A DNA stretch of 64,000 nt, taken from contig NZ_CP064787.1 of the NCBI RefSeq assembly GCF_017094505.1, forward strand, positions 2,666,001 to 2,730,000, written 5' to 3'. Position 1 is the stretch's first letter. Each line of letters starts with the position of its first letter. Shown here in pieces: positions 1-64,000 of the stretch. The notes beneath the pieces are model-generated. The model searched no databases, had not been told where the DNA came from, and saw only the letters and a program-made list of their open reading frames with translations. This stretch comes from Halapricum desulfuricans. Lineage in GTDB: Archaea; Halobacteriota; Halobacteria; Halobacteriales; Haloarculaceae. Both the position numbers and the translations under genes were made by a program.

Positions 1-105
1 CGTCTCTCCGTCCATCGCGCGTTCTGCGACCTGACTCGCCACGCGACCCATGATGCAATCACGGGCGTCGACGATCACGTCGGCGTCAATCGTGTCTGTG
101 TTCAT
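1..105 (-). CDS. rpl13: 50S ribosomal protein L13 (uL13), N-terminal part
   Basis: The reading frame starts at 105 and runs off the left edge, so only about 35 codons are visible. It begins [20 protein letters not shown], the usual haloarchaeal L13 opening, with the VIVDA...GR...S start of the fold. Its ATG overlaps the stop of the L18e gene (ATGA), which implies translational coupling. In archaea L13 follows L18e in the S13-S4-S11-RpoD-L18e-L13-S9 order seen here, and this context supports the call as much as the short sequence does. Confidence 0.85.
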
Positions 106-452
106 CGGATCACCCGTACGTTCGAGCCGTCGGGGTTGTTCTGTACTGCCTGTTCGAGCGAGACGGTCTCGCCGACCTGTTCGATCTTTGTCTCGGCCGA
201 GCTGGAGAAGTCGACGGCCGCGACAGTGACGTCCTTCTGCAGGACACCGCTGCCGAGAACCTTGCCCGGAACGACCACGGTCTCGTCTTCCCGGGCGTAC
301 CGTTCGATACGGCCCAGGTTGACTTCTGCGTGGGTGCGCCGCGGCTTTTCGAGCCGGTCGGCGACGTCGCCCCAGACATTTCCGCCCGACTGGCGGGCGG
401 CCGACTTCAGATCGGCGATGAGACTACTGAGTCTCGGGTTACTCTTACTCAT
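102..452 (-). CDS. rpl18e: 50S ribosomal protein L18e (eL18)
   Basis: The 116-residue protein matches archaeal L18e in length and pattern, with [16 protein letters not shown] near the N-terminus and a central [13 protein letters not shown] segment. It is a large-subunit ribosomal protein of the archaeal/eukaryotic type. It lies between tRNA(Leu) and L13 on the same strand and overlaps the L13 start by four bases. Expression from the ribosomal operon promoter upstream of tRNA(Ser) is likely, but an internal start near the tRNA cannot be excluded. Confidence 0.95.
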
Positions 453-470
453 AACGTCCCTCCTGAAAAG

Positions 471-555
471 TGCAGGGAGCAGGATTTGAACCTGCGGACC
501 CCTACGGGACAGCGCCCTGAACGCTGCGCCGTTGGCCAGACTTGGCTATCCCTGC
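471..555 (-). tRNA. tRNA-Leu (CAG anticodon)
   Basis: The 85-base gene forms a full cloverleaf on the minus strand. The seven-base acceptor stem pairs GCAGGGA with TCCCTGC and the discriminator is A. The anticodon arm CAGCG-TTCAGGG-CGCTG gives CAG. A long variable arm and a T arm containing GGTTCAAATCC follow. The long variable arm and the anticodon both say leucine. CCA is not encoded. It is embedded between rpoD and rpl18e, the conserved haloarchaeal position, so the operon transcript must be processed to release it. Confidence 0.96.
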
Positions 556-672
556 TCGCAATAGTCTGTTTTTCGTGGCCCTTCAAACCCCTTTCGGTCC
601 GGCGGTCCCGGCCGCTCGCACCGCTGGGGGCAGCGGACGGACGCCGTGGGTGTCGAAGGGCAGTTTTCATCG

Positions 673-1422
673 TTATAGCTGTACCGCGTCTTTCAGTTCC
701 TCGGCGCGACCGCGGATCGAATCGATCCCGGCCTGCACGAGCGTGTCCACGTCGAACGACCCGTCCGTCTCGACGTCGAAGACGAACGCGTTCTCGACGT
801 CCGTGACCTCGACCTCGCTGTCAGGGTAGCGCTCGGTGAGGTCGTTGTCGAACTCCTCGGTCGGGACGAGTTCGCCGTCCTCGGTCTCGATGACCCCGCG
901 GACGATCTCGGATTCGTCGTCGTGGAACTCGTCGCGATCGCCGACGACCTCGACGCGCTGGAGGTGTCGATACCCGACCGCCACGCCGCCCTGGTGTTTG
1001 GCGTGGTCTTTCCCGTAGCCGAGTTCGGCCTCGGCCTCGAGTTCCAGCCGCTGGCCGTCCTTGAGTTCGATGATCGGCACGTCCGTTTCGGCCGGCTGCA
1101 CCATCTCGTCGCTTGAGACGAGATCGCCGGAGTAGGCCGTCTCCGGGCCCTCGACGTCCAGCGCAAGCGTGACGGTGTCCTCTGCGTCGAACTCGCCGCC
1201 GAGCGGCGTCGTCAGCGGGACCAGCCCGAGCCGGAGCGCGAGCTGCTCGTCGAACATCACCGAGGAGTTCTCGATAAACCGGACGGTATCGATACTGAAC
1301 GTGGGCACGTCGGCGATCATCGCCCGGCGGATGCCGTTGGCGAACGCCGGCGTGACACCACGGACGAGGAACTTCGCCTCGGTGTCGTCGCGCTCGATGA
1401 ACGTTACGTCGTAGTCTGCCAT
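673..1422 (-). CDS. rpoD: DNA-directed RNA polymerase subunit D (Rpo3)
   Basis: This 249-residue protein is the archaeal homologue of the RNA polymerase alpha N-terminal domain and eukaryotic Rpb3. It forms the assembly platform with subunit L. The dimerisation signature is clear near the start ([20 protein letters not shown]), as is [10 protein letters not shown]. The protein contains no cysteine, so it cannot carry the 4Fe-4S cluster found in some archaeal D subunits. It sits six bases after rps11 and ahead of tRNA(Leu). Confidence 0.97.
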
Positions 1423-1427
1423 TGTGG

Positions 1428-1814
1428 TTACCCGCTGGATTTCGGACTTCGCGTGCCGTCGTGTGGGATCGGCGTGACGTCCTCGATGCGACCGATCTCC
1501 AGGCCCGCACGGGCCAGCGCGCGGATCGTCGCCTGCGCGCCCGGACCGGGGTTGGTCTGGAGGTTTCCGCCGGGACCGCGCACGCGAACGTGAACGCCCT
1601 CGACGCCCTGGGACTGGACGTCCTCGGCGACGGTCTCGGCCATCTGCATCGCCGCGTACGGCGACGCCTCGTCGCGGTTCTGCTTGACGACCGTCCCGCC
1701 GGAGGACTTCGCGAGCGTCTCCGCGCCGGTCAGGTCGGTGATCGTGATGATCGTGTTGTTAAACGATGCGTGCACGTGAGCGATGGCCCACTTGCTGTCC
1801 TCGTTTTCTGCCAT
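1428..1814 (-). CDS. rps11: 30S ribosomal protein S11 (uS11)
   Basis: The 128-residue protein contains the S11 hallmarks [16 protein letters not shown] near the N-terminus, the glycine-rich [23 protein letters not shown] segment (residues about 78-100) and a basic C-terminal [16 protein letters not shown] tail. It binds the small-subunit platform near the mRNA exit. Its start is separated from the rps4 stop by one base, and rpoD follows closely, so the three are almost surely co-translated from one transcript. Confidence 0.97.
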
Positions 1815-1815
1815 G

Positions 1816-2328
1816 TTATTGTTCCTCCGCGCGTTCGGGGTGGAGTTCGTCCGCGAGCGGGCTCGTCTCGTCGAAGGCGATCGTGCCTTCCTCCTCGACG
1901 GCGACCTTCTTCGAGGGGGTCTGGACCCGAGCGCCGTCGACGGTGACGTGCCCGTGGACGATGAACTGCCGGGACTGTTCGGGCGTGTTGCCCAGCCCCT
2001 TCCGGTAGGCGACCGTCTGGAGTCGCCGTTCGAGCACGTCGGTCACGTCCAGCCGCAGGACGTCGTCGAGCGCGTCTTGCTCGCCGAGAATGCCGAGGCG
2101 CTTGAGCCGGGCGAGGAACTCGCTCGCCTCCTCGTCGCCGGTGTCGGCGCGGCCGAGCAGTTCCCGGGCCTCGCGGCGGTAGCCGCGCAGTTCGGACTGG
2201 GCCCGCCAGAGCTCTTCTTTGTTCTTGAGACCGTACTGGTTGACCAGGCCGGTCTCCTCGCCGATTCGCTCACCCTGATAGGGGTGATTCGGAGTCTCGT
2301 AGAACTTGGTGTTCGATCCGAGCGCCAT
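1816..2328 (-). CDS. rps4: 30S ribosomal protein S4 (uS4)
   Basis: This 170-residue archaeal-length S4 shows the S4 RNA-binding domain at residues about 100-150 ([20 protein letters not shown], then [11 protein letters not shown]). S4 is a primary 16S rRNA binder that nucleates small-subunit assembly. The ATG overlaps the last base of the rps13 stop codon and the stop sits just before rps11. The acidic C-terminus ([11 protein letters not shown]) is typical of halophile adaptation. Confidence 0.97.
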
Positions 2329-2849
2329 TATTCTTCCTCAGCTGCGGCTTCCTCAGCCTGTTCTTCCTTGATCGCTTCGACGTTGACACCGATCGTCCCC
2401 TCGGTACGACCCGTGGACTTGGTGCGCTGGCCACGGACCTTCTGTCCGCGCTTGTGGCGGACGCCCTTATAGGAGTCGATCATCTTCATGCGGTTGATGT
2501 CCTGCCGACGCGTGAGATCGAGGTCGTTGCCGATCTCGTGGGTCGTCTCGCCGCTGAAGAAGTCGTTGCGATGGTTCGCGAGCCACTCGGGGACCTCGTC
2601 GGCGAAGCCCTCGACCAGTTCGACGATCTCGTCGATCTGCTCCTGGTCGAGGCGACCGAACGTGTCCCGTCGATCGACGCCCGCTTTCTGGGCGATGATC
2701 CGAGCGGCGCGGTGACCGATACCGTTCATGTCCGTCAGCGAACGCTCGACCGACTTGGTGCCGTCGAGGTCCGTCTGTCCGATGCGGACGAAGTACTGGA
2801 GGTCCTCGTCGTCCTCCGGCGCGTCCGCGTCTGGGTCTTCTGCACTCAT
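2328..2849 (-). CDS. rps13: 30S ribosomal protein S13 (uS13)
   Basis: The chosen start gives 173 residues beginning MSAEDPDADAPEDDEDLQYF, a short acidic extension followed by the S13 core. IGHRAARIIAQKAGVDRRD (helix-two-turn-helix) and a basic C-terminal stretch with RHKRGQKVRGQRTKSTGRTEG, which contacts tRNA in the P site, are visible. The frame is open further upstream, but that part lies inside the tRNA(Ser) gene, so it is not coding. The C-terminus ends in a Glu/Ala-rich tail. It heads the protein-coding part of the operon. Confidence 0.96.
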   Translation of the reverse strand: MSAEDPDADAPEDDEDLQYFVRIGQTDLDGTKSVERSLTDMNGIGHRAARIIAQKAGVDRRDTFGRLDQEQIDEIVELVEGFADEVPEWLANHRNDFFSGETTHEIGNDLDLTRRQDINRMKMIDSYKGVRHKRGQKVRGQRTKSTGRTEGTIGVNVEAIKEEQAEEAAAEEE

Positions 2850-2866
2850 GTGTGGGTTGGGTGAAG

Positions 2867-2949
2867 CGTCGTGGCGGGGATTCGAACCCCGGAGGCTTGA
2901 CGCCACATGGTTAGCAACCATGCGCCTTGGGCCGCTTGGCTACCACGAC
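2867..2949 (-). tRNA. tRNA-Ser (GCT anticodon)
   Basis: The 83-base cloverleaf reads GTCGTGG at the 5' end, pairing with CCACGAC at the 3' end, with discriminator G. The anticodon arm is CATGG-TTGCTAA-CCATG, giving GCT. A long variable arm follows and the T arm contains GGGGTTCGAATCCCC. Long variable arm, G73 and the GCT anticodon identify serine (AGC/AGT codons). CCA is not encoded. It lies 17 bases upstream of rps13 on the same strand and probably forms the start of that transcript. Confidence 0.96.
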
Positions 2950-3030
2950 TCGCTTGCAGTGTACTCGCGCCCTCTCGGACTCGGGGGCCGTCCCCCTGCA
3001 CGATTCGTACGTGACTGCTCGGTCGTGCCG

Positions 3031-3040
3031 GCATATAAGC
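3031..3040 (-). promoter_or_regulatory. Candidate TATA box for the tRNA(Ser)-rps13 operon
   Basis: On the minus strand the sequence GCTTATATGC lies about 82-91 bases upstream of the tRNA(Ser) 5' end. It is the only clear TATA-like box in the G+C-rich stretch between the tRNA and the hairpin at 3158. A start about 25 bases downstream would give a short 5' leader before the tRNA. This is inference from spacing only. Confidence 0.4.
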
Positions 3041-3157
3041 CCAACGGATCACCGTTCGGATGCGGACGCGTGTCACTGGCTCGCCCGTCTCCGGTCGCGA
3101 CGAGACGTCTGCTTGCCGATCACGCTACGCTCTATCTGCTCGTTCGATGATGGCTGC

Positions 3158-3235
3158 TACTGGTGGCTATCCCATTTCGAACTGATCTGGCACGCCGTCG
3201 TGCCAGATATCCTTCCGAACGTATAGCCACCAGTA
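3158..3235. repeat. 78-base hairpin element, copy A
   Basis: Thirteen bases, TACTGGTGGCTAT at 3158-3170, are perfectly complementary to ATAGCCACCAGTA at 3223-3235. An inner stem, GATCTGGCACG at 3184-3194, pairs with CGTGCCAGAT at 3199-3208. Read on the minus strand, the element aligns end to end with the hairpins at 58960-59037 and 45821-45897, sharing TACTG, GTTCG, GATAT and CAGTA. Stem bases differ between copies yet remain paired. It lies between the ribosomal operon and gyrB. The flanking bases do not form an exact duplication here. Its function is unknown. Confidence 0.75.
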
Positions 3236-3360
3236 TGAGCCCGCTGTCAGCCGTTCCAGTCCGGCGGTCATCCGGAGGAGTCTTCCCGCAACTCGACGGA
3301 CCGACAACGGTGGTGGTTTGCGCCCGTGTGCCCGGACCGATTCTGCATGGCCGTGAATGA

Positions 3361-7838
<4,478 letters not shown>

Positions 7839-7864
7839 CGGCGACGTCCGGGCCGTTTTTTCAT

Positions 7865-7909
7865 CAACGGTTTTCGGGAGCGCGCTCGTCGCGCGACCCA
7901 AAAAGGTTG
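7865..7909 (+). repeat. Two-stem 3'-region element, gyrA copy
   Basis: Between the two gyrA tails lies a short structure. An outer arm, CAACGGTTTTC, faces AAAAAGGTTG, and the inner GGGAGCGCG faces CGCGCGACCC across CTCGT. The arrangement (arm, T tract, G-rich inner stem, GACCC, A tract, complementary arm) matches the longer elements behind the radical SAM gene and argF in the same orientation relative to the gene. The core is shorter here, so homology is less certain than between the other two. Confidence 0.5.
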
Positions 7910-7911
7910 AA

Positions 7912-8001
7912 GGGAGTCGTTATTATGGACGTCGAGGACGACGACAGCGTCGCGTGTCTTGACGTCCTGCCGGCAGAGACACCCACAGACCAAGAGTAGC
8001 G
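7912..8001 (+). repeat. Duplicated gyrA 3' end (second tail)
   Basis: Bases 7912-8001 repeat 7751-7840 with a single difference, CTG to CTT in a leucine codon. The copy holds the last 28 gyrA codons ([19 protein letters not shown] and on), the stop codon and three bases beyond it. It is offset by 161 bases and has no start or ribosome site of its own, so it is not a gene. Sequence after 8001 is unrelated to that after 7840. The TnpB element begins about 90 bases further on. Confidence 0.95.
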
Positions 8002-8084
8002 AGTAGATAGGTGAAATCGACGTTTCACCGATCGTATTCGATTTCCGGTTCGAGCCACAGACTGCGATCATAGCGGATACAGCG

Positions 8085-9452
<1,368 letters not shown>

Positions 9453-9477
9453 GCTTACGGATCGATCGACCGCCGTT

Positions 9478-9912
9478 TTGGTCGTGCTCGCGCTCGTCGG
9501 GTTCGCACTGATCGCGGCACCGGTCGCGTCGCCGCCGGACGTCCCCGAGGACCGAATCGAGTACTACGTCGAGGACGGCTGGATGGACAACGAGGATCAG
9601 GTGAATCTCGCGTACGCGAACCTCACCGAAGCCGAACGCGCGGTCTTCGACGAGGCACGACAGACGAACGAGAACACAAGTAGCGGGACGACGGTCAACG
9701 CCTCAGCCGGTGACACCCCCGAGTCGCTAACGCCGCCACCGGACAGTATCAGGCTCTACAACGTCCGATACGACGGGGAGTGGTACCTCTTGCAGGTCAG
9801 ACATCTCACCTACGAGGTAGACTTCGTGACACAACAGCTCCCGCGAGTCGGATCGATGGCCGTCGGCGTCGTGTGTCTCGTCGGGGCCGCGTATCGGCGG
9901 TTCGCTGTCTGA
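9478..9912 (+). CDS. Membrane-anchored protein of unknown function, probably 5'-truncated by the IS element
   Basis: The frame opens only 26 bases after the TnpB right-end hairpin and its first plausible start is TTG at 9478. It begins directly with a hydrophobic segment (LVVLALVGFALIAAPVAS). A polar Asp/Glu-rich domain of about 95 residues and a second hydrophobic helix (VGSMAVGVVCLVGAAYRRF) at the C-terminus follow. The start without an N-terminal cytoplasmic part, and the residues DRSTAV readable just before it, suggest the original start was lost to the insertion. I do not recognise the family. Confidence 0.55.
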   Translation: MVVLALVGFALIAAPVASPPDVPEDRIEYYVEDGWMDNEDQVNLAYANLTEAERAVFDEARQTNENTSSGTTVNASAGDTPESLTPPPDSIRLYNVRYDGEWYLLQVRHLTYEVDFVTQQLPRVGSMAVGVVCLVGAAYRRFAV

Positions 9913-9971
9913 TCGGCGCGCGCTTTCGCACGACTTTTGGGTATGCCCCAATTATAGGGGGTTACGACACG

Positions 9972-10967
9972 ATGATCTCCAAGGGTTGCGAGCAGTGTGC
10001 GAAAGGCGGCAAGATGGTGATTTTCGTCTACGGGTACTGCGATCAGCGCGACTGTTTCTACTGCCCCCTTGGGGAGAACCGCAAGAACGTCACCGACGTC
10101 TACGCCAACGAGCGGAAAGTCGAGGAGGACGAGGACATCATCCGCGAGGCCGAGCGCATGAGCGCGATGGGGTCCTCGATCACCGGCGGCGAACCACAGG
10201 AAGTGATGGACCGGACGACCCGCTACATCTCGCTGCTGAAAGACGAGTTCGGCGATGACCACCACATCCACCTCTATACGGGGATCACCGGCGGTCGGGA
10301 GAACATGCGCCGGCTGGCCGAGGCCGGGCTGGACGAGATCCGCTTTCACCCGCCGCTCGAACAGTGGGGAGAGCTGCACGGCACCGAGTGGGAGGAGATC
10401 CTCTACATCGCCCGCGAGGAGGGAATCACGCCAGCCTTCGAAATTCCGGGCATCCGGCCTGAGACGGAGTTCCTCGAGTTCATCGACGAGGGAGCCGCCG
10501 AGTTCTGCAACGTCAACGAGTTCGAGATGTCTCACGGCAACTTCCGTCGGATGCAAGAGGAGGGCTACGAGCTCCGGGAGGGCCACATGAGTGCCGTCGA
10601 GAGCGGCCGCGAGGAGATCCTGGACGTGATGGGCGACCACGAGAAGGTCTACTTCTGTACGTCCGTGTTCAAAGACGCCGCACAACACCGCCGCCGGCTC
10701 AAGCGGATGGCCCGCAACGTTCGTCGTCCCTTCGACGAGATCACCGACGACGGGACGCTCGTCTACGGCAAGGCGACAGTCGATCCCGAGCGGTTCGAAG
10801 AGCTGGGCGTCCCGGAGGAGTACTATACCGTCAAGTCCGAGCACGTCGAGATCGCCTGGTGGCTCTTAGAGGAGATGGTCGACGAGGGCGACGTCGAACG
10901 TGGCGAGATCGTCGAGCAGTATCCGACGGTCGACGGAACCGTTGTTGAGCGGACACCAGTGGCGTAG
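9972..10967 (+). CDS. Radical SAM protein, COG2108-like
   Basis: The 331-residue protein opens MISKGCEQCAKGGK and carries three cysteines, C23, C28 and C31, in CDQRDCFYC, followed by PLG. This is a CX4CX2C spacing rather than the canonical CX3CX2C. SSITGGEPQ supplies the GGE motif that binds the SAM amino group. The layout resembles the uncharacterised archaeal group related to pyruvate formate-lyase activating enzymes. The frame is open upstream of 9972, but the chosen ATG gives the motif-bearing N-terminus. The substrate is unknown. Its last nine codons and stop are repeated twice downstream. Confidence 0.8.
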   Translation: MISKGCEQCAKGGKMVIFVYGYCDQRDCFYCPLGENRKNVTDVYANERKVEEDEDIIREAERMSAMGSSITGGEPQEVMDRTTRYISLLKDEFGDDHHIHLYTGITGGRENMRRLAEAGLDEIRFHPPLEQWGELHGTEWEEILYIAREEGITPAFEIPGIRPETEFLEFIDEGAAEFCNVNEFEMSHGNFRRMQEEGYELREGHMSAVESGREEILDVMGDHEKVYFCTSVFKDAAQHRRRLKRMARNVRRPFDEITDDGTLVYGKATVDPERFEELGVPEEYYTVKSEHVEIAWWLLEEMVDEGDVERGEIVEQYPTVDGTVVERTPVA

Positions 10968-11346
10968 CAGACGCCGAACGGCGTGAGGCGATTGACCGGA
11001 ACCGAGTGCAACGAGGTTCCGGCCTTTTTCCCCACGTTTTTGCGAGGAGTGGTAGCCGAGAGAAGCGAGGCTACCCGACGAGGAAAAAGTGGGACTGGGA
11101 CGGTCGTCGAGCGGACACCGGTGGCGTAGCAGACGCCGAACGGCGTGAGGCGGGTCACCGGAACCGAGTGCAACGAGGTTCCGGCCTTTTTCCCCACGTT
11201 TTTGCGAGGAGTGGTAGCCGAGAGAAGCGAGGCTACCCGACGAGGAAAAAGTGGGACTGGGACGGTCGTCGAGCGGACACCGGTGGCGTAGCAGACGCCG
11301 AACGGCGTGAGGCGGGTCACCGGAACCGAGTGCAACGAGGTTCCGG
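10941..11346 (+). repeat. 2.5-copy, 162-base tandem repeat containing the radical SAM gene tail
   Basis: The unit begins in the coding sequence for VVERTPVA and its stop, then continues through about 130 bases of 3' sequence. Copies start near 10941, 11103 and 11265. The third stops at 11346, exactly at the stop codon of the converging sugE gene. The three tails encode the same peptide. The real gene uses GTT-GTT and CCA, while both downstream copies use GTC-GTC and CCG. This accounts for the whole 10968-11346 gap, which has no other gene. Confidence 0.93.
11031..11093 (+). repeat. Two-stem 3'-region element behind the radical SAM gene (first copy)
   Basis: The outer arms CCCACGTTTTT and AAAAAGTGGG face each other. 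Inside, CGAGGAG and CCCGACGAG flank a perfect inner stem, GGTAGCC with GGCTACC, closed by a loop holding CGAGAGAAGCGA. A second identical copy lies at 11193-11255. The same plan with different but still complementary arm sequences occurs behind argF (19929-19988, 20095-20154) and in shortened form behind gyrA. It may act as a terminator or 3' processing structure; that is inference. Confidence 0.6.
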
Positions 11347-11670
11347 TCAATGTCCGCCGGACGTGAGGTTGAGACCGACGATCCCGACGACGATCACGCC
11401 GATGAAGGCGACGCGGGCGAGCGTCGCGGGCTCGTCGAGAAGCACGATTCCGAGTGAAGCGGTCCCGACAGCACCGATTCCGGTCCACACCGCATACGCC
11501 GTCCCGACGGGCAACTCCTGGACGGCGTGTGCGAGCAGGACCATACTGACGAGCAGTGCGGCGACAGTTCCGAGCGTCGGGAGCGGCTTCGAGAGCCCGT
11601 CGGAGTACGCAAGGCCGATCGCCCACGCGATCTCGAACAGTCCCGCAACGAACAGCACGATCCAGGACAT
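11347..11670 (-). CDS. sugE: Small multidrug resistance (SMR) family transporter, SugE-like
   Basis: The 107-residue protein is nearly all membrane, with four helices. It has the family glutamate in WIVLFVAGLFEIAWAIGLAYSDG (E13), the WTGIGAVGTASLGIVLLDEP signature in helix 3 and GIVGLNL in helix 4. SMR proteins form dimers that export cationic compounds or guanidinium using the proton gradient. The W-A-x-x-L-A-Y-S-D-G start and length fit the SugE/Gdx side, but substrate cannot be assigned. Its 3' end abuts the tandem repeat of the converging radical SAM gene. Confidence 0.88.
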   Translation of the reverse strand: MSWIVLFVAGLFEIAWAIGLAYSDGLSKPLPTLGTVAALLVSMVLLAHAVQELPVGTAYAVWTGIGAVGTASLGIVLLDEPATLARVAFIGVIVVGIVGLNLTSGGH

Positions 11671-11679
11671 ATCGACCCC

Positions 11680-12114
11680 CTATCGCTCGCCGACGACCCA
11701 CTTCTGGCTGTAGCGCTGCCCGCAGCTACAGACCGCGTAGGCGTGGACGACGTCACCCTCGGCGTAGATCCCGCCGACCTCGTCGTTCTGTTCCTCGGCG
11801 AACGCGAACACGACACGCGTGGTGTGCTCCGATTCGGGGTCGTCCTCGAGAGCGGGACAGGTGCCGCCGGTCAGGTCCGGTTCGATCGTCCCCTCAGTCC
11901 CCATGGCGGCTTGGGCCAGTTCCATCGGGTCGGTGCCGGCGGCGTTCTGGAACGCGTTGCGGCCGTTCTCTCCCGGGAGAACGAGGACGACGCCGCTCTC
12001 GACGGGTTCCGCGTAGTCGTCCAGCGCGTCGAGGTTCTCGACGGCGTCCTCGTGCAGGAAGAAGGCGACGTCGTCGGGTCGGTCGCCGGCCAGGAACTCG
12101 GATCGCTTGCTCAT
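11680..12114 (-). CDS. Haloarchaeal conserved protein (DUF5807-like)
   Basis: The 144-residue acidic, soluble protein starts MSKRSEFLAGDRPDDVAFFL and ends with AYAVCSCGQRYSQKWVVGER, where a CxC pair may bind metal. The reading frame is open far upstream, but that part is antisense to the glmU-like gene. From memory it resembles a haloarchaea-restricted family named DUF5807; I could not check this. It starts just upstream of sugE, ten bases apart, on the same strand, so the two may be co-transcribed. Function is unknown. Confidence 0.75.
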   Translation of the reverse strand: MSKRSEFLAGDRPDDVAFFLHEDAVENLDALDDYAEPVESGVVLVLPGENGRNAFQNAAGTDPMELAQAAMGTEGTIEPDLTGGTCPALEDDPESEHTTRVVFAFAEEQNDEVGGIYAEGDVVHAYAVCSCGQRYSQKWVVGER

Positions 12115-12225
12115 GCCCGTCACGAGTCGATCCGCGTGGAAAAGTGGTCCGATGCGGACAAGCGAAGTACGACTTCGAGGTTCGGATCCCGGGAACTTAT
12201 TCGAGAGCGCACAGTGGCTCCGGGC

Positions 12226-13407
12226 ATGCAAGTCGTCATCCTCGCGGCGGGTCAAGGTACCCGCATGCGACCGCTGACAGAGTCGCGGCCGAAGCCGATG
12301 TTGCCAGTGGGGGACCGGCCGCTGGTCGCGCACGCGGCCGACGCGGCCGTCGACGCCGGCGCGAGCGAACTCGTGATCGTCGTCGGCTACGAAGCCGAGG
12401 CAGTCCGGGCGTACTTCGGCGGACAGTATCGCGGCGTGCCGGTCACGTTCGCGGTCCAGGACTCCCAGCAGGGGACGGCCGACGCCGTCCGGGCCGCCAG
12501 CGAGTACCTCGATGGGTCGTTCGCAGTGCTGAACGGCGACAACCTCTACGATCCGGAGACCATCGAGACGCTGCTGTCGTCCGGGCCGGCACTGGCCACC
12601 CGCCGCGTCGCCGATCCGTCGAACTACGGCGTGATCTCGGTCGAGGAGGGGCGCGTGACCGGGATCGTCGAGAAGCCGGACGAGCCGCCGACCGACCGCG
12701 CCAACACCGGCGCGTACGTCTTCCCGGCGACGGCTCGCGAGTGGCTGGACGTCCCCGAGAGCGAGCGCGGCGAGTACGAGATCACCGACGTCGTCGCCCG
12801 CGTGATCGAGGCGTTCGACGTGACGCCGGTCGAACTGAATCGGTGGCTCGACGTGGGCCGCCCCTGGGAGTTGCTCGAGGCCAACGAGTGGAAACTCGGC
12901 GATCTCGAACGGCGGATCGACGGCGAGGTGAGCGGTGACGCCGACCTGCGGGGATCCGTCGTCGTCGAGGAGGGCGCGACCGTCGAACCGGGCGTCGTCA
13001 TCGAGGGACCAGCGCTGGTTCGCTCCGGCGCGGAAGTGGGTCCGAACGCCTACATTCGCGGGGCGACGCTCCTCGGGGAGGACGCTCACGTGGGCCAGAG
13101 CGTCGAGGTAAAGAACAGCGTGGTCATGGCCGACAGCGCGGTGCCGCATCTCTCCTACGTGGGCGACAGCGTCCTCGGTCGCGAGGTGAACTTCGGCGCG
13201 GGGACGAACGTCGCGAATCTCCGTCACGACGGGCGAGACGTCCGGATCACGGTCAAAGGCGAGCGCGTCTCGACGGGGCGTCGGAAGTTCGGCGTCGTCG
13301 TCGGCGACGGCGTGAAGACGGGTATCAACACGAGCCTGAACGCGGGCGTGGTCCTCGCCGAGGGCGCACGGACGGAACCCGGCGAGTCGGTGACGCGCGA
13401 TCGATAG
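12226..13407 (+). CDS. glmU: Bifunctional sugar-1-phosphate nucleotidyltransferase/acyltransferase, GlmU-like
   Basis: The 393-residue protein starts with the nucleotidyltransferase signature LAAGQGTRMRPLT followed by KPMLPVGD. The mid region keeps NGDNLYD for metal binding, and EKPDEP and NTGAYVF for substrate binding. After about residue 230 it becomes a left-handed beta-helix of hexapeptide repeats (GSVVVEEGATVEPGVVIEG; later GAGTNVANLRHDG). It fits archaeal enzymes that make UDP-N-acetylglucosamine or a nucleoside-diphosphate hexose, but the exact sugar is not determined by sequence. It supplies activated sugars for glycosylation, consistent with the glycosyltransferase next to it. Confidence 0.88.
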   Translation: MQVVILAAGQGTRMRPLTESRPKPMLPVGDRPLVAHAADAAVDAGASELVIVVGYEAEAVRAYFGGQYRGVPVTFAVQDSQQGTADAVRAASEYLDGSFAVLNGDNLYDPETIETLLSSGPALATRRVADPSNYGVISVEEGRVTGIVEKPDEPPTDRANTGAYVFPATAREWLDVPESERGEYEITDVVARVIEAFDVTPVELNRWLDVGRPWELLEANEWKLGDLERRIDGEVSGDADLRGSVVVEEGATVEPGVVIEGPALVRSGAEVGPNAYIRGATLLGEDAHVGQSVEVKNSVVMADSAVPHLSYVGDSVLGREVNFGAGTNVANLRHDGRDVRITVKGERVSTGRRKFGVVVGDGVKTGINTSLNAGVVLAEGARTEPGESVTRDR

Positions 13408-13500
13408 CGAGGACGCGGCGGCACGATGCGTGTGAACGGCTATCGAGCCGCGATGTGACATTTCGAGACGTTTTTAGTCGCTGGATGGGGTATGTAGCGT

Positions 13501-14403
13501 ATGGAACTTTCCGTGGTCGTCCCGACGCTCAACGGCCGGGACCGGCTCGCGGGCACGCTCGATGCCCTCGCGGATGCGGTCCCGGAGGCCGAGGTCGTCG
13601 TCGTCAACGGTCCGTCGGCCGACGGGACGACCGGGATGGTCCGCGAACGCGAGGACGTGGACGTCCTCGTCGAGATCCCCGACCGATCGGTCACGGCGGC
13701 GCGCAACGCCGGCTTCGACCACGCGAGCGGCAGCGTCGTCGCACTCGTCGATCACGGGCTCGCCGTCGACGAGTCGTGGGCCGAGGCAGTCCGAACGGGA
13801 CTCGCGGAGGCCGACGTCGTCACTGGCCCGACACACCGGCCGCGACGCGCCGGTGCGGCGACGGAGACGATCGAGACCCGGACCGTCGCGGGCCGGGAAG
13901 TCACGTACTTCAACAGCGGGAACGTGGCGTTCGATCGGGCCACTCTCGACGCGCTCGACGGCTACGACGAATACCTCGAGGTCGGCGGGTCACGGGACCT
14001 GGCCCACCGACTCGCCGACAGCGAGTTCCGCGTCGAGTGGACCCAATCGATGGCCGTCGAGCGGACCTACGGGGCCGACGGCGGCGAGCCACAGCGCGAC
14101 TGGCGGTGGAAGTACCGGTCGCTCGCCTACCGACTGGCGAAAAACTACGGGACTCATCCCACCGTGTTCCGACGACTGGCCGGTCACGCCGCCAGCGACG
14201 CCGCCGGTGCACTCAGAGACGTGGTCCGCCGGACGACCGGACCCTCGGAGTGGCTGGCGACCGGCCGCGACGTGCTTTCGGGGGCAGTCGTGGGGCTCAA
14301 AGACGGACTGTCCGCACGGGCGCGTGATCGCTCCCGAGCGCGCAACCCGCACGGCACGAGCGAGCGGGCGGAACGGGCCGTCTCGGTGTACGACTGGCGG
14401 TGA
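13501..14403 (+). CDS. Glycosyltransferase family 2 protein
   Basis: The 300-residue protein begins MELSVVVPTLNGRDRL, the GT2 nucleotide-sugar-binding start. VVVNGPSADGT and VTAARNAGFDHASGSVVALVDHG follow, where the DHG replaces the usual DxD metal site. FNSGNVAFDRATLDALDGYDE in the middle matches the acceptor side of GT2 enzymes. No membrane helix is evident, so it is probably cytoplasmic or peripherally bound. It follows the GlmU-like gene by 93 bases on the same strand. Donor and acceptor are unknown. Confidence 0.82.
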   Translation: MELSVVVPTLNGRDRLAGTLDALADAVPEAEVVVVNGPSADGTTGMVREREDVDVLVEIPDRSVTAARNAGFDHASGSVVALVDHGLAVDESWAEAVRTGLAEADVVTGPTHRPRRAGAATETIETRTVAGREVTYFNSGNVAFDRATLDALDGYDEYLEVGGSRDLAHRLADSEFRVEWTQSMAVERTYGADGGEPQRDWRWKYRSLAYRLAKNYGTHPTVFRRLAGHAASDAAGALRDVVRRTTGPSEWLATGRDVLSGAVVGLKDGLSARARDRSRARNPHGTSERAERAVSVYDWR

Positions 14404-14733
14404 TCACTCGAGTTCGTCGGCGATCCAGCTCCGTGCAGCCATCGCCGTCGGGAACCCGAGCGTCGGGATCGACAGCGTCGCGACGTGCTGTAACGTCCCG
14501 GGCTCGACGCCTTCCTCGAGTCCGCGCCTGACGTGGGAGTGGACGGCACCTTCCGATCGCGCGCCGACCGCGAGCGCGAGCTTGACGAGGCGCTTGGTCT
14601 CCCCGTCGATCGGCCCGGCCTCCGCACAGGCCTGTCCGAGGTCGCTGTACTGTTCCCAGACCTCGGGGTGTTCGCGCGCGAGTTCGTTCGGAATCTCCGG
14701 CAGTTCGTCAAGGGACGCAGGTTCGTCTGCCAT
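14404..14733 (-). CDS. Carboxymuconolactone decarboxylase (CMD) family protein
   Basis: The 109-residue all-helical protein has the CMD pattern ETKRLVKLALAVGARSEGAVHSHVRRGLEEGV. The histidine is kept, but the Cys-x-x-Cys pair of AhpD-type peroxidase partners is missing (EGAVHSH). It is therefore more like the non-redox members of the superfamily, and its activity cannot be predicted. Its stop codon directly abuts the stop of the converging glycosyltransferase gene (TGATCA). Confidence 0.85.
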   Translation of the reverse strand: MADEPASLDELPEIPNELAREHPEVWEQYSDLGQACAEAGPIDGETKRLVKLALAVGARSEGAVHSHVRRGLEEGVEPGTLQHVATLSIPTLGFPTAMAARSWIADELE

Positions 14734-14831
14734 ATCCGTGGTTCGGCCTCCACCGTGTTGTAGTTTGCCATAGTGTAAGTCACCGAATACGAATAGTCAC
14801 TGTTTTGCACGCGAGACACGACGTGCGGACG

Positions 14832-15104
14832 ATGAGCGACGAGCGCGACGAGGGATACGTCCACCGACCGGACAGCTCCGTGGAGTCTACGCGGGAATTC
14901 GGGTGGCGGGGCTGGCTGCTGGTCGGCGCACTCGTGATCTCGTTTCTGGTCGTCCCCTGGGCGCTGATCCTGTTTTCGTCAGCCCGCGAGGCGGTCGCGG
15001 CCGTCGGCCTCCCATGGCGGGAGACGTTTCTGGTCGTGCCCCTGATCCCGGCGGTGGGGCTCGGCGTGCTGGGCGTCTGGGCCGCGCTGGCCGCGCGCCG
15101 GTAG
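14832..15104 (+). CDS. Small two-helix membrane protein of unknown function
   Basis: The chosen ATG gives 90 residues: a polar, acidic 30-residue N-terminus (MSDERDEGYVHRPDSSVEST), then two hydrophobic segments (WLLVGALVISFLVVPWALIL and FLVVPLIPAVGLGVLGVWAA). The upstream ATG at 14805 would add nine unlikely residues. It lies 49 bases before the histidine kinase on the same strand. I do not recognise a family. Confidence 0.7.
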   Translation: MSDERDEGYVHRPDSSVESTREFGWRGWLLVGALVISFLVVPWALILFSSAREAVAAVGLPWRETFLVVPLIPAVGLGVLGVWAALAARR

Positions 15105-15153
15105 CGTCGGCGAAACGATTTACCTCGGGGCGTTCAAGCACACAGCCACCGGA

Positions 15154-16812
15154 ATGCTCTCGTCGCTGTACCTGCCGCTGGTGTTGCTCGCCGCCGTCGC
15201 TGGATCCGGGCTCGCGTTGTTCGCCTGGCTGCACCGCGAGACGCCGGGTGCGGCACCGCTCGCGCTCTTTCTGCTCGCGGCGAGTCTCTGGTCGCTGACC
15301 GACGCCGTCGGCGTCGCCTCGGGGACGCCGCGCTTCTGGGCGTCGCTGAAGCTCTCGATCGCGACGGTGGTCCCGCTCGCGTGGCTCGCGCTCGTCTTCG
15401 AGTACACCGGTCGCGAGCGCTGGCTCTCCGGACCCCGGCTGTTCGCCCTCGTCGTCGAACCGGTCGTCGTCTCGGCGCTCGTCTGGACGAATCCCGCCCA
15501 CGTCATCTGGCGGGCGTCGAGTCGGGTCGTCCTCGTCGACGGCTACTACGTCTTCGACGGGACGCCGGGGCTGGCCCTGTGGGGCCATCAGGTGTACGCC
15601 TACGGGCTGATCGCGATCGGCGCGGCATTGCTGGTCGGTATGCTGTGGCGGAGCGACGACGTCTTCCGGGACCAGAGCACAGCGTTGCTGGCGGCGATCG
15701 CTGTCCCGATGATCGTCAACGCGCTGTATCTCTTCGGATACACGCCGGAAGCGGTCGATCCGACAGGGACCGCGTTCGTCCTCTCCGGGGCGGTCCTCGC
15801 GGGGGCAATCCTCTATGAACACCTGCTCGACGTCGCCCCTGCGACCCGGGAACTGGGACGGGAAAAGCTGATCGGCGAGCTCGAGGACCCGGTCGTCATC
15901 GTCGACGCCGAACGGCGAGTCGTCGACCTCAATCCGGCCGCGGAGTCGCTGCTCGGGGTCTCGGCGGACGACGCTATCGGCGCGGAACTGACGGTATTCG
16001 AGCCGGCACTCGTCGGGATCGACGACGGCGACGAGATCACGCTGGAGCGGGAGGGGCGACGCTGTTATTACGACGTGCGCGTCTCGCAGCTTGATCGCGC
16101 CCGCGGGACGATAACCGGCCGGATCATCAGCCTCCGGGACGTGACCGAGCGGACCCGCCGCGAGCAGCGCCTCGACGTGATGAACCGACTCTACCGGCAC
16201 AACCTCCGAAACGAGATGAACGTCGTGCGCGGCAACGCCGAGCTGCTCGACGCGCGCCTTGAGACGCCGGCTCACCGCGAACACGCGGAAACGATCGTCG
16301 ACACGGCCGACGAGGTGATCGCGCGAAGCGAGAAGATCAGTGCCCTCTCCCGGTCGGTCGAGGACCAGTCGACGCGGCCGATCGATCTCACCTCGATCCT
16401 GACTGCGCTCGTCGAGTCGTTCCGGGAGGAGTTCCCCGAAGCGACGATCGCGCTTGAGACACCCGAGACGTGTCGAGTGGTCGGCGACCCGTCCATCGAG
16501 ATCGCGATACAGGAAGTGCTGGAAAACGCGCTCGAACACGCAGACCGTCCGGACCCGACAGTGACGGCCGAACTCGCGACCGACGGAGACGACGCCCGAC
16601 TCGAGGTCAGCGACGACGGGCCGGGGATCCCCGAACAGGACCTCAGGGCGCTGGAAGCGGGCGCTGAGACGCCGATGGAACACGCGAGCGGCGTCGGCCT
16701 GTGGCTGGTCACCTGGGCGATCGAACGCGTCGGCGGGGCGGTCGCGTTCGACACTGGCGAGACGGGGACGACGGTGACGGTGACACTCCGGACGGTCGAT
16801 CCGTCGGCGTGA
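15154..16812 (+). CDS. Membrane sensor histidine kinase (7TM-PAS-HisKA-HATPase)
   Basis: The 552-residue protein has seven hydrophobic segments in its first 230 residues, matching the 7TM region common to haloarchaeal kinases. A PAS-like domain (VVIVDAERRVVDLNPAAESLLG) follows, then the phosphoacceptor box RLYRHNLRNEMNVVRGNAELL with its histidine. The ATPase has the N box QEVLENALEHA, the G1 box DDGPGIPE and the G2 box GVGLWLV. It should autophosphorylate in response to a membrane or cytosolic signal. No response regulator lies nearby, so it is an orphan and its partner is unknown. Confidence 0.9.
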   Translation: MLSSLYLPLVLLAAVAGSGLALFAWLHRETPGAAPLALFLLAASLWSLTDAVGVASGTPRFWASLKLSIATVVPLAWLALVFEYTGRERWLSGPRLFALVVEPVVVSALVWTNPAHVIWRASSRVVLVDGYYVFDGTPGLALWGHQVYAYGLIAIGAALLVGMLWRSDDVFRDQSTALLAAIAVPMIVNALYLFGYTPEAVDPTGTAFVLSGAVLAGAILYEHLLDVAPATRELGREKLIGELEDPVVIVDAERRVVDLNPAAESLLGVSADDAIGAELTVFEPALVGIDDGDEITLEREGRRCYYDVRVSQLDRARGTITGRIISLRDVTERTRREQRLDVMNRLYRHNLRNEMNVVRGNAELLDARLETPAHREHAETIVDTADEVIARSEKISALSRSVEDQSTRPIDLTSILTALVESFREEFPEATIALETPETCRVVGDPSIEIAIQEVLENALEHADRPDPTVTAELATDGDDARLEVSDDGPGIPEQDLRALEAGAETPMEHASGVGLWLVTWAIERVGGAVAFDTGETGTTVTVTLRTVDPSA

Positions 16813-16850
16813 TCGGCGGTATTTTGACCGATCAGGCCCGAGTCACCGCT

Positions 16851-17324
16851 ATGTCACTTGCTGCGGACACCCGAGAGGCGGTTCGAACACACCCGTTCGT
16901 CTACGAGGGACTGCGTGCGGGGATTCTCAACTACTCCGCCGCGGCCCGGTTCCTGGACGTCGGCGAGACCGACGCTGTCGCGGCGGCACTGCGGCGCTAC
17001 GCCGAGGAGCTGCCCGAACGCGATACCGACGAGTGCGAACTCCGAGTGACGATGCACAGCGGCGTCGGTCCCGCCGAGGCCAGCGACGAGCCGCTGCTCG
17101 TGGTGGGCGAGACGGCACTGGCGGCCAACGGCGGCGACGCGACGGCCGTCGTTGCGACCGGCGACGTCGGTCCCGACTTCCTCCGGACGGTGCTGGGCCG
17201 GTGTGCGGCCGCCGAGATCTCGGTCGAAGCTGCGGCGGTGGGGCCTGACGCGCTCGTGGTCGTCGTCGGCCGCCGGGACGGGCCGGACACGGTGCGGCTG
17301 ATCGAGCAAAGCGGAGCGCAATAG
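16851..17324 (+). CDS. Haloarchaeal conserved protein, regulatory-like (unknown function)
   Basis: The 157-residue protein starts MSLAADTREAVRTHPFVYEG and has an N-terminal helical part (RAGILNYSAAARFLDVGETDAVAAALRRYAEEL) that resembles a small helix-turn-helix or helical bundle. A C-terminal alpha/beta part with two VVVATGDVG and ALVVVVGRRDG strands recalls ACT-like folds. The upstream in-frame extension overlaps the kinase gene and is rejected. It precedes cysS by 43 bases on the same strand, so co-transcription is plausible. Function is not known to me. Confidence 0.72.
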   Translation: MSLAADTREAVRTHPFVYEGLRAGILNYSAAARFLDVGETDAVAAALRRYAEELPERDTDECELRVTMHSGVGPAEASDEPLLVVGETALAANGGDATAVVATGDVGPDFLRTVLGRCAAAEISVEAAAVGPDALVVVVGRRDGPDTVRLIEQSGAQ

Positions 17325-17367
17325 TGACTCCGACGGATTGAAACGCTGGCTCGCGTAGTGACGGGCA

Positions 17368-18852
17368 ATGACGCTGCGCGTGAGTAACACGCTGACCGGC
17401 GAGCGCGAGGAGTTCGAACCCGAGGATCCCGACGCCGTCCGGTTGTACTACTGCGGGCTGACGGTCTCGGACCCGCCGCATCTGGGTCACGCCCGCGGGT
17501 GGGTCCACGTCGACGTAATGGACCGGTGGCTCTCCTGGCTTGGCTATACCGTCCACCACGTCGAGAACTTCACCGATATCAACGAGAAGATCGTCGCCCG
17601 CGTCGGCGAGGACGGCGACAGCGAGGCCGCGGTCGCCGACCACTACATCGGAGAAGTCATCCGGGCGATGCGAGACCTCAACCTCCGGCGAGCGGAAGTC
17701 TATCCCCGCGTCTCCGAGCACGTCCCCGAGATCGTCGATCTGGTCGAGACGCTGATCGAGAAGGGTTACGCTTACGAGTCGAACGGCTCGGTCTACTTCG
17801 ACGTGACCGCGTTCGAGGAGTACGGCAAGCTCTCGAATCAGGACGTCGACGAACTGCAAGCGCAGGGCGACGAGGCCGAACAGGCCGAGAAGCGCAACCC
17901 CGCGGACTTCGCACTCTGGAAGGCCGACGGCGTCGATCCCGAGGAGATAGCCGACCACCAGCACCCCGAGGCCGCGCCCGCCGAACAGGCCTGCGAGACC
18001 GCCGAGACCTGGGACTCCCCGTGGGGGGAGGGACGGCCCGGCTGGCACATCGAATGCTCGGTGATGAGCATGACCCATCTCGAGGAGACGCTTGACATCC
18101 ACGTCGGCGGGCAGGACCTGGTCTTTCCCCACCACGAGAACGAGATCGCCCAGAGCGAGGCCGCCACGGGCCAGACCTTCGCCAACTACTGGCTGCACGT
18201 CGGGTTGCTCGAGACCAGCGACGAGAAGATGTCTTCCTCGCTGGGCAACTTCGCGACCGTCGAGGAGGCCATCGAGGCGTACGGGACCGACGTGGTCCGG
18301 ACCTTCCTGCTGTCGACGGCCTATCACAGCCGCGCGACCTACAGCGAGGAGACGATCTCGGAGGCACAGGACCGCTTCGAGCGCCTCGAGCGCGGCTACG
18401 AGCGGGCCGTCGAGGCCTGCGACAGCGTCGACGCCCGGACGAAAGTCGACGCCGAGGAGTTGCGCGGGGCGGTCGAGACGGCCCGCGAGGAGTTCGAGGC
18501 CGCGATGAACGACGACTTCAACACCCGCGCGGCGATGGCCGCACTATTAGATCTCGTCGGCGCGGTCAACGCCCACGTCGACGACCGCGAGGAATACGAC
18601 TACCGCGCGCTCAGGCGGGCGATCGAAACGCTCGAGGAGTTCGCCGGCGGCGTCTTCGGCCTGTCGCTCGGCGGGGTCGACGGCGGCGACGTCGAACTCG
18701 CCGAGGACGTGATCGACCTCGTGCTGGACATTCGCGAACGGGAGCGAGCGGCCGGCAACTACGAGCGGGCTGACGAGTTGCGGGACGAACTGGAAGCGCT
18801 GGGCGTCGAAGTCCAGGACACCGACGACGGGCCGGTCGCCCGGATCGAATAG
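17368..18852 (+). CDS. cysS: Cysteinyl-tRNA synthetase
   Basis: This 494-residue class I synthetase charges tRNA(Cys) with cysteine. It has the HIGH-type motif PPHLGHARG (residues 36-44) and the KMSKS-type motif [10 protein letters not shown]. Zinc-site residues include C29 in LYYCGLTV, the cysteine in IECSVMSM and the histidine pair in [12 protein letters not shown]. The DALR-like helical anticodon domain occupies the C-terminus. The insertion around residues 165-220 is very acidic, as expected for a halophile. Confidence 0.97.
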
Positions 18853-18891
18853 CGCCCACAGACTTTTTCCGCTCGCCGACGACCCGCAGAC

Positions 18892-19857
18892 ATGATCGAA
18901 TCGCTCGTCTATCGCAGCGGCACCGTCGAGTCCTACGACGACCTCGGGGCGGCCAGGGCCGCGGCGGGGACGACCTGGGTCCACGCGACGGAGGTGACTG
19001 ACGGAGAGCGCGAGCGGATCCGCGAAGCGTTCGAATTGCACCCGCTGGCGATCGAAGACGTGGCCGACGACGTCCGCGCGAAAGTCGAGGAGTTCCCCGG
19101 TTTCACGTTCGTCCTGCTGAAGACCGCCCGCCTCACTCGCGGAGAGACGACCTTCGAAGAGGAGATCGATACCGCCCCGGTCGGCGTGTTTCTCGGTCGC
19201 GACTGGATCGTCTCGATGACCCCTGGCACGGCCCCGGAGATCGGACGCGTCCGCACTGCGGTCGAATCGGGCGACGAGCGACTGCTCGAGCGCGGCGCGG
19301 ATTTTACAGCCTACCGGATCGTCGACGCGCTCGTCGATCGGTACTTCGACGTGCTTGACGGTATCGAGACGAAAATCGAATCGATCGAAGACGAGGTCGT
19401 CACGTCGACCCGACTGGACGTGCTCGACGAGATCAACGCCGTCCGCCGGGAACTGCTCTCCTTTCGAAAGCTACTCTGGCCCGCCCGCGAGGCCGTGGGG
19501 ACGCTCGCCAGCGGCGATCCGAGACTGGTCGAGGAAGCTACCGAGAAGTACTTCCGCAGCGTCCACGACCACCTTGTGCAACTGGTCGATCTGACTGAGA
19601 CCTATCGCGACCTGGTCAGCGGTGCGCGAGACATCTATCTCAACACTCTCTCCCAGTCGACCAACGAAGTGATGAAGATCCTGACCGTCGTCGCGACTGT
19701 TTTCATTCCACTCACCTTTGTCGCCGGGATCTACGGCATGAACTTCGAGCACATGCCCGAGCTGGGCTGGCAGTGGGGGTATCCCGTCGTGCTGGCGCTG
19801 ATGGCCGCGATTGCCGCCGGGATGATGGCCTTCTTTCGCCACCGCGACTACCTCTGA
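18892..19857 (+). CDS. corA: CorA family magnesium/divalent cation transporter
   Basis: The 321-residue protein has a large acidic cytosolic domain and two C-terminal membrane helices. The diagnostic GMN signature lies at the pore mouth in IYGMNFEHMPELGW, and the C-terminal basic end (FFRHRDYL) is kept. CorA pentamers import Mg2+ (or Co2+/Ni2+). It starts 39 bases after cysS and converges on argF. A hairpin at 19871-19920 immediately follows its stop. Confidence 0.95.
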   Translation: MIESLVYRSGTVESYDDLGAARAAAGTTWVHATEVTDGERERIREAFELHPLAIEDVADDVRAKVEEFPGFTFVLLKTARLTRGETTFEEEIDTAPVGVFLGRDWIVSMTPGTAPEIGRVRTAVESGDERLLERGADFTAYRIVDALVDRYFDVLDGIETKIESIEDEVVTSTRLDVLDEINAVRRELLSFRKLLWPAREAVGTLASGDPRLVEEATEKYFRSVHDHLVQLVDLTETYRDLVSGARDIYLNTLSQSTNEVMKILTVVATVFIPLTFVAGIYGMNFEHMPELGWQWGYPVVLALMAAIAAGMMAFFRHRDYL

Positions 19858-19870
19858 CGCTCGGGTCTGC

Positions 19871-19920
19871 GGGAACAGCGGTGCGGCTTCGCCGCGCCGT
19901 CGTTCGGTCACTCTGTTCCC
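19871..19920. terminator. Hairpin between corA and argF, candidate terminator
   Basis: GGGAACAG at 19871-19878 pairs with CTGTTCCC at 19913-19920, with a nested GCGGC-TTC-GCCGC stem. It lies 13 bases after the corA stop, and beyond the duplicated argF tail for the other strand. It could end transcription from either direction, although no long T run follows on the corA strand. Confidence 0.4.
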
Positions 19921-19928
19921 GAACCGCT

Positions 19929-20090
19929 CCAGCTTTTTCTCGTCGGGTCCGCTCGCTCCGCTCGCGAACCGCTCCTCCAAAAAGCTGGACCAAAAACCCG
20001 GTCGCTCGTCCCTCGCGACCGGTCAAGACGGCTCGGACAACCACACCAGCAATCCTTTCTGGGCATGCAGTCGATTCTCCGCCTGATCCG
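19929..20090 (-). repeat. Duplicated argF 3' end with 3' element (distal tail)
   Basis: This stretch repeats the end of argF at an offset of 166 bases. It holds codons for DQAENRLHAQKGLLVWLSEP and the stop (20023-20025), then about 90 bases of 3' sequence. Against the real gene, the first two codons differ synonymously (GAT-CAG here, GAC-CAA in the gene) and the rest of the coding part is identical. The outer stem CCAGCTTTTT/AAAAAGCTGG at 19929-19988 encloses the conserved CGAGGAG...CCCGACGAG core. Together with 20095-20154 it explains the 19858-20188 gap. Confidence 0.93.
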
Positions 20091-20094
20091 GCAG

Positions 20095-20154
20095 CCACCT
20101 TTTTCTCGTCGGGTCCGCTCGCTCCGCTCGCGAACCGCTCCTCGAAAAAGCTGG
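20095..20154 (-). repeat. Two-stem 3'-region element, argF proximal copy
   Basis: In the argF sense the arm CCAGCTTTTT faces AAAAAGGTGG with one mismatch in the outer five pairs. Inside lie CGAGGAGCGGTTCGCGAGCG and the closing CCCGACGAG. The inner stem pairs GGTTCGC with GCGGACC (one G-T wobble) around CGAGCGGAGCGA. The structure follows the real argF stop by about 35 bases and is the counterpart of the element behind the radical SAM gene. Confidence 0.6.
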
Positions 20155-20188
20155 ACCAAAAACCCGGTCGCTCGTCCCTCGCGACCGG

Positions 20189-21091
20189 TCAAGACGGCTC
20201 GGACAACCACACCAGCAATCCTTTCTGGGCATGCAGTCGATTCTCCGCTTGGTCCCAGACGATTGCGTTGTCGCTCTCGATGACCTCGTCGGTCACCTCT
20301 TCGCCGCGGTGGGCCGGCAGACAGTGCATCAGCTTCCGGTCGGCGACGAGGTCGCTCGTCACCTGGAAGCCATCGAACGCCTGTAGTTTCGCCTCGCGTT
20401 CGTCCTCCTCGCCCATGCTGACGAACACGTCCGTGTAGACGAGGTCCGCGTCAGCGACGGCGACCTCAGGGTCGTGCGTCGTCTCCGGCGCGGTGCCGAG
20501 TTCGTCGGCCCGTTCGAGCACGTCGTCGTCGATACCGTAGCCCTCGGGCGTCGCGACGGTGAGATCGAGCCCGACCATCGCAGCGCCGAGGACGAACGAC
20601 TGGGCGACGTTGTTGCCGTCGCCGACCCACGCGACCCGGACCTCCTCGAACCCGCCGAACTGCTCGCGGATCGTCAGCAGGTCCGCCAGCGTCTGACAGG
20701 GGTGAGCCTCGTCGGTCAGTCCGTTGACGAACGGGACGGTCGCGTACTCGGCGAGTTCCTCGGCGTCCTCGTGGTCGAACAGCCGCGCCATGATGACGTC
20801 GACGTACCGCGAGAGCGCTCGCGCGGTGTCTTTGACCGGCTCGCCGTGGCCGAGGTGGATGTCGTCCGGACCGAGGAAGATCGCGTGACCGCCCAGCTGG
20901 GTCATCCCCGTCTCGAAGGAGACCCGCGTCCGGGTGCTCGGCTTCTCGAAGATCATCCCCAGCGTCTGGTTGTCGAACGGTTCGGTGTCAGCCCCGGCCT
21001 CGTGAGCGGCCTTCAGCTCGGCCGCGCGGTCGAGGACAGTCTCCAGTTCGTCGGGCGTGAGGTCGTCGATGTCGAGCAGGTGGCGTGTCAT
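20189..21091 (-). CDS. argF: Ornithine carbamoyltransferase
   Basis: The 300-residue enzyme converts ornithine and carbamoyl phosphate to citrulline. It has the carbamoyl-phosphate signature FEKPSTRTRVSFE (about residues 49-61), the HPCQ motif in DEAHPCQTLADL and the ornithine loop HCLPAHRGEEV. It is the last gene of the minus-strand arginine cluster, and its start overlaps the lysK stop by four bases. A displaced copy of its last 22 codons and 3' region lies just downstream. Confidence 0.96.
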   Translation of the reverse strand: MTRHLLDIDDLTPDELETVLDRAAELKAAHEAGADTEPFDNQTLGMIFEKPSTRTRVSFETGMTQLGGHAIFLGPDDIHLGHGEPVKDTARALSRYVDVIMARLFDHEDAEELAEYATVPFVNGLTDEAHPCQTLADLLTIREQFGGFEEVRVAWVGDGNNVAQSFVLGAAMVGLDLTVATPEGYGIDDDVLERADELGTAPETTHDPEVAVADADLVYTDVFVSMGEEDEREAKLQAFDGFQVTSDLVADRKLMHCLPAHRGEEVTDEVIESDNAIVWDQAENRLHAQKGLLVWLSEPS

Positions 21092-22206
21092 GGTTCGATC
21101 AGGGTCTCGGTCACGTCCGCGAGGACGTCGATCGAGCGGTCGTACTCCTCGAGAGGGAGGTGTTCGTTCGGCGCGTGGTCCAGGTCCGAATCGCCGGGCC
21201 CGTAGGTGACCATCGGGCAGTCCCAGGCGTCGGCGTAGACGTTCATGTCGCTGGTCCCAGTCTTGCGAAGCAGGCGCGGATCGCCGTTCTGTCGGCGGAT
21301 CGCGGCCCGGAACGCCCGGGCGGGTTCGGTCCGGGGGCTCACCATCACCGGTTCGACCTGGTCGTCCCAGTGGACGGTCCCGTTTTCGAGGTGGCCGTCG
21401 GCGATCTCGCGGATCTCCTCGGTCGTGTACTCCGGCGGGACGCGCAGCTGCAGGCGCATCGTCGTCTCGACCGACAGACCGTCCTCGGAGATTCCGCCGT
21501 CGATGCTGGTCGGCTTAGGCGTCACGCGTTCGAACACCGGGACCCACTCGTCGTGGCCGAACTCCTCTTCGACGCGACGCCACCAGTTGACGGCGTCCTG
21601 GATCGCGTTGTCGTCCGGCCGCGAGGTGTGTCCGGATTCGCTGGTGGCGACGTAGTTGCCGCCCAGCAGACCGCGATAGCCCAGCGCGATCCCCTCCCAG
21701 CCGGAGGGCTCGCCGTTGATCACCGTCTCGGGCACGCTGTCCCGATTCTCGACCAGGTGCTGGCCGCCCCGGGAGTCGACCTCCTCGCCGACGACGCCGG
21801 CGAACGACGCGCCGGTCTCGACGGCGACGGCGGCCATCGCCGCGAGCGGCCCCTTCGCGTCGACGCTGCCCCGGCCCCAGAGGACCTCGACCTCCTCGTC
21901 GGGATCCTCACCGACGAGATCGCCGCCGTACCGCGCTTCCGAGCGGGGCATCTCCTCGACCCGCACGGGGATGTCGCCCGGCACGGTGTCGATGTGACTG
22001 GTCAGAAGCACCCCGTCGTCGGCGGGCGCGCGGACGTTGCCGATCTCGTCGATCCAGACCTCCCGGTCGTGGCGCTCGAGGAAGTCGGCGAGCACTCCGG
22101 CCGCCGCCTCCTCGTCGGGCGTGACCGACGGCGTCTCGACGAGATCGATCAGCAACTCGCGGGCCTCGGTCGTCGAGACTGTCGCGGTGGGGGCGGTCGT
22201 GCTCAT
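21088..22206 (-). CDS. lysK: [LysW]-ornithine/lysine hydrolase (M20 family)
   Basis: This 372-residue M20 peptidase-like enzyme should release ornithine (or lysine) from the LysW carrier. Metal and catalytic residues are visible: HIDTVPGD near residue 71, GRGSVDAKGPLAAM, GEEVDSRGG (general-base glutamate pair) and NEHLPLEEYD with a C-terminal histidine. It replaces classical ArgE in this pathway. The start overlaps the stop of the argD-like gene (ATGA) and the stop overlaps argF, so the cluster is tightly coupled. Confidence 0.92.
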   Translation of the reverse strand: MSTTAPTATVSTTEARELLIDLVETPSVTPDEEAAAGVLADFLERHDREVWIDEIGNVRAPADDGVLLTSHIDTVPGDIPVRVEEMPRSEARYGGDLVGEDPDEEVEVLWGRGSVDAKGPLAAMAAVAVETGASFAGVVGEEVDSRGGQHLVENRDSVPETVINGEPSGWEGIALGYRGLLGGNYVATSESGHTSRPDDNAIQDAVNWWRRVEEEFGHDEWVPVFERVTPKPTSIDGGISEDGLSVETTMRLQLRVPPEYTTEEIREIADGHLENGTVHWDDQVEPVMVSPRTEPARAFRAAIRRQNGDPRLLRKTGTSDMNVYADAWDCPMVTYGPGDSDLDHAPNEHLPLEEYDRSIDVLADVTETLIEP

Positions 22207-23336
22207 GTGTCTGTCAGCAGGTCCGCGAGGGCTTCGACCACCCGATCGGCCTCTGATTCGGTGATCGTCAGCGGCGGGAGCAGCCGGATCACGGTCCGGC
22301 CCGCCGGCAGCGCCAGGATCTGGTGTTCGAGCGCCAGTTGCTTCAGGTAGCGGTTCGCACCCCGCTTGACCTCGATACCGATCATCAACCCCTCGCCGCG
22401 CACGTCACGCACGTCGTCGCCGAGCGCGGCCTCGAGTTCCGCCCGGAGATACTCGCCGACCTCACCAGCGTGGGCGGGGATCTCTTCATCGACCATCGTC
22501 GAGACCGTCGCGCCCGCGGCGGCGGAGATGACCGGCCCGCCCGAGAACGTCGAGGCATGGCTGCCGTAGTTCTCCGCGACCCAGTCGCGCACGAGCGTCG
22601 CGCCGACCGGGAAGCCGTTGCCCAGTCCCTTCGCCGAGGTGAGCATGTCGGGCACGACGCCGATCTGTTCGGCGGCCCACAGCGTCCCGGTCCGGCCCAT
22701 GCCAGTCTGGACCTCGTCGAAGATCAGCGCCGCTCCGGCTTCCGCTGTGATCTCGCGGGCGTCACGCAGGAACTCCTTTGTCGCGGGGTTGATCCCGCCC
22801 TCGCCCTGGACCGGTTCGACGATGAACGCCGCGGTCTCCTCGTCGACGGCCTCTTCGAGCGCTTCGCTGTCGTTGTAGGGGACGAACTCCACGTCGCCGA
22901 TCAGCGGCTCGTAGGGCTTCTTGTACTTGTCCTTCCAGGTCGTCGCCAGCGCGCCCATCGTCCGACCGTGGAATCCCTGCATCGTGGCGACGATCTTCGA
23001 GTCGCCGGTCGCGCTCCGGGCGAACTTGAGCGCCGCTTCGTTGGCCTCGGTCCCGGAGTTACACAGCCAGGTGTTGTCGATGTCGCCCGGCGCTGTCTCG
23101 GCGAGCAGTTCGTACAGCGCCGTCCGCTGGGCGTTCGGATAGGAGGCCTGCACGTAGGTGATCTTCTCGAACTGCTCGGTGACCGCCTCCCGGACGGCGT
23201 CGTGGCCGTGTCCCAGCGGGACGCAGGCGTACGAGGCCCCCATGTCCAGATACTCGGTCCCAGAGTCGTCGTAAACGTACGCTCCATCGCCGCGTTCGAT
23301 CCGAATCGGCTTTTCGTTGAAGACGAATCCGCTCAT
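22203..23336 (-). CDS. argD: [LysW]-glutamate semialdehyde/aminoadipate semialdehyde aminotransferase
   Basis: The 377-residue class III aminotransferase makes LysW-ornithine from the semialdehyde. The PLP lysine sits in LTSAKGLGNGFPVGA, preceded by the aspartate of IFDEVQTGMGRTG. NSGTEANEAALKFAR is the PLP phosphate segment. It equals LysJ/ArgD in the LysW-dependent route. Its ATG overlaps the argB/lysZ stop, and its stop overlaps lysK. Specificity for ornithine over lysine synthesis is inferred from the argGHF neighbours. Confidence 0.93.
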   Translation of the reverse strand: MSGFVFNEKPIRIERGDGAYVYDDSGTEYLDMGASYACVPLGHGHDAVREAVTEQFEKITYVQASYPNAQRTALYELLAETAPGDIDNTWLCNSGTEANEAALKFARSATGDSKIVATMQGFHGRTMGALATTWKDKYKKPYEPLIGDVEFVPYNDSEALEEAVDEETAAFIVEPVQGEGGINPATKEFLRDAREITAEAGAALIFDEVQTGMGRTGTLWAAEQIGVVPDMLTSAKGLGNGFPVGATLVRDWVAENYGSHASTFSGGPVISAAAGATVSTMVDEEIPAHAGEVGEYLRAELEAALGDDVRDVRGEGLMIGIEVKRGANRYLKQLALEHQILALPAGRTVIRLLPPLTITESEADRVVEALADLLTDT

Positions 23337-24292
23337 GGTTCCTCCTGTTGGTCTGCTGTGGCAAGTGCGCTCGCATACACGTGTGTTCCGGCCCCGCCCA
23401 GCGCCGACGTGATCGGTTCCTCGGCGTTGGCATCGGCGATCACGGCCTCGGGCGTGCCGCCCTCTAAGGCCTCCTCGACGGCCATGATCTTCCGGCCCAT
23501 GAAGCCCTCGGCCGCGTCTTCCAGTGTCGCCCAGCCGTCGGGCGTCTCGACGCGCCCGATCAGCGTCTCGGGGTCGTCCGGGTCCTCGTAGACGCCTTCG
23601 ACGTCGGTCAGCAACACGAGCGTCGCTTCGAGCGCGCCCGCGATGGCTGCCGCCGAGCGATCAGCGTCGGTGTTGACTGCGACGATCTCGCCGTCGTCGC
23701 TGTCTCGCGGCTCGTCGCCGCTCGACGTTTCGGAGGCGCGTGACGCCTCCCTACCCGCCATGGGTGGTCCGGCCACGGGGGTGTAGCCATCGTCGAGCAG
23801 CGATTCCAGCAGCTCGGCGTTGACCCGCTCGATCGTCCCCGAGTGATCGCCGCGCCTGATCTTCTTCTTGCCGTCTTCGAGGACGCGGACGGCGGACTTG
23901 CGCGGGCCGTACAGCAACTTCCCGTCGACGCCGTTCAGCCCGACCGCGTCGACGCCCTGGCTCTGCAGGCCGGCGACGAGTCGCGTGTTGAGGTGACCGA
24001 AGACCATCTCGAAGACCTCCATCGTCTCCGCGTCGGTGAACCGACCGACGACCCCGGACGGCGTCTCGACGTATTCGGGCTCGATCCCCATGCGTTCGAG
24101 CGTCTCGTCGACTTTCGTCGAGCCGCCGTGGACGACGACGACGTCTTCTCGCGGGCCGTGCCCGCTCGAACGGCCCGAGGCGCTCTGCGCCTCGCTACCC
24201 TGCTCGCGGAGGCGCGCCACGTCCGCCAGCGCTCCCTCCGGATCGACCGCACGGGCACCGCCGACTTTGACGACCACCGTCACTCTGACCAC
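23333..24292 (-). CDS. argB: [LysW]-glutamate/aminoadipate kinase with two in-frame inserts
   Basis: This 319-residue amino-acid kinase (ArgB/LysZ) phosphorylates the carrier-bound glutamate. It shows VVVKVGGARAV at the start, VVVHGGSTKVD, and NTDADRSAAAIAGAL plus LLTDVEGVY at the nucleotide site. The protein is about 40 residues longer than LysZ proteins usually are. The excess is two Ser/Gly/Glu-rich inserts at residues about 31-48 and 179-199, encoded by related two-hairpin DNA segments (24146-24200 and 23700-23756). They fall between core strands, so function may be kept. Confidence 0.92.
   Translation of the reverse strand: MVRVTVVVKVGGARAVDPEGALADVARLREQGSEAQSASGRSSGHGPREDVVVVHGGSTKVDETLERMGIEPEYVETPSGVVGRFTDAETMEVFEMVFGHLNTRLVAGLQSQGVDAVGLNGVDGKLLYGPRKSAVRVLEDGKKKIRRGDHSGTIERVNAELLESLLDDGYTPVAGPPMAGREASRASETSSGDEPRDSDDGEIVAVNTDADRSAAAIAGALEATLVLLTDVEGVYEDPDDPETLIGRVETPDGWATLEDAAEGFMGRKIMAVEEALEGGTPEAVIADANAEEPITSALGGAGTHVYASALATADQQEEP
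23700..23756 (-). repeat. In-frame two-hairpin insert, argB second site
   Basis: Read in the argB sense, GGAGGCG-TCACG-CGCCTCC forms one stem and GCGGC-GACGA-GCCGC the next. The insert encodes GREASRASETSSGDEPRDS. Over 43 aligned bases it matches the first argB insert without gaps, and its second hairpin is one base different from the lysX insert. It adds codons without breaking the frame. Confidence 0.7.
24146..24200 (-). repeat. In-frame two-hairpin insert, argB first site
   Basis: In the argB sense the stems are CGAGGCG-CAGAG-CGCCTCG and GCGGGC-ACG-GCCCGC. It encodes GSEAQSASGRSSGHGPRE between LREQ and DVVVVHGG. Against the second argB insert, both stems carry changes on both arms that keep the pairing. 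Confidence 0.7.
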
Positions 24293-24296
24293 CCCG

Positions 24297-25334
24297 TCAT
24301 GGTGCCCCCACGGGATGGAGTCCCTGGAACTGCAGGCCGGCAGTCTCCTCGAGACCCAGCGCGATGTTGGCGGCGTGGACGGCCTGGCCGGCCGAGCCTT
24401 TCATCATGTTGTCGATGGCCGAGAAGACCACCAGCCGCTCGTTGCCGGGATCGAGTTCGAAGCCGACCTCGGCTTTGTTCGTCCCCGCGACGGCTTTCGG
24501 TTCGGGATAGCGGTAGACGCCACCGCCGCCGGCGACCAGTTCCACGAAGGGTTCGTCCTCGTAGGAGCCGCGGTAGGCCCCCCAGAGATCACCCTTCGAG
24601 ACCGGCTCGTCCGGGAAGACGTGCGCGGTCGCGCTCGCGCCGCGGATCATGTCGACGGAGTGGGCCGTAAAGGAGACGCCCGCGCCGAGGAACTGCTCGA
24701 TCTCGGCCTCGTGGCGGTGGCCCGTCGGCGCATAGGGACGGACGACGCCGCTGCGCTCGGGATGGGAGGAGGCCGGGCCGCCACCGGCACCGCCCTCCGA
24801 AGAGCCGACCTTCACGTCGACGACAATCCGCTCGTCGCCGGCGAGCACGCCGTGCTCGAAAAGCGGCAGCAAGCCGAGGATCGTCGCGGTGGCGTTACAG
24901 CCCCCGGAAGCGATCAGGTCCGCGCCCTCGAGGTTCTCGCGGTTGAGCTCCGGCAGGGCGTACTCGCTCGTCTCCAGCAGCTCGGGCCGGCTGTGGCCGT
25001 CGTACCACTCGTCGTACTGGGCCTCCGTCTCGAGGCGGAAGTCCGCCGAGAGGTCGACCACGGTGTCGGCCGCGTCCCGGAAGTCGTCGATGCGCTCCAT
25101 CGAGACGCCGTGTGGCGTCGCCGCGAACAGCACGTCGACCGATTCGAGGTCCTCCGGGTCGGAGAATCGCAGATCCAGCCCCCGGAGATTGGGATGGGAG
25201 TGGCCGATCGTCTTGTTTTCCTTCGAGCGACTCGTCGCCTGTTCGATCTCGAACTCCGGGTGGCCAGCGAGCAGGCGGAGCAACTCGCCGCCGGTGAATC
25301 CAGTGCCGCCGACGACGCTTGCCGTGTAAGTCAC
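24297..25334 (-). CDS. argC: [LysW]-glutamyl phosphate/aminoadipyl phosphate reductase
   Basis: This 345-residue NADPH-dependent reductase acts after the kinase to give the carrier-bound semialdehyde. The Rossmann start is ASVVGGTGFTGGELLRLL. The catalytic cysteine lies in ASGGCNATATILGLLPL, and the histidine in the HSVDMIRG/HRHEAEIEQFL region. It overlaps lysX by four bases upstream and is five bases from argB downstream. It equals LysY/ArgC of the LysW pathway. Confidence 0.95.
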   Translation of the reverse strand: MTYTASVVGGTGFTGGELLRLLAGHPEFEIEQATSRSKENKTIGHSHPNLRGLDLRFSDPEDLESVDVLFAATPHGVSMERIDDFRDAADTVVDLSADFRLETEAQYDEWYDGHSRPELLETSEYALPELNRENLEGADLIASGGCNATATILGLLPLFEHGVLAGDERIVVDVKVGSSEGGAGGGPASSHPERSGVVRPYAPTGHRHEAEIEQFLGAGVSFTAHSVDMIRGASATAHVFPDEPVSKGDLWGAYRGSYEDEPFVELVAGGGGVYRYPEPKAVAGTNKAEVGFELDPGNERLVVFSAIDNMMKGSAGQAVHAANIALGLEETAGLQFQGLHPVGAP

Positions 25335-26236
25335 TGCGAGTTCACCTCGGCTTTCGTCTCCAGCCAGTCGACCACGGCGGCCGGTACGTCCACGTCGACG
25401 ACGTCGTTCAGCGCCTTGAACTCGACCGTGTGGTTGACCTCGTGGACGGTGTAGCCATCGGCTCGCGGCTCATCGCCGCTCGCGTCCCGGGCGTCGCTGC
25501 GCGACGCCCCCGTCTCCATCAGATCGATACCCAGCAACCCGCCACCGACCGCCTCGCTCGCACGCTCGACGAGGTCAAGCGCCTCGTCGTCGAGTTCGAA
25601 CTCGGCCGTCTCGGCACCCTTCGCGGCGTTTGTCAGCCAGTGATCCGACGAACGGACCATCGCTGCCACCGGTTCGCCGTCGGTCGCGAGCACGCGGATG
25701 TCCCGACCGGGCTTGTCGACGAACTCCTGGACGTAGAAGATCTTGTGTTCGTAATGCCCGAGCGTCTCCTTGTGCTCGAGGACCGCCTCGGCGGCGTCGC
25801 GGGTGTCGAGTTTCGCCATCAGCCGCCCCCACGAGCCGACGACGGGCTTGAGCACGCACGGATAGCCGAAGTCCTCGACAATCTCTAAGGCGGCGTCCTT
25901 GGTGAACGCCACCTCGGTATTGGGCGTCGGGACGCCCGCCGCCTCCAGCGCGAGGCTGTTTTTCACCTTGTCGGCGCAGATCTCGGCCGTCTCGGGCGCG
26001 TTGACGATCGGGACGTCGTAGGCCTGAGCGAACTTGCTCGCATAGAGGCTCCGCGAGGTCGCGAGACAGCGATCGACCAGCAGATCCACGCCCTCGAAAT
26101 CCTCGGGCGGGTCCGACAGCGAGAATCGCTGCTTGCGCACGTCGATCTTCGTGACCTCGTGGTCGCGCTCGCGCAGCTCGTTCAACAGGAGCTTCTCGTC
26201 GCGACGGATGCGCGAGTACAGCAGGCCGACGTTCAT
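25331..26236 (-). CDS. lysX: Glutamate/2-aminoadipate--LysW ligase (ATP-grasp)
   Basis: The 301-residue ATP-grasp ligase joins the amino group of glutamate (or aminoadipate) to the LysW C-terminal glutamate. MNVGLLYSRIRRDEKLL matches the family N-terminus and is preceded by a GGTGA ribosome site, so I prefer 26236 to the ATG at 26278 that overlaps the lysW stop. Conserved features include GYPCVLKPVVGSWGRLMAKL and, near the end, VHEVNHTVEFKAL for Mg-ATP. An in-frame insert (25460-25512) adds about 17 residues (GASRSDARDASGDEPRADG) before that last motif. Confidence 0.94.
   Translation of the reverse strand: MNVGLLYSRIRRDEKLLLNELRERDHEVTKIDVRKQRFSLSDPPEDFEGVDLLVDRCLATSRSLYASKFAQAYDVPIVNAPETAEICADKVKNSLALEAAGVPTPNTEVAFTKDAALEIVEDFGYPCVLKPVVGSWGRLMAKLDTRDAAEAVLEHKETLGHYEHKIFYVQEFVDKPGRDIRVLATDGEPVAAMVRSSDHWLTNAAKGAETAEFELDDEALDLVERASEAVGGGLLGIDLMETGASRSDARDASGDEPRADGYTVHEVNHTVEFKALNDVVDVDVPAAVVDWLETKAEVNSQ
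25460..25512 (-). repeat. In-frame two-hairpin insert in lysX
   Basis: In the lysX sense GGGCGTCG-CGCAG-CGACGCCC is followed by GCGGC-GATGA-GCCGC. The second hairpin and its GAG flanks match the argB second insert with one change. The first stem is one pair longer and differs on both arms. It encodes GASRSDARDASGDEPR, sharing SGDEPR with the argB insert. Confidence 0.7.
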
Positions 26237-26274
26237 GCTTTCACCGTCCCGGCCGATTGCCCCGCGGTCACGAC

Positions 26275-26439
26275 TCATTCCCCCCAGTCCTCTTCTAGCT
26301 CGGGCGCGGTATCGAGTTCGACGGGATCGACCCCGACGACCTCGAGTTCCGCGCCGCAGGTCGAGCAATCGACGATCTCTCCGACTTCCAGACTCTCGTG
26401 TAGGGTCAGCTCGGCCCCACACTCGACGCAGGTTGTCAT
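26275..26439 (-). CDS. lysW: Amino-group carrier protein LysW
   Basis: This 54-residue gene is short but unmistakable. It has two Cys-x-x-Cys zinc pairs (C4/C7 in TCVECG and C25/C28 in DCSTCG), an acidic body and the C-terminal EEDWGE motif whose last glutamate carries the substrate. LysW shields the amino group and presents the intermediate to LysX, LysZ, LysY, LysJ and LysK. A TATA box (ATTTAAG on the minus strand, 26467-26473) lies about 30 bases upstream, so the mRNA is probably leaderless and lysW starts the lysWX-argCBDEF transcript. Confidence 0.95.
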
Positions 26440-26466
26440 GGTACCACTCACTCACACACCCACCTA

Positions 26467-26473
26467 CTTAAAT
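26467..26473 (-). promoter_or_regulatory. TATA box for the lysW-argF operon
   Basis: ATTTAAG on the minus strand lies 28-34 bases before the lysW ATG, the spacing for leaderless haloarchaeal transcripts. The upstream 26500-26580 region is A+T-rich and holds no gene. Confidence 0.65.
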
Positions 26474-26580
26474 CCACCGAACTTATCAAAATTCAGTACA
26501 AATCAAAGTACCGACTAACGGCTACAGAAGCGTTGAAAACGCAAATAGTCTGAAACTGCATACGCGATATGATATATTAG

Positions 26581-26594
26581 CCCCCGCATGGGGG
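26581..26594 (-). terminator. Small hairpin after argH, candidate terminator
   Basis: CCCCC-GCAT-GGGGG lies 23 bases beyond the argH stop. On the minus strand it is followed by CTAATATATC. It separates the argGH transcript from the lysW promoter. Confidence 0.4.
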
Positions 26595-26616
26595 TCGTCG
26601 GATTCGCGGTCGGGTT

Positions 26617-28113
26617 TCAGACATAGCGATCGACCTCCGAATCGAGGCGTGCAGTCGCCGCCGCGAGGGCGTCCTGACGGTCGCACAGCGCGTGTTCGTC
26701 GCTCTCGATGCGGTCGGTCGCCGCTTCGAGCTGCTCGGCGAGGGCTTCAGGCGCTGGCCCGCCGCGGGAATCGCGCATCTGGACGGACGCGGCCGGGTCG
26801 AGCGCGCGTTCGACGGCCTCGCGGTCGACGTACGCCGAGAGCGACTCGCCCAGCACCTCCTCGGCAACGGCGTCGAGCGTCGCGTAGTCGGGCGCGTTCT
26901 CGTCGTGTTGCAGCGTTTCCGCGGCGCGCGCGACGACCTCGTGTGCGGTCCGGAACGGGACGCCGCTCATGGCGAGCAGATCCGCGACGCCGGTCGCCGT
27001 CGAAAAGCCCTCGCCGGCGGCTTCGCTCAGCGTCTTCGTCGGCCACTCGGCGGTCGTGACCGCGCCGGCGGCGACCTCGACGCTCTCGGTGACGCTGTCG
27101 ATGGCGTCCCAGGCGTGACGGCCCGCCCGCTGGAGGTCGCGGTTGTACGCCCGCGGCTGGCCTTTCAGGTTCGTGAGCAGGCCGTTCAGCCCCGCCGTCG
27201 CGTCGCCGGCGCGACCCCGAACGAGCTCGAGCGTGTCGGGGTTCTTCTTCTGGGGCATGATCGAGGAGGTCGAGGCGTACTCGTCGGCCAGCTCGACGTG
27301 GCCCTTGCTGGCCATGACGATCACGTCCTCGGCGAGTCCGGACAGCGTCGTCGCCAGGTTCGACAGCGCCGCGGTGACCTCGACGAGGAAATCTCGAGTC
27401 GCCGAGGCGTCCATCGAGTTCTCCGCGACCCCCTCGAACCCGAGCAGTTCGGCCGTGCGCTCGCGGTCCACCTCAAAGGGCGTCCCCGCGAACGCGGCCG
27501 AGCCCAAGGGGTTGCGGTTGAGTCGGTCGTAGGCGTCGAGCAGGCGGCCCGTGTCGCGAGCCAGCGCCTGCTCGTAGGAGGCGATCCAGTGGCCGACGGT
27601 CGTCGGCTGGGCCGGCTGGAGGTGCGTGTAGCCGGGCATGACCACCCCGCGGTGGTCGGCGGCCATCTCGGCGAACTCCCGGCGCGCCTCGACGACGGTC
27701 GCGATCGTCTCCAGCAGGTCCTCGCGCAACCGGTAGCGAACGCAGGCTGCCACCTCGTCGTTGCGCGAGCGGGCGGTGTGCATCTTGCCGCCGTCCTCGC
27801 CGACGCGCTCGATGACGGCTGACTCGATCGCCTCGTGGACATCTTCGCCCTCCGGGAGCGCGTCGTGGCCCTCGGCCTCGATCTCGTCCAGTGCCGCGAG
27901 TATCTCGCCGGCGATCTCGGCTTCGATGATCTCCTGCTCGGCGAGCATCACGACGTGGGCGCGATCGACCGCCAGGTCCGCCTCGAAGATGCGCTCGTCC
28001 GCCTCGAGCGAGGAGAGGAACCCGCGGGCGGGGCCGCCGCTGAAGCGGTCCCGGCGGACGGTCTCGCCCGCTCCCGCGTGCGTGTCGTCGCTGTCGGGCC
28101 CCTCGTCGCTCAT
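26617..28113 (-). CDS. argH: Argininosuccinate lyase
   Basis: The 498-residue enzyme splits argininosuccinate into arginine and fumarate. The fumarase/aspartase superfamily signature is SSIMPQKKNPDTLELVRG. TARSRNDEVAA and GYTHLQPAQPTTVGHW complete the active site. The start is adjacent to the argG stop with no gap, so the two are one unit. The acidic N-terminal tail (DEGPDSDDTHAGAGE) is a haloarchaeal feature. Confidence 0.97.
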   Translation of the reverse strand: MSDEGPDSDDTHAGAGETVRRDRFSGGPARGFLSSLEADERIFEADLAVDRAHVVMLAEQEIIEAEIAGEILAALDEIEAEGHDALPEGEDVHEAIESAVIERVGEDGGKMHTARSRNDEVAACVRYRLREDLLETIATVVEARREFAEMAADHRGVVMPGYTHLQPAQPTTVGHWIASYEQALARDTGRLLDAYDRLNRNPLGSAAFAGTPFEVDRERTAELLGFEGVAENSMDASATRDFLVEVTAALSNLATTLSGLAEDVIVMASKGHVELADEYASTSSIMPQKKNPDTLELVRGRAGDATAGLNGLLTNLKGQPRAYNRDLQRAGRHAWDAIDSVTESVEVAAGAVTTAEWPTKTLSEAAGEGFSTATGVADLLAMSGVPFRTAHEVVARAAETLQHDENAPDYATLDAVAEEVLGESLSAYVDREAVERALDPAASVQMRDSRGGPAPEALAEQLEAATDRIESDEHALCDRQDALAAATARLDSEVDRYV

Positions 28114-29334
28114 CTACGTCTCCCCGTCGCCTTCGAGTTTCGCCGTGACCTTCTTCGCGAGGCGACTCTGGAAGCCGTGGTACTTGGCGACGCCGGTGGC
28201 GTCCTGCTGGGTGATCCCGCCCGAGACGTCCTCCTCGTCGAAACTGGCCGCCGACTCGGAGTAGACGGCGTACTCGCTCTCCCGAGAGACCGCACGGCAG
28301 TGCCCGCCCTCGAGTTTGACCGTCACCGTGCCGGTGACCCGCTCCTGAGTCTCGTCGATGAACCCCTCCAGCGCCTCAACCAGCGGCGCGTCGATGAGCC
28401 CCTCGTAGGCCTTCTGGGACCACTGCTGGTCGATCTGGGTCTTGAACTGACGCTCCTCCTGTGTGAGCACCAGGCCCTCGAGCGCCTCGTGGGCGGTCAG
28501 CAGGACCGTCGCCGCGGGGTGTTCGTAGTTCTCGCGGACCTTGAGCCCGAGCATGCGGTCTTCCATCATGTCCGTGCGGCCGACGCCGTGGGCACCCGCC
28601 TGCTCGTTGAGTCGCTCGACCAACTCGACCGAGCCCAGCTGGTCGCCGTCGAGTGCGACCGGGATGCCGTCCTCAAACTCGATCTCGACGAGTTCGGCCG
28701 CCTTCCCCGAGGGGTTGTCGGTCCACTTGTAGATGTCGTCCTCGGGGATCGTCGCGGGGTCTTCCAGTTCCGAGCCCTCGATCGAGCGGCTCCAGAGGTT
28801 GGTGTCGACGGAGTAGCGGCCGCCGTCGCCGCCCTCGACGGGCAGGCCCTTCTCTTTGGCGTACTCGTTTTCCCACTCTCGTGTGAGTCCGAGCTCGCGG
28901 ACGGGCGCGATGACCTCAAGATCCGTGTCGCGCCAGACCGCCTCGAAGCGCAACTGGTCGTTGCCCTTGCCCGTACAGCCGTGTGCGAGCGCGTTCGCAC
29001 CCTGCTCGATGGCGACGTCGCGGATCGCCTTGGCGATGACCGGCCGGGCCAGCGCGGTCCCCAGCGGGTAGCCCTGATAGTCCGCGTTGGCCTGGACGGC
29101 GCGCAGACACAGGTCCGCGAACTCCTCGCGGGCGTCGACGACGTACTGGTCGACCCCCAGCGCTTCGGCGGTCTCCTCGGCCTCCTCGAACTCGTAGTCG
29201 GGTTGACCGACGTCGACGGTGACGCCGATCACCTCGTCGAAGCCGTACTCCTCTTTCAGTAGCGATACACCGACCGTGGTGTCGAGCCCGCCCGAGAAGG
29301 CGAGCGCGACGGTCCCTGAATGTTCACCTGGCAT
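28114..29334 (-). CDS. argG: Argininosuccinate synthase
   Basis: This 406-residue ATP pyrophosphatase joins citrulline and aspartate. ALAFSGGLDTTVGVSLLKEE is the PP-loop. HGCTGKGNDQLRFEAVWRD and GRTDMMEDRMLGLKVRE carry substrate contacts. It begins the argGH unit. The region upstream holds an arginine-rich 46-codon frame (29434-29574) with a TATA box at leaderless distance, so argG may be expressed with a long leader. Confidence 0.97.
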   Translation of the reverse strand: MPGEHSGTVALAFSGGLDTTVGVSLLKEEYGFDEVIGVTVDVGQPDYEFEEAEETAEALGVDQYVVDAREEFADLCLRAVQANADYQGYPLGTALARPVIAKAIRDVAIEQGANALAHGCTGKGNDQLRFEAVWRDTDLEVIAPVRELGLTREWENEYAKEKGLPVEGGDGGRYSVDTNLWSRSIEGSELEDPATIPEDDIYKWTDNPSGKAAELVEIEFEDGIPVALDGDQLGSVELVERLNEQAGAHGVGRTDMMEDRMLGLKVRENYEHPAATVLLTAHEALEGLVLTQEERQFKTQIDQQWSQKAYEGLIDAPLVEALEGFIDETQERVTGTVTVKLEGGHCRAVSRESEYAVYSESAASFDEEDVSGGITQQDATGVAKYHGFQSRLAKKVTAKLEGDGET

Positions 29335-29433
29335 TGTTGTCGTGTCGGGAGCAGTTTTCCCGCCCGGAACCCGACAGTGGGCGGTATCGAACGTGTCAAT
29401 CGTTTCCGTCGTGGGAAGGAATAGTAGCAGGGC

Positions 29434-29574
29434 CTAACGGCCCCGTCGTCGGATGTCGTCGCCATCCGACCGCCCGCTGGACGGAGTCCAGTCCCGTCGT
29501 CGGACCGTCGTGAAAACGCAAGCGGACCCCTCGCTGGCGACCTCGCGTACGCCGGGCGTCGCGGTCCGCGTCAT
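29434..29574 (-). CDS. Arginine-rich small ORF upstream of argG (possible leader peptide)
   Basis: The 46-codon frame starts at an ATG about 30 bases below a TATA-like AAGTATTAGTAT (29600-29611), as for a leaderless mRNA. It encodes MTRTATPGVREVASEGSACV and ends SDGDDIRRRGR. Ten residues are arginine, including two RRR runs. It ends 99 bases before the argG ATG. It could be a real small protein, a leader peptide sensing arginine supply, or a chance frame in G+C-rich DNA. Nothing else lies in the 29335-29725 gap. Confidence 0.35.
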   Translation of the reverse strand: MTRTATPGVREVASEGSACVFTTVRRRDWTPSSGRSDGDDIRRRGR

Positions 29575-29599
29575 GTACCCGTTGGTATTCCCAGAGGCA

Positions 29600-29611
29600 T
29601 ACTAATACTTT
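29600..29611 (-). promoter_or_regulatory. Candidate TATA box upstream of argG and its leader ORF
   Basis: AAGTATTAGTAT on the minus strand is the best A+T-rich box in the 390-base gap. It places a start at or near the ATG at 29574, not at the argG ATG 240 bases further down. Confidence 0.45.
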
Positions 29612-29725
29612 CCGGGACACGACTGCCATGAGTTACTGTAACGTGGGTAGAAGTGTCACGTTCTTCGGACTCGCGTGACTGCGGCTGTCGGGAGCCTTTT
29701 GCCACCGGCGGCCGTCCGCTCGCCC

Positions 29726-30076
29726 ATGTCCGGCATCGTCTTCTTCGGGACGGCCGATCTCGAGGGGATCGTCGAGTTCTACGAACAGCGACTGGGTTTC
29801 GAGCGGTGGCTGGAACAGCCCGAATGCACGATTCTGGAGTACGGGAACCTGCTGGTCGGGTTTTGCGAGCGCGAGCAAGCCGAAGCGGACGGCGTCGTCA
29901 CGGTCGTCGAGGAGACGCGGGCGGCCGTCGACGACCGCTACGACGACCTGACCGACGTGGCCGACGAACCGCCGAGCGAGAACGAACCGTATCGCATCTA
30001 CAACTTCTTCGGAACCGATCCCGACGGCAGGGCCTTCGAAGTGCAGACGTTCCTGCACGACGACCATCGGGCGTGA
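29726..30076 (+). CDS. VOC-family (glyoxalase fold) protein
   Basis: The 116-residue protein starts MSGIVFFGTADLEGIVEFYE and shows one beta-alpha-beta-beta-beta pair of the vicinal-oxygen-chelate fold, with RLGFERWLEQPECTILEYGNLLVGF and a closing YNFFGTDPDGRAFEVQTFLH, whose glutamate and histidine may bind metal. The upstream in-frame ATG at 29675 is less likely. Substrate is unknown, and no operon partner is evident. Confidence 0.75.
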   Translation: MSGIVFFGTADLEGIVEFYEQRLGFERWLEQPECTILEYGNLLVGFCEREQAEADGVVTVVEETRAAVDDRYDDLTDVADEPPSENEPYRIYNFFGTDPDGRAFEVQTFLHDDHRA

Positions 30077-30117
30077 ACTGACCGAGACCGCGATCGGGTG
30101 AGCGGACGTCCGCGAGA

Positions 30118-31578
30118 TCAGCTGTCCTGCGTGACGAGCAGATCGAAGGGCACGTCGGCCGGTTCGTCGTCGGGGGTCAGATAGCCCGCGGCGAAGGCCG
30201 TGTAGACCGCCTCGCCGTCGAGACTGACGTCGAACTCGGCGACGACGTCGCCGTCGTTGTCCTCGGTGTCACCGCGGATCTCGACGGTGTAGTCGCCGGC
30301 TGCGACCTCGACGTATCCCGATTCACCGTACGGGACGCCGTCGAAGAGCACGGTGTCACCGCCGCCGGCGGTGACGTCGACTGCGGGCGCGTCCGGTGAC
30401 GCGTGGACGACCCGGAGCCGTGACTGGTCACCTCCGACCGCGCTGTTGTCGTCTTCCAGCACCAGCGGCTCGAAGGGCTGATCCGCCTCGTCGCCGAGTT
30501 CGCCGATCGCCGCGACCGTGTAATCGGTGTCCGCGGCGACCGTCACGGGGCCGGAGAACACGGACGTGTCCGGGTCGCCGGCGGCCGTGATCTCGACGTC
30601 GTGTTCTGCGGCCGGCACAGTCAGGTAATCGCTCACGGCCCCGAAGGGCACGTCTTCTAACACGGCGTCACCGTTCACGTACACGTCGACGTTCGGGGCG
30701 TTGGGCGACATGTGCGCAACGCGGAGTCGTCCTTCGGGTTCCGGTTCCGGAGCGGGGCCGCGCCCGTCGGCAGTCGTCACGAGCAGATCGAACGGGGTGT
30801 CCGCGGGTTCGTCGTCGGGCGTCAGATAGCCAGCCGCGAAGGCCGAATAGGTAGTGCCGCCCTCCAGCGTGAGTTCGTAGCTCGCGACCACGTCGCCGTC
30901 GTCGTCTTCGGTGTCGCCGCGGATCTCGACCGTGTACGTGCCCGCGTCGACTTCGACGGTCCCAGACTGACCGTACTCGACGCCGTCGAACAGGGTGACT
31001 GCGCCCTCGTTAGCGGTGATGTCCACCGCCGGTGCGTCCGGCGAGGTGTGGACGGCCTGCAGACGGGCCGTTTCGTCGTCGAGTTCGGAGTTGTCGTCTT
31101 CCAGCACCAGCGGCTCGAACGCCTGGTCACCGTCGTCGCTGACCTCTCCGATCGCCGCAACGGTGTAGTCGGTCTCGGGATCGAGCGTGACCGTGCCCGA
31201 AAAGACAGCAGTGTCGGGCTCACCTGCGGGCGTAATCTCGACGTCGTGGTCACCGGCCGACACCGAGAGATACTCGCTCACGGCACCGAACGCGACGTCT
31301 TCCAGCACCGCGCTGCCGTCGACGTAGACGTCGACGTTCGGGGCGTCGGGCGACATGTGCGCGACTCTGAGCCGAGCCGGCTCCGTCTCTGTCTCCGTAT
31401 CGGTCGGCGTCTCCGTATCGGCCGGCGTCTCCGTGTCCGTCTCTGTCTCCGTATCGGTGTCCGGCTCGGTCGTCCCGTTTCCGTTCCCGTCCCCATCAGC
31501 ACAGCCGGCCAGCGCGATGGTCGACGTCGCTCCGATCCCTACCAACAGTTTGCGCCGCGTCGTTAGCTTGTCTGTCAT
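30118..31578 (-). CDS. Secreted DUF4397-domain lipoprotein with two tandem domains
   Basis: The chosen start gives 486 residues: a signal with twin arginines (TTRRKLLVGIGATSTIALAGC) and a lipobox cysteine, so export is probably by Tat with lipid anchoring. A Thr/Glu/Asp linker of repeated TETE/DTET units follows, then two DUF4397-type beta domains of about 200 residues. Each opens RLRVAHMSPDAPNVDVYVDG (second: N for D) and ends FDLLVT. The two domains are clearly duplicates. Role at the cell surface is unknown. The frame is open 33 codons further up, but that part has no signal character. Confidence 0.85.
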   Translation of the reverse strand: MTDKLTTRRKLLVGIGATSTIALAGCADGDGNGNGTTEPDTDTETETDTETPADTETPTDTETETEPARLRVAHMSPDAPNVDVYVDGSAVLEDVAFGAVSEYLSVSAGDHDVEITPAGEPDTAVFSGTVTLDPETDYTVAAIGEVSDDGDQAFEPLVLEDDNSELDDETARLQAVHTSPDAPAVDITANEGAVTLFDGVEYGQSGTVEVDAGTYTVEIRGDTEDDDGDVVASYELTLEGGTTYSAFAAGYLTPDDEPADTPFDLLVTTADGRGPAPEPEPEGRLRVAHMSPNAPNVDVYVNGDAVLEDVPFGAVSDYLTVPAAEHDVEITAAGDPDTSVFSGPVTVAADTDYTVAAIGELGDEADQPFEPLVLEDDNSAVGGDQSRLRVVHASPDAPAVDVTAGGGDTVLFDGVPYGESGYVEVAAGDYTVEIRGDTEDNDGDVVAEFDVSLDGEAVYTAFAAGYLTPDDEPADVPFDLLVTQDS

Positions 31579-31907
31579 GGACACCTGTGTCTGACAATGA
31601 AAGACGGTTAACAGTTTCCGAAAGTCAGACTCAAATCCGCCGCGAAAGTGCCGAAGTTCGCCCGCAAATCCCTTCATAGTCCAATCTGGTTTTGAGAGAG
31701 AATTGCGTCTGATCTACCAAAACCCCTATTTCGCTGGTTCGGATAGGTCAGAGCGATGAGTTCGTTCGCGCGGCCACGTCCGCTCATGCTCGGCGCTTCC
31801 GACAGCTGCTACCGTCGAGTCCATCGCGCGGACGGCCGCCGATCGCCCGCTGGAACGAGTTGTCCGACCGATGGGTTATTTTGTGCTGAGAGCGAATCAA
31901 AGGGTAT
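31579..31907. other. Intergenic region with divergent promoters
   Basis: This 329-base gap between the DUF4397 lipoprotein and the HTH gene holds no supported gene. GTTATTTTGTG near 31875-31885 is a plausible TATA region for the HTH gene, about 27 bases before its ATG. No hairpin longer than six pairs or repeat is evident. Confidence 0.5.
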
Positions 31908-32186
31908 ATGGAGGCGGTTCTGTGGCAAACGTTAGCGGGAACGCGCGGCGGCCCCAACCGGGCGCGCATTCTGCGTGCGCTCGACGACCGGCCGCGCAAC
32001 GCCAACCGCCTCGCGGAGGAGCTCGATCTCGCGTACAACACCGTCAGACATCATCTCGACGTGCTGGAAGACAACGACATCGTCACGAGCACCGATGCGA
32101 GTTACGGCATGGTGTACCTCCCGAGCGGGCAGGCGCGCCAGCACTGGGACACCGTCGAGGAAATCGCCTCACAGATAGAACAATGA
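31908..32186 (+). CDS. Small winged-helix transcriptional regulator (ArsR-like)
   Basis: The 92-residue protein is a single winged-helix domain: RARILRALDDRPRNANRLAEELDLAYNTVRHHLDVLEDNDIV, with the recognition helix around YNTVRHHLDVL, and the wing STDASYGMVYLPS. No metal-binding cysteines are present. It probably regulates its own promoter and the membrane protein 90 bases downstream. Its last ten codons and stop are repeated in diverged form at 32187-32223. Confidence 0.85.
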   Translation: MEAVLWQTLAGTRGGPNRARILRALDDRPRNANRLAEELDLAYNTVRHHLDVLEDNDIVTSTDASYGMVYLPSGQARQHWDTVEEIASQIEQ

Positions 32187-32223
32187 CCGTGTCGAGGAGA
32201 TTGCCGCACAGGTAGAACAATGA
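32187..32223 (+). repeat. Diverged second tail of the HTH gene
   Basis: Directly after the stop, GTC-GAG-GAG-ATT-GCC-GCA-CAG-GTA-GAA-CAA-TGA repeats the gene end, encoding VEEIAAQVEQ against the gene's VEEIASQIEQ. Of 33 bases, four differ, two of them synonymous and two giving Ser to Ala and Ile to Val. The offset is 37 bases, out of frame with the gene. Confidence 0.88.
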
Positions 32224-32275
32224 ACTGCAGAGAGATCACGGCCGGCGTCGTATCACGTTCGATCGAGGGGGACAG

Positions 32276-32581
32276 ATGACTGTACTGCTGGAACTCGTCC
32301 CGAATACACTCACAATCGCGCGTCTGGCAGCAGCGGCCAACGTCGTCCTCCTCGCGGCGCTGATCGTCATCTGGGGGCGTCTGTACCGCGAGATCCGCTC
32401 GACGTTCACGCTCGGGTCGATCGTCTTCGCCGTCTTCCTGCTCGCGGAGAACGTCATCGCGCTGTGGTACTACTTCAATCCCACTCCCGGCCTGCCGCCG
32501 CTCGCCGTCGAAGTCATGATGGTCCTGCAGGTGCTCGAGGCGCTGGCGATCGCGACCCTGTTGTACATCACCTGGCAGTGA
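32276..32581 (+). CDS. Three-helix membrane protein paired with the HTH regulator
   Basis: The 101-residue protein has three membrane spans (ARLAAAANVVLLAALIVIWG, FTLGSIVFAVFLLAENVIAL and a C-terminal VLQVLEALAIATLLYITW). The start is preceded by a GAGGGGGA ribosome site. Haloarchaea often pair a small winged-helix gene with a membrane protein of this kind; I recall them as DUF7521-like but cannot confirm. Function is unknown. Confidence 0.75.
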   Translation: MTVLLELVPNTLTIARLAAAANVVLLAALIVIWGRLYREIRSTFTLGSIVFAVFLLAENVIALWYYFNPTPGLPPLAVEVMMVLQVLEALAIATLLYITWQ

Positions 32582-32583
32582 CG

Positions 32584-32633
32584 GTTTCCGCCGGGAGTCG
32601 AACCCGTCAGACTGGTGGTGCGCGTTCGGAAAC
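32584..32633 (+). terminator. Hairpin with T run after the membrane protein; tRNA-like shape
   Basis: GTTTCCG at 32584-32590 pairs with CGGAAAC at 32627-32633, followed by ACCTTTT. On the minus strand the loop contains ACGGGTTCGACTCCCGG beside the 3' arm, which imitates a tRNA T arm next to a seven-pair acceptor stem. No anticodon or D arm exists, so it is not a tRNA gene. Termination of the upstream gene is the simplest role. Confidence 0.45.
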
Positions 32634-32665
32634 ACCTTTTACCCGTCCCCAAGTAGCACCGATAT

Positions 32666-33391
32666 ATGATATCCCTTGACGAAGCAGTCACGGCTCGCCT
32701 CGAGAGTCACGGCGAGCGCTTCGAGGTGCTGGTCGATCCGGACGCGGCGCTGGCGATCAAACGCGGGGAGTTCGACGGCGAGCTCGAGGACGTCATCGCC
32801 GCGGAGGACGTCTTCGAGAACGCCTCCCGCGGGGACCGTCCGGCGGAAAGCGCCCTCGAGGAGGTGTTCGGGACGACCGATCCGCTGGAGATCATCCCGG
32901 AGGTGATCGAGCGCGGGGAGATCCAGATCACGGCCGAACAGCGCAAGGAGATGCAAGAACAGAAACACAGACAGCTGATCCAGCGGATCACGCGCAACGC
33001 GGTCAACCCGCAGATGGACGACGCCCCACATCCACCCGAGCGTATCGAGTCCGCGCTGGAGGAGACCGACTTCCGGGTCGACCCGATGGAGCCGGTCGAA
33101 AACCAGGTCGACGAGGCGCTCGACGCGCTGCGACCGGTGATCCCCATTCGGTTCGACGAGGTGACCATCGCCGTCCAGTTGCCTCCGGACTACGCCGGCA
33201 GCGGGCAGGCGAAGATCCGCGAGTTCGGCGATCTCGAACGCGAGGAGTGGCAGAACGACGGTTCATGGGTCGGAGTCGTCCAGTTCCCGGCCGGCCTGCA
33301 GAACGACTTCTACGACCTGGTCAACGAAGTCTCCAGTGGCAACGCCGAGACGCGGATGATCCAGGACGAAGACGAGATCAACCGCCGATAG
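32666..33391 (+). CDS. sdo1: SBDS/Sdo1 ribosome maturation protein
   Basis: The 241-residue protein is the archaeal SBDS homologue with three domains. The N-terminal FYSH domain includes RFEVLVDPDAALAIKRGE and the helical VIAAEDVFENASRGDRPAE. The middle is helical, with TAEQRKEMQEQKHRQLIQRITRNAVNP, and the C-terminal ferredoxin-like domain follows. In eukaryotes SBDS works with EFL1 to release eIF6 from the large subunit; archaeal SBDS is taken to act in late 60S-like subunit assembly. It stands alone here, on the plus strand. Confidence 0.93.
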   Translation: MISLDEAVTARLESHGERFEVLVDPDAALAIKRGEFDGELEDVIAAEDVFENASRGDRPAESALEEVFGTTDPLEIIPEVIERGEIQITAEQRKEMQEQKHRQLIQRITRNAVNPQMDDAPHPPERIESALEETDFRVDPMEPVENQVDEALDALRPVIPIRFDEVTIAVQLPPDYAGSGQAKIREFGDLEREEWQNDGSWVGVVQFPAGLQNDFYDLVNEVSSGNAETRMIQDEDEINRR

Positions 33392-33397
33392 TCGTCC

Positions 33398-33492
33398 GTC
33401 GCCGACGAACGGCCGTTCCGTCCGGTCTCGTCGGGCCGTCGGTGCTCGCCGACGTCGCGCCGGTCGCCGACGAACGGCCGTTCCGTCCGGTC
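33398..33492. repeat. 30-base direct repeat after SBDS gene
   Basis: A 30-base segment starting GTCGCCGACGAACGGCCG occurs identically at 33398-33427 and 33463-33492, offset 65. It begins six bases after the SBDS stop and includes no coding tail. It lies next to the remnant IS right end at 33519. Confidence 0.9.
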
Positions 33493-33518
33493 GGATCGGC
33501 AATTACAGGAACCAAGGA

Positions 33519-33544
33519 GAAAGCCCACGGCTTCAGTCGTGTGG
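33519..33544 (+). mobile_element. Remnant right end of an IS1341-type element
   Basis: GAAAGCCCACGGCTTCAGTC followed by GTGTGG is nearly the same as the TnpB element's right end (GAAAGCCCACGGCTTTAGCC then GTGGG at 9425-9449). No tnpB or left end is near, so this looks like a decayed or deleted copy. Confidence 0.6.
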
Positions 33545-33550
33545 AGGACG

Positions 33551-33889
33551 TCAAGCCTTCTTGAACCCCAGTGCGAACCCGCCGACGAACCCGGCCCCGA
33601 CGCCCGCCGTCGAGACGAACGTCGTCACCCAGTCCTGGGCCTGTGCCGTGCCGGTCTCCTGGGCCTTCGTCAGCCCGGCCGTCAGCTTGTCCCACCTGAC
33701 GGAGATGATCCCTCTGGATTCGAGAAACTTGAACAACACGAGTTCGGCACCGATGATGACCGCGATCACTTTCGCGATCTTCTTGGCGGCGAACCCGATC
33801 AGAAATCCGAGCGCGCCGCTGCCGCCGACTTCCAGTCCGAGTTGCGTGGCGTCAAGGTCTACCATGTCCGGATAGTTTCCGCCGGCCAT
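33551..33889 (-). CDS. FUN14-family membrane protein
   Basis: The 112-residue protein has the glycine-rich FUN14 pattern: VGGSGALGFLIGFAAKKIAKVIAVIIGAELVLFKFLESRGII, then a polar loop and a C-terminal helix STAGVGAGFVGGFALGFKKA. Eukaryotic FUN14 proteins sit in the outer mitochondrial membrane, while the prokaryotic role is unknown. It is a single gene 59 bases from the TFB gene on the same strand. Confidence 0.85.
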   Translation of the reverse strand: MAGGNYPDMVDLDATQLGLEVGGSGALGFLIGFAAKKIAKVIAVIIGAELVLFKFLESRGIISVRWDKLTAGLTKAQETGTAQAQDWVTTFVSTAGVGAGFVGGFALGFKKA

Positions 33890-33948
33890 AATGATTCTTG
33901 TGTCCGGCGATACCGCGGTAGCGAAACAAAAACAGAGGGCAAGACCGA

Positions 33949-34929
33949 TCAGGCGGAGAGGTTCCGAGCGCCCTCGGCGTCCAGCAACTCCTTGTACCGG
34001 TTTCGGATCGTGACCTCGGAGATGTCGGCGACCTCGCTGACGTCGCTCTGTGTGACTCGCTCGTTGCTCAGCAGCGCCGCGGCGTAGATCGCGGCCGCCG
34101 CGATTCCGACCGGGCTCTTCCCGCTGAGGACGCCGTCGGCTCGGGCCGCCTCGATCAGTCGCCGGGCGGTCCGCTCGACCTCGTCGGAGAGATCGAGATC
34201 GGAGACGAACCGGGGCACGTAGCTCTCGGGCTCGGCGGGCTTGATCTCGAGGTCCAGTTCGCGCACGATGTAGCGGTAGGTCCGGGTCAGTTCAGTCTTG
34301 TCGACCCGGGAGACGGTCGTCATCTCGTCGAGCGAGCGGGGGACGCTCGCCTGCCGGGCGGCGGCGTACAGCGCAGCCGTCGCGACGCCCTCGATCGAGC
34401 GACCGGGCAGCAGGTCCTCCTGCAGCGCCCGGCGGTAAATGACGCTTGCGGTCTCGCGGACGTTCTCGGGCAGGCCAAGCGCCGAGGCCATGCGATCGAT
34501 CTCGCCCAGCGCCTGCTTGAGGTTGCGCTCTTTCGAGTCCCGGGTCCGGAAGCGCTCGTTCCAGGTGCGAAGCCGTTGCATCTTCTCGCGCTGGCTCGAG
34601 GAGAGGGACTTCCCGTAGGCGTCCTTGTTCTGCCAGCCGATGTTCGTCGACAGTCCCTTGTCGTGCATCATCGTCGTCGTCGGCGCGCCGACGCGGGACT
34701 TGCGATCCTTCTCGCCGGCGTCGAACGCGCGCCACTCCGGCCCGTGATCGATCTCGTTTTCCTCGACGACCAGCCCGCAGTGTTGACAGACCGTCTCGCC
34801 GCGCTCCTCGTCGGTCACCAGCGGGCCGCCGCACTCCGGACAGACCTCCTGCTCGCCGCTCTGTTCTCCCGCTCGCTCGCCGGTTCGCTCGTACTCGCTG
34901 TTGGTGGCTCGTGTCGTTGTCTCGCTCAT
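33949..34929 (-). CDS. tfb: Transcription initiation factor TFB
   Basis: The 326-residue protein is an archaeal TFIIB. It has a zinc ribbon, CPECGGPLVTDEERGETVC with CQHCG, and a B-finger/linker around WRAFDAGEKDRKSRVGAPTT. Two cyclin repeats follow (about residues 125-220 and 225-320), with SIEGVATAALYAAARQASVP and SPVGIAAAAIYAAALLSN. It bridges TBP at the BRE and RNA polymerase. Haloarchaea carry several TFB paralogues; which this is cannot be told. The long acidic N-terminal extension before the ribbon (GERAGEQSGEQE) is a variable feature. Confidence 0.95.
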   Translation of the reverse strand: MSETTTRATNSEYERTGERAGEQSGEQEVCPECGGPLVTDEERGETVCQHCGLVVEENEIDHGPEWRAFDAGEKDRKSRVGAPTTTMMHDKGLSTNIGWQNKDAYGKSLSSSQREKMQRLRTWNERFRTRDSKERNLKQALGEIDRMASALGLPENVRETASVIYRRALQEDLLPGRSIEGVATAALYAAARQASVPRSLDEMTTVSRVDKTELTRTYRYIVRELDLEIKPAEPESYVPRFVSDLDLSDEVERTARRLIEAARADGVLSGKSPVGIAAAAIYAAALLSNERVTQSDVSEVADISEVTIRNRYKELLDAEGARNLSA

Positions 34930-35000
34930 GATGATTGTCGAAAGGGCGAGTTCGCGTCGTTCGGGGACCGTCGCCCTCTTGACCCATAGTTAGTGCGAAA

Positions 35001-35033
35001 GAGATATAAATGTTTCGCTCTAGCTTATATACC
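35001..35033 (-). promoter_or_regulatory. TFB gene promoter with two TATA boxes
   Basis: On the minus strand GGTATATAAGC (35023-35033) and ATTTATATCTC (35001-35011) lie 74-105 bases upstream of the TFB start. Two well-formed boxes 22 bases apart suggest two start sites and an untranslated leader of roughly 50-75 bases, unlike most genes in this window. Confidence 0.55.
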
Positions 35034-35093
35034 TTCGATCTCTAGTATTTATTCCCAACGGTTTTTGGACGTGGGAACGAGACACACGGATAT

Positions 35094-35375
35094 TCAAACG
35101 GTAAAAAGGTGACCCTCAGTCGGGACCTCGAACAGGCCGAGTCGAGCGCCGGCGTCGAGCCAGGCGTGCCCGTAGGAGAAGGCGGCCAGCGCGTTGACCA
35201 GATCGTCCTGCTCGCGGAAGTGGCGGCCGTCTTCGAGGTACGATCGGGCCATCTCAAGGAACTCGGCGGCTGCGGTTTCCAGCGGGGTGTCCTCGGGCGG
35301 CGCGACGGTCGCCGCCGCGAGCGCTTCGCTGAGCAGTCCCTCGTAACGGTCGGTCTTCTCGACAATATCGGCCAT
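35094..35375 (-). CDS. DUF357-family helical protein
   Basis: The 93-residue protein (MADIVEKTDRYEGLLSEALA) is all-helical, with a repeat-like pattern EFLEMARSYLEDGRHFREQDDLVNALAAFSYGHAWLDAG. That is typical of the archaeal DUF357 family, whose role is unknown. The frame is open upstream beyond the chosen start, but the extension overlaps the divergent helicase gene. The two start codons are 131 bases apart. Confidence 0.82.
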   Translation of the reverse strand: MADIVEKTDRYEGLLSEALAAATVAPPEDTPLETAAAEFLEMARSYLEDGRHFREQDDLVNALAAFSYGHAWLDAGARLGLFEVPTEGHLFTV

Positions 35376-35506
35376 GGAGAGGACGACGGACTCGGCGTGC
35401 CTGAGACTGTCGGTTGTCCCGTTTCGGCAGGAGGTCGAATCCGGTCTCGGACGGTACTTCGGCACGTCCCGCAAGCCGTTTGTAGCCGACTCGACTAGGG
35501 AGGGTA

Positions 35507-37336
35507 GTGACAGCCGACGACACTTCCGAGCGGATTGCGGCGTTCTACGACGCGCTCGAGGCGATCGGACAGCCGGTCGTGACAGCGACCCGTTACGCCC
35601 AGCAGCGCGACCTCGACCACGGCGAGGCGACCGACGTTCTCGACGCGCTGGTCGCGGACGGCCCCGTCGAACGACAGGACGTCTCTTCGGACCCGGTCGT
35701 GTACTATCCCGAAGAGTGGTCACACATGACTGACCGCGAGCGAATCGTCGTCTTTCCCGACCGCCGTCAGCTTGTCGTCGATCAGCCCCGGCAGTTCACG
35801 CGCGCACAGCTCTCGCAGTTCGCCCGCCTGATCGACACGACCGGCTCGGAGAGTTACCTCTACGAGGTCCAGCCGGCCGACGTCTGGCAGGCCCCATACG
35901 ACGACATCGAGGGCCTGCTCGGGACCGTGCGTGACGTGCTCCCCGAGCGCGAACCCGACCTCGAATCGTGGATCGAGAGCCAGTGGGAGCGCGCTCATCA
36001 GTTCACACTTCGAACCCACGAGGACGGCTACGTCGTGCTTTCGGCTGCCAGCGCGGACCTGATGGGCAACGTCGCCAGACAGAAGCTCGAAGCGGGAACG
36101 CTCCGGGCCGAGCTGTCCGATACCGAAAGCTGGGTCGCCGAGGAAGCGGTCGCGGACGTCAAGCGCGCGCTCTACGAGGCCGGCTATCCCGTCATCGACC
36201 GTCGCGATCTCGAGACCGGCGAGCCGTTGCCGGTCGAGCTCCACCCCGAGTTGCGGCCCTACCAGCACGAGTGGGTCCAGTCGTTCCTCGAACGCCGCTC
36301 GGGCGTACTTGTCGGCCCGCCCGGCAGCGGCAAGACCGTCGCGGCGATGGGGATCCTCTCGCGAATCGAGGGCGAGACGCTGATTCTGGTGCCCGGCCGA
36401 GAGCTTGCGACCCAGTGGCGCGAGGAGCTGCTGGCTCAGACGACGCTCACCGACGACCAGATCGGCGAGTATCACGGCGGGAAAAAGCAGGTCCGCCCGG
36501 TGACGATCGCGACCTACCAGACCGCCGGGATGGACCGCCACCGTCACGTCTTCGACGACCGGGAGTGGGGGCTGATCGTCTTCGACGAGGTCCATCACGT
36601 GCCCAGCGACGTGTTCAGGCGGACGGTGGATCTCCAGAGTCGTCACCGCCTCGGTCTGTCAGCGACCCCGCTACGGGAAGACGACCGCGAGGAGGAGATC
36701 TTCACGCTGATCGGCCCGCCGATCGGGACCGACTGGGACGCGCTGTTCGACGCCGGGTTCGTCGCCGAACCGACCGTCGAGATCCGGTACGTGCCCTGGG
36801 CCGACGAGACCGCGCGCAACGAATACGTCAGCGCTCAGGGTCACGAGCGTCGCCAGCTGGCCGCGAGCAATCCCGCCAAGATCGAGGAGACGCGCCAGCT
36901 GCTTCGCCAGCACGACGGTCAGCAGGCGCTGGTCTTCGTCGACTACCTCGAGCAGGGCCGGGCGCTGTCTGCAGCGCTCGACGTTCCCTTTGTCAGCGGC
37001 GAGACCCGCCACGCGCGACGGTCGGAGCTGTTCGAGGCGTTCCGGGCCGGACGGCGGGACACCCTGATCGTCTCCCGGGTCGGCGACGAGGGGATCGACC
37101 TGCCGAACGCGGAAGTCGCGGTCGTCGCCTCGGGGCTCGGCGGGTCGCGCCGACAGAGTTCCCAGCGCGCCGGCCGGACGATGCGTCCGGAGGGACGCGC
37201 GAAGATGTACGTGCTCGCGACGCGCGGCTCCCGCGAGGAAGACTTCGCCCGCCAGCGGATCCGCCACCTCGCCGAGAAGGGCGTCACGGTGACCGAAGCG
37301 TCGGCCCGGGCCGCCGAGAGCGATTCAGCCGGATAG
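35507..37336 (+). CDS. XPB/Rad25-like DNA helicase
   Basis: The 609-residue protein starts at a GTG after a GGGAGGG ribosome site. An N-terminal domain of about 240 residues holds a winged-helix-like start. The SF2 core has Walker [22 protein letters not shown] as motif [13 protein letters not shown] as motif III, and a C-terminal RecA domain with [16 protein letters not shown] as motif VI. XPB-family helicases open DNA in repair and transcription in eukaryotes; archaeal roles are less clear. It is followed 65 bases later by EngB. Confidence 0.9.
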
Positions 37337-37401
37337 TGAAAAGCAGCCCTTGGTCGCGGCGAACCAGACAGGCTTTTCGGCGCTGGAGCGCTACCGCCGG
37401 T

Positions 37402-38019
37402 ATGTTCGAGACGCGGCCGGACCGGGACGCGGAGGTCGTCCTCGTCGGGCGATCCAACGTCGGCAAGTCCACGCTGATGCGCGAGTTGACCGGCCACACC
37501 TTCGATACGGGCCAGCGGCCGGGCGTCACGCGCGAACCCAACCACTACGACTGGGCCAGCGAGGACTTCGTGATCACCGACCTGCCCGGCTTCGGCTTCA
37601 TGAAAGGCGTCCCCGAGGACGTCCGCGAGCAGATCAAGACCGACGTGGTTCGGTACGTCGAGGACAACGCCGAGAAGATCCTCGCCGGAATCCTCGTCGT
37701 CGACGGCAAGAGCGTGATCGACATCATCGACCGCCACTCCGGCGAAGACGAGATACCTCACGACGTCGAGATGTTTCACTTCCTGCGGGATGTCGGTGTC
37801 CCCCCAGTTGTAGCTGTCAACAAGATGGACAAAGTCGACGACCGCGACCAGCGGCTGAACGACCTCTGTGACCGACTGGGGCTGTACCCGCCCTGGAAAC
37901 AGTGGCAGGAGACGATCGCCCCGATCAGCGCCAAGCGCGGCAATATCGACGCACTCGAGACGGCCGTCCGACATCACCTACACGAGGCCGGCCGGGACGA
38001 CCTGTTCCAGTTCTTTTAA
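37402..38019 (+). CDS. engB: GTP-binding protein EngB (YihA family)
   Basis: The 205-residue GTPase has G1 [16 protein letters not shown]3 [12 protein letters not shown]4 NKMDK and the GSxR-type G2 threonine in RPGVTREPN. EngB acts in large ribosomal subunit assembly in bacteria. The frame is open upstream into the helicase gene, but the ATG at 37402 gives the family's N-terminus. The stop is in TTCTTTTAAAAATTC, an A+T-rich patch that may serve as terminator. Confidence 0.94.
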
Positions 38020-38200
38020 AAATTCTACGTCTGTGACGGCGAAATAGTTCTCGTCCCGGACTGGAGGCTGTGGTGACGTTGAAACAGCCGTTCAGGCCCG
38101 TATAAACGCTCTAACTGCTGTTTAAGGCACGATTTGACCGGATTGAACAGTCCGAACGAAAGTCCGGGTTTTTACATGATCCAGACGAATATTCGTCGTG

Positions 38201-39121
38201 ATGGCACCCCGCTGGACGGTCGTCATCGTCGTCGTACTGGCGGTCGCGGGAGTGATAACGCCAGCGTTTGCGATGTCGGCCGCCGACGAACACGCCGACC
38301 GGGAGGCGAGCCCGTTCGAGCCGCTACCGTCCGAGGAGACGAACACGACGACGGGCAGTCAGATCAGCGCGTTCATGGCGTCGTCATCGGCGGCCGTCGA
38401 TAGCAGCGTCGAGACGGGCATGTGGCTCGCGCGGTTCAACGACAGCGACGCGAACCGAACCGAGATGGTCGAGCGGCGGGCGAACGCGCTCCGGGATCGG
38501 CTCCACGCGCTCGAAACGCAGCTCGACGAGCGCAACGCGTCCGGGAACGTGAGTCTCAGTGACCCGTCCGAGGCGAGGGAAGTCGCCTCGCTGAAGGCAC
38601 GGATCGACGCGCTCAATTCGACGATCGAGCGGACCCGGACGGCCGCCGGTGGGGCTGGCGTGAACACGACCCGACTCGACCGGCTCCGGGAGAACGCCTC
38701 ACGACTGCACGGACACGAGGTCGCCAGGATAGCCCGCAACCTCACGACGGTGGGGCCGCCCGCGAATCGTGGCCCACCCGAAGACAGACCCGGGCCGAAC
38801 ACGGGCCCTGCGGGTCCGCCCGGGCAGAACGACAGCGACTCCGGAGGGCCACCAGCGGACCGTCCGGGGCAGAACGCCGGTGATCGACCGGGTCCGCCAG
38901 AGGACGGTCCCGGCCAAAGCGACAGTAGTTCCCGAGGATCGCAAACAAACGACCACGGGCAGAACGAGACTGATTCCAGAGGGCCACCGGAAGACAATCC
39001 CGGACGGGACAGTAGCAATTCCGCGGATCCGCCCGCAGACGACTCCGGACGGAACGACAGCAGCGCTATAACTCCGAGACCGATCAGAAACGGGCGGCCC
39101 GTATTGTTATCACGCTGGTGA
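38201..39121 (+). CDS. Secreted protein with Pro/Gly-rich repeat C-terminus
   Basis: The 306-residue protein has a signal peptide ending near TPAFAMSA, then a helical, coiled-coil-like region (MVERRANALRDRLHALETQLDERNA; SLKARIDALNSTIERTR). From about residue 190 it becomes repeats of the type GPPEDRPGQN/GPPADRPGQN, with many N-x-S/T sequons (NDS, NET, NTT), so it is probably glycosylated and surface-exposed. The start at 38201 lies about 30 bases after TTTTTACATG, suggesting a leaderless mRNA. Function is unknown. A wHTH gene and a membrane protein follow. Confidence 0.8.
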   Translation: MAPRWTVVIVVVLAVAGVITPAFAMSAADEHADREASPFEPLPSEETNTTTGSQISAFMASSSAAVDSSVETGMWLARFNDSDANRTEMVERRANALRDRLHALETQLDERNASGNVSLSDPSEAREVASLKARIDALNSTIERTRTAAGGAGVNTTRLDRLRENASRLHGHEVARIARNLTTVGPPANRGPPEDRPGPNTGPAGPPGQNDSDSGGPPADRPGQNAGDRPGPPEDGPGQSDSSSRGSQTNDHGQNETDSRGPPEDNPGRDSSNSADPPADDSGRNDSSAITPRPIRNGRPVLLSRW

Positions 39122-39184
39122 GTGGATTCGATACCGGCCGAGTCGGAGAAAGGCTTTTATAGAAGAACTAGTTACATCAGGTAA

Positions 39185-39844
39185 ATGGACTCCGCCGAAC
39201 TGCTCGATCTCCTCGGGAACGCGAACCGGCGGCGCATCCTCAGGTTGCTCGCGCGCAAGCCCTGCTATGTGACGGAGATCAGCGAATACATCGGGGTCAG
39301 TCCGAAGGCGGTCATCGACCACCTCCGAAAGCTCGAATCGGCCGGGTTGATCGAGAGCCGCGTCGACGAGCAGCGTCGTAAGTACTTCTATATCCCACAG
39401 GGCTTTCGACTCGAAGTGTCCGTCTCGCCGTACGAGTACGGGGCGAAAAGTGCGTACCCGGCCAGTTCGGGACTGGACCTGGATTCCTGCAAGCACCTGT
39501 CGGTCGACGTCGAGCCGAACGACGGGGGCGATCTGGGCGAACTCGTGACCGATCTGCGCGAACTCGAACGGTTGCGAAACGAGCTGTCGCTCGCCCAGCG
39601 GTGGGTTCAGGGTCGACTGACGGACGTCATGGAGGACCTCGGGGAGCAGATCGACGGCGGCGACGACAGGCTCGTCGTCGAGATACTGCTTGCGCTGACC
39701 GACGGGGCGGCGACGCCACGACGGTTGAGTCGTCAGATCGATGCACCGCCGGGGCTGGTCGTCGAGATGCTGCAGGTACTCGAGGCACAGAGCGTCGTCG
39801 AACGCGACGGCGACCGGTGGGCGCTGACCGGGGCCAACCGGTAG
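39185..39844 (+). CDS. ArsR-like winged-helix regulator with second domain
   Basis: The 219-residue protein begins with a winged helix (ANRRRILRLLARKPCYVTEISEYIGVSPKAVIDHLRKLESAGLIES). A hinge with a short QRRKYFYIPQGFRLEVSVSP wing follows, then a coiled helix (ELERLRNELSLAQRWVQGRL) and a second winged-helix-like segment. It resembles TrmB/ArsR-type haloarchaeal regulators. A TATA box (TTTTATAG at 39153) is 32 bases upstream. Targets may include the secreted protein immediately before it, since it sits 63 bases downstream on the same strand. Confidence 0.85.
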   Translation: MDSAELLDLLGNANRRRILRLLARKPCYVTEISEYIGVSPKAVIDHLRKLESAGLIESRVDEQRRKYFYIPQGFRLEVSVSPYEYGAKSAYPASSGLDLDSCKHLSVDVEPNDGGDLGELVTDLRELERLRNELSLAQRWVQGRLTDVMEDLGEQIDGGDDRLVVEILLALTDGAATPRRLSRQIDAPPGLVVEMLQVLEAQSVVERDGDRWALTGANR

Positions 39845-39848
39845 GTCG

Positions 39849-40340
39849 CTATTCGATCTCGCGGGTCAGGCCCGCTCTGAGATCGCGGCCGACGTAGTGG
39901 CCGAGGAGGCCGGCGACGCCGCTCGAGCCGGCACCGAGCGCCACGAGCGGGACGCCGGGGCCGAACACCGCGATCGTGAAGTTGCTGAGCAGGACGATCA
40001 GTGCGCCGGCCATCAGCGCCGCCGAACCGACTTCGAAATACCGTCGGGCGTCGGACGCGAGCCCGATCGCACCACCGCCGAGGAAGACCCCGACCAGCCC
40101 GGAGAAGTTGTCGGGAACGAACGGGACGACAGCACTGACGACGAACGCCAGTCCGATCGTCAACGCGAGCGCGATCCCGAACGTCTTAATCGAGAAGACG
40201 CTCCCGACGCGACGTCTGATTCGACTCCGGAGTCCGCCGGACGTGTCGGGCTCGCTGTCCGGCTGTTCGTTCATGATCGCGTCGAGATCGACGTCACCGA
40301 CCTCGTCGTCGCGGCTCAGCTGGTCGGTACGCTCGGCCAT
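39849..40340 (-). CDS. Membrane protein, DUF456-like
   Basis: The 163-residue protein has an acidic N-terminal 60 residues and four membrane spans, with glycine-rich turns (VFLGGGAIGLASDARRYF; GAGSSGVAGLLGHYVGRDLRAG). The glycine pattern is loosely DUF456-like, but I am not sure. It converges on the ArsR-like gene and starts 127 bases from gatD, with which it is divergent. Confidence 0.65.
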   Translation of the reverse strand: MAERTDQLSRDDEVGDVDLDAIMNEQPDSEPDTSGGLRSRIRRRVGSVFSIKTFGIALALTIGLAFVVSAVVPFVPDNFSGLVGVFLGGGAIGLASDARRYFEVGSAALMAGALIVLLSNFTIAVFGPGVPLVALGAGSSGVAGLLGHYVGRDLRAGLTREIE

Positions 40341-40467
40341 ACCGCTCGGTAGGTGAGCCAGGTTGATAGGGATTTGCTCTCCGGAGCGTCGTCGCCGTGT
40401 AGCTGACGGGACGACGCGTCCGTCGCCAAGAGATGGTTTCAAGTCGGCGCGAGCGGTATCCCGATCC

Positions 40468-41712
40468 ATGCAACCAGGCGACCGGGTTCACGTCGACCGC
40501 GGCGAGCAGTCCTTCGACGGGGTGTTGTTGCCGTCTTCGACTGACGAGCATCTCGTGATCAAACTCGACAGCGGCTACAACGTGGGCGTCGACCGCGACG
40601 CCGCCGACATTGCTGTCCGCGAGGAGGACGTCTACGACATCGAGGACGCACAGGCCGACGAGGGCGAATCGGAGATCACCTTCGAGGAGGACCTGCCGAC
40701 GGTAGCGCTAATCTCGACCGGCGGGACAATCGCCTCGACGGTCGATTACCGGACGGGCGCGGTGACCGCACAGTTCGACGCCGAGGACGTGCTTCGGGCC
40801 GTTCCCGAACTCGCCGGGCTGGCAAACTACCGCGGGCGCGTCGTGGCGAACATCCTCTCAGAGAACATGACCCCCGACGTCTGGCAGGACCTCGCGGAGG
40901 CGATCTACGAGGAGATCGAGGCCGGCGCGGACGGCGTCGTCGTCATGCACGGCACCGACACGATGCAGTTCTCCGCCAGCGCGATCGCGTTCATGCTTGA
41001 GACGCCCGTGCCGATCGTCTTCACGGGTAGTCAGCGCTCGGCCGACCGCCCCTCCTCGGACAACGTGATGAACGCCGTCTGCGCGGTCGAGGCAGCGAAA
41101 AGCGACGCCGCGGAGGTCATGATATGCATGCACGCCGACAGCTCCGACGAGGTCTGTGCGCTCCACCGGGGGACGCGCGCTCGCAAGAACCACACCTCCC
41201 GCAGAGACGCATTCGAGACCGTCGGCGCGGAACCGCTCGGCGAGGTCGGCTACGAGGACCGGGAGGTGTCGCTGCGCCGCGAGTACCGCGAACGCGACGA
41301 GGCCGACCCCGAGTTGCACGCCGACATCGAAACCGAGGTCGAGCTCGTGAAGTTCACGCCCGGGACCGATCCCGCCGTGCTCGAGGCCTACGACGACAAG
41401 GCCGGAATCGTTCTCGAGGGGACCGGCCTCGGCCACGTTAACACCGACTGGATCGAGTACGTCGACGACCTCACCGACAACGGGACACACGTCGTCATGA
41501 CCAGCCAGTGTCTGGAAGGTCGGGTCTGCGATCGGGTCTACGACACGGGCCGCGATCTGCTCGATGCCGGCGTGATCGAAGGCGAGGACATGCTCCCCGG
41601 AACCGCGAAGGTCAAACTCATGTGGGCGCTCGCGAACGCCGAAGATGTCGAGGAGACGATGGGGACCGAACTCGCCGGCGAGATTCAGGATCGGTCAGTG
41701 CCCTGGACGTAG
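40468..41712 (+). CDS. gatD: Glutamyl-tRNA(Gln) amidotransferase subunit D
   Basis: The 414-residue protein has the archaeal GatD layout: an N-terminal AnsD-like barrel (VHVDRGEQSFDGVLLPSSTDE), then an L-asparaginase domain with both catalytic threonines, VALISTGGTIASTVDYRTGA and MHGTDTMQFSA, and SQCLEGRVCDRVYDTG near the end. With GatE it makes Gln-tRNA(Gln) from Glu-tRNA(Gln). The frame is open upstream of 40468, but the conserved N-terminus begins there. GatE is not in this window. Confidence 0.95.
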   Translation: MQPGDRVHVDRGEQSFDGVLLPSSTDEHLVIKLDSGYNVGVDRDAADIAVREEDVYDIEDAQADEGESEITFEEDLPTVALISTGGTIASTVDYRTGAVTAQFDAEDVLRAVPELAGLANYRGRVVANILSENMTPDVWQDLAEAIYEEIEAGADGVVVMHGTDTMQFSASAIAFMLETPVPIVFTGSQRSADRPSSDNVMNAVCAVEAAKSDAAEVMICMHADSSDEVCALHRGTRARKNHTSRRDAFETVGAEPLGEVGYEDREVSLRREYRERDEADPELHADIETEVELVKFTPGTDPAVLEAYDDKAGIVLEGTGLGHVNTDWIEYVDDLTDNGTHVVMTSQCLEGRVCDRVYDTGRDLLDAGVIEGEDMLPGTAKVKLMWALANAEDVEETMGTELAGEIQDRSVPWT

Positions 41713-41763
41713 ACGGCGTTCCTCGACGAGGCGGATCCGAGAAAAGCAGCGTTCTGATACTCT

Positions 41764-42333
41764 CTAGCCGTCGCCCTGCGGGTCCTCGATGACGACCTCG
41801 CCGTCGACGACATCGACGTTGATCAGCGTCTTGACGTCGTAGTCGGTGTCCTCGACCTTGTTCTCGCCGCCGACCTTCTTGATGACGGCGACGATGTCGA
41901 CGATCTCGGCCCCGATCTCCTCGAGGGCGCCGGTGATGCCGACGAGCGTCCCGCCGGTCGAGAGCACGTCGTCCAGCACGAGCACCTTGTCGCCCTCGTA
42001 GACGTCGTTGACGTACATCTCGTTCTCGGAGTAGCCGGTGGCCTGCTGAAGCGAGACCTCGCCCTCCAGCCCGTACTGGCGCTTGCGGATCACGACCAGC
42101 GGGATGTCGGTCATCAGCGAGACCGCGGTCGAGATGTGGATCCCCATCGCGGCGGGCGTGACGATCTTGTCGACGTCTTCCAGTTCCGCCTTGCGGATGA
42201 TCTTGATGACGATCTCGCGCAGCAGTTCCGGTTCGAGCATCGGGACGCCGTCGCTGATCGGGTGGACGAAGTACTGGTAGCCGTCCTTTTCGATGATCGG
42301 GGCGTCGAGCATCGACTGCCTGAGGCGGTCCAT
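41764..42333 (-). CDS. hpt: Purine phosphoribosyltransferase (hypoxanthine type)
   Basis: The 189-residue protein is a type I phosphoribosyltransferase with the PRPP signature [17 protein letters not shown] (about residues 118-134). It also has [12 protein letters not shown] and [15 protein letters not shown]. Archaeal enzymes of this kind salvage hypoxanthine or adenine; the substrate cannot be read from the sequence alone. It stands 63 bases downstream of the amidohydrolase gene, on the same strand. Confidence 0.9.
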
Positions 42334-42395
42334 GGCAGCGCTACTCCCCCGGAGATTAAAAACTGCCCGTCACGCGCCGAGCGTGCGTGTGTCTC

Positions 42396-43418
42396 TCATT
42401 CCGAAGCGAGGACGACCTCGCGCACGTCGTCGACACCCGCTCGCCGGACGACGGCCCGAACGACGTCCTGTGCGCCGGCGAGGTTGTCCGAGTCGCCGTC
42501 GAGCACGAGCAGACGGGCGTCCTTGCCCTCGGCGATCTCGCCGGCGTTCAGCCCGACGATGTCGGCGCCGGCCCAGGTCGCCATCCCGAGCACCTCGCGG
42601 GCGGAGACGTCCGCGAGCTTGTTCGCGAACTCCATCTCGCGGAACATCGAGGGGCTGTTGAGAAAGACGTTGTCGGTCCCCAGCGCGACGGTCGTCCGAT
42701 CGAGCAACTCGCGGATCGGCGGGACGCCGACGCCGGTCACGAGATTGGAGCGCGGACAGACCACGACCGGAGTCGCCTCGTCGTCCAGGCGCTGGTAGTG
42801 CAGCGGCTCGGGGTGGACCATGTGCACGAGGAAGTCCGGATCGAGGTCCATCGCGGGGTTGATGTCCGCGCTGTCGCGTTCGCCGGCGTGGATCCCGAAG
42901 CGTTTGTCCGCTCGACGGGTGGCGTTCCGTTCGGCGTCGAAGTCGCCGTCCCGGGCCCCGCTCGCGCCGAACCCGTCGCTTTCGTGCATCGCTTCGACCG
43001 TCTCCCGACCGAGGACGACGCTCTCGATGGCCAGCCCCTCGAGCGCGTCCCTGAGCGTCTCGACGCCCTCGACGCCGCCCTCGCGGAACTCGACGAACGC
43101 GCCCGTTCCCGAGCGTTCCATGAACTGCAGCGAGCGGGCCATCGCGTCGACTTTCTCTTCCCGGGAGGCCTGTCGCAGCAATCGGTGTTTCAGCCCGTCC
43201 GGCGGCGCGACGAGTTCGTCAAGCGACAGCCCCGCACCGGCCTCCTTGGCGATCGAGTCGCCGATGTGCGTGTGGGCGTTGACGAAGGCCGGCAGCACGA
43301 TCGCGTCGCTGTCGGTGACGGTCTCCTCGACCGCCGCGATCTCGCCGTCCTCGACTACGACCCGGCCCTCGACCGACTCGAACGTCCGGCCCGTGAGAAT
43401 CGTCCCTTCGATTTCCAT
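42396..43418 (-). CDS. Amidohydrolase family protein
   Basis: The 340-residue protein has the metal-dependent hydrolase layout: an N-terminal HTHIGDS pair of histidines (VNAHTHIGDS), FGIHAGERD, HMVHPEPL, CPRSNLVTG and a final GTDNVFLN aspartate. This suits the SsnA/TrzA-type deaminase group acting on ring or guanidine substrates, but the real substrate is unknown. Location beside a purine phosphoribosyltransferase makes a nucleobase deaminase plausible; that is inference. Confidence 0.85.
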   Translation of the reverse strand: MEIEGTILTGRTFESVEGRVVVEDGEIAAVEETVTDSDAIVLPAFVNAHTHIGDSIAKEAGAGLSLDELVAPPDGLKHRLLRQASREEKVDAMARSLQFMERSGTGAFVEFREGGVEGVETLRDALEGLAIESVVLGRETVEAMHESDGFGASGARDGDFDAERNATRRADKRFGIHAGERDSADINPAMDLDPDFLVHMVHPEPLHYQRLDDEATPVVVCPRSNLVTGVGVPPIRELLDRTTVALGTDNVFLNSPSMFREMEFANKLADVSAREVLGMATWAGADIVGLNAGEIAEGKDARLLVLDGDSDNLAGAQDVVRAVVRRAGVDDVREVVLASE

Positions 43419-43450
43419 GCCCGGTCGTTGGCGGTCGCGACGTTTGAACC

Positions 43451-44674
43451 CTACTGAAATTCGTCGAGGGTCGCGTGGATCCCCGGCCGAACGTCACTGA
43501 CCAGCGGCTCTTCGAGGTCGGGTCCGAGCACCCGCACGGCGGCGTCGCCGACGCGTTCCCGAACGTCGGCCGGCGCGTACACGCCGAGCCGCCACTGGTC
43601 GCGCTGGGCGGCCCGCAACGCCTGCACCAGCGTCGACTGGGCTTCGAGCCGTCGCACCTGCCCGCCGACGATCACCCGACTCGAGGTTTCGGTCATCTCG
43701 GGTCGATCAGGTACGTCCAGAATTACGCGTTCGGGGTCGACGTCAGCGTCCGCGGCGATCTCGTCCTCGAGATCCCTGATCGTCCCGTGGGGCGCGTCCA
43801 GCAGCTCGTCGGGCACGGCGTCCATCTCGGCCCAGACCGCGCGCTTGTAGAGGTCGCGGTAGCTCAGCCGCTCGCCGTAGGTCGCGGTCGCGTCGCTCGA
43901 GCGCAGCGCGACCAGCAGGTCCTTGTCGTCCATCCGCCGGAGTCGATCGGGCGTGACGTCCGTCGCCGCGAGCAGGCGCTCGGTCCCGCGCCGGAGCATC
44001 CCCTTGGCGATCCGGGCGACGTGATGAGCGTAGACGACGGGGTTCATCAGCGCCCGGGCGAGCAGCAGGCTCTCGGCGGTCTGGACGTTGCCGTCCGCGA
44101 GCACGAGATCGCCGTCGACGAACCGCAGTTCCCGGACGAGCCGGCCGTGGTCGATCGTCCCGTAGGGGACGCCGGTGTGGTGGGCGTCCCGCGCGAGGTA
44201 GTCCATCCGGTCGACGTCGAGTTCCCCCGAGACCAGTTGCCCGAGTTCCCCCTCGCCGGCGACCATGTCCGCGACCCGGTCGGGGTTGAGACCGTGCTCA
44301 GAGAGGACCCGTGCGACCCGGCCCGACCCGAGCAGGTCGTGGACCTCGTCGTGGTACTTGCCGGTGTGACGGTGGATCAATTCCTCGACGTTGTGGCTGT
44401 AGGGGCCGTGGCCGACGTCGTGCAACAGCGCGGCCGCCCGGACGCGTTCGGCCTGCTGGCCTTCGATGCCGAGCTGATCGAGCGCGCGATGTGCGAGGTG
44501 ATAGACTCCGAGCGAGTGCTCGAACCGGGTGTGGTTCGCGGAGGGATAGACCAGCGTCACGGTCCCGAGTTGCTTGACGTGGCGGAGTCGCTGGACGGGC
44601 GCGCTGTCCAGCAGATCTCGGGCGACGCCCTCGACTTCGATGTAGTCGTGGACGCTGTCTTTGATCGTCTTCAT
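43451..44674 (-). CDS. HD-domain phosphohydrolase (dGTPase-like)
   Basis: The 407-residue protein belongs to the COG1078 HD superfamily. H and D metal ligands appear in HTRFEHSLGVYHLA, LLHDVGHGPYSHNVEEL and VDRMDYLARDAHHTG. Homologues include SAMHD1-like dNTP triphosphohydrolases. MKTIKDSVHDYIEVEG is the family-like start; an ATG 21 bases upstream (44695) adds MPPNSRS and is an alternative. The much longer open frame upstream is antisense to the next gene. Confidence 0.92.
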   Translation of the reverse strand: MKTIKDSVHDYIEVEGVARDLLDSAPVQRLRHVKQLGTVTLVYPSANHTRFEHSLGVYHLAHRALDQLGIEGQQAERVRAAALLHDVGHGPYSHNVEELIHRHTGKYHDEVHDLLGSGRVARVLSEHGLNPDRVADMVAGEGELGQLVSGELDVDRMDYLARDAHHTGVPYGTIDHGRLVRELRFVDGDLVLADGNVQTAESLLLARALMNPVVYAHHVARIAKGMLRRGTERLLAATDVTPDRLRRMDDKDLLVALRSSDATATYGERLSYRDLYKRAVWAEMDAVPDELLDAPHGTIRDLEDEIAADADVDPERVILDVPDRPEMTETSSRVIVGGQVRRLEAQSTLVQALRAAQRDQWRLGVYAPADVRERVGDAAVRVLGPDLEEPLVSDVRPGIHATLDEFQ

Positions 44675-44776
44675 CGATCGGGAGTTGGGCGGCATCGAAC
44701 AAAGGTGGTCCGCCTGTCCGGACGAGAGCCGTCCACTGTAAGAGTTAATTGTCTGCGAGTCATCAGCCACACACAC

Positions 44777-45298
44777 ATGGACCGAGATCGCCGTGGCGAT
44801 TCCGCCTCTGACGTGACCTCTTCGTCGGACGACCGGCCGACACCGCAGGTCAACGGTGCGTCTCCGTCTGCACCTGCCGGCGTCACGGCGTATCTCGAGG
44901 ACGTCGTCGCGGTGATCGTTCCGGCCGAGCACCCGGCTGTCGCCCAGGCGCTGGCGAGCGGCGCGCTCCAGCACCGCGACGGGCGGCCCCCGCTGCCGGA
45001 GCACGCGACGCCGAAAGACACGTTCGACCTCGTCCGGGACTTCGACGCGTTCGACCTCAGCGAGGTCACCGACTGGGCGAACCTGCCGAACACGGTGACA
45101 GTCGAGTCCCCGCTCGGGAGCGAACTGCTCGGGCAGTTCCGGAACGCGATCAACTGGGACAGCGAGCAGACGCTGCTGTACGACCGATACGGCGAGGCCT
45201 TCGAGACGCCGGCCGCGCTCGACTCGTATCTCGCCGCGCACGGTCGCCTCTATCTCGTGTTGGCCGTCAGTTACCTGCTGTCCGACCCCTCCGAGTGA
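44777..45298 (+). CDS. Haloarchaeal conserved protein of unknown function
   Basis: The 173-residue soluble acidic protein has a polar N-terminus (DRRGDSASDVTSSSDDRPTP), then a compact domain with VTAYLEDVVAVIVPAEHPAV, HATPKDTFDLVRDFDAFDLS and a hydrophobic C-terminal helix (YLAAHGRLYLVLAVSYLLS). I do not recognise a family. It converges on the thioesterase gene, and its start is 103 bases from the divergent HD gene's start. Confidence 0.72.
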   Translation: MDRDRRGDSASDVTSSSDDRPTPQVNGASPSAPAGVTAYLEDVVAVIVPAEHPAVAQALASGALQHRDGRPPLPEHATPKDTFDLVRDFDAFDLSEVTDWANLPNTVTVESPLGSELLGQFRNAINWDSEQTLLYDRYGEAFETPAALDSYLAAHGRLYLVLAVSYLLSDPSE

Positions 45299-45319
45299 GC
45301 TGAGGGCGTGGCTTCCGGA

Positions 45320-45742
45320 CTACCGCTGTGAGCCGCGCCAGACGTTGTCCGCCTCCGGTCTGCTCGTCTTGTAGGCCCCGTGTGCGGTCGCGACGTGCGT
45401 CTCCGATTCGTCGAACAGCTCGACTTCCGCGACTGCCAGCGATCCGCCGTCCCGGAGCACGTCCGCTACCGCGTAGACGTCGGTCGTCACCGGCGCGAGG
45501 TAGTCGATCCGCATGTCGACTGTCGGGACGAGTTCGCCGGCCAGCGAGACGACCGCGGCGTCGGCGACGCTGTCCGCCAGCGCGAACGTCGCCCCGCCGT
45601 GGACGACGCCCGTCTCCGGGTTCGTAGTGTGGTCGTCCGTGACGTGCAGTCGCCCCTCGGCGTGCCCGTCCGCGGCCGCCGTCAGCTCGATCCCCAGCAG
45701 CCGCGCGAACGGCATCTCGTTGAACAGCTCGACCGGATCCAT
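45320..45742 (-). CDS. PaaI/YbgC-type hotdog thioesterase
   Basis: The 140-residue protein has the hotdog fold with the PaaI catalytic pattern NPETGVVHGGATFALADSVADAA (the GGATF part and the D in LADS) and VDMRIDYLAPV. It should hydrolyse acyl- or aryl-CoA; the substrate is unknown. The short gap downstream carries no repeat, while the region upstream holds hairpin copy B. Confidence 0.88.
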   Translation of the reverse strand: MDPVELFNEMPFARLLGIELTAAADGHAEGRLHVTDDHTTNPETGVVHGGATFALADSVADAAVVSLAGELVPTVDMRIDYLAPVTTDVYAVADVLRDGGSLAVAEVELFDESETHVATAHGAYKTSRPEADNVWRGSQR

Positions 45743-45820
45743 CGGTCGCTCACACTGTCGCGACGGACAAAACCCTGTGCAGGGCGGCGGATATTGCTGG
45801 CATGCTGCCCGCGACTGTCA

Positions 45821-45897
45821 TACGACCGGCTGTCCGTTCGTGACGGTTTTCGGCACCCGGGTGCCGAAACACGTTCGAAAAGTTATCGCCGGCAGTA
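45821..45897. repeat. 77-base hairpin element, copy B
   Basis: It begins TACGACCGGCTGT and ends GCCGGCAGTA, with a perfect inner palindrome TTTCGGCACCCGGGTGCCGAAA at 45848-45869 region (centred on CCCGGG). It aligns base for base with copy C (TACTGCCGGCTGT...; CGCCACCCCGGGGTGGCG). TCA occurs immediately before the first base and immediately after the last, a possible three-base target duplication. It lies between the thioesterase and the GT39-like gene. Confidence 0.75.
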
Positions 45898-45979
45898 TCA
45901 TAGTGACCGTTGTAACGATTTGCCGGTGTGACGACACGCAGTCATGGGTCGACCCGGAACAGACGGACAACGGTCACGA

Positions 45980-47788
45980 TCACTCCGGTCGCGGGAGCGG
46001 CTCCTCGCAGCTGCCGTTGTACTCGAGAATCGCGACATACTGGTTTGCCCGCAGTTCCTGCTCGTCGGCGTACTGATCGGACTGGGGGTAGATCCCCAGC
46101 GGGAGAATCTCAGTGATCGACCCGGGCGTCGGTCGCTCGGGTACGAACGCCGGCGGCCGGTCCCCGAACTCGGCGACGATCTCGTAGCCGTAACTGCCGT
46201 TGAGCAGCGCCCGGACATGTGCGGCCCGCGCCGCTGTGTTGTGCCGGACGTAGGAACTCCGGTGGTCGTCGGGAACCGATCGGAGATACAGCAGATCCCG
46301 GTAGGACAGCTGCACGTACTCCGGGCAGGGCTCGAGTGACGCGCGGTCGTCTCCGGCGTAGGGGTACTGGGCGTCGATCCAGTGGGGCGTCGCGGACTCC
46401 TCGAACCCGCGCGTGTAGAACTCCATCGTCGCGTCACGCTCGACGTTGTCGTCCATCCACTCGACTGCTTCCGCTCGGGGCATCGAGCCGTATCCCGTCG
46501 AACCGACGGCGGCGTACGCGCCGGACGTGATCAGGAGGACGGCGACGGCAGACCGGGCGATTGCGGGCCGGTACTCGTCCAGCCGCGAGAGTTCCGCTGC
46601 GAGGACGACGACAAGCAGCGGCAGCGTCGCCAGGAGGTGATGCGGGCGGAAGTCGTGAAAGCCGGCCAGCAGGAACACGTGTAACCCGAGATACGCGAGC
46701 AGGATCGTCGAGCCGTCGGTCCATCGATTCCGGAGGCGGACGAGCGCCGCGCCGAGCCCGAACACGCTCGCGAGGAACAGCGGGAGCCCGAAGGCGTTGA
46801 CGTACCCGCGGAGGAACCACCACCAGATCGGCGCGCTCGGCCCCTTCTCGACGGCGACCCGATACGCGGGGTGACCGATGATACGCGAGAAGAACTCGAC
46901 GAACCCGCCGACGAGAAGCGTCGGGAACCCGAGCAGGATGACGACCGCCCCGACGGCGGCCCCGTCGATCAGCAGGTCCCGATCGTCGAACAGCCGCCGC
47001 CAGGAGTCGCCCTCGCGGTAGATCCGCAGGAGGTGTGCGGCGGCGATGGTGAACACGATCGGCGCGACGGTCAGCTTCAGCGTCATCGCGGCCGCGCCGA
47101 CAGCGCTGGCCTCGAAAAACCGCCGGCGGTCGCCCGTCTCGACGTACTGGATCAGCAGGTACAGCGCCAGCAGCAGGGCGAACACCGACGGGACGTCCTC
47201 CCCGCCCTCGTGGGCGAGGGTGATCAGCCCCCAGGTGACCGCGAGGAAGGCCCCGGCGAGTCGGCCGGTCGTCCGATCGCGCAGGTACGTCCCGATCCGG
47301 TAGGTGAGATACACGACGCCGGCGGCGAAGGCGACGTTCAGCAGGCGAACGATCAGTAGGCTTGCCGTCCAGATCCACTCGGGGGTGGTGTGCCAGACCT
47401 CCCAGAAGCCGAACAGCTCCGACCCCTTCCCGGGCAAGCCGAGCGACGCGAGCGCGTCGAGGTCGCCGAGGAGGGCGGCCGCAATCACCACCGGCAACAG
47501 CGCCAGCCCGTAGAGGTAGAACGTCGCCCCGAACGGCTCCCGTCCCCAGATGACTCCCTCCCGGAGCGCGCCGAGGCTCGGTTCGTCGATGACTCGCCCG
47601 TACGCGACCAGCGGATCGAGGATCCGGTCGCGCTCGTCCCAGGTGGCGAAGTTCGGGATCTCGTGCCAGACGTACAGCCCCGCCAGCAGGATCGTGACGG
47701 CCAGTATCGCCACGAGATACGGATCGGAACGCAGGTCGGCGACGAGCCGTCGCTTCGCGCGGCCGGCGGCCGAGCGCAACCCCAGCAT
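45980..47788 (-). CDS. Membrane glycosyltransferase, GT39/PMT-like
   Basis: The 602-residue protein has about eleven membrane helices and a periplasm-facing C-terminal half. The N-terminal loop holds IPNFATWDERDRILDPLVAY, where the ExD-like acidic pair is in the place of the GT-C catalytic aspartates. It fits ArnT/PMT-type enzymes that use dolichol- or polyprenyl-linked sugar. The C-terminal 120 residues (WIDAQYPYAGDDRASLEP...) are soluble and external. Likely role: S-layer or other surface protein glycosylation, inferred only. Confidence 0.75.
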   Translation of the reverse strand: MLGLRSAAGRAKRRLVADLRSDPYLVAILAVTILLAGLYVWHEIPNFATWDERDRILDPLVAYGRVIDEPSLGALREGVIWGREPFGATFYLYGLALLPVVIAAALLGDLDALASLGLPGKGSELFGFWEVWHTTPEWIWTASLLIVRLLNVAFAAGVVYLTYRIGTYLRDRTTGRLAGAFLAVTWGLITLAHEGGEDVPSVFALLLALYLLIQYVETGDRRRFFEASAVGAAAMTLKLTVAPIVFTIAAAHLLRIYREGDSWRRLFDDRDLLIDGAAVGAVVILLGFPTLLVGGFVEFFSRIIGHPAYRVAVEKGPSAPIWWWFLRGYVNAFGLPLFLASVFGLGAALVRLRNRWTDGSTILLAYLGLHVFLLAGFHDFRPHHLLATLPLLVVVLAAELSRLDEYRPAIARSAVAVLLITSGAYAAVGSTGYGSMPRAEAVEWMDDNVERDATMEFYTRGFEESATPHWIDAQYPYAGDDRASLEPCPEYVQLSYRDLLYLRSVPDDHRSSYVRHNTAARAAHVRALLNGSYGYEIVAEFGDRPPAFVPERPTPGSITEILPLGIYPQSDQYADEQELRANQYVAILEYNGSCEEPLPRPE

Positions 47789-47885
47789 TGGCCGACAGTC
47801 CGCCCAGCGCGCGCAAAAGGGTTGCTTTTCGCGTTGCGAGACGCGATGCCGACAGGTCTTACTGGCGCGGTGTCGTGTCGTCGGT

Positions 47886-48650
47886 ATGGACCTCCCACAG
47901 GTCGGACTCGGGACGATGGGTATCGACGATCCGGCCGTGATCGAGACGGCACTCGCGGTCGGCTATCGACACCTCGACACCGCACAGATCTACGAGAACG
48001 AACGCGTCGTCGGCGAGGGGCTGGCCGACAGTCCCGTCCCCCGCGAGGACGTCACGCTGGCGACGAAGCTGTGGGTCGACTCGCTCGCGCCGGACGCAGT
48101 CGAGGCGGGGACCCGCGCCAGCCTCGACCGACTCGGCGTCGATCGGGTCGAGTTGCTGTACGTCCACCGTCCGCGCGGCAGCTACGACCGCGAAGGGACG
48201 ATGGCGGCACTCGAGGCCGTCCACGACGCGGGACTGGCCGACCGTCTCGCGGTGAGCAACTTCACTCCCGAGCAGTACGACCGCGCCGCAGAGGCCTGCT
48301 CGGTCCCGCTGGTCGCCAATCAGGTGGAGTTTCATCCGCTCTATCAAGAGCCCGGCGTGCTCGAACAGGCTCGCGATCGGGGGTACACCGTCGTCGCGTA
48401 CTCGCCGCTGGCCGGCGGGGAAGTGTTCGACGTGCCCGAGATCCGGGCCGTCGCGGAGAAACACGACACCTCGCCCGCGGCCGTCTCGATCGCCTGGGTG
48501 CTCGCCCACGACAACGTCGTCACGATCCCCAAGGCGTCCGGCCGCGAGCACCTCGAAGCGAACCGCGCCGCGCGCGAGCTGTCGCTCGATCCCGCGGACG
48601 TCGAACGGATCGACGGGATCGAACGCGAGGTCGAGCTGTTCCCGGAGTGA
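47886..48650 (+). CDS. Aldo/keto reductase
   Basis: The 254-residue (beta-alpha)8 oxidoreductase has the catalytic set expected of the family: the D and Y in HLDTAQIYENE, the lysine in LATKLWVDSL and the histidine in LLYVHRPRGSYD. VANQVEFHPLYQEPG and IPKASGREHLEANRAA near the end bind NADPH. It may reduce aldehydes or 2,5-diketogluconate-like substrates. The start at 47886 gives GLGTM as the usual opening; the longer frame upstream is antisense to the GT39 gene. Confidence 0.92.
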   Translation: MDLPQVGLGTMGIDDPAVIETALAVGYRHLDTAQIYENERVVGEGLADSPVPREDVTLATKLWVDSLAPDAVEAGTRASLDRLGVDRVELLYVHRPRGSYDREGTMAALEAVHDAGLADRLAVSNFTPEQYDRAAEACSVPLVANQVEFHPLYQEPGVLEQARDRGYTVVAYSPLAGGEVFDVPEIRAVAEKHDTSPAAVSIAWVLAHDNVVTIPKASGREHLEANRAARELSLDPADVERIDGIEREVELFPE

Positions 48651-48683
48651 TCGCCGACGGGACGCAGACGTGATCCAGCGCTG

Positions 48684-50798
48684 TTACTCGACCATCCGAC
48701 TGCCGCCCGGCGGCAGGAACTCCTGGATCAGGTCCGGGCTGGCGACCTTCCGGACGAAGGTCTCGTCGGCGAACCGTCCCTTGAACTCGCGGTAGAGTCG
48801 CTTGGCGATGTCATTTTGGGCGTACTGACCCGGTTCGACCTCGATGGTCGTCTCCGCGCGGTCGGTGATGGCGCTTGGCGGCCCCCCGATCACGCGCGTC
48901 TCCGGTTCGCAGGCGATCCCGACCGCGACGCCGACCGGCGTGTCCTCGTAGTAGGTTCGGTCGCCCCGAATCGCGAAGCTCCCCTTCTCGAGGTACTCGC
49001 CGCTCTCGGGGGTCTTGGTCACCTGATCGTGATCGACCTCGTAGACGTCGGCGGCGTACTTGCCCTCCTTCCAGACCGTCGAATACGAGACCGCGAACTG
49101 GGCGGCCTCCTCGCGGCTGGTCTCGGGGATCTCGATGTCGTCGTCCGGGCTCTCGCTGGGCCCGGTCGCCTTCAGGATCGTCGCCGGCGCGCCGTGGGCC
49201 TGCGTGTGGAAGAACAGGTCCCCGCGATCGAGGTACTTCTTGACGAGTTCCTCGTTCTGGTCGGCGCTTCGGCCTCCGATCACCAGGAAGTCGTCGCTCG
49301 TGTGGAACCACCGGAACCGCTCGTACCACTGTTCAGTCTGGCGGATCGGGATCGACGAGCGCGCGAGCCAGTCGACGTCCCCGGCCTCCTCGGCGTCGGT
49401 TTCTTCCTCCTCGTCCGTCGTCTCCCAGGCGTCGCGCTCGGCCTCGATCTCTTCGAGGCGTTCCCGGGTGTCCTCGATCGCCGCCTTGGCCCCCTCTTTC
49501 TTCCCCTCGATGCGCTTTGCCTCGGTGTAGAGCCGGTCGGCGTTCTTCTCGACGCCGTCCGCGACCTCGAGCTCGATCCGGGTGTCGTCCACCTCGACGG
49601 TCACCGTCCCCTCACTGGCGTCGACGCCGACCACGGCCGTCGCGGCCTCGATGCCCCGCTTGGCACCGTCCGCGAGCGTCTCCTCGATGGCCTCCCACGA
49701 TCGCCCCTCCTCGCGGGCGGCCCGGACCGTCGAGAGCACCTCGTCGACCAGGTCGTAGTTGGCGTACAGGAGTTCGGCCTTCTCGCGTTCGGCCTCGGCC
49801 TGGCGCTCGAAGTCCTCGATGGCCTGCTGTTGCTGGTCGATGATGCGTTTCTGTTTCTCGATCTCGGCCTCGAAGTCCGGGCGGCCCCGCTCCTCGCCGC
49901 CGTCGCGGTCGCTGTGGTCGGCGTCGACGTTCGTGAAGTAGTCGTCAAGCGCCTCGTTGAACGACTCGAAGGGCTCGCTCTCGCGGTCGGCGTACTCCGC
50001 GAGGGGGAACGGCGTCACGTCCACGCGGACCCGGTCGTCGCCGCTGTCCTCGTAGTAGACGCGGGCGTCCAGATCCCCCTCGCCGAGCCGCCGCGACAGC
50101 GATTCGATCTCCCGGTAGAGCGCCTCGAATTCCTCGTCACCGGTCGCCTCGATGTCCTGATTGTAGGGAACGCCGGCCCGCGAGCATAGCTCCTCGCCGT
50201 ACAGCCCGCCGAAGTTGAGCTGGGTCGCCAGCGTCCGGACGACGTCGCTGTCGGACTGTGCCATCCGCTCGCGAAACCGCTCGTAGTCGACGGTGAGCGG
50301 GTTGAACCGCGCCGAGGGAAACTCGTAGTGCGAGCCGGGCACGACCGTTCTGGACTTCAGTCGCACCGTCTCCAGACAGTCGACGACGTCGTCGTTCTCG
50401 TCGAGGACGGCCACGTTGCCGTCACCGAACAGCTCGGCGACGACCGTCGTGGAGTCGGCCTCGCGCTCGAACCGCAGCGTGAGAATGCGGTCGAACTCGA
50501 ACTGCTCGACGGCTTCCAGCGTCGCCCCCGAGAGTCGATTTCGGAGCATCATCGCGAAGTTCGGCGGTCGCTCCGGCGCGTCCGGCACGTGCTCGGGGTC
50601 GGCGACGTGTGCGCGCTTGTTCTCGCCGACCTCGATCAGCAGCTCGGTCCGCCCGCGGTCGTAGTCGCTCATGCGAAACCGCAGCAGGGCCTCGTCGGGA
50701 TAGAGATAGACCTTGTCGACGTGCGCGCCGCGATACTGGCCGAGCTCGCCGGCCAGCGCCGCGATGTCGACGCTCGTCAGTTCCCGCTTTTCGTCCAT
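48684..50798 (-). CDS. rqcH: NEMF/Rqc2 (FbpA-like) ribosome rescue protein
   Basis: The 704-residue protein has the NFACT layout. The NFACT-N domain has MDEKRELTSVDIAALAGELGQYRG at the start and the DR-motif region NRLSGATLEAVEQFEFDRIL. A long helical coiled-coil follows (FEAEIEKQKRIIDQQQQAIEDFERQAEAERE). The NFACT-R domain begins about residue 490, with EQWYERFRWFHTSDDFLVIGGRSADQNEELVKKYL, and holds HTQAHGAPATILK. Rqc2/RqcH binds the obstructed large subunit with nascent chain and recruits tRNA for tailing. The long upstream frame is antisense to other genes. Confidence 0.93.
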   Translation of the reverse strand: MDEKRELTSVDIAALAGELGQYRGAHVDKVYLYPDEALLRFRMSDYDRGRTELLIEVGENKRAHVADPEHVPDAPERPPNFAMMLRNRLSGATLEAVEQFEFDRILTLRFEREADSTTVVAELFGDGNVAVLDENDDVVDCLETVRLKSRTVVPGSHYEFPSARFNPLTVDYERFRERMAQSDSDVVRTLATQLNFGGLYGEELCSRAGVPYNQDIEATGDEEFEALYREIESLSRRLGEGDLDARVYYEDSGDDRVRVDVTPFPLAEYADRESEPFESFNEALDDYFTNVDADHSDRDGGEERGRPDFEAEIEKQKRIIDQQQQAIEDFERQAEAEREKAELLYANYDLVDEVLSTVRAAREEGRSWEAIEETLADGAKRGIEAATAVVGVDASEGTVTVEVDDTRIELEVADGVEKNADRLYTEAKRIEGKKEGAKAAIEDTRERLEEIEAERDAWETTDEEEETDAEEAGDVDWLARSSIPIRQTEQWYERFRWFHTSDDFLVIGGRSADQNEELVKKYLDRGDLFFHTQAHGAPATILKATGPSESPDDDIEIPETSREEAAQFAVSYSTVWKEGKYAADVYEVDHDQVTKTPESGEYLEKGSFAIRGDRTYYEDTPVGVAVGIACEPETRVIGGPPSAITDRAETTIEVEPGQYAQNDIAKRLYREFKGRFADETFVRKVASPDLIQEFLPPGGSRMVE

Positions 50799-50866
50799 AC
50801 CCGTATCTGTCGGGGCGAGCGGAAAGACGTGACGTTCGGCTCCGGGAACAGCTGGTTCCCGACCGA

Positions 50867-51553
50867 TCACAGACGGTCGAGCAACTCGCGGTAGGCCGCT
50901 CGCGCGCCGGTCGTGATCGGCGTTCCGTGACCCATCGCGAGCACTTCGAACGGCGGGGCACGGGCGTAGAAGTCGACGACGCTCTCCCGGAGTTCGTCCA
51001 TGTCGTAGCTGTCCAGCCAGACCGGCGTCGTGAGCCCGTCCTCGCCACCCCACAGCAGATCGCCGACGAACGCCGCCCCGCTGTCGTGGACGTACGCCAC
51101 GTGCCCGGGGTTGTGTCCCGGCGTGTCGAAGGCGGTGAACTCGCCGATCCGCTCGCCGTCTGCGACCGGACGGACGTCGCCGGCGGGAATCGGAAAGAAC
51201 GGTCGGACGAGTCGATGGAACAGTCCCTTGTGGTGGACGAGCGGCGGATCGAACCCTCCAGTCGCGAGGTCGTAGTCGCGGCGACCGATGTAGACCGGGC
51301 CGTCGAACCGCGGTTCGAGACGTCCCAGTCCGGTTGTGTGGTCCAGATCGTAATGGGTGAGCAGGACGCGGTCGACGTCGGACGGGTCGTACCCGGCCGC
51401 AGCCAGCTCCGAGTGCAGCGACGGGCAGTTGACCCACAGCCCCGTATCGATCAGCGTCACCGTCCCGTCGTCGACGAGGTAGCTGTTGGTGTTCACCGGC
51501 CGAACGAGCCCGACGTCCAGCAGCCACACGCCCGGTCGGAGTTGCTCGGCCAT
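50867..51553 (-). CDS. Metallo-beta-lactamase-fold hydrolase
   Basis: The 228-residue protein has the metal motif HYDLDHTTGLGRLE (HxHxDH variant LTHYDLDH) and later FDTPGHNPGHVAYV plus AMGHGTPI near the C-terminus. This suits glyoxalase II-like or lactonase-like hydrolases; the substrate is unknown. It is 68 bases upstream of the start of the NEMF gene on the same strand. Confidence 0.9.
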   Translation of the reverse strand: MAEQLRPGVWLLDVGLVRPVNTNSYLVDDGTVTLIDTGLWVNCPSLHSELAAAGYDPSDVDRVLLTHYDLDHTTGLGRLEPRFDGPVYIGRRDYDLATGGFDPPLVHHKGLFHRLVRPFFPIPAGDVRPVADGERIGEFTAFDTPGHNPGHVAYVHDSGAAFVGDLLWGGEDGLTTPVWLDSYDMDELRESVVDFYARAPPFEVLAMGHGTPITTGARAAYRELLDRL

Positions 51554-51640
51554 ACGCGTCGTTCGATCCGGCCGGCAAAATACTTCCCGCCACTGGCGGT
51601 CGAATCTCGGCGTCGACGGCCGAACACAGCAACAGGCCGG

Positions 51641-52573
51641 CTACAGGCCGAAGCTCTCCGCGAGCAGGTCCTCGCGCCGCTGTCCGTAGACGTGGGTGTC
51701 GCCCCCGACGACGTCGACGGTCACCTGCGCGGGCCCGAACAGCGCCGTCGCCAACTCCTCGTGGGCCCACTCGACGGATTCGAAGATCGCCTCGAACGGT
51801 TCGTCGTATGCCTCGCCCGCGGTCGAGACGACCTCGTCGAAGCGGTCGAACGGCTCGGAGACGACCAGATGGACCTGTCCGCCGTAGGCGAGCGCGTCGG
51901 TCGTGCGGGCCATCGCAGTGGACTCCTCGCCGGCGACAGGCGCGACCGGGGCCGACGCCGACGCCGAGAGCACGTCCAGCGGGTCATAGCCCAGTTCCAG
52001 CAGCCGGAACAGGGCCAGCTCCGCCACCCTGGCCGCGGAGGTGACACTGCCGGTCAGGCTCGCGGTGGCGTAGGTCGGCAGGAACACGCCGCTCTCGGGG
52101 ACGCCGGCCCGATCGGCGACCTCCGAGACGACCGGCTCGTCGGGCAGCGTGTCGGCTTCTAACGCCAGCACTGCGAACTCGAAGTCGTCCTGATAGCCCA
52201 GTCGCGCGTACTCCTCCTCCTCGGCGACCAGCGCCCGGGCCGGGCCGCTGCCCAGCCCCTCGAAGCCCTCGACGCTAACCTCCCAGCCGGCCTTCTGTGC
52301 GCCCAGCAGCGCGAGCCCGGGATAGTCCGTCGAGAGCTCGACGTGTGTCCGCGGCGTGCCGTCGATCTCGTCGAGCGTCGAATCGAGCGTCGCCAGCCCG
52401 GCCGTCTGGATCTCCGCGAGCATCAGTCCGGCCTCGATCCCGCCGGGGACGCCCACGCCGAAATCGAGCACCGTCGCTTCCGAATCGAGCTGTTTGACGG
52501 CGATCGCGAGCTCGTCGGCGAAGTCGATCGCCTCGTCGACCAGCTCGGTCGCCATCCGATTGAGCGGTTCCAT
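51641..52573 (-). CDS. mch: Methenyltetrahydromethanopterin cyclohydrolase
   Basis: The 310-residue protein matches archaeal Mch, which interconverts methenyl and formyl tetrahydropterin. The core shows VLDFGVGVPGGIEAGLMLAE, STDYPGLALLGAQKAGWEV, LPTYATASLTGSVTSAARVAELALFRL and GGQVHLVVS. MEPLNRMATELVDEAI is the family N-terminus, so I take 52573; the ATG at 52600 would add MSVPGDRPS. In haloarchaea the enzyme links methanopterin-type or folate C1 units, possibly feeding purine synthesis. Confidence 0.9.
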   Translation of the reverse strand: MEPLNRMATELVDEAIDFADELAIAVKQLDSEATVLDFGVGVPGGIEAGLMLAEIQTAGLATLDSTLDEIDGTPRTHVELSTDYPGLALLGAQKAGWEVSVEGFEGLGSGPARALVAEEEEYARLGYQDDFEFAVLALEADTLPDEPVVSEVADRAGVPESGVFLPTYATASLTGSVTSAARVAELALFRLLELGYDPLDVLSASASAPVAPVAGEESTAMARTTDALAYGGQVHLVVSEPFDRFDEVVSTAGEAYDEPFEAIFESVEWAHEELATALFGPAQVTVDVVGGDTHVYGQRREDLLAESFGL

Positions 52574-52651
52574 GCTCGGGCGGTCGCCCGGGACGGACAT
52601 ACGACTTGCCCTCTCGGATCCCCGGGATGGCCCCACTGGACTGTAGACAGC

Positions 52652-53239
52652 CTAGAGCGTGCCCTTCGTGCTGGCGACATCGGCCCGTCGCTCGTCGATC
52701 CGGGTGGCGTCGTCGAGCGCGCGAGCGAGGCACTTGAACAGCGCCTCGATCTCGTGGTGGGCGTTCTCGCCGGTGACCTCGGCGTGCAGCGTCAGCCCGG
52801 CGTTCATCGCGAGCGAGCGCAGGAAGTGCTGAGCCATGTGGCTGGTCAACTCGCCGACCGACGCCTGGGAAAACTCGCCGTCGAACTCGAAGTGGGGTCG
52901 CCCGGAGATGTCCAGCACGATCCCCGCGACGGCCTCGTCGAGGGGCACCCGCCGGTCGGCGAACCGGACGATCCCGCGCTTGTCGGCAAGCGCCTGCTCG
53001 AGCGCCTCGCCGATCGTGATCGCGACGTCCTCGACGGTGTGGTGATCGTCGATCTCCAGATCGCCGTCACAGGTGACGGTCAAATCGAACAACCCGTGTG
53101 TCGCGAACGATTCGAGCATGTGATCGAAAAAGCCGATGCCGGTGTCGATCGTCGCGTCGCCGTCGCCGTCGATATCGAGCGTCACTTCGATCTCGGTCTC
53201 AGCCGTCTCGCGCGTGACGGCTGCGGTCCGGTCGGTCAT
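52652..53239 (-). CDS. hisB: Imidazoleglycerol-phosphate dehydratase
   Basis: The 195-residue enzyme has the paired metal histidines [34 protein letters not shown] and [18 protein letters not shown], with [16 protein letters not shown] at the start. It carries out the sixth step of histidine synthesis. The nearest other his gene is hisA 4.3 kb away, so the pathway is dispersed. The longer open frame upstream is antisense to the MFS gene. Confidence 0.96.
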
Positions 53240-53286
53240 ACTGCGACCCAAGGCGGGCCGGCCCCAAGAGTGTGTCTGGTTCTCAG

Positions 53287-54474
53287 TCAGATGTTCGGAT
53301 CGATCCGCCTGGCGATCAGGACGGTCGGCGCGACAAGGACGGTCAGCCCGAGCGGGATCCACATCGCCGTTCGGATGCTGGTGACGTCCGCCAGCGCGCC
53401 CATCGCGACGGGGACCAGCGCGATGCTGACCGACGCCGTCGAAGTCGAGACGGCGTTGATCGGCGCGCTGTACTCCGGCGCGGCCTGCGTCCCGAACGCC
53501 AGCAGCGTCGGGAAGACCCCCGAGACGAGCACGCCGAGAACCGCGACACCTGCGAAGACGATCGTGCCCTCCGCGACGAAGAACGTCCAGAGGAACACGG
53601 GGACGATCAGGATCTCGAGCGCGACGACCAGCGGACCGTAGGGAACGCGTTCGGCGATCAGCGTGTAGACGAATCGCCCGGGAACATACGAGACGATGAA
53701 CGCGCTCAACAGGAGGCTGGCCCGCGTCGAACTGAGCCCGGCGATCTCCCCGCCGAAGGTCGGCAACCAGAGAAACATCGCCCCTTCGAGACCGGTGTGA
53801 AAGACGAGCGCGATCACCGTCGCTGCGATAGCCGGCGTCCGAAGCAGCCCGACCGCGGCGGCGACGTCGAGCTCCGCTTCCGCGTCGTTTTCGGGCGTCT
53901 CCAGCCACCAGACGAGCCCTGCGACGAGACCGAACGCGACAGCTAACGCCCCGTACGCGTACCGCCAGTCACCGGCACTGACCGCGAGACTCAACACCGC
54001 CGGTCCCGCCGCCGCGCCGATCGCCCACGCCATGTCATAGAGGTTGAAAACCCGGCCGCGGGCGTTCGGGTAGAGGTGCCCCAGTAGTGGCCGGTCCAGT
54101 CCGCGTGACACGCCTGTCCCGAGCCCGCGAAGCAACAGGAAGCCGAGATACGCGACGAAGACCGGGGCCAGCGCCATGCCGGCCGCACCGGCAAGCGTCA
54201 CGAGAATCCCGCCCAGGAAGTACCGACGGGTGTCGATCCGACCGGCGACCGCCCCGGCGATCAGGATCGTCACCGCGAACCCGAGCGTGCCGGCCGGCCC
54301 GACCAGCCCCTGCAACCCCTTGCTGATCGCCCACTGGTCTTCGAGAATCGGCAACAGCGGGCCACGCATCTGCATCCCGAGCCCTTCGAGCGCGACGAAC
54401 AGTACGATCGCAGCCGTCCACAGTCGCCGGGACGTGAGCGCGCCCCGGTCGCTCCCGTCGTTTGCCTGTGCCAT
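53287..54474 (-). CDS. MFS transporter
   Basis: The 395-residue protein has twelve hydrophobic segments with the MFS loop motif between helices 2 and 3 ([16 protein letters not shown]). The N-terminal half also has [21 protein letters not shown]. The substrate is unknown. It is divergent from a TrmB-family regulator with start codons 46 bases apart, so the two probably form a regulator-transporter pair controlled from one promoter region. Confidence 0.88.
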
Positions 54475-54535
54475 GTCTCAGTCTCCCGGCGAAAGTGAGA
54501 AAAGTATTTTGGAATAGTCGATGAATATGTTCCCG

Positions 54536-55606
54536 ATGAGTGGGGACCCACTCCGGAAGCACCTGATTGCGTTCGGGCTTTCCCCGACCGAGATCGACGT
54601 GTATCGGGCGATTCTCCGAGCCGGCTCGGCGACGACGGGCGAGATCGCAGACGCCGCAGGAGTCTCACAGGGGTACGTCTACGAGGTCGTCGAGACGCTG
54701 GCCGACCGCGGGTTCGTGGCGATCGACGAGAGCACCTCGCCGACGACCATCCGGGCTCGCGAACCCGAGGAAGCGATCGACGGACTGACCGGCCGGATCG
54801 ACGAGCTGGAGGCCGCGATCGAATCCGAGTACGCCGGCGGCGCGGGGCGGGCGGAGTTCGAGGTCGTCCACTCGCGGGCGACCGTCCGCCGGCGCGCCCG
54901 CAGCGCCATCGAGACGGCGGACCGCGAGGCGTTCGTCGTCGTGCCCGCCTCGGAGTTCGAGCACCTCGCCGACGTACTGGCCGACGCCGTCGATCGAGGG
55001 GTGTTCGTCTACTGCCTGTTGCTCGGTCCCGACGCCGCCGAGACCGCCGACGGCCTCGATGCGCCGGGCAGATACGCACACGTCCTTCGGGTCTGGGAAG
55101 CGACCCCGCCGGTGTTCGTCATCGCGGACGAGCGGACGGGGGTAATGGGGAGTTACGACGTGCTCAGCGGCCGCCACGGCGAGGAGTACGCGCTCGCGTT
55201 CGCCCAGCCCGAGGTCGCCAGCGGCTTCTACGGCAACCTGATCAGCAACGTCTGGCCGATGGGCGAGACGGTCTTCCGTTCGGAACCGGATCCGCTCCCG
55301 TCGAGGTACGACCACCTCCGGACGGCCGTGACGAACGCCGCCCTCCACCGCGAGGCCGGCCGCGAACTGGCGGCCGATCTCCTCGTCGAACGGACCGACT
55401 CCGGCGAGCGAGAGCGCTTCGAGGCCGTCCCGATCGTCGACGTCCGTCAGAGCCTCGTCGGCGACCCGACCGCGGAGTTCCCCATGGAGAACAGCCTCGT
55501 CTTCGAGGTAGACGGACAGCGGTACGCGGTCGGCAACGGCGGCGGCGGGATCGATCCGTTCCTGGAACCGTACGCCGCCCGCGAGGTGCGGTTGCGCGAG
55601 CGATAG
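54536..55606 (+). CDS. TrmB-family sugar-responsive transcriptional regulator
   Basis: The protein has the TrmB winged helix at residues about 5-70 (LRKHLIAFGLSPTEIDVYRAILRAGSATTGEIADAAGVSQGYVYEVVETLADRGFV), then a helical linker and the sugar-binding C-terminal domain (HSRATVRRRARSAIETADREAFVVVPASEFEHL...). ATG at 54536 gives 356 residues and lies about 30 bases after AAGTATTTT; ATGs at 54521 and 54527 are alternatives. It likely controls the divergent MFS gene in response to a sugar. Confidence 0.87.
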   Translation: MSGDPLRKHLIAFGLSPTEIDVYRAILRAGSATTGEIADAAGVSQGYVYEVVETLADRGFVAIDESTSPTTIRAREPEEAIDGLTGRIDELEAAIESEYAGGAGRAEFEVVHSRATVRRRARSAIETADREAFVVVPASEFEHLADVLADAVDRGVFVYCLLLGPDAAETADGLDAPGRYAHVLRVWEATPPVFVIADERTGVMGSYDVLSGRHGEEYALAFAQPEVASGFYGNLISNVWPMGETVFRSEPDPLPSRYDHLRTAVTNAALHREAGRELAADLLVERTDSGERERFEAVPIVDVRQSLVGDPTAEFPMENSLVFEVDGQRYAVGNGGGGIDPFLEPYAAREVRLRER

Positions 55607-55631
55607 CTGTCGCCACGTCGAGTCGAGACCC

Positions 55632-56891
55632 CTACACGACGACAGCCAGCAGCGCCACGCCGCTGACGACGACGATTCCCAGCACGAACGTTACGAGCTG
55701 GCCGAGCTTTCGCGTCCCGAGCGCCCACGCCAGCGCGGCCTTGACGAACGTGTTGGCGACGGCCGCGATGACGATGCCGGTCGTCGCGACCGCCGGCTCG
55801 ACGGTTCCGTCCGCGGCGAGCCGGCTCAGCGTGAGCGTCATGGCATCGACGTCGGCCAGTCCCGAGAAGAACGCCGTCGCGTAGATTCCCGACGCCCCGA
55901 ACCACTCGTTCGCGTACTCCGAGACCAGCAGGACGACGGCGAAGATCGCGCCGAACAGAAGTGCCGGCCTGAGTCGGAACGGGTTCTCGAGTTCCTCGGC
56001 CTCGACGGTCTCCCCGGCGGTCGTCCGCCAGTACAGTACGACCGCGGCGACCGCGCCGACGAGCGTCATCGCGCCCAGCGGGAGAACCACGTGTGGCAGT
56101 AGCTCGGGGTTGACAACCGCGACTTCGATCAGCGCCCGCGGGAACATGACGATCGAGGCGGTGACGACAGCGAAGCCACAGACGTGATACAGCGCCGCGT
56201 TCTCGACGGTCTTTTCGGCCATCGAGACGGTCGTCGCCGTCGAGGAGACGAACCCGCCGACGACGCCCGTGATCGCGATCCCGCGTTCCGTCCCCAGCAC
56301 GCGCCCGAGCACGTACGCGACGAACCCGAGCCCAGTGACGAACACGACCATCAGCCAGACGAACCGGGGGTTGAGACCGTACAGCGCCTCGACCTCGCGG
56401 TCGGGGAGCGCGGGCAGGACAACGAGCACCACGAGCACGAACTTCGCCGAGGCGCGGCGCTCGCGTCGCTCGATCCGGTCGGCGAACTCGTGGATCGGGT
56501 CCTTGACCGTGAGCAAGACGGTGACTGCGCCGCCGACGACGACCGCGAGCGTGGCCGCCTGCTGGGAGTGCATCGTCATCGCGCCGAGCAACACAGTCAA
56601 CAGCGCGGCCGCGACCGTCGTGAGGCCGATGTCCCGTTCGTAGACGACCCGGGCGACGTACGCGACCGTCAGCGGGACCGCGAACACGGCGAGTGCGGCC
56701 GGGAACGCCTCGGGAAAGAAGCCCCAGACGAGTGCGCCGTACAGCGCAAAGAGCGGGAAGGTCCGACTGCCGGCGATCGCACCCGCGGACTCGCTCTGCT
56801 CGCGCTCGATCCCGATGAGCGCCCCGAGCCCGAACGCGACCAGCAGGTGGAGGACGACTTCCGCCAGCGGGTCCGCGACCGGATCGACCAT
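55632..56891 (-). CDS. MgtC/SapB plus DUF4010 membrane protein
   Basis: The 419-residue protein has an MgtC-like N-terminal domain (VLHLLVAFGLGALIGIEREQSESAGAIAGSRTFPLFALYGA) and a longer C-terminal DUF4010 domain, about ten membrane helices in all (RTTAGETVEAEELENPFRLRPALLFGAIF). MgtC proteins relate to magnesium stress and ATP synthase inhibition in some bacteria; the role of the fused form is not known. It converges on the TrmB gene. Confidence 0.88.
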   Translation of the reverse strand: MVDPVADPLAEVVLHLLVAFGLGALIGIEREQSESAGAIAGSRTFPLFALYGALVWGFFPEAFPAALAVFAVPLTVAYVARVVYERDIGLTTVAAALLTVLLGAMTMHSQQAATLAVVVGGAVTVLLTVKDPIHEFADRIERRERRASAKFVLVVLVVLPALPDREVEALYGLNPRFVWLMVVFVTGLGFVAYVLGRVLGTERGIAITGVVGGFVSSTATTVSMAEKTVENAALYHVCGFAVVTASIVMFPRALIEVAVVNPELLPHVVLPLGAMTLVGAVAAVVLYWRTTAGETVEAEELENPFRLRPALLFGAIFAVVLLVSEYANEWFGASGIYATAFFSGLADVDAMTLTLSRLAADGTVEPAVATTGIVIAAVANTFVKAALAWALGTRKLGQLVTFVLGIVVVSGVALLAVVV

Positions 56892-56962
56892 CGTCTAGAC
56901 GTTTCGGCCCGGGTGTTGTCAAACGACCGGCCGTCGGCGACGTCTCGTGTGCGAGTGAAAAA

Positions 56963-57472
56963 TCAGTCGCCGCGCACGTCCCCGGCGACGTTTTCGAGCA
57001 GTCGGTGTTTCGCGGGCGAATAAGCGATCACGCGCACGTCTGCCAGCGTGTCGGGCTCGTAGGCTGCGATCGCTTCGCACACCAGCCGCGCCCCGTCCTC
57101 GAACTCGAAGGCGGCTGCTCCCGTTCCGAGGATCGGCACGACCAGCGACTCACAGCCGAGTTCGTCGGCCGTTTCGAGGCTGTGTCTGGTCGCGTCGCGG
57201 ATGCTCTGTTCGGTCGCGCGGCCGTCGCCGTAGTGTGGCATCGCGGCCGCGTGGATGACGTACTCGGCGTCGAGTTCGTAGGCGTCGGTGACGGCTACCT
57301 CGCCGAGGTCGATCGGTCCCTTCGAGGTCGCTTCCTCGTTGATCGGGCCGTTCGCGCCGCGCCGGAGCGCGCCGGCGACGCCGCTGCCCATCTGCAGGCT
57401 CGTCCCGGCGGCGTTGACCAGCGCGTCCGCGCTCTGTTCGGCGATGTCTCCCTGAACGGTGGCGAACTCCAT
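56963..57472 (-). CDS. Macro-domain protein (ADP-ribose binding)
   Basis: The 169-residue protein has the macro-domain pattern: ATVQGDIAEQSADALVNAAGTSLQMGSGVAGALRRGANGPINEEA, GEVAVTDAYELDAEYVIHAAAM and VPILGTGAAAFEFEDGARLVCEAI. This domain binds ADP-ribose or O-acetyl-ADP-ribose and often removes ADP-ribose from proteins or RNA. It is 54 bases from the hisA 3' end on the same strand, which has no obvious functional link. Confidence 0.92.
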   Translation of the reverse strand: MEFATVQGDIAEQSADALVNAAGTSLQMGSGVAGALRRGANGPINEEATSKGPIDLGEVAVTDAYELDAEYVIHAAAMPHYGDGRATEQSIRDATRHSLETADELGCESLVVPILGTGAAAFEFEDGARLVCEAIAAYEPDTLADVRVIAYSPAKHRLLENVAGDVRGD

Positions 57473-57526
57473 ACCTGGGGATAGAAACGCCCGCCAGTAA
57501 AATCCCACCTCGTTTCCCGGAGACCG

Positions 57527-58249
57527 CTACTCGACGGCGTCCATCGCCGCTTCGAGCGTGAACGCACCCTCATAGAGCGCGCTGCCGACGACGACCGCGG
57601 CCGCGCCCGCCTCCTGCAGCGCTTGCACGTCCTCGATCGTCGCGACGCCGCCGCTGGCGATCACCGGGATGTCGACGGCCTCGACGACGCGACGGACCGG
57701 CTCCGTCCGGACGCCCTCGAGCTGTCCCTCGACATCGACGTCGGTAAAGAGGATCCCGCCGGCCCCCAGATTCTCGTATCGTTCGGCGGCTTCGGCCGGG
57801 TCCAGGCCGGTCCCCTCGGTCCAGCCCGAGACAACGACCTCGCCGTCTTTCGCGTCCAGACTGACGAGCACGCTTCCGGGGTGTTCGTCGCTGATCGCGG
57901 CGACGATCTCGGGATTTTCGACGGCGGCCGTCCCGAGGATCACCCGGTCGACGCCCGCATCGAGAAGTCCGACCGCGTCCTCGACCGTCCGGATCCCGCC
58001 GCCGAGCTGGACCTCGACGTCGACGGCCTCGAGGACCGCCTCGATCGCGTCGGCGTTCTCGCGCTCGCCCTCGAACGCGCCGTCGAGATCGACGAGATGG
58101 AGCGTCCGCGCGCCCGCCTCGACCCACCGCCGGGCGGCCTCGACCGGGTCGCCGTAGGTCTTTCCGGTCCCCCGTTCCCCGCCGACCAGCTGGACGACCT
58201 GTCCGTCCTGCATGTCAACCGCAGGAACGACCTCGAACTGTTCGAACAT
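57527..58249 (-). CDS. hisA: ProFAR isomerase
   Basis: The 240-residue (beta-alpha)8 enzyme performs the Amadori-type isomerisation in histidine synthesis. FEVVPAVDMQDGQVVQLVGGERGTGKTYGDP has the catalytic aspartate of the N-terminal half. LGGGIRTVEDAVGLLDAGVDRVILGT and FTDVDVEGQLEGV carry the second acid and phosphate site. The frame is open upstream of 58249, but that part is not HisA-like. Confidence 0.95.
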   Translation of the reverse strand: MFEQFEVVPAVDMQDGQVVQLVGGERGTGKTYGDPVEAARRWVEAGARTLHLVDLDGAFEGERENADAIEAVLEAVDVEVQLGGGIRTVEDAVGLLDAGVDRVILGTAAVENPEIVAAISDEHPGSVLVSLDAKDGEVVVSGWTEGTGLDPAEAAERYENLGAGGILFTDVDVEGQLEGVRTEPVRRVVEAVDIPVIASGGVATIEDVQALQEAGAAAVVVGSALYEGAFTLEAAMDAVE

Positions 58250-58365
58250 GTCCCTCCCTGGGAGTAGCCGGGGCAAAACGAATTCGGTTCCGTCTGTCAG
58301 TGTCGACTCGGACTGTCGGCCTGCCGTCATGCAAGTTCTGTCGTCGTGTCGGATTCGCCGCTGCG

Positions 58366-58818
58366 TCAGGTTCTCCGCTGGAAATATCGCGCGGCGACCA
58401 GGGGAGCGACGAGCAGCGTCACGGGCACGAGCACCCAGATCCGGCCGGCCAGCACGTCGTAGTCGGCCAGCAGGACGGCCCAGGATTTGCCCGCGACGTA
58501 GTGGCCAAAGCCGAACTCGAACGCGAGCGTCAGGACCGTCCAGAGGCCACCGATCGAGAGGAGCGTCCGTCGGTCGGCCTCGCGCGCGAAGCGGCGGACG
58601 TACAGCGCCGCGACCGTCGCGACTGCGGCGGCGAGCACGAGCGTGCTGAGAACGTGCGCCACACCGTCGCCAAACGCCGGGGCCAGCAGCGCCTCGCGGA
58701 GAATCCCATTGACGACCGCGAGTGCGGCCAGCCCGACCCAGACGGCCAGCGTCGGTCCGAGGAGCTGGCGCCACGAGGAGGTGACCTGCGTGCCGGCGGA
58801 CGTTGTCGTCGTTTCCAT
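58366..58818 (-). CDS. Four-helix membrane protein of unknown function
   Basis: The 150-residue protein has four hydrophobic segments (LAVWVGLAALAVVNGIL; HVLSTLVLAAAVATVAALYV; LSIGGLWTVLTLAFEFGFGHYV; GRIWVLVPVTLLVAPLVAARYF) and a basic end. The helix spacing and the FGHYVAGKSW loop are not diagnostic of a known family to me. It stands alone between hisA and the hairpin element. Confidence 0.72.
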   Translation of the reverse strand: METTTTSAGTQVTSSWRQLLGPTLAVWVGLAALAVVNGILREALLAPAFGDGVAHVLSTLVLAAAVATVAALYVRRFAREADRRTLLSIGGLWTVLTLAFEFGFGHYVAGKSWAVLLADYDVLAGRIWVLVPVTLLVAPLVAARYFQRRT

Positions 58819-58959
58819 GCGAGAGAGACGCGCCCGGCCGAGATGAAGACGTATTGATCTGTGTCAACAGGTGCCTCGAGTCGGAGCGAGGCGGGATCTG
58901 AGATCGGCGGGAACCACCGTGTCTCTTCGGACTCCGACGGTGGCAGGTGATCAGTATTA

Positions 58960-59037
58960 TACTGCCGGCTGTAAGTTCGTAAAGATATTCGCCACCCCGG
59001 GGTGGCGAATTCCTTCAGTTTGTTACAGCCGGCAGTA
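58960..59037. repeat. 78-base hairpin element, copy C
   Basis: TACTGCCGGCTGTAA pairs with TTACAGCCGGCAGTA over 15 bases, and GAATTCGCCACC-like inner arms (ATTCGCCACCCC with GGGGTGGCGAAT) are perfectly complementary. The ends match copy B and the body matches copy A read on the minus strand. TTA flanks both ends, a possible target duplication. The 58819-59064 gap holds no gene besides this. Confidence 0.78.
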
Positions 59038-59064
59038 TTAGTTCCCGGGGCCGCTAGAGGGAGT

Positions 59065-59451
59065 ATGTCAGACGCGACCCTGATCTACGACGACGCGTGC
59101 GGGTTCTGCACGTGGGCAGCGGAGTTCGTCGCCGAGCGGTCGGACGTCGAACTGGTCGGGTTCTCCGAACTCGACGAGCAGACTCGTCAGCGCCTGCCGG
59201 CCGACTACGAGGACTGCGCTCACCTGATCATCGACGGCGCCGTCTACTCCTGTGGCGCGGCGATGGAACGGGCGTTCGTCCAGACTGATCTCGGCGACGA
59301 CCTCGCCCCGGTCGTACGCTTTCTCGACCAGTTCGACGATTACACTCGGGTTCGCGAGCGCCTCTACCGGGAAGTCGCCGACCGCCGAGACGCGCTGGGA
59401 TCGATCGTCTCGCGCGAGCCGCCGGCACGCCGGCAGGACAGCCGAGAGTAG
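59065..59451 (+). CDS. DCC-family thiol-disulfide oxidoreductase-like protein
   Basis: The 128-residue protein has the DxxCxxC box DDACGFCTWAAEF (residues about 9-21), the family signature (DUF393/DCC1), and the GAVYSCGAAMERAF second block. These proteins are thioredoxin-like and probably membrane-linked redox partners. The gene starts 28 bases after the hairpin element. Confidence 0.85.
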   Translation: MSDATLIYDDACGFCTWAAEFVAERSDVELVGFSELDEQTRQRLPADYEDCAHLIIDGAVYSCGAAMERAFVQTDLGDDLAPVVRFLDQFDDYTRVRERLYREVADRRDALGSIVSREPPARRQDSRE

Positions 59452-59458
59452 CGCGGGC

Positions 59459-60337
59459 CTAGTTCTCGGCGACGGCCGCGTACCCCTCGACGTCCAGCGA
59501 GCCGCCGATCGTGCGGTTCGGGTAGGGGATGTTGATGTCCTCCTCGTCGAAGCGCTCCTTGACGGCCTGGACGTACTCGCCTTTCGTCTTGACGAAGTCA
59601 CCGCGGCCCGGGTCGGCGATCCAGACGCGGGACTTGAGCCCGACCGAGGAGTCGCCCAGTTCCGTCAGCCGGACCGACGGCGCGGGATCGTCGAGGATCT
59701 CGTCGTGCTTTTCGGCTTCCTCGATAATGATCTCGGTCGCTTTGTCGATGTCGTCGTCGTAGCCGATGCCGAACAGGAACTGCATTCGGAGTTCGTCCTT
59801 CGCGACGGGATTCTTGATGACCCCGCTGGTCAGGTTCGAGTTCGGTACCGTCAACAGTTCGTTGTCGAAGGTCCGCACGCGGGTCACTCGCAGGCTGATG
59901 TCTTCGACGACGCCGGCGTTGCCGTCCCACTCGATCCAGTCGCCGATGCGGAACGGCTTGTCGGTGTAGATGAACACGCCGGCGACGAAGTTCGCGATGA
60001 CGTCCTGCATGGCGAACCCGATCGCCAGCGTCGCGGCGGCGGCGATGGTCGCCAGCGACGTCAGGAAGTTGCCGTAGCCGGCCATCCCGAACGCGACGGC
60101 GATCGCGGCAAAGAGCACGAGGATCGCGACCATCTTCCGGATCGGCGTCCGGGCGTGTTCGTCCAGTCCCCGCTTGCGGAGGACGCGACTCACCATCGGC
60201 AACACGACCGCCTTGCCGCCCCAGTACAGGACGGCGAACACGAGGACGAACGTGAGCAGCGACCCCAGCGGGTTCGCGAGCGACGCCTCGAGACCCGCGT
60301 CGATCAGAACGTCGGAAACGACCTGCAGCGGGATCAT
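59459..60337 (-). CDS. MscS-family mechanosensitive channel
   Basis: The 292-residue protein has three N-terminal membrane helices, the third with the pore pattern GNFLTSLATIAAAATLAIGFAMQDVIANFVAGVFIYTDKPFRIGDWI, then the MscS beta domain (VEDISLRVTRVRTFDNELLTVPNSNL) and the C-terminal alpha/beta domain. It protects cells from hypo-osmotic shock, which is fitting for a halophile. Its ATG overlaps the YhbY stop (ATGA). Confidence 0.92.
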   Translation of the reverse strand: MIPLQVVSDVLIDAGLEASLANPLGSLLTFVLVFAVLYWGGKAVVLPMVSRVLRKRGLDEHARTPIRKMVAILVLFAAIAVAFGMAGYGNFLTSLATIAAAATLAIGFAMQDVIANFVAGVFIYTDKPFRIGDWIEWDGNAGVVEDISLRVTRVRTFDNELLTVPNSNLTSGVIKNPVAKDELRMQFLFGIGYDDDIDKATEIIIEEAEKHDEILDDPAPSVRLTELGDSSVGLKSRVWIADPGRGDFVKTKGEYVQAVKERFDEEDINIPYPNRTIGGSLDVEGYAAVAEN

Positions 60338-60582
60338 CGCTGGAATACGGCCGTGTGGCCCCGGATCTGGACGACCTCGGCGTTCGTGCGTTCGGCGAGT
60401 TCCTCCGCCAGTTGCTCGCTGGTCGTGCCGCCACGAGCCGACCGCAGGAACTTGACTTTCACGAGGTCGCTCGTCTCGAGTTGCGACGCCAGTTCGTCGG
60501 CGACCGAGTCGACGCCGCCCTTGCCGACCCGAAGCGTCGCCTCCAGGTCGTGGATCCGGCGCTGCTGGTCTGTATCCGTCAT
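60334..60582 (-). CDS. CRM-domain RNA-binding protein YhbY
   Basis: The 82-residue protein has the CRM fold: IHDLEATLRVGKGGVDSVADELASQLETSDLVKVKFLR, then the GTTSEQLAEELAERTNAEVVQIRGHTAVFQR end with the GxxG-like RGHT. Archaeal YhbY-like proteins often sit with RNase P or ribosome genes; here it is coupled to the MscS gene instead. Acts in RNA binding, possibly ribosome assembly. Confidence 0.92.
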   Translation of the reverse strand: MTDTDQQRRIHDLEATLRVGKGGVDSVADELASQLETSDLVKVKFLRSARGGTTSEQLAEELAERTNAEVVQIRGHTAVFQR

Positions 60583-60643
60583 GTCCCACTCATTACGTCG
60601 TCCCCCTTTTCAACGTTTGCTTCGTCCGGTCAGTCGCCGAGCC

Positions 60644-60802
60644 TCAATCGTGTCTGAAACCCCGAAAACTCGCTTCGCTCGCTTTCGAGCTTCAGACACG
60701 CCTTCCCGTCGGTCAGTCGTGTCTGAAACAGTGCGTCAGCGAAGCTGCCGCAGGCCTCCGACATTCCCTCGCTAGCGCTCAGTCATGTCGGAAACATCGC
60801 GT
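60644..60802 (-). repeat. Three successive purNH tails
   Basis: On the minus strand the real end reads ACG-CGA-TGT-TTC-CGA-CAT-GAC-TGA (TRCFRHD, stop at 60779). Sixty-six bases on, ACG-CAC-TGT-TTC-AGA-CAC-GAC-TGA (THCFRHD, stop at 60713) repeats it. A third, GGT-TTC-AGA-CAC-GAT-TGA (GFRHD, stop at 60644), follows 69 bases later. Most differences are synonymous (CGA/AGA, CAT/CAC, GAC/GAT). Similarity outside the tails is weak. This is the least certain tail case because the copies are short. Confidence 0.65.
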
Positions 60803-62359
60803 CCCGGTCATGACCATCGTCATCCCGAGTTCGTCGGCTTTCTCGATGACGTCGTCGTCGTTGACCGAGCCGCCGGGCTGGATGACCGCCTCGATGCCGG
60901 CCTCTGCGGCGGCCTCGATCCCGTCCGGGAACGGGAAGAAGGCGTCAGAGGCCATCACCGCACCCTCGGCGTCCTTGCCCTCGGCGTCGCTCTCGGCTTT
61001 CATCTTGGCGATCTCGACGGCGTCGACCCGCGAGACCTGTCCGGCTCCGACGCCGACGGTCTCTGTGCCTTTCGCGAAGAGGATCGCGTTGGACTTGACG
61101 TGCTTGATCGTCTGCCAGGCGAACAGCATCGACTCGAGCTGCTCGTCGGTCGGAGCCCGGTCGGTGACGACCTCCAGATCGTCGGGGGACAGCGACTGCA
61201 GGTCGCGCTCCTGAACGAGTCGCCCGCCGACCAGGTCTTTCTCGGTCAGCGTCTCGGTGGGCTCGAACCGATCGCTCACGTCCAGCACCCGGAGGTTGTC
61301 CTTCTCGAAGAGGACCTCTAACGCGTCGTCGGTGTAACCCGGCGCGACGACGACCTCTTTGAACGACTCGACAATTTGCTCGGCGGTGGCGTCATCACAC
61401 TCGCGATTGAGGGCGACGATCCCGCCGAAGGCGCTCTTGGGATCCGTCGAGAGCGCGTCGGCGTACGCCTCGCTGATCGAGTCCGCGACCGCCGCACCGG
61501 CGGGGTTGGTGTGCTTGATGACCGCACACGCGGGCTCGTCGAACTCCTTGACGATGTTCAGCGCGGCGTCGGCGTCGTTGTAGTTGTTGTATCCCATCCC
61601 CTTCGCGCCCTCGTTGAGCTGCGGGGCCGAGACGACGCTGGCCTCTTCGCAGGTCGGATCGGCGTACAGCGCGGCGTCCTGGTGGGGGTTCTCCCCGTAG
61701 CGCAGGTCGGCGACGCGGTCCTCGCTGCTGACCCGGCGAGTCGGAAACGTCCCGTCCTCGTCGCCCTCGACGCTGACCGTGCCAGCCTCGCGGTCGACGG
61801 TCACGCGGTCCTCGGCGAACCACCGCACTGCACGCGGATACGCCTTGAACTCGCCCCGATAGAGGACGCGCTCTTTGAGGTCGTCGACGCCGTCGCCCTC
61901 GAAGACGGGAACCGGTTCCTGCGTGACGATCGGCCCGCCGTCGACGGTCTCGTCGACGACGTGGACGGTACAGCCGGTCTGTCTCACGCCCGCCTCCAGT
62001 ACCTGCTCGTGGGCGTCCATCCCCGGGAACGCGGGCAGCAGCGACGGATGGACGTTGAGGATCGTCGGCTGGCTCTCGACGAACTCCTCGGTGAGGATCC
62101 GCATGTACCCGTCTAGGGTAATGAGGTCGAACTCGTACGCTTCGAGGGCTTCTTGCACCCGCAATTCGTGTTCACGGCGGGTTTCGTCCTCGTCTTTCGG
62201 GACGACTTCGGTCGGAATGCCGCGTTCTCGGGCCTGTTCGAGGACCGGCGCGTCGGGGTCGTTCGAGAGGGCGACGGCGAACTCCGCCCCACCCGGAGCC
62301 CGGTCGGCGATGTTCAGCAGGTTGCGGCCGCGATTGGATGCCATACCGGCGAGTTTCAT
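60779..62359 (-). CDS. purNH: PurN-PurH fusion: phosphoribosylglycinamide and AICAR formyltransferase
   Basis: The 526-residue protein joins two purine steps. Residues about 1-190 are PurN-like, with MKLAGMASNRGRNLLN at the start and NVHPSLLPAFPG (catalytic histidine) plus DETVDGGPIV (aspartate). After residue about 205 comes an AICAR formyltransferase module: RYGENPHQ, YNNYNDADAALNIVKEF, CAVIKHTNPAG (Lys-His pair), FGGIVALNRE and a GTRCFRHD end. The IMP cyclohydrolase part of bacterial PurH is absent, so IMP closure needs another enzyme such as archaeal PurO. The open frame above 62359 is not homologous. Confidence 0.92.
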   Translation of the reverse strand: MKLAGMASNRGRNLLNIADRAPGGAEFAVALSNDPDAPVLEQARERGIPTEVVPKDEDETRREHELRVQEALEAYEFDLITLDGYMRILTEEFVESQPTILNVHPSLLPAFPGMDAHEQVLEAGVRQTGCTVHVVDETVDGGPIVTQEPVPVFEGDGVDDLKERVLYRGEFKAYPRAVRWFAEDRVTVDREAGTVSVEGDEDGTFPTRRVSSEDRVADLRYGENPHQDAALYADPTCEEASVVSAPQLNEGAKGMGYNNYNDADAALNIVKEFDEPACAVIKHTNPAGAAVADSISEAYADALSTDPKSAFGGIVALNRECDDATAEQIVESFKEVVVAPGYTDDALEVLFEKDNLRVLDVSDRFEPTETLTEKDLVGGRLVQERDLQSLSPDDLEVVTDRAPTDEQLESMLFAWQTIKHVKSNAILFAKGTETVGVGAGQVSRVDAVEIAKMKAESDAEGKDAEGAVMASDAFFPFPDGIEAAAEAGIEAVIQPGGSVNDDDVIEKADELGMTMVMTGTRCFRHD

Positions 62360-62541
62360 ACCCGTGAGCGCGTGTCCAGCGCGCAAAGTAGTTGCGGAAT
62401 CGTCGACACGCCCGTTTCGAGGCAGTGGTGCGACCGACAGATGATGAACGAACGCCGAGACGAGTCTCCGACAGACCGAGCCGAACCGCTGCGTCGCTCC
62501 GTTCTCGTGACTGGTCGGTTCCCAAACCAGTTTGGTACGGG

Positions 62542-62546
62542 TTATA
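62542..62546 (+). promoter_or_regulatory. TATA box for halorhodopsin
   Basis: TTATA in GGGTTATAGGG lies 32-36 bases before the halorhodopsin ATG at 62578. The gap to the divergent purNH start is about 180 bases with no other gene. Confidence 0.55.
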
Positions 62547-62577
62547 GGGTCGTGTGGGTTGTGTTTCAAGTGGAACT

Positions 62578-63441
62578 ATGTCACAGACGATACCGACAGT
62601 CCTTGCGCAGGTGTCCCAGCAGGACATGTTCAAACACGTACTGAACGACCCCCTCCTCGGGAGTTCGATCTACGTCAACATCGCGCTCGCGGGGCTGACG
62701 TTGCTGTTGTTCGTGTATATGGCGCGCAACCTGACCGATCCGCGCGCCAAACTGATCGTCGTCTCCGTGATGGGGGTGTCGGCCGTCTCGATCGCCAGCT
62801 ACACCGGACTCGCGTCGGGGCTGACGATCGGAATTCTCGAGATGCCGGAGGGCCACGCGATGTACGAGACGACGACAGAGCTGGCCCACAGTGGAGAAGA
62901 GGTCGAGGGCACAGTCAGCCTCTGGGGCCGGTACCTGACGTGGGCGTTCTCGACGCCGTTCATCCTGCTCGCGCTCGGCCTGATCGCCGGGTCGAACCTC
63001 ACGAAGATCTTCACGGCGATCGTCTTCGACGTCGGCATCATGATCACCGGTCTGGCCGCCGCGCTGACCACGTCCTCCTATCCGATGCGGTGGGCCTGGT
63101 ACGGGATCAGCGTCACGTTCTTCCTTGTGGTCGTCTACATCCTGCTGTTCGAGTGGCCCGAGGACGCCAGACAGGCCGGGACAGCGGACATCTTCAACAC
63201 CCTGAAGATCCTGACGGTCGTGCTGTGGTTCGGGTACACGATCTGGTGGGCGCTCGGCAACGAGGGACTGGCGGTCATCGAATCGGTCGGGCTCACCTCC
63301 TGGGGCTACAGTGCCTTCGACGTCGTCGCGAAGTACCTGTTCTCGTTCCTCGTGGTGAAGTACGTCGTCGACAACGTCGAGAAAGTCAGCGCCGGATCCG
63401 ACTACGGCGCGACCTCGAGCGGCATGCCCGCCGACGACTGA
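62578..63441 (+). CDS. hop: Halorhodopsin, light-driven chloride pump
   Basis: The 287-residue seven-helix retinal protein carries chloride-pump residues in RYLTWAFSTPFILLALGL: R118, T121 and S125 replace the acid of proton pumps (aligning with R108, T111 and S115 of Halobacterium). The retinal Schiff-base lysine K252 lies in FDVVAKYLFSF. AAALTTSSYPMRWAWYGIS matches the family. It pumps Cl- into the cell in light to balance turgor and potential. Start: the ATG at 62578, 24 bases after an in-frame ATG lacking any conserved residues. Confidence 0.97.
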   Translation: MSQTIPTVLAQVSQQDMFKHVLNDPLLGSSIYVNIALAGLTLLLFVYMARNLTDPRAKLIVVSVMGVSAVSIASYTGLASGLTIGILEMPEGHAMYETTTELAHSGEEVEGTVSLWGRYLTWAFSTPFILLALGLIAGSNLTKIFTAIVFDVGIMITGLAAALTTSSYPMRWAWYGISVTFFLVVVYILLFEWPEDARQAGTADIFNTLKILTVVLWFGYTIWWALGNEGLAVIESVGLTSWGYSAFDVVAKYLFSFLVVKYVVDNVEKVSAGSDYGATSSGMPADD

Positions 63442-63525
63442 TCGTCGCGGCGTTTCATAGTGACGCGGCTCGAACAGGCAACGCGGACCGAAACGCGTTT
63501 CGCCGCGTCCGAACAAAGCCTCGGC

Positions 63526-63906
63526 ATGCACGACCGAATCGAGCGCGTGACCGGCGCGACCACCTCGATCGCGCTGGTCGCCGCCGCAGTGCTACTCGCG
63601 CCCGCGTTCGCCGGCTTCGGCGCGTCGCTGGCGCTCGCGGCCGTGGCGGTCGGTCTGACCGTGCTGACCTTCGTCGCTCGCGAGACGGTTCGCGGCCTCG
63701 CGCCAGTGCCGTGGCTGGAACTACACTTCGAAACGGTCTGGGCGGGGGCGGCAGTCGCCGCGCTCGTACTCGTCGCGTTCGCCGGCGTGACGGCCGCCGA
63801 GCTGCAGACGCTCGGTGCGGTCGTCGGCCTGCTCGGGCTGTTCAACTACCTGCTTCGGCCGATCTATTTCGCGCTCGGGAGCGTTCTCACCCGGGTGACA
63901 AAGTGA
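63526..63906 (+). CDS. Membrane protein following halorhodopsin
   Basis: The 126-residue protein has three to four helices (TTSIALVAAAVLLAPAFAGFG; LALAAVAVGLTVLTFVARETVRG; VWAGAAVAALVLVAFAGVTAAEL; LGLFNYLLRPIYFALGSVLTRV). The start at 63526 (MHDRIERVTG) is chosen over the longer frame at 63460 because the extension is polar and untypical. It lies 85 bases after hop on the same strand. Co-transcription would suggest a link, but no function is known to me. Confidence 0.7.
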   Translation: MHDRIERVTGATTSIALVAAAVLLAPAFAGFGASLALAAVAVGLTVLTFVARETVRGLAPVPWLELHFETVWAGAAVAALVLVAFAGVTAAELQTLGAVVGLLGLFNYLLRPIYFALGSVLTRVTK

Positions 63907-64000
63907 CCGATAGGCCGGGCACAGCGTCGAGGTCGCCGGTAATCAGACCCAATGACACAGATCACTGGACGCCGATAACCGTCGAAAGGGCGGCGTAGAT

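Follow-up and report, generated by a model that had tools for sequence, protein, structure and literature searches.

Behind haloarchaeal genes we observe a covarying, structured element that lies against stop codons. At some genes it stands between the gene's tail and a second copy of that tail. We write this geometry T-E-T', with T for the gene tail, E for the element and T' for the copy. The copies have diverged in a coding-like way, their junctions are shared between species, and there are empty sites. We argue that the element is a two-way terminator that is brought into genes as a tail-flanked cassette via homologous recombination. Termination and mobility are both what we infer from these patterns, and we give the whole reading about even chances.

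The window is the whole stretch of 64,000 nucleotides that was analysed (C1:2666001-2730000 of a complete 2.94-Mb chromosome). It holds five copies of the element: two behind a radical-SAM gene, two behind argF and one behind gyrA. A sequence-only reading had placed these five copies and given their arms and inner stems, and it was right on each point. The closest named match to argF is Halapricum hydrolyticum, in a comparison that may leave out records very near the window. The features are:

7751-7838, plus strand: gyrA tail T, the last 88 nt including the stop codon, which occurs twice
7856-7909, plus strand: gyrA element (T6, arm CAAC, TTTT, inner stem, AAAAA, GGTTG), a divergent member
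7912-8001, plus strand: gyrA tail copy T', identical at 89 of 90 nt; the sole difference is synonymous (CTG/CTT)
10935-10967, plus strand: end of the radical-SAM gene, where T starts
10996-11022, plus strand: radical-SAM hairpin 1, directly 5' of the first T5 (folding z = -4.0)
11025-11093, plus strand: radical-SAM element 1, T5-CCCCACG-T5-hairpin 2-A5-GTGGG (69.3 bits; fold -29.5 kcal/mol, z = -5.7)
11097-11184, plus strand: radical-SAM tail copy T' no. 1, right after the GTGG end of element 1
11187-11255, plus strand: radical-SAM element 2, identical to element 1 (model match)
11259-11346, plus strand: radical-SAM tail copy no. 2, abutting the stop codon of a convergent gene (11347-11670)
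19929-19995, minus strand: argF element 2, arms CCAGC/GCTGG (model match)
20023-20089, minus strand: argF tail copy T' from -67, with the junction GTGG-CTGCC and then GGATCAGG
20095-20162, minus strand: argF element 1, arms GGTCCAGC/GGTGG, with hairpin 1 at about 20164-20187 (model match, folding)

The radical-SAM palindromes, CCCAC-G-TTTTT...AAAAA-GTGGG, span 11031-11093 and 11193-11255. Their layout is CCCAC-G-TTTTT-GCGAGGAGT-GGTAGCC...GGCTACC-CGACGAGG-AAAAA-GTGGG, and the tail-copy unit there is 162 nt long and present three times. The argF layout on the minus strand is CCAGC-TTTTT-GGAGGAGC-GGTTCGC...GCGGACC-CGACGAG-AAAAA-GCTGG, and a stretch of 161 nt occurs twice. At gyrA the order is CAAC(7865)-GG-TTTT-CGGGAGCGCG...CGCGCGACCC-AAAAA-GGTTG(7909), with two copies of a 93-nt repeat. 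The gyrA tail copy is followed by a perfect hairpin (CCCACCCGTGCACGGGTGGG, 8082-8110), beyond which comes a long ORF (8201-9442) of atypical codon usage.

The unit that was first described is real, but it is too small. A scan for T4+...A4+ palindromes in a sample of the same chromosome (40 x 20 kb, which is 27% of the genome, or 29% including the window) found six relatives outside the window. All six have the first TTTTT about 12-13 nt ahead of the second, and a separate hairpin ahead of the first. In full, the unit reads hairpin 1 - TTTTT - CCCCAMG (variable arm) - TTTTT - hairpin 2 - AAAAA - G(G)TGG. We collected 105 elements by model or pattern from G003, G005, G007, G017-G020, G024 and G058. 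In 99 of them no more than 4 nt separate the end of hairpin 1 from the first T5, so this hairpin and the first TTTTT belong to the unit. The 110 nt ahead of the first T5 hold a TTTCAC(Y) box in 60 of the 105, against 6-9 in controls.

Single sequences do not prove the structure, because gyrA and argF fold weakly alone (z about -1.5, and about -1.1 for an argF stretch that omits part of the arms). The proof comes from the family. Alignment A3, made of 44 elements, has a covariation score of 0.208 where shuffles have 0.072 +/- 0.009, and none of 500 shuffles reaches it. Changes on both sides of a pair fill 75 cells against 27.8. When the partners are slid by 1-3 columns the pairing falls from 85% to 40-56%. 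Because the sequences were selected by pattern, A3 has no variation at the T5/A5 pairs or over most of the outer arm, and these are uninformative there. This covariation bears out the proposal that selection acts on structure. The proposal that the outer arms covary is true between lineages, where the pairs are CCCCAMG/GTGG, GCCCACG/GGTGG, GGTCCAGC/GCTGG, GGTGGAGA/GTCCAC and ATCAACGG/GGTTGA, but within the genus of the window the arms are nearly fixed as CCCCAMG/GTGG. When chimeras of hairpin 2 are folded, the native halves beat most swaps (at the median 10% of chimeras are as stable), which is not decisive for any one element. An internal loop, GAGNGGT/ACCCGA, is conserved. A kink-turn was considered for this loop and rejected, since the bulge does not fit.

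The tail copies span a gene's own last 30-130 nt and are placed directly after the GTGG end. Only a few nucleotides separate the A tract or GTGG end from T'. On the hairpin-1 side, 38 of the 105 elements have the end of a gene no more than 200 nt away, and 14 of these 38 have a direct tail copy behind GTGG. The tail of the gene on the other side is copied at 0 of 69 elements (14/38 vs 0/69, p = 8e-8; this and our other p-values are optimistic, since the data sets include phylogenetically related sequences). Genes were called with a codon-usage script written for the analysis. Among gene ends in the genome of the window, a tail copy is found at 3 of the 11 that have an element and at 6 of the 689 that have none (Fisher odds ratio 43, p = 2e-4). 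This test is conservative because gyrA is counted as being without an element; its divergent element is below the threshold of our covariance model, R1, which misses it. The link between element and tail copies that had been drawn from the window is real and strong, both here and in the other genomes.

T-E-T' at argF, radical SAM and gyrA recurs in other genera and families, and at citrate synthase it is found in three genera. The unit is 130-285 bp and contains only the tail and the putative terminator. The second E is often absent. There are also multi-copy arrays, with three tails in gyrA of G001 and argF of G005. The radical-SAM gene of G018 is followed by at least eight tail-terminator units of 171 bp, 100% identical, which run to the end of the stretch examined (L181). 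The start of T' is fixed across several genera (-67 in argF, -74 to -80 in citrate synthase) and differs between families. Some tail duplications occur without the element.

Other repeats were seen. Tandem copies of gene tails without an element are found at L020:15252-15403, L027:2406-2514 and L028:14382-14501, with periods of 38, 59 and 41 bp, and they resemble simple slippage. L020:13577-13808 is an intergenic tandem array with about 8 units of a 29-nt repeat. Gene-tail arrays are found at tRNA genes too. At L042:17526-18013 (C1 about 2407526-2408013) about five copies of a tRNA-Ser gene tail (GGTTCAAATCCCAGCCCCACCG) follow one another, and the spacers between them are about 100-120 nt, one of them of a different kind. 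Tail copies of what is probably a tRNA-Leu (GGGGATTCGAACC on the opposite strand) are found at L015:16940-17290 (C1 about 1176940-1177290), and their spacers have boxes in common with the spacers at tRNA-Ser.

The history of T' looks like that of coding sequence. A neutral T' beside a constrained T should give a synonymous share of about 39%, which is (0.24+0.24)/1.24, where 24% of random mutations are synonymous. In 38 distinct T/T' pairs we count 62 synonymous and 14 non-synonymous codon differences, a share of 82% (p = 3e-14). The changes at codon positions 1, 2 and 3 number 14, 8 and 61. A second set has 34 synonymous to 13 non-synonymous differences, or 29 to 6 minus one 219-nt outlier. 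At least half of the differing stop codons are stop-to-stop changes. Between species the synonymous share is 0.75 for the argF T' and 0.73 for T, and T' has no in-frame stop. The argF junction GTGG-CTGCC and then GGACCAGG (GGACC) is common to at least nine species in several genera, including its filler. Its carriers are Halapricum-like, Haloarcula, Halorientalis, Halosimplex, Halovenus and others. This implies that the junction is old or has been passed around. T' is mostly nearest to the T of its own genome, rather than to the T of other species, which implies that T and T' exchange. The coding-like evolution of the tail copies suggests that recombination at the gene tail carries these signals from genome to genome. 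The non-coding copies would be a frozen record of earlier alleles, and they make gene exchange between haloarchaeal species measurable. In gyrA of G002 and G005 (L193, L194), T and T' encode different C-termini past a common IPA motif, so at these genes a different tail has taken the place of the functional one.

The direction of insertion can be read at citrate synthase. In G003 T and T' do not differ over 74 nt. T ends with TAA and is followed by the element, and T' ends with TAG, directly before the GGGGATG of the gene that comes next. Genus g12 (L369) has no element here, and citrate synthase overlaps the same next gene at TAATG. It is T' that stands in the native, operon-like context, so the tail plus the element is the inserted part. 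At argF of G002 the gene joins directly to downstream DNA that in G005 is found after the last of three tails. Judged from the sequence, this is an empty or collapsed site.

We propose the following route. A unit of gene tail plus E would enter that same gene at its 3' end. The tail it brings, T, would restore the reading frame, and the native tail would be pushed downstream, behind the GTGG end, as T'. When a donor T-E-T' meets a recipient T, one crossover would fall in the gene and the other between the donor T' and the recipient T. E would then enter, and the recipient's own tail would become T'. The arrangement could spread to homologous genes, or be lost from them, by ordinary homologous recombination. 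Spread is possible because T' gives a right-hand homology arm whatever lies downstream. Haloarchaea are polyploid, with gene conversion, with mating and with recombination between species (PMC8223754, PMC10085750, PMC4500145). These processes may keep exchanging T and T', so that T' would stay coding-like. The recombination model, which accounts for more of the observations than the other readings do, would yield coding-like differences, transmission of junctions and precise loss, and would need no shared downstream sequence. It must be noted that it gives no account of the first joining of E to a tail, or of copying on the left-hand (hairpin-1) side only; the forward-only bias of the tail copies is not predicted by pure recombination. 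A T' that is nearest to its own T equally fits gene conversion within the genome.

A wider form of the argument is that there are gene-free mobile units, each a two-way terminator between repeats of one gene's tail, which by homologous recombination enter conserved genes at their 3' ends and disrupt operons in many species. T' would be a portable homology arm, and it would be under coding selection since it is repeatedly the real tail again. We put this forward tentatively. If recombination does move the units, they make up a gene-less mobile element that alters operon structure at gyrA, argF, citrate synthase and radical SAM, all of them conserved genes, and that explains recurrent gene-tail fragments.

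The main rival of the recombination model is slippage duplication with later gene conversion. Replication would pause at the base of the palindrome and the strand would re-anneal in the gene tail, so that tail and terminator are copied in tandem. Conversion in the polyploid cell would keep T and T' alike, E would be an ordinary terminator, and nothing would be mobile. Palindromes are known to cause replication slippage. The arrays of eight or more identical units in G018 and of three tails in G001 and G005 are what such a process should make, and the junctions do fall a few nucleotides beyond the palindrome. Gene conversion is efficient in haloarchaea (PMC8223754). However, a neutral T' does not predict the synonymous share that we find, the second E is often missing, and the citrate synthase T' retains its native context. 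A symmetric palindrome should also copy the tail of the right-hand gene, and it never does in 69 elements. We consider duplication on its own to be possible, though rather unlikely.

The argument that E is a terminator comes from its placement. Elements are enriched between convergent genes. Among the 77 pattern-found elements with genes called on either side, 41 are in convergent, 33 in tandem and 3 in divergent contexts (chi-square p ~1e-17 vs intergenic length). The GTGG end is 1-13 nt from the stop codon of the opposing gene in 57 of the 105 elements, and in general it either has such a position or leads into a direct tail copy of the upstream gene. Orientation to the gene had been claimed to be constant; this is so for the three genes of the window, but fails genome-wide, since these 57 adjoin the stop codon of an oppositely oriented gene. 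A T-rich tract follows soon after the stop codon, as in archaeal U-tract terminators. A hairpin stands directly before the U tract in 99 of 105, as in intrinsic terminators of the bacterial type. A single element fills the gap between two stop codons and has a T tract for each gene. T5C alone gives 95% termination in vivo in Haloferax volcanii (PMC7237163), and the TTTTTCCCC form (the CCCC variant) includes T5C. Given this placement and the termination at T5C, we read the element as a two-way terminator, and this is its most likely function. Transcription from the left-hand gene would meet hairpin 1 and U5, then a second U5 twelve bases further. Coming from the opposing gene, it would meet U5 no more than about 10-20 nt from the stop codon. 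One element would be able to serve both strands because of the long palindrome (arm-T5-hairpin 2-A5-arm).

The H. volcanii terminators (PMC7237163) are alike in having T5 after the gene, T5C as in the CCCC variant, and hairpins upstream of some sites. They are unlike the present family in that here there are two T5 at a fixed 12-nt step and a covarying palindrome that supplies a T5 to the opposite strand. What that study describes are T stretches, individual hairpins and a motif in coding regions, and not this compound family. Haloarchaeal terminators have so far been described mainly as T stretches, and the family adds a large, covarying and apparently two-way class that is open to covariance-model searches.

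An element of this kind could instead act mainly as an RNA 3'-end stabiliser or a small-RNA precursor. Its stable, structured 3' region and conserved internal loop are consistent with such a role, but the palindromy is at the level of DNA and puts T tracts on both strands. The element is also flush with stop codons on either side and is used in convergent pairs, so we find this unlikely. Of the functions first suggested (terminator, RNA 3'-end protector, recombination substrate), the terminator is the most likely, and the protector is unsupported. A recombination substrate fits as well, but the gene tail, and not the hairpin, probably provides the homology.

The tail-flanked cassette has a near parallel in prophage e14 in icd of Escherichia coli (PMC6379469). 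There a supplied tail replaces the gene tail, the native fragment is displaced downstream, and the change is conservative. A supplied tail and a displaced native tail are both seen here in the T/T' geometry and in the polarity of citrate synthase. Unlike e14, our unit lacks genes and an integrase at 130-285 bp, it is found at many target genes, and it brings the same terminator module each time. The unit might still be a non-autonomous integrative element that has the gene 3' end as its attachment site and uses a site-specific integrase as e14 does. The shared geometry with its conservative changes and the fixed T' starts in argF and citrate synthase would fit. However, the unit encodes no integrase, holding only tail and terminator, and the target gene differs each time. 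No common core sequence was seen at the T' starts, whose positions vary between families. This makes an integrative element improbable. Self-primed reverse transcription of the hairpin was rejected as a source of the copies because it predicts an inverted copy and the copies are direct. The REP/BIME sequences of bacteria (PMC2817692) are alike in being dispersed extragenic palindromes, often after genes. Unlike them, the family described here has T/A tracts, a stop-codon-flush position and gene-tail copies, and no transposase was found in the units.

The distribution of the family was examined with model R1, whose E-values are roughly calibrated. In 864 kb of the window's own genome it has 11 matches at E < 1e-3, and all 11 are outside predicted genes. 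There are matches in 49 of 59 relatives. Across the order, 195 genomes from 66 genera were sampled, and 147 of them, in 48 genera, have matches. The sequence-only reading had made its case depend on a covariance-model search finding further copies that are not spread evenly through coding sequence, and the search found a dispersed family that is widespread and intergenic. The exact 13-base motif alone is over-strict as a search and gives 3 matches. Rfam has nothing above the gathering score in 7600-20600, the element sites included. No description of the family was found in the open papers searched, and since only open papers were covered this supports novelty weakly. One representative had no match in plasmids, and 2.9 million viral contigs have 39 exact 17-mer matches, a number estimated to be near chance. 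The 17-mer TTTTTCCCCANGTTTTT has 10 exact occurrences in the window's chromosome, and 9 to 44 with at most one mismatch in each of the five other genomes of the genus. Chance resemblance among GC-rich hairpins bearing T and A tracts is hardly credible and already refuted: the gyrA and argF copies alone do fold only modestly better than shuffles, but a backwards control pattern has one match in total across the 59 relatives against up to 44 matches in a single genome, no shuffle reproduces the covariation, and the model matches 49 of the 59.

Follow-up and report, generated by a model that had tools for sequence, protein, structure and literature searches.

Introduction

Rickettsia and Wolbachia provide the best-known examples of palindromic repeats that code in frame for protein. 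The Rickettsia palindromic elements (RPEs) and their Wolbachia relatives are found between genes and also in frame inside conserved genes (PMC10969869, PMC3767692, PMC2229807); RPEs are ∼105–150 bp in length, carry terminal inverted repeats of ∼12 bp and fall into several families (PMC2229807). RPEs are the closest known kind to the haloarchaeal repeat described here, which likewise lies in frame in many unrelated, conserved host genes as well as in non-coding DNA, recurs at the same sites among relatives and is tolerated as an extra peptide. By description it is set apart from them by its length (∼48–57 bp), its two tandem hairpins, its G+C-richness, its acidic peptide and its confinement to one archaeal class; assignment to RPEs proper was rejected on size and on the terminal inverted repeats, which were not matched. 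The haloarchaeal element has the same behaviour as the RPE kind, with a different anatomy, domain and scale.

Coding palindromic repetitive DNA has also been described for an archaeon, Methanocaldococcus jannaschii (Suyama, 2005, cited in PMC2229807). As represented in the citing review, it resembles the present element in being repeat DNA of an archaeon whose open reading frames have become part of protein genes, and differs in being described from a single methanogen. REPs are 20–40 bp in length, are extragenic by name and have a constant end tetranucleotide (PMC3733652). The haloarchaeal element shares with the GTAG/CGTC REPs and their RAYT (Y1) partners the character of a short dispersed palindromic repeat, and some of its copies start with GTAG; it was nevertheless rejected as a REP, since its end motif is inconstant and it has no Y1 association. 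MITEs of haloarchaea have been mentioned for Halobacterium and Haloquadratum. In anatomy alone the element also recalls the double-hairpin elements of fungal mitochondria, which are small, G+C-rich, composed of two tandem hairpins and thought to be mobile. We know of no sequence link between these and the haloarchaeal element, and to our knowledge their definition includes neither an acidic peptide read in frame nor a strict rule on the frame; the likeness carries no evidence of kinship.

No Rfam family was matched at E values up to 1. The original prediction, made from the DNA sequence of the locus, had considered such repeats unreported in haloarchaea, and no haloarchaeal report of coding double-hairpin repeats was located in the open-licence literature. 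The element apparently represents a new, class-wide family of protein-coding palindromic repeats.

Three inserts in argB/lysZ and lysX

The source genome (G000; other genomes are numbered likewise and individual copies carry L numbers) is haloarchaeal and consists of a single contig of 2 940 338 bp, from which the window, the whole stretch of 64 000 nucleotides that was analysed, was taken. The original prediction had described three inserts in argB and lysX, each forming two hairpins with compensating changes. All three are present on the minus strand (∼51–57 bp; Table 1), and the peptides and stem sequences had been quoted correctly, the peptides in the order A, B, C and the stems in the order B, A, C. 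The two genes had been called neighbours; they do belong to one cluster but are not adjacent, as argC/lysY lies between them, a gene that gave no match to the covariance model R1 (described below) when the 64 kb window was scanned. The stem cores of hairpin 2 are as quoted, but the hairpin is slightly larger than claimed: an additional outer stem (TC..GA) and a GA/GA internal mismatch enclose the GCGGC-loop-GCCGC core. The closest solved structures to the argB/lysZ product are 3wwm and 3u6u.

Table 1 Positions of the three inserts, their hairpins and the genes of the cluster, counted from the first base of the window
Feature	Position	Strand	Assignment or context	Peptide or hairpin	Covariance-model match (bits)
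argB/lysZ	23333–24292	−	Amino-acid kinase family, PF00696 (E = 9.3e-33); carries inserts A and B		
Insert B	23699–23755	−	In argB/lysZ	GREASRASETSSGDEPRDS	73.7
Insert B, hairpin 1	23732–23750			GGAGGCG-TCACG-CGCCTCC	
Insert B, hairpin 2	23703–23725			TC-GA-GCGGC-GACGA-GCCGC-GA-GA	
Insert A	24143–24199	−	In argB/lysZ	GSEAQSASGRSSGHGPRE	69.1
Insert A, hairpin 1	24176–24194			CGAGGCG-CAGAG-CGCCTCG	
Insert A, hairpin 2	24147–24169			TC-GA-GCGGGC-ACG-GCCCGC-GA-GA	
argC/lysY	24297–25334	−	Between argB/lysZ and lysX; named by position and sequence		
lysX	25337–26236	−	ATP-grasp, PF22626 and PF08443; carries insert C		
Insert C	25457–25513	−	In lysX	GASRSDARDASGDEPRAD	66.0
Insert C, hairpin 1	25490–25508			GGCGTCG-CGCAG-CGACGCC	
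Insert C, hairpin 2	25461–25483				

The family pattern, a perfect 7 bp hairpin followed by CGAGCGG..CCGCGAG, occurs at three places in the window, which are inserts A, B and C. A chance origin of the three is ruled out because the pattern was absent from all 40 dinucleotide-shuffled windows. In the covariance-model search of the whole genome the inserts scored E values of 2.8e-13 to 1.6e-11, all three being among the training copies of the model.

Occupied and empty sites

Inserts A and B of argB are present in G000 and G001 and missing from G002, G003 and G005, the proteins of which are 84–93% identical. The empty sites are clean at the DNA level: insert A appears in G001 as an additional 54 bp between GGT and GAAGAC, with GAAGAC on either side of it, and insert B as an additional 51 bp. 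Insert C of lysX is present in G000, G001 and G002 and missing from G003 and G005. As judged from these alignments, A, B and C are lineage-specific insertions for which close congeners retain empty sites. The original prediction had proposed a comparison with the ArgB/LysZ and LysX proteins of relatives; the inserts are missing from close homologues and are not conserved across haloarchaeal ArgB and LysX.

The argB and lysX loops have taken independent insertions in other genera as well. A related double hairpin is found at argB site B in G020 and related double hairpins are found in the lysX insert loop in G016 and G022. Site B is filled in Haloarcula salina and empty in Haloarcula vallismortis; it is filled in Halorientalis pallida and Halorientalis persicus and empty in Halorientalis LUM.68. 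A decayed copy lies at site A in Halomicrobium katesii. The argB gene of G015 contains a two-hairpin loop insert of other sequence (L050; CCGAGG/CCTCGG followed by CCAGAACGC/GCGTTCTGG), which hints at further families with the same layout.

Further loci, at which empty sites were located by DNA searches with the two flanks joined, gave corresponding patterns. At L098, a class I aminoacyl-tRNA synthetase gene of G000, G001 and G005 carries a young insertion nested within an older double hairpin; the older double hairpin is present alone in G002 and neither is present in G003 and G004. G002 has a copy at L169, where the sites of G000, G001 and G005 are empty, and at L181 copies are found in G003 and G004, the other four congeners having empty sites. 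L162 is intact in G002, has suffered a partial in-frame deletion in G000 and G001 and is empty in G003, G004 and G005, while L163 is intact in G003 and empty in G004, other loops taking its place in G000, G002 and G005. The L104 copy is decayed in G001 and the L109 copy in G000. Orthologous copies are intact, decayed or absent, which is the pattern expected of a tolerated mobile repeat. A loop of chorismate synthase is filled in five of the six congeners and also in G029 and G038, which belong to other families, and many genera between these have loops without the element; by this distribution the loop would either have been used more than once or have received exchanged copies. At L106 (1501–1602; G000:C1:641734 onward) the loop of hairpin 2 contains another hairpin and looks like a nested insertion.

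Size and distribution of the family

A BLAST-type search with a single copy recovered few relatives because the stems change in pairs, and a covariance model (R1) was therefore built from six copies. Copy counts per genome are lower bounds, as the search scores a limited number of candidates in each genome. The source genome contains at least 17 R1 matches at E ≤ 0.01, and a copy that was not part of the model (L099) was also recovered. Of 39 relatives, 31 gave matches, as did 235 of the 292 Halobacteria genomes searched (65 of 77 genera), so that a distinct family is present in about four fifths of a sample taken across an entire archaeal class. Sampling of the phylum gave 43 matching genomes among 294, every one of them in the order Halobacteriales. 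Outside the class R1 matched none of 241 genomes, a control that is partly compositional as far fewer first-look candidates arose there.

Copies within one genome are no more alike than copies from different genera (0.69 versus 0.68). Within- and between-genome similarity gave no sign of recent local bursts of amplification, and the equality of the two values implies a family that is old or freely exchanged and is not in a burst. Carriage by viruses was considered and set aside after a search of the IMG/VR viral contigs with one exact pattern, the 21-base core, returned no exact match.

In the source genome the non-coding copies L101 (1392–1571), L107 and L112 stand directly after stop codons and have longer, variable stems with loops such as GAACGAAGTGAG; they may conceivably act as 3′ UTR elements or terminators. 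The double hairpin of L107 (1501–1730; G000:C1:838111–838340) follows the stop codon of a gene near ribosomal protein genes and runs on into four near-identical tandem units of ∼54 bp, each composed of GCGAGCGGCGAAGCCGCGAG and then GTGGACGACGAGTGGGAGTCCAC hairpins.

Hairpin covariation and position in the proteins

The letters of the stems change in step. Across 98 distinct copies, 98.9% of the base-pair cells are paired compared with 82.0% after shuffling, a figure biased upwards because the structure guided the alignment and related copies are among those aligned. Changes on both sides were seen in 11 of 14 pairs, and the observed pairing was reached in none of 500 shuffles and in no slid register. 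Selection acting on the hairpin may explain this covariation, as may templated correction of the palindromes.

Models of ArgB and LysX were generated with AlphaFold (mean pLDDT 82.8 for each, with a confident core). Modelling had been put forward in the original prediction as a check on the position of the inserts; all three sit in low-confidence loops between secondary-structure elements (pLDDT of about 47–56).

Reading frame and host genes

The reading frame was assigned for 100 hits with flanking DNA by scoring each of the two flanks for codon usage in all six frames. The flanks agreed on one frame in 63 hits, some of which are orthologues of each other, and in 62 of these the element lay on the sense strand in frame 0. 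A further 12 weaker coding cases were all in frame 0 and the remaining 25 hits were non-coding or unclear (for example L097, L101 and L103). Chance-level hits (E of 0.04 to 1), which served as an internal control, fell in mixed frames. The two-hairpin pattern recurs genome-wide in both coding and non-coding DNA with strict use of the frame, which supports the expectation of a family of palindromic repeats that can insert into genes and leave them intact, in the manner of bacterial intragenic repeats.

The hosts belong to about 30 unrelated protein families, mostly housekeeping, and include chorismate synthase, LeuRS, IleRS, GluRS, PheRS, GatE, glutamate synthase, S4e, deoxyhypusine synthase, SufB-type proteins and TruD.

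In frame +2 stops occur in 49% of copies, the other five frames being open in nearly every copy. Frame 0 is free of stops and has a mean net charge of −0.106 per residue, the other five frames being net positive (+0.08 to +0.26 per residue); it is the only frame of the six that is both acidic and stop-free, and its consensus peptide, DSEARSASDRSSGDEPRDD, is acidic and hydrophilic. The simplest reading of the frame rule is selection for an acidic, salt-compatible loop, which would be purifying selection rather than targeting. There may be a target preference for acidic-loop codons in frame 0, because about three quarters of the hits are coding, more than expected from random insertion and a six-fold frame filter, although the model used in the search was built from coding copies.

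Mobility and alternative explanations

The reading preferred here, with a probability of about 0.8, is a dispersed non-autonomous DNA repeat of ∼48–57 bp with two hairpins, termed a double-hairpin palindromic element, that extends through most of the class Halobacteria. It lands both in genes and in intergenic DNA. Within genes, only sense-strand copies that share one frame and have a net length in multiples of three persist, probably because frame 0 alone gives a stop-free, acidic, hydrophilic peptide; a halophilic protein would carry this peptide as a flexible loop. After insertion the copies decay by substitution and in-frame deletion. Most likely the element is moved in trans, the hairpins probably serving as single-stranded substrates for the acting enzyme; alternatively, mobility might arise from templating errors in replication or repair.

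Comparison with a classical MITE, which has terminal inverted repeats and a target site duplication, gave mixed observations. The stems of the element pair within each half and not end to end; direct repeats of 5–6 bp, suggestive of a target duplication, were found at two sites (GAAGAC at argB site A and AGCGA at L181) and none was found at the nested insertion L098.

Two more specific forms of the preferred explanation were considered. The main mechanistic rival to movement in trans is templated or microhomology-mediated insertion from existing hairpin copies during replication or repair, with no dedicated transposase. Short matches between the ends of the element and its targets (GCGAG, GAC), a net insertion length that varies between 42 and 54 bp, the occurrence of tandem and nested arrays and the lack of an enzyme association speak for it; the consistent end-to-end layout and the class-wide spread fit a dedicated mechanism equally well, and templated insertion is regarded as a possible, tentative account.

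The second form is a MITE or REP of the IS200/IS605 or RAYT (Y1) type, with the two hairpins as recognised ends of an element moved as single-stranded DNA. The two-hairpin anatomy resembles the left-end plus right-end arrangement of IS200/IS605, some copies start with GTAG and Y1 genes are present in 201 of the 292 class genomes. GTAG is not constant, however, the left ends of copies including GTAG, GATAG, GACAG, GAGCG, GGGAG and others, and no mobilising enzyme emerged when association with Y1_Tnp was tested across the class: G003 has at least 29 element matches yet no Y1_Tnp member, Y1 genes are as frequent in element-free genomes (15 of the 20 listed), and the hairpins beside the one Y1 gene of the source genome look unlike the element. 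A Y1 transposase was rejected as a partner because it does not track the element across the class. Absence of a Y1 gene today is compatible with past action in trans; on balance a Y1 origin is judged unlikely.

Selection for RNA structure, in a functional RNA or regulatory element at defined places in mRNA, would account for the strong covariation of both hairpins and for the several non-coding copies directly after stop codons. It sits poorly with the scattered presence of the element and the empty sites in close relatives, with the decay of orthologous copies (L104 in G001, L109 in G000 and the orthologues of L163), with host genes that have no pathway in common and with the lack of an Rfam match, and is considered very improbable. 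That no mobile DNA is involved, the inserts being acidic Ser/Gly-rich halophilic loops with palindromic-looking GC-rich codons or convergent insertions into tolerant loops, is scarcely credible: the sites are variable loops and argB of G016, G018 and G007 has other acidic loop insertions, but DNA homology (hairpins, GA/GA mismatch and spacing) extends across unrelated genes and non-coding DNA, covariation occurs at amino-acid-changing positions and the shuffled windows contained no family pattern.

A stronger version of the preferred reading is that of a still-active element kept tolerable in genes, in which the sense frame always yields an acidic loop, insertion favours acidic surface-loop codons in frame and an undescribed hairpin-using route is followed. 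This version is doubtful; if the element were indeed active and built for tolerance, it would repeatedly supply essential haloarchaeal proteins with loop insertions.

Among the hosts are aminoacyl-tRNA synthetases, enzymes of amino-acid biosynthesis and a ribosomal protein, and the genera are culturable. The movement of a 50 bp repeat, the cause of the covariation (selection versus templated repair) and the contribution of selfish DNA to the acidic loops found in halophilic proteins can now be tested. Alignments of haloarchaeal proteins call for caution, as such loops are often insertions and not homologous sequence.

Other repeats

A separate dispersed repeat (..GTCGTTTTTCCCCACGTTTTT..) was observed at L100 (1555–1690; G000:C1:1275289–1275424); a query of 1654–1780 gave many matches of ∼80–130 bp in all six genomes of the genus. 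The window itself contains a 161-base direct repeat (19929–20255; 98% identical), which adjoins and overlaps the 3′ end of the gene at 20189–21091, and three tandem units of 162 nucleotides (10935–11420; 95 and 67% identical to the first); the unit length is a multiple of three, and the units possibly belong to a repeat protein.

What the first reader, a model, noticed from the sequence alone, without database searches (positions are those of the whole stretch)
58960..59037. Family of 77-78 base intergenic hairpins with compensating stem changes
Copies at 3158-3235, 45821-45897 and 58960-59037 align over their full length. TACTG/CAGTA ends, GTTCG and the A+T-rich shoulder persist, while stems change in step, for example CTGGCACG/CGTGCCAG, CGCCACCCC/GGGGTGGCG and CGGCACCC/GGGTGCCG. 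All lie between genes. A mobile miniature element or a structured regulatory DNA or RNA fits.
Basis: seen in the sequence. Interest (0 to 1): 0.72.

Follow-up and report, generated by a model that had tools for sequence, protein, structure and literature searches.

The report
Stop-codon-loving mini transposon of haloarchaea
The hairpins are copies of a tiny, gene-less mobile DNA element, widespread in salt-loving archaea, that copies three bases of its target as it inserts and very often sits exactly on a gene's stop codon, leaving the protein intact.

Summary
The finding is real. The three window copies belong to a family of 78-bp near-palindromes with at least 72 places in this 2.94-Mb haloarchaeal genome (probably Halapricum). 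It occurs in many haloarchaeal genera. [quoted passage not shown] Six uninterrupted pre-insertion sites were found in a sister species. No transposase with these ends was found, so the mover is unknown. The unexpected part is the address. In an independent set from named genomes, 23 of 50 non-coding insertions with intact duplication have the TNA exactly as a gene's stop codon, against 6-11% expected. The stop is regenerated and the gene is not truncated. The bias is weaker among near-identical (younger) copies and stronger among divergent (older) ones, so retention as well as targeting may act. A strand-specific RNA role is not supported: orientation at stop codons is 21:20, and sites are not orthologous. 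New family of a known kind with an unusual site bias.

The parts
58960..59037 (+). Subfamily B copy, 78 bp, TACTGCCGGCTGTAA...TTACAGCCGGCAGTA; identical copies at genome 528906, 701801 and 824902 (reverse strand)
58957..58959 (.). Left copy of the 3-base target duplication, TTA
59038..59040 (.). Right copy of the target duplication, TTA; in sister genome G001 the right flank runs on from TTA with no element, but the left neighbour is rearranged
3158..3235 (-). Subfamily A copy, 78 bp, TACTGGTGGCTATAC...; shared with G001 at the same site; flanks TGC/TGA (target duplication decayed by one base)
45821..45897 (+). Diverged 77-bp copy, TACGACCGGC...GCCGGCAGTA, flanked by TCA (45818-45820) and TCA (45898-45900); reduced to a short remnant in G001

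Best explanation
A haloarchaeal MITE: a 78-bp, non-coding, near-palindromic element moved in trans by a cut-and-paste transposase not yet identified. Shown: end-to-end copies, conserved termini, a 3-bp TNA target duplication in a CTNAG-like target, single-target unoccupied sites in relatives, very recent spread, and strong over-representation at TGA/TAA stop codons, where the duplication regenerates the stop and leaves the protein unchanged. Inferred: that a DDE transposase of the kind that duplicates TNA (IS5/IS1031- or PIF-Harbinger-like chemistry, recalled from general knowledge) supplies the activity; that the stop-codon bias combines target choice (CTNAG) with better survival of insertions that spare both the coding sequence and the next promoter; and that the near-perfect palindrome matters for transposition rather than as an RNA.
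For: 72 distinct places in the genome; 26 of 59 relatives match. Pattern TNATACTGYCGGCTRTA: 90 hits in G001 and none for the reversed control. TSD equal in 19 of 20, 29 of 35 and 66 of 83 copies, the last with CTNAG bias: C before 45 of 66, G after 39 of 66. Six of 14 predicted unoccupied sites found uninterrupted in G000; 2 of 14 are shared copies; 6 of 14 uninformative. Stop codon = TSD: 11 of 36 in this genome (background 9.9%, p=2e-4 computed with n=33); 23 of 50 in named genomes (background 8.3-11.3%, p 2e-12 to 9e-10; local control 16 of 276). 41 of 42 such genes show no coding-like continuation. Plasmid pHH400: the TSD is the annotated stop of an 825-bp M48 protease gene that is 825 bp in 4 relatives' records; Haloarcula marismortui has the same TCA with no element.
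Against: No autonomous partner with TACTG ends in the 70 loci or stretches examined around PF01609 transposases (113 places in 12 genomes); PF13340 0 of 116 genomes; PF13359 0 of 116 over the cut-off. In 4 of 6 unoccupied sites the relative does not read TNA at the target position, more than I would expect. Stop-codon bias is absent in one set (2 of 19 true copies in G025 and G002).
Confidence: 0.92

Rival explanations
1. A REP/REPIN-like palindrome spread by a Y1 (HUH) tyrosine transposase (RAYT), acting on single-stranded hairpins.
For: Short palindromes in many intergenic copies, no coding capacity; Y1 transposases exist in 6 of 12 genomes rich in copies.
Against: The other 6 of 12 copy-rich genomes gave no PF01797 match (some are incomplete assemblies); only one of 17 Y1 loci has a convincing element end nearby; a 3-base duplication whose middle base varies and agrees on both sides is not expected of HUH insertion (recalled knowledge).
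Confidence: 0.04
2. A structured RNA or bidirectional transcription terminator conserved for function at gene ends, that is, a domesticated element.
For: Hairpins of -26 to -49 kcal/mol; 93.8% of stem cells paired and 24 double changes; enrichment directly after stop codons that rises with divergence: 15 of 57 near-identical versus 24 of 50 more divergent copies, Fisher p=0.027.
Against: No strand preference (21:20); no conserved gene partner; sites not orthologous; the number of pairs with double changes does not exceed shuffles (225 of 500); no Rfam match.
Confidence: 0.2
3. A coding, in-frame module like Rickettsia palindromic elements: 78+3 bases = 27 codons, and consensus A and B each have an open frame on both strands.
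For: Open frames; the G001 copies in L234 and L235 appear, by eye on the flanks, to read through near the 3' end of a gene.
Against: Only 6 of 70 and 2 of 36 copies lie inside called genes, although 74% of TNA sites in 264 kb are coding (4550 of 6190).
Confidence: 0.05

Closest known systems
Haloarchaeal MITEs of Haloquadratum walsbyi (PMC3119063, passages read)
   Same: Too short to code, inverted ends, target duplication, mobilised in trans, sometimes with no functional transposase left in the genome.
   Different: Those families share their ends with known transposons; here none was found. Here the whole element is one near-palindrome and has a stop-codon bias.
Small mobile repeats (SMRs) of Haloquadratum, 80-110 bp (PMC3119063, passages read)
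   Same: Size, prominent inverted ends, ends unrelated to any known transposon.
   Different: SMRs are reported to make no target duplication and to target other mobile elements; these make TNA duplications and mostly sit in intergenic DNA and at stop codons.
IS5/IS1031-type and PIF/Harbinger-type MITEs (recalled, not fetched)
   Same: 3-base TNA-type duplication in a palindromic target.
   Different: No PF13340 match and no PF13359 match over cut-off in 116 family genomes.
REPINs/BIMEs and RAYTs (search listing only)
   Same: Short dispersed palindromes.
   Different: Target duplication present here; no RAYT link.
Rickettsia palindromic elements (via PMC10969869, passages read)
   Same: Palindromic; here the length with its duplication is a multiple of 3.
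   Different: Rarely inside genes here.

Membership tests
MITE | Short, no transposase gene, many copies | tested here: met
   78 bp; 72 places
MITE | Terminal inverted repeats | tested here: met
   TACTGNYGGCTRTA-like at both ends
MITE | Target site duplication of fixed length | tested here: met
   3 bp; 66 of 83 named-genome copies, 19 of 20 recent copies
MITE | Unoccupied sites in relatives | tested here: met
   6 of 14 queried sites
MITE | Autonomous transposon with the same ends | tested here: inconclusive
   None in 70 loci or stretches around PF01609 transposases, 113 places in 12 genomes; search not exhaustive
IS5/IS1031-derived | TNA 3-bp duplication | tested here: met
IS5/IS1031-derived | IS5-type transposase with matching ends in a host genome | tested here: not met
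   PF13340 0 of 116; PF13359 0 of 116 over cut-off; PF01609 loci examined have no TACTG ends
IS630/Tc1-derived | TA duplication and DDE_3 transposase | tested here: not met
   PF13358 absent from own genome; duplication is TNA
REPIN/RAYT | Linked Y1 transposase | tested here: not met
   No PF01797 match in 6 of 12 copy-rich genomes; one convincing end near 17 loci
Haloquadratum SMR | No target duplication | tested here: not met
   Duplication present
Rfam RNA family | Match at gathering score | tested here: not met
   Only a tRNA in the window

The most novel reading that the evidence does not exclude
A transposable element whose niche is the translation stop codon: it targets CTNAG so that its TNA duplication rebuilds TGA/TAA exactly, and once there the hairpin is kept, as a portable, orientation-free 3'-end element (terminator or mRNA stabiliser) shared among haloarchaea.
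Probability: 0.25. Interest if true: 0.7.

Novelty: new member of a known kind. Interest (0 to 1): 0.47.

Why it matters
It explains a large class of intergenic hairpins in haloarchaeal genomes that could be mistaken for regulatory RNAs. It gives a clear case of insertion that preserves genes by duplicating the stop codon. It also poses a testable question: which enzyme moves it, and do the hairpins set mRNA 3' ends in archaea?

Tried and rejected
Autonomous partner: PF13358 in the own genome (none); PF01609 in 12 genomes (113 places; 30 loci returned plus 40 fetched stretches scanned): no TACTG ends. The only long pair, L099, is a 458-aa IS that jumped into a subfamily B copy: the same 1403-bp unit is 100% identical in L071 and L081 and 99.9% in L092 without the flanks. 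Lone ends in G001, G002, G003 and G005 were fetched (some G002 and G005 ones were left out) and are truncated or degenerate copies. De novo TNA-flanked inverted pairs over 425 loci (2.27 Mb) gave only element pairs and chance-like hits. PF13340, PF01797 and PF13359 gave no partner.

Viral context: no match in phage records or viral contigs. Papers: exact end sequences searched (57 papers hold one; the 20 listed have no haloarchaeal subject); topic searches gave Haloquadratum (PMC3119063) as the nearest described set. I saw no description of this family in the passages read, but supplements were not read.

Gene-truncation artefact for the stop-codon result was tested and rejected. One plasmid example is ambiguous: the CPBP gene with a TSD stop is 852 bp versus 957 bp in H. 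marismortui.

Full report
Observation. The three window copies are real and similar well beyond chance. A covariance model built from 20 copies finds 72 distinct places in the 2,940,338-base genome at E <= 0.001 (my count from its list, both-strand duplicates merged; only 150 of 1636 candidates were scored). Two main subfamilies exist: A (TACTGGTGGCTATAC...) and B (TACTGCCGGCTGTAA...). Four B copies at 528906, 701801, 824902 and 2724960 (the 58960 copy) are identical in sequence.

Range. Of 59 genomes searched (own and relatives), 26 match. Contig lengths shared (566,822; 201,806; 28,050) identify handle G002 as Halapricum hydrolyticum, so the window's genus is probably Halapricum. Copies sit on haloarchaeal plasmids. 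None was found in phages or viral contigs.

Mobility. Each edge carries the same three bases, TNA: 29 of 35 loci in this genome, 19 of 20 recent B copies in G001, 66 of 83 in named genomes (64 TNA, 2 GNA), and 18 of the 19 true copies in a G025/G002 set (its twentieth row, L269, is not a copy and I dropped it). The target leans to CTNAG: C before in 45 of 66, G after in 39 of 66. Of 14 joined-flank queries from G001, six were found uninterrupted in G000 (one also in G005), two are occupied in G000 too, and six gave no match across the junction. Against a simple picture, only two of the six unoccupied sites still read TNA in the relative; the others read CGG, CGG, CGA and TCC. I take this as divergence of rare T/A bases in G+C-rich DNA, but it is not explained. 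Insertions into and beside other copies occur: L220, L224, L229, and tandem copies at 62236 and 62317 of the genome.

The three window sites. The 3158 copy is at the same place in G001 (95% over the whole 1601 bases). The 45821 copy survives in G001 only as a remnant. The 58960 copy is absent in G001, where the right flank continues from TTA but the left flank is rearranged, so gain versus loss cannot be told there.

Stop codons. In reconstructed unoccupied sequence, the TNA is exactly a gene's stop codon in 11 of 36 copies of this genome; 9.9% of non-coding-or-stop TNA sites in 264 kb are stops (p=2e-4 with n=33). In an independent set from named genomes, 70 copies were examined: 23 stop, 27 intergenic, 6 inside genes, 14 without an equal TNA pair. 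Backgrounds there are 8.3% (all TNA) and 11.3% (C- or G-flanked); other sites within 400 bp give 16 of 276. The result holds at stricter gene calls (21 of 50, 18 of 51). The control slightly favours the result, because the occupied stop itself is not in the control. A few of these loci are from the same genome as G002. The bias is not seen in 19 copies from G025/G002 (2 of 19) and is modest in recent G001 copies (5 of 20). Pooled by nearest-copy identity, the stop share is 15 of 57 in near-identical and 24 of 50 in more divergent copies (p=0.027; 135 copies classed, 8 inside genes and 20 without an equal TNA pair set aside). This fits partial targeting plus better survival; nearest-copy identity is a rough age proxy and the pooled set overlaps the others. 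Genes are not truncated (41 of 42). The pHH400 M48 gene is 825 bp with the element at its stop and 825 bp in H. marismortui, H. marina, CBA1115 and JP-L23; the CBA1115 copy next to that stop is decayed. Gene calls are from my own codon-usage script, not from curated annotation, except on the plasmids.

Structure. Stem cells pair in 93.8% and the covariation score exceeds all 500 shuffles, but the number of pairs with changes on both sides does not (225 of 500). Orientation at stop codons is 21:20 with one tie. This argues for symmetry at the DNA level and against a strand-specific RNA.

Partner. No transposase with these ends was found. A part of the 113 PF01609 places was not looked at, though most of these repeat elements that were. 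The assignment to IS5/PIF-like chemistry rests on the TNA duplication and is recalled knowledge.

Verdict. A new haloarchaeal MITE family with an unknown mover and a striking stop-codon address; ordinary in kind, unusual in placement.

Noticed in passing
window 45910-45971: A second, unrelated miniature element (TGTAACGATTTGCCGG...CGGAACAGACGGACA) abuts the 45821 copy; it aligns to 65-66-bp hairpins at genome 14577, 1632345 and 2460467 (score 59-74 against shuffle maximum 31). Its longer ends look like TA + GTGA..., a TA target.
   Followed up: partly
L220, L221, L356, L388, L395: A further element with ends TACGGTCGGTTGTA / TACAACCGACCGTA and TNA edges, apparently a sister family; some B copies are inserted in or beside it.
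   Followed up: partly
L099 1008-2498 (G001): An insertion sequence with a 458-aa transposase, five copies in G001, has landed inside a subfamily B element.
   Followed up: yes
window 58870-58960: The 58960 copy lies about 90 bases from a rearrangement breakpoint between this genome and G001.
   Followed up: partly
L240, L249, L252, L255 (junction position): Four of six unoccupied sites differ from TNA exactly at the target triplet, more than the flank divergence suggests.
   Followed up: no
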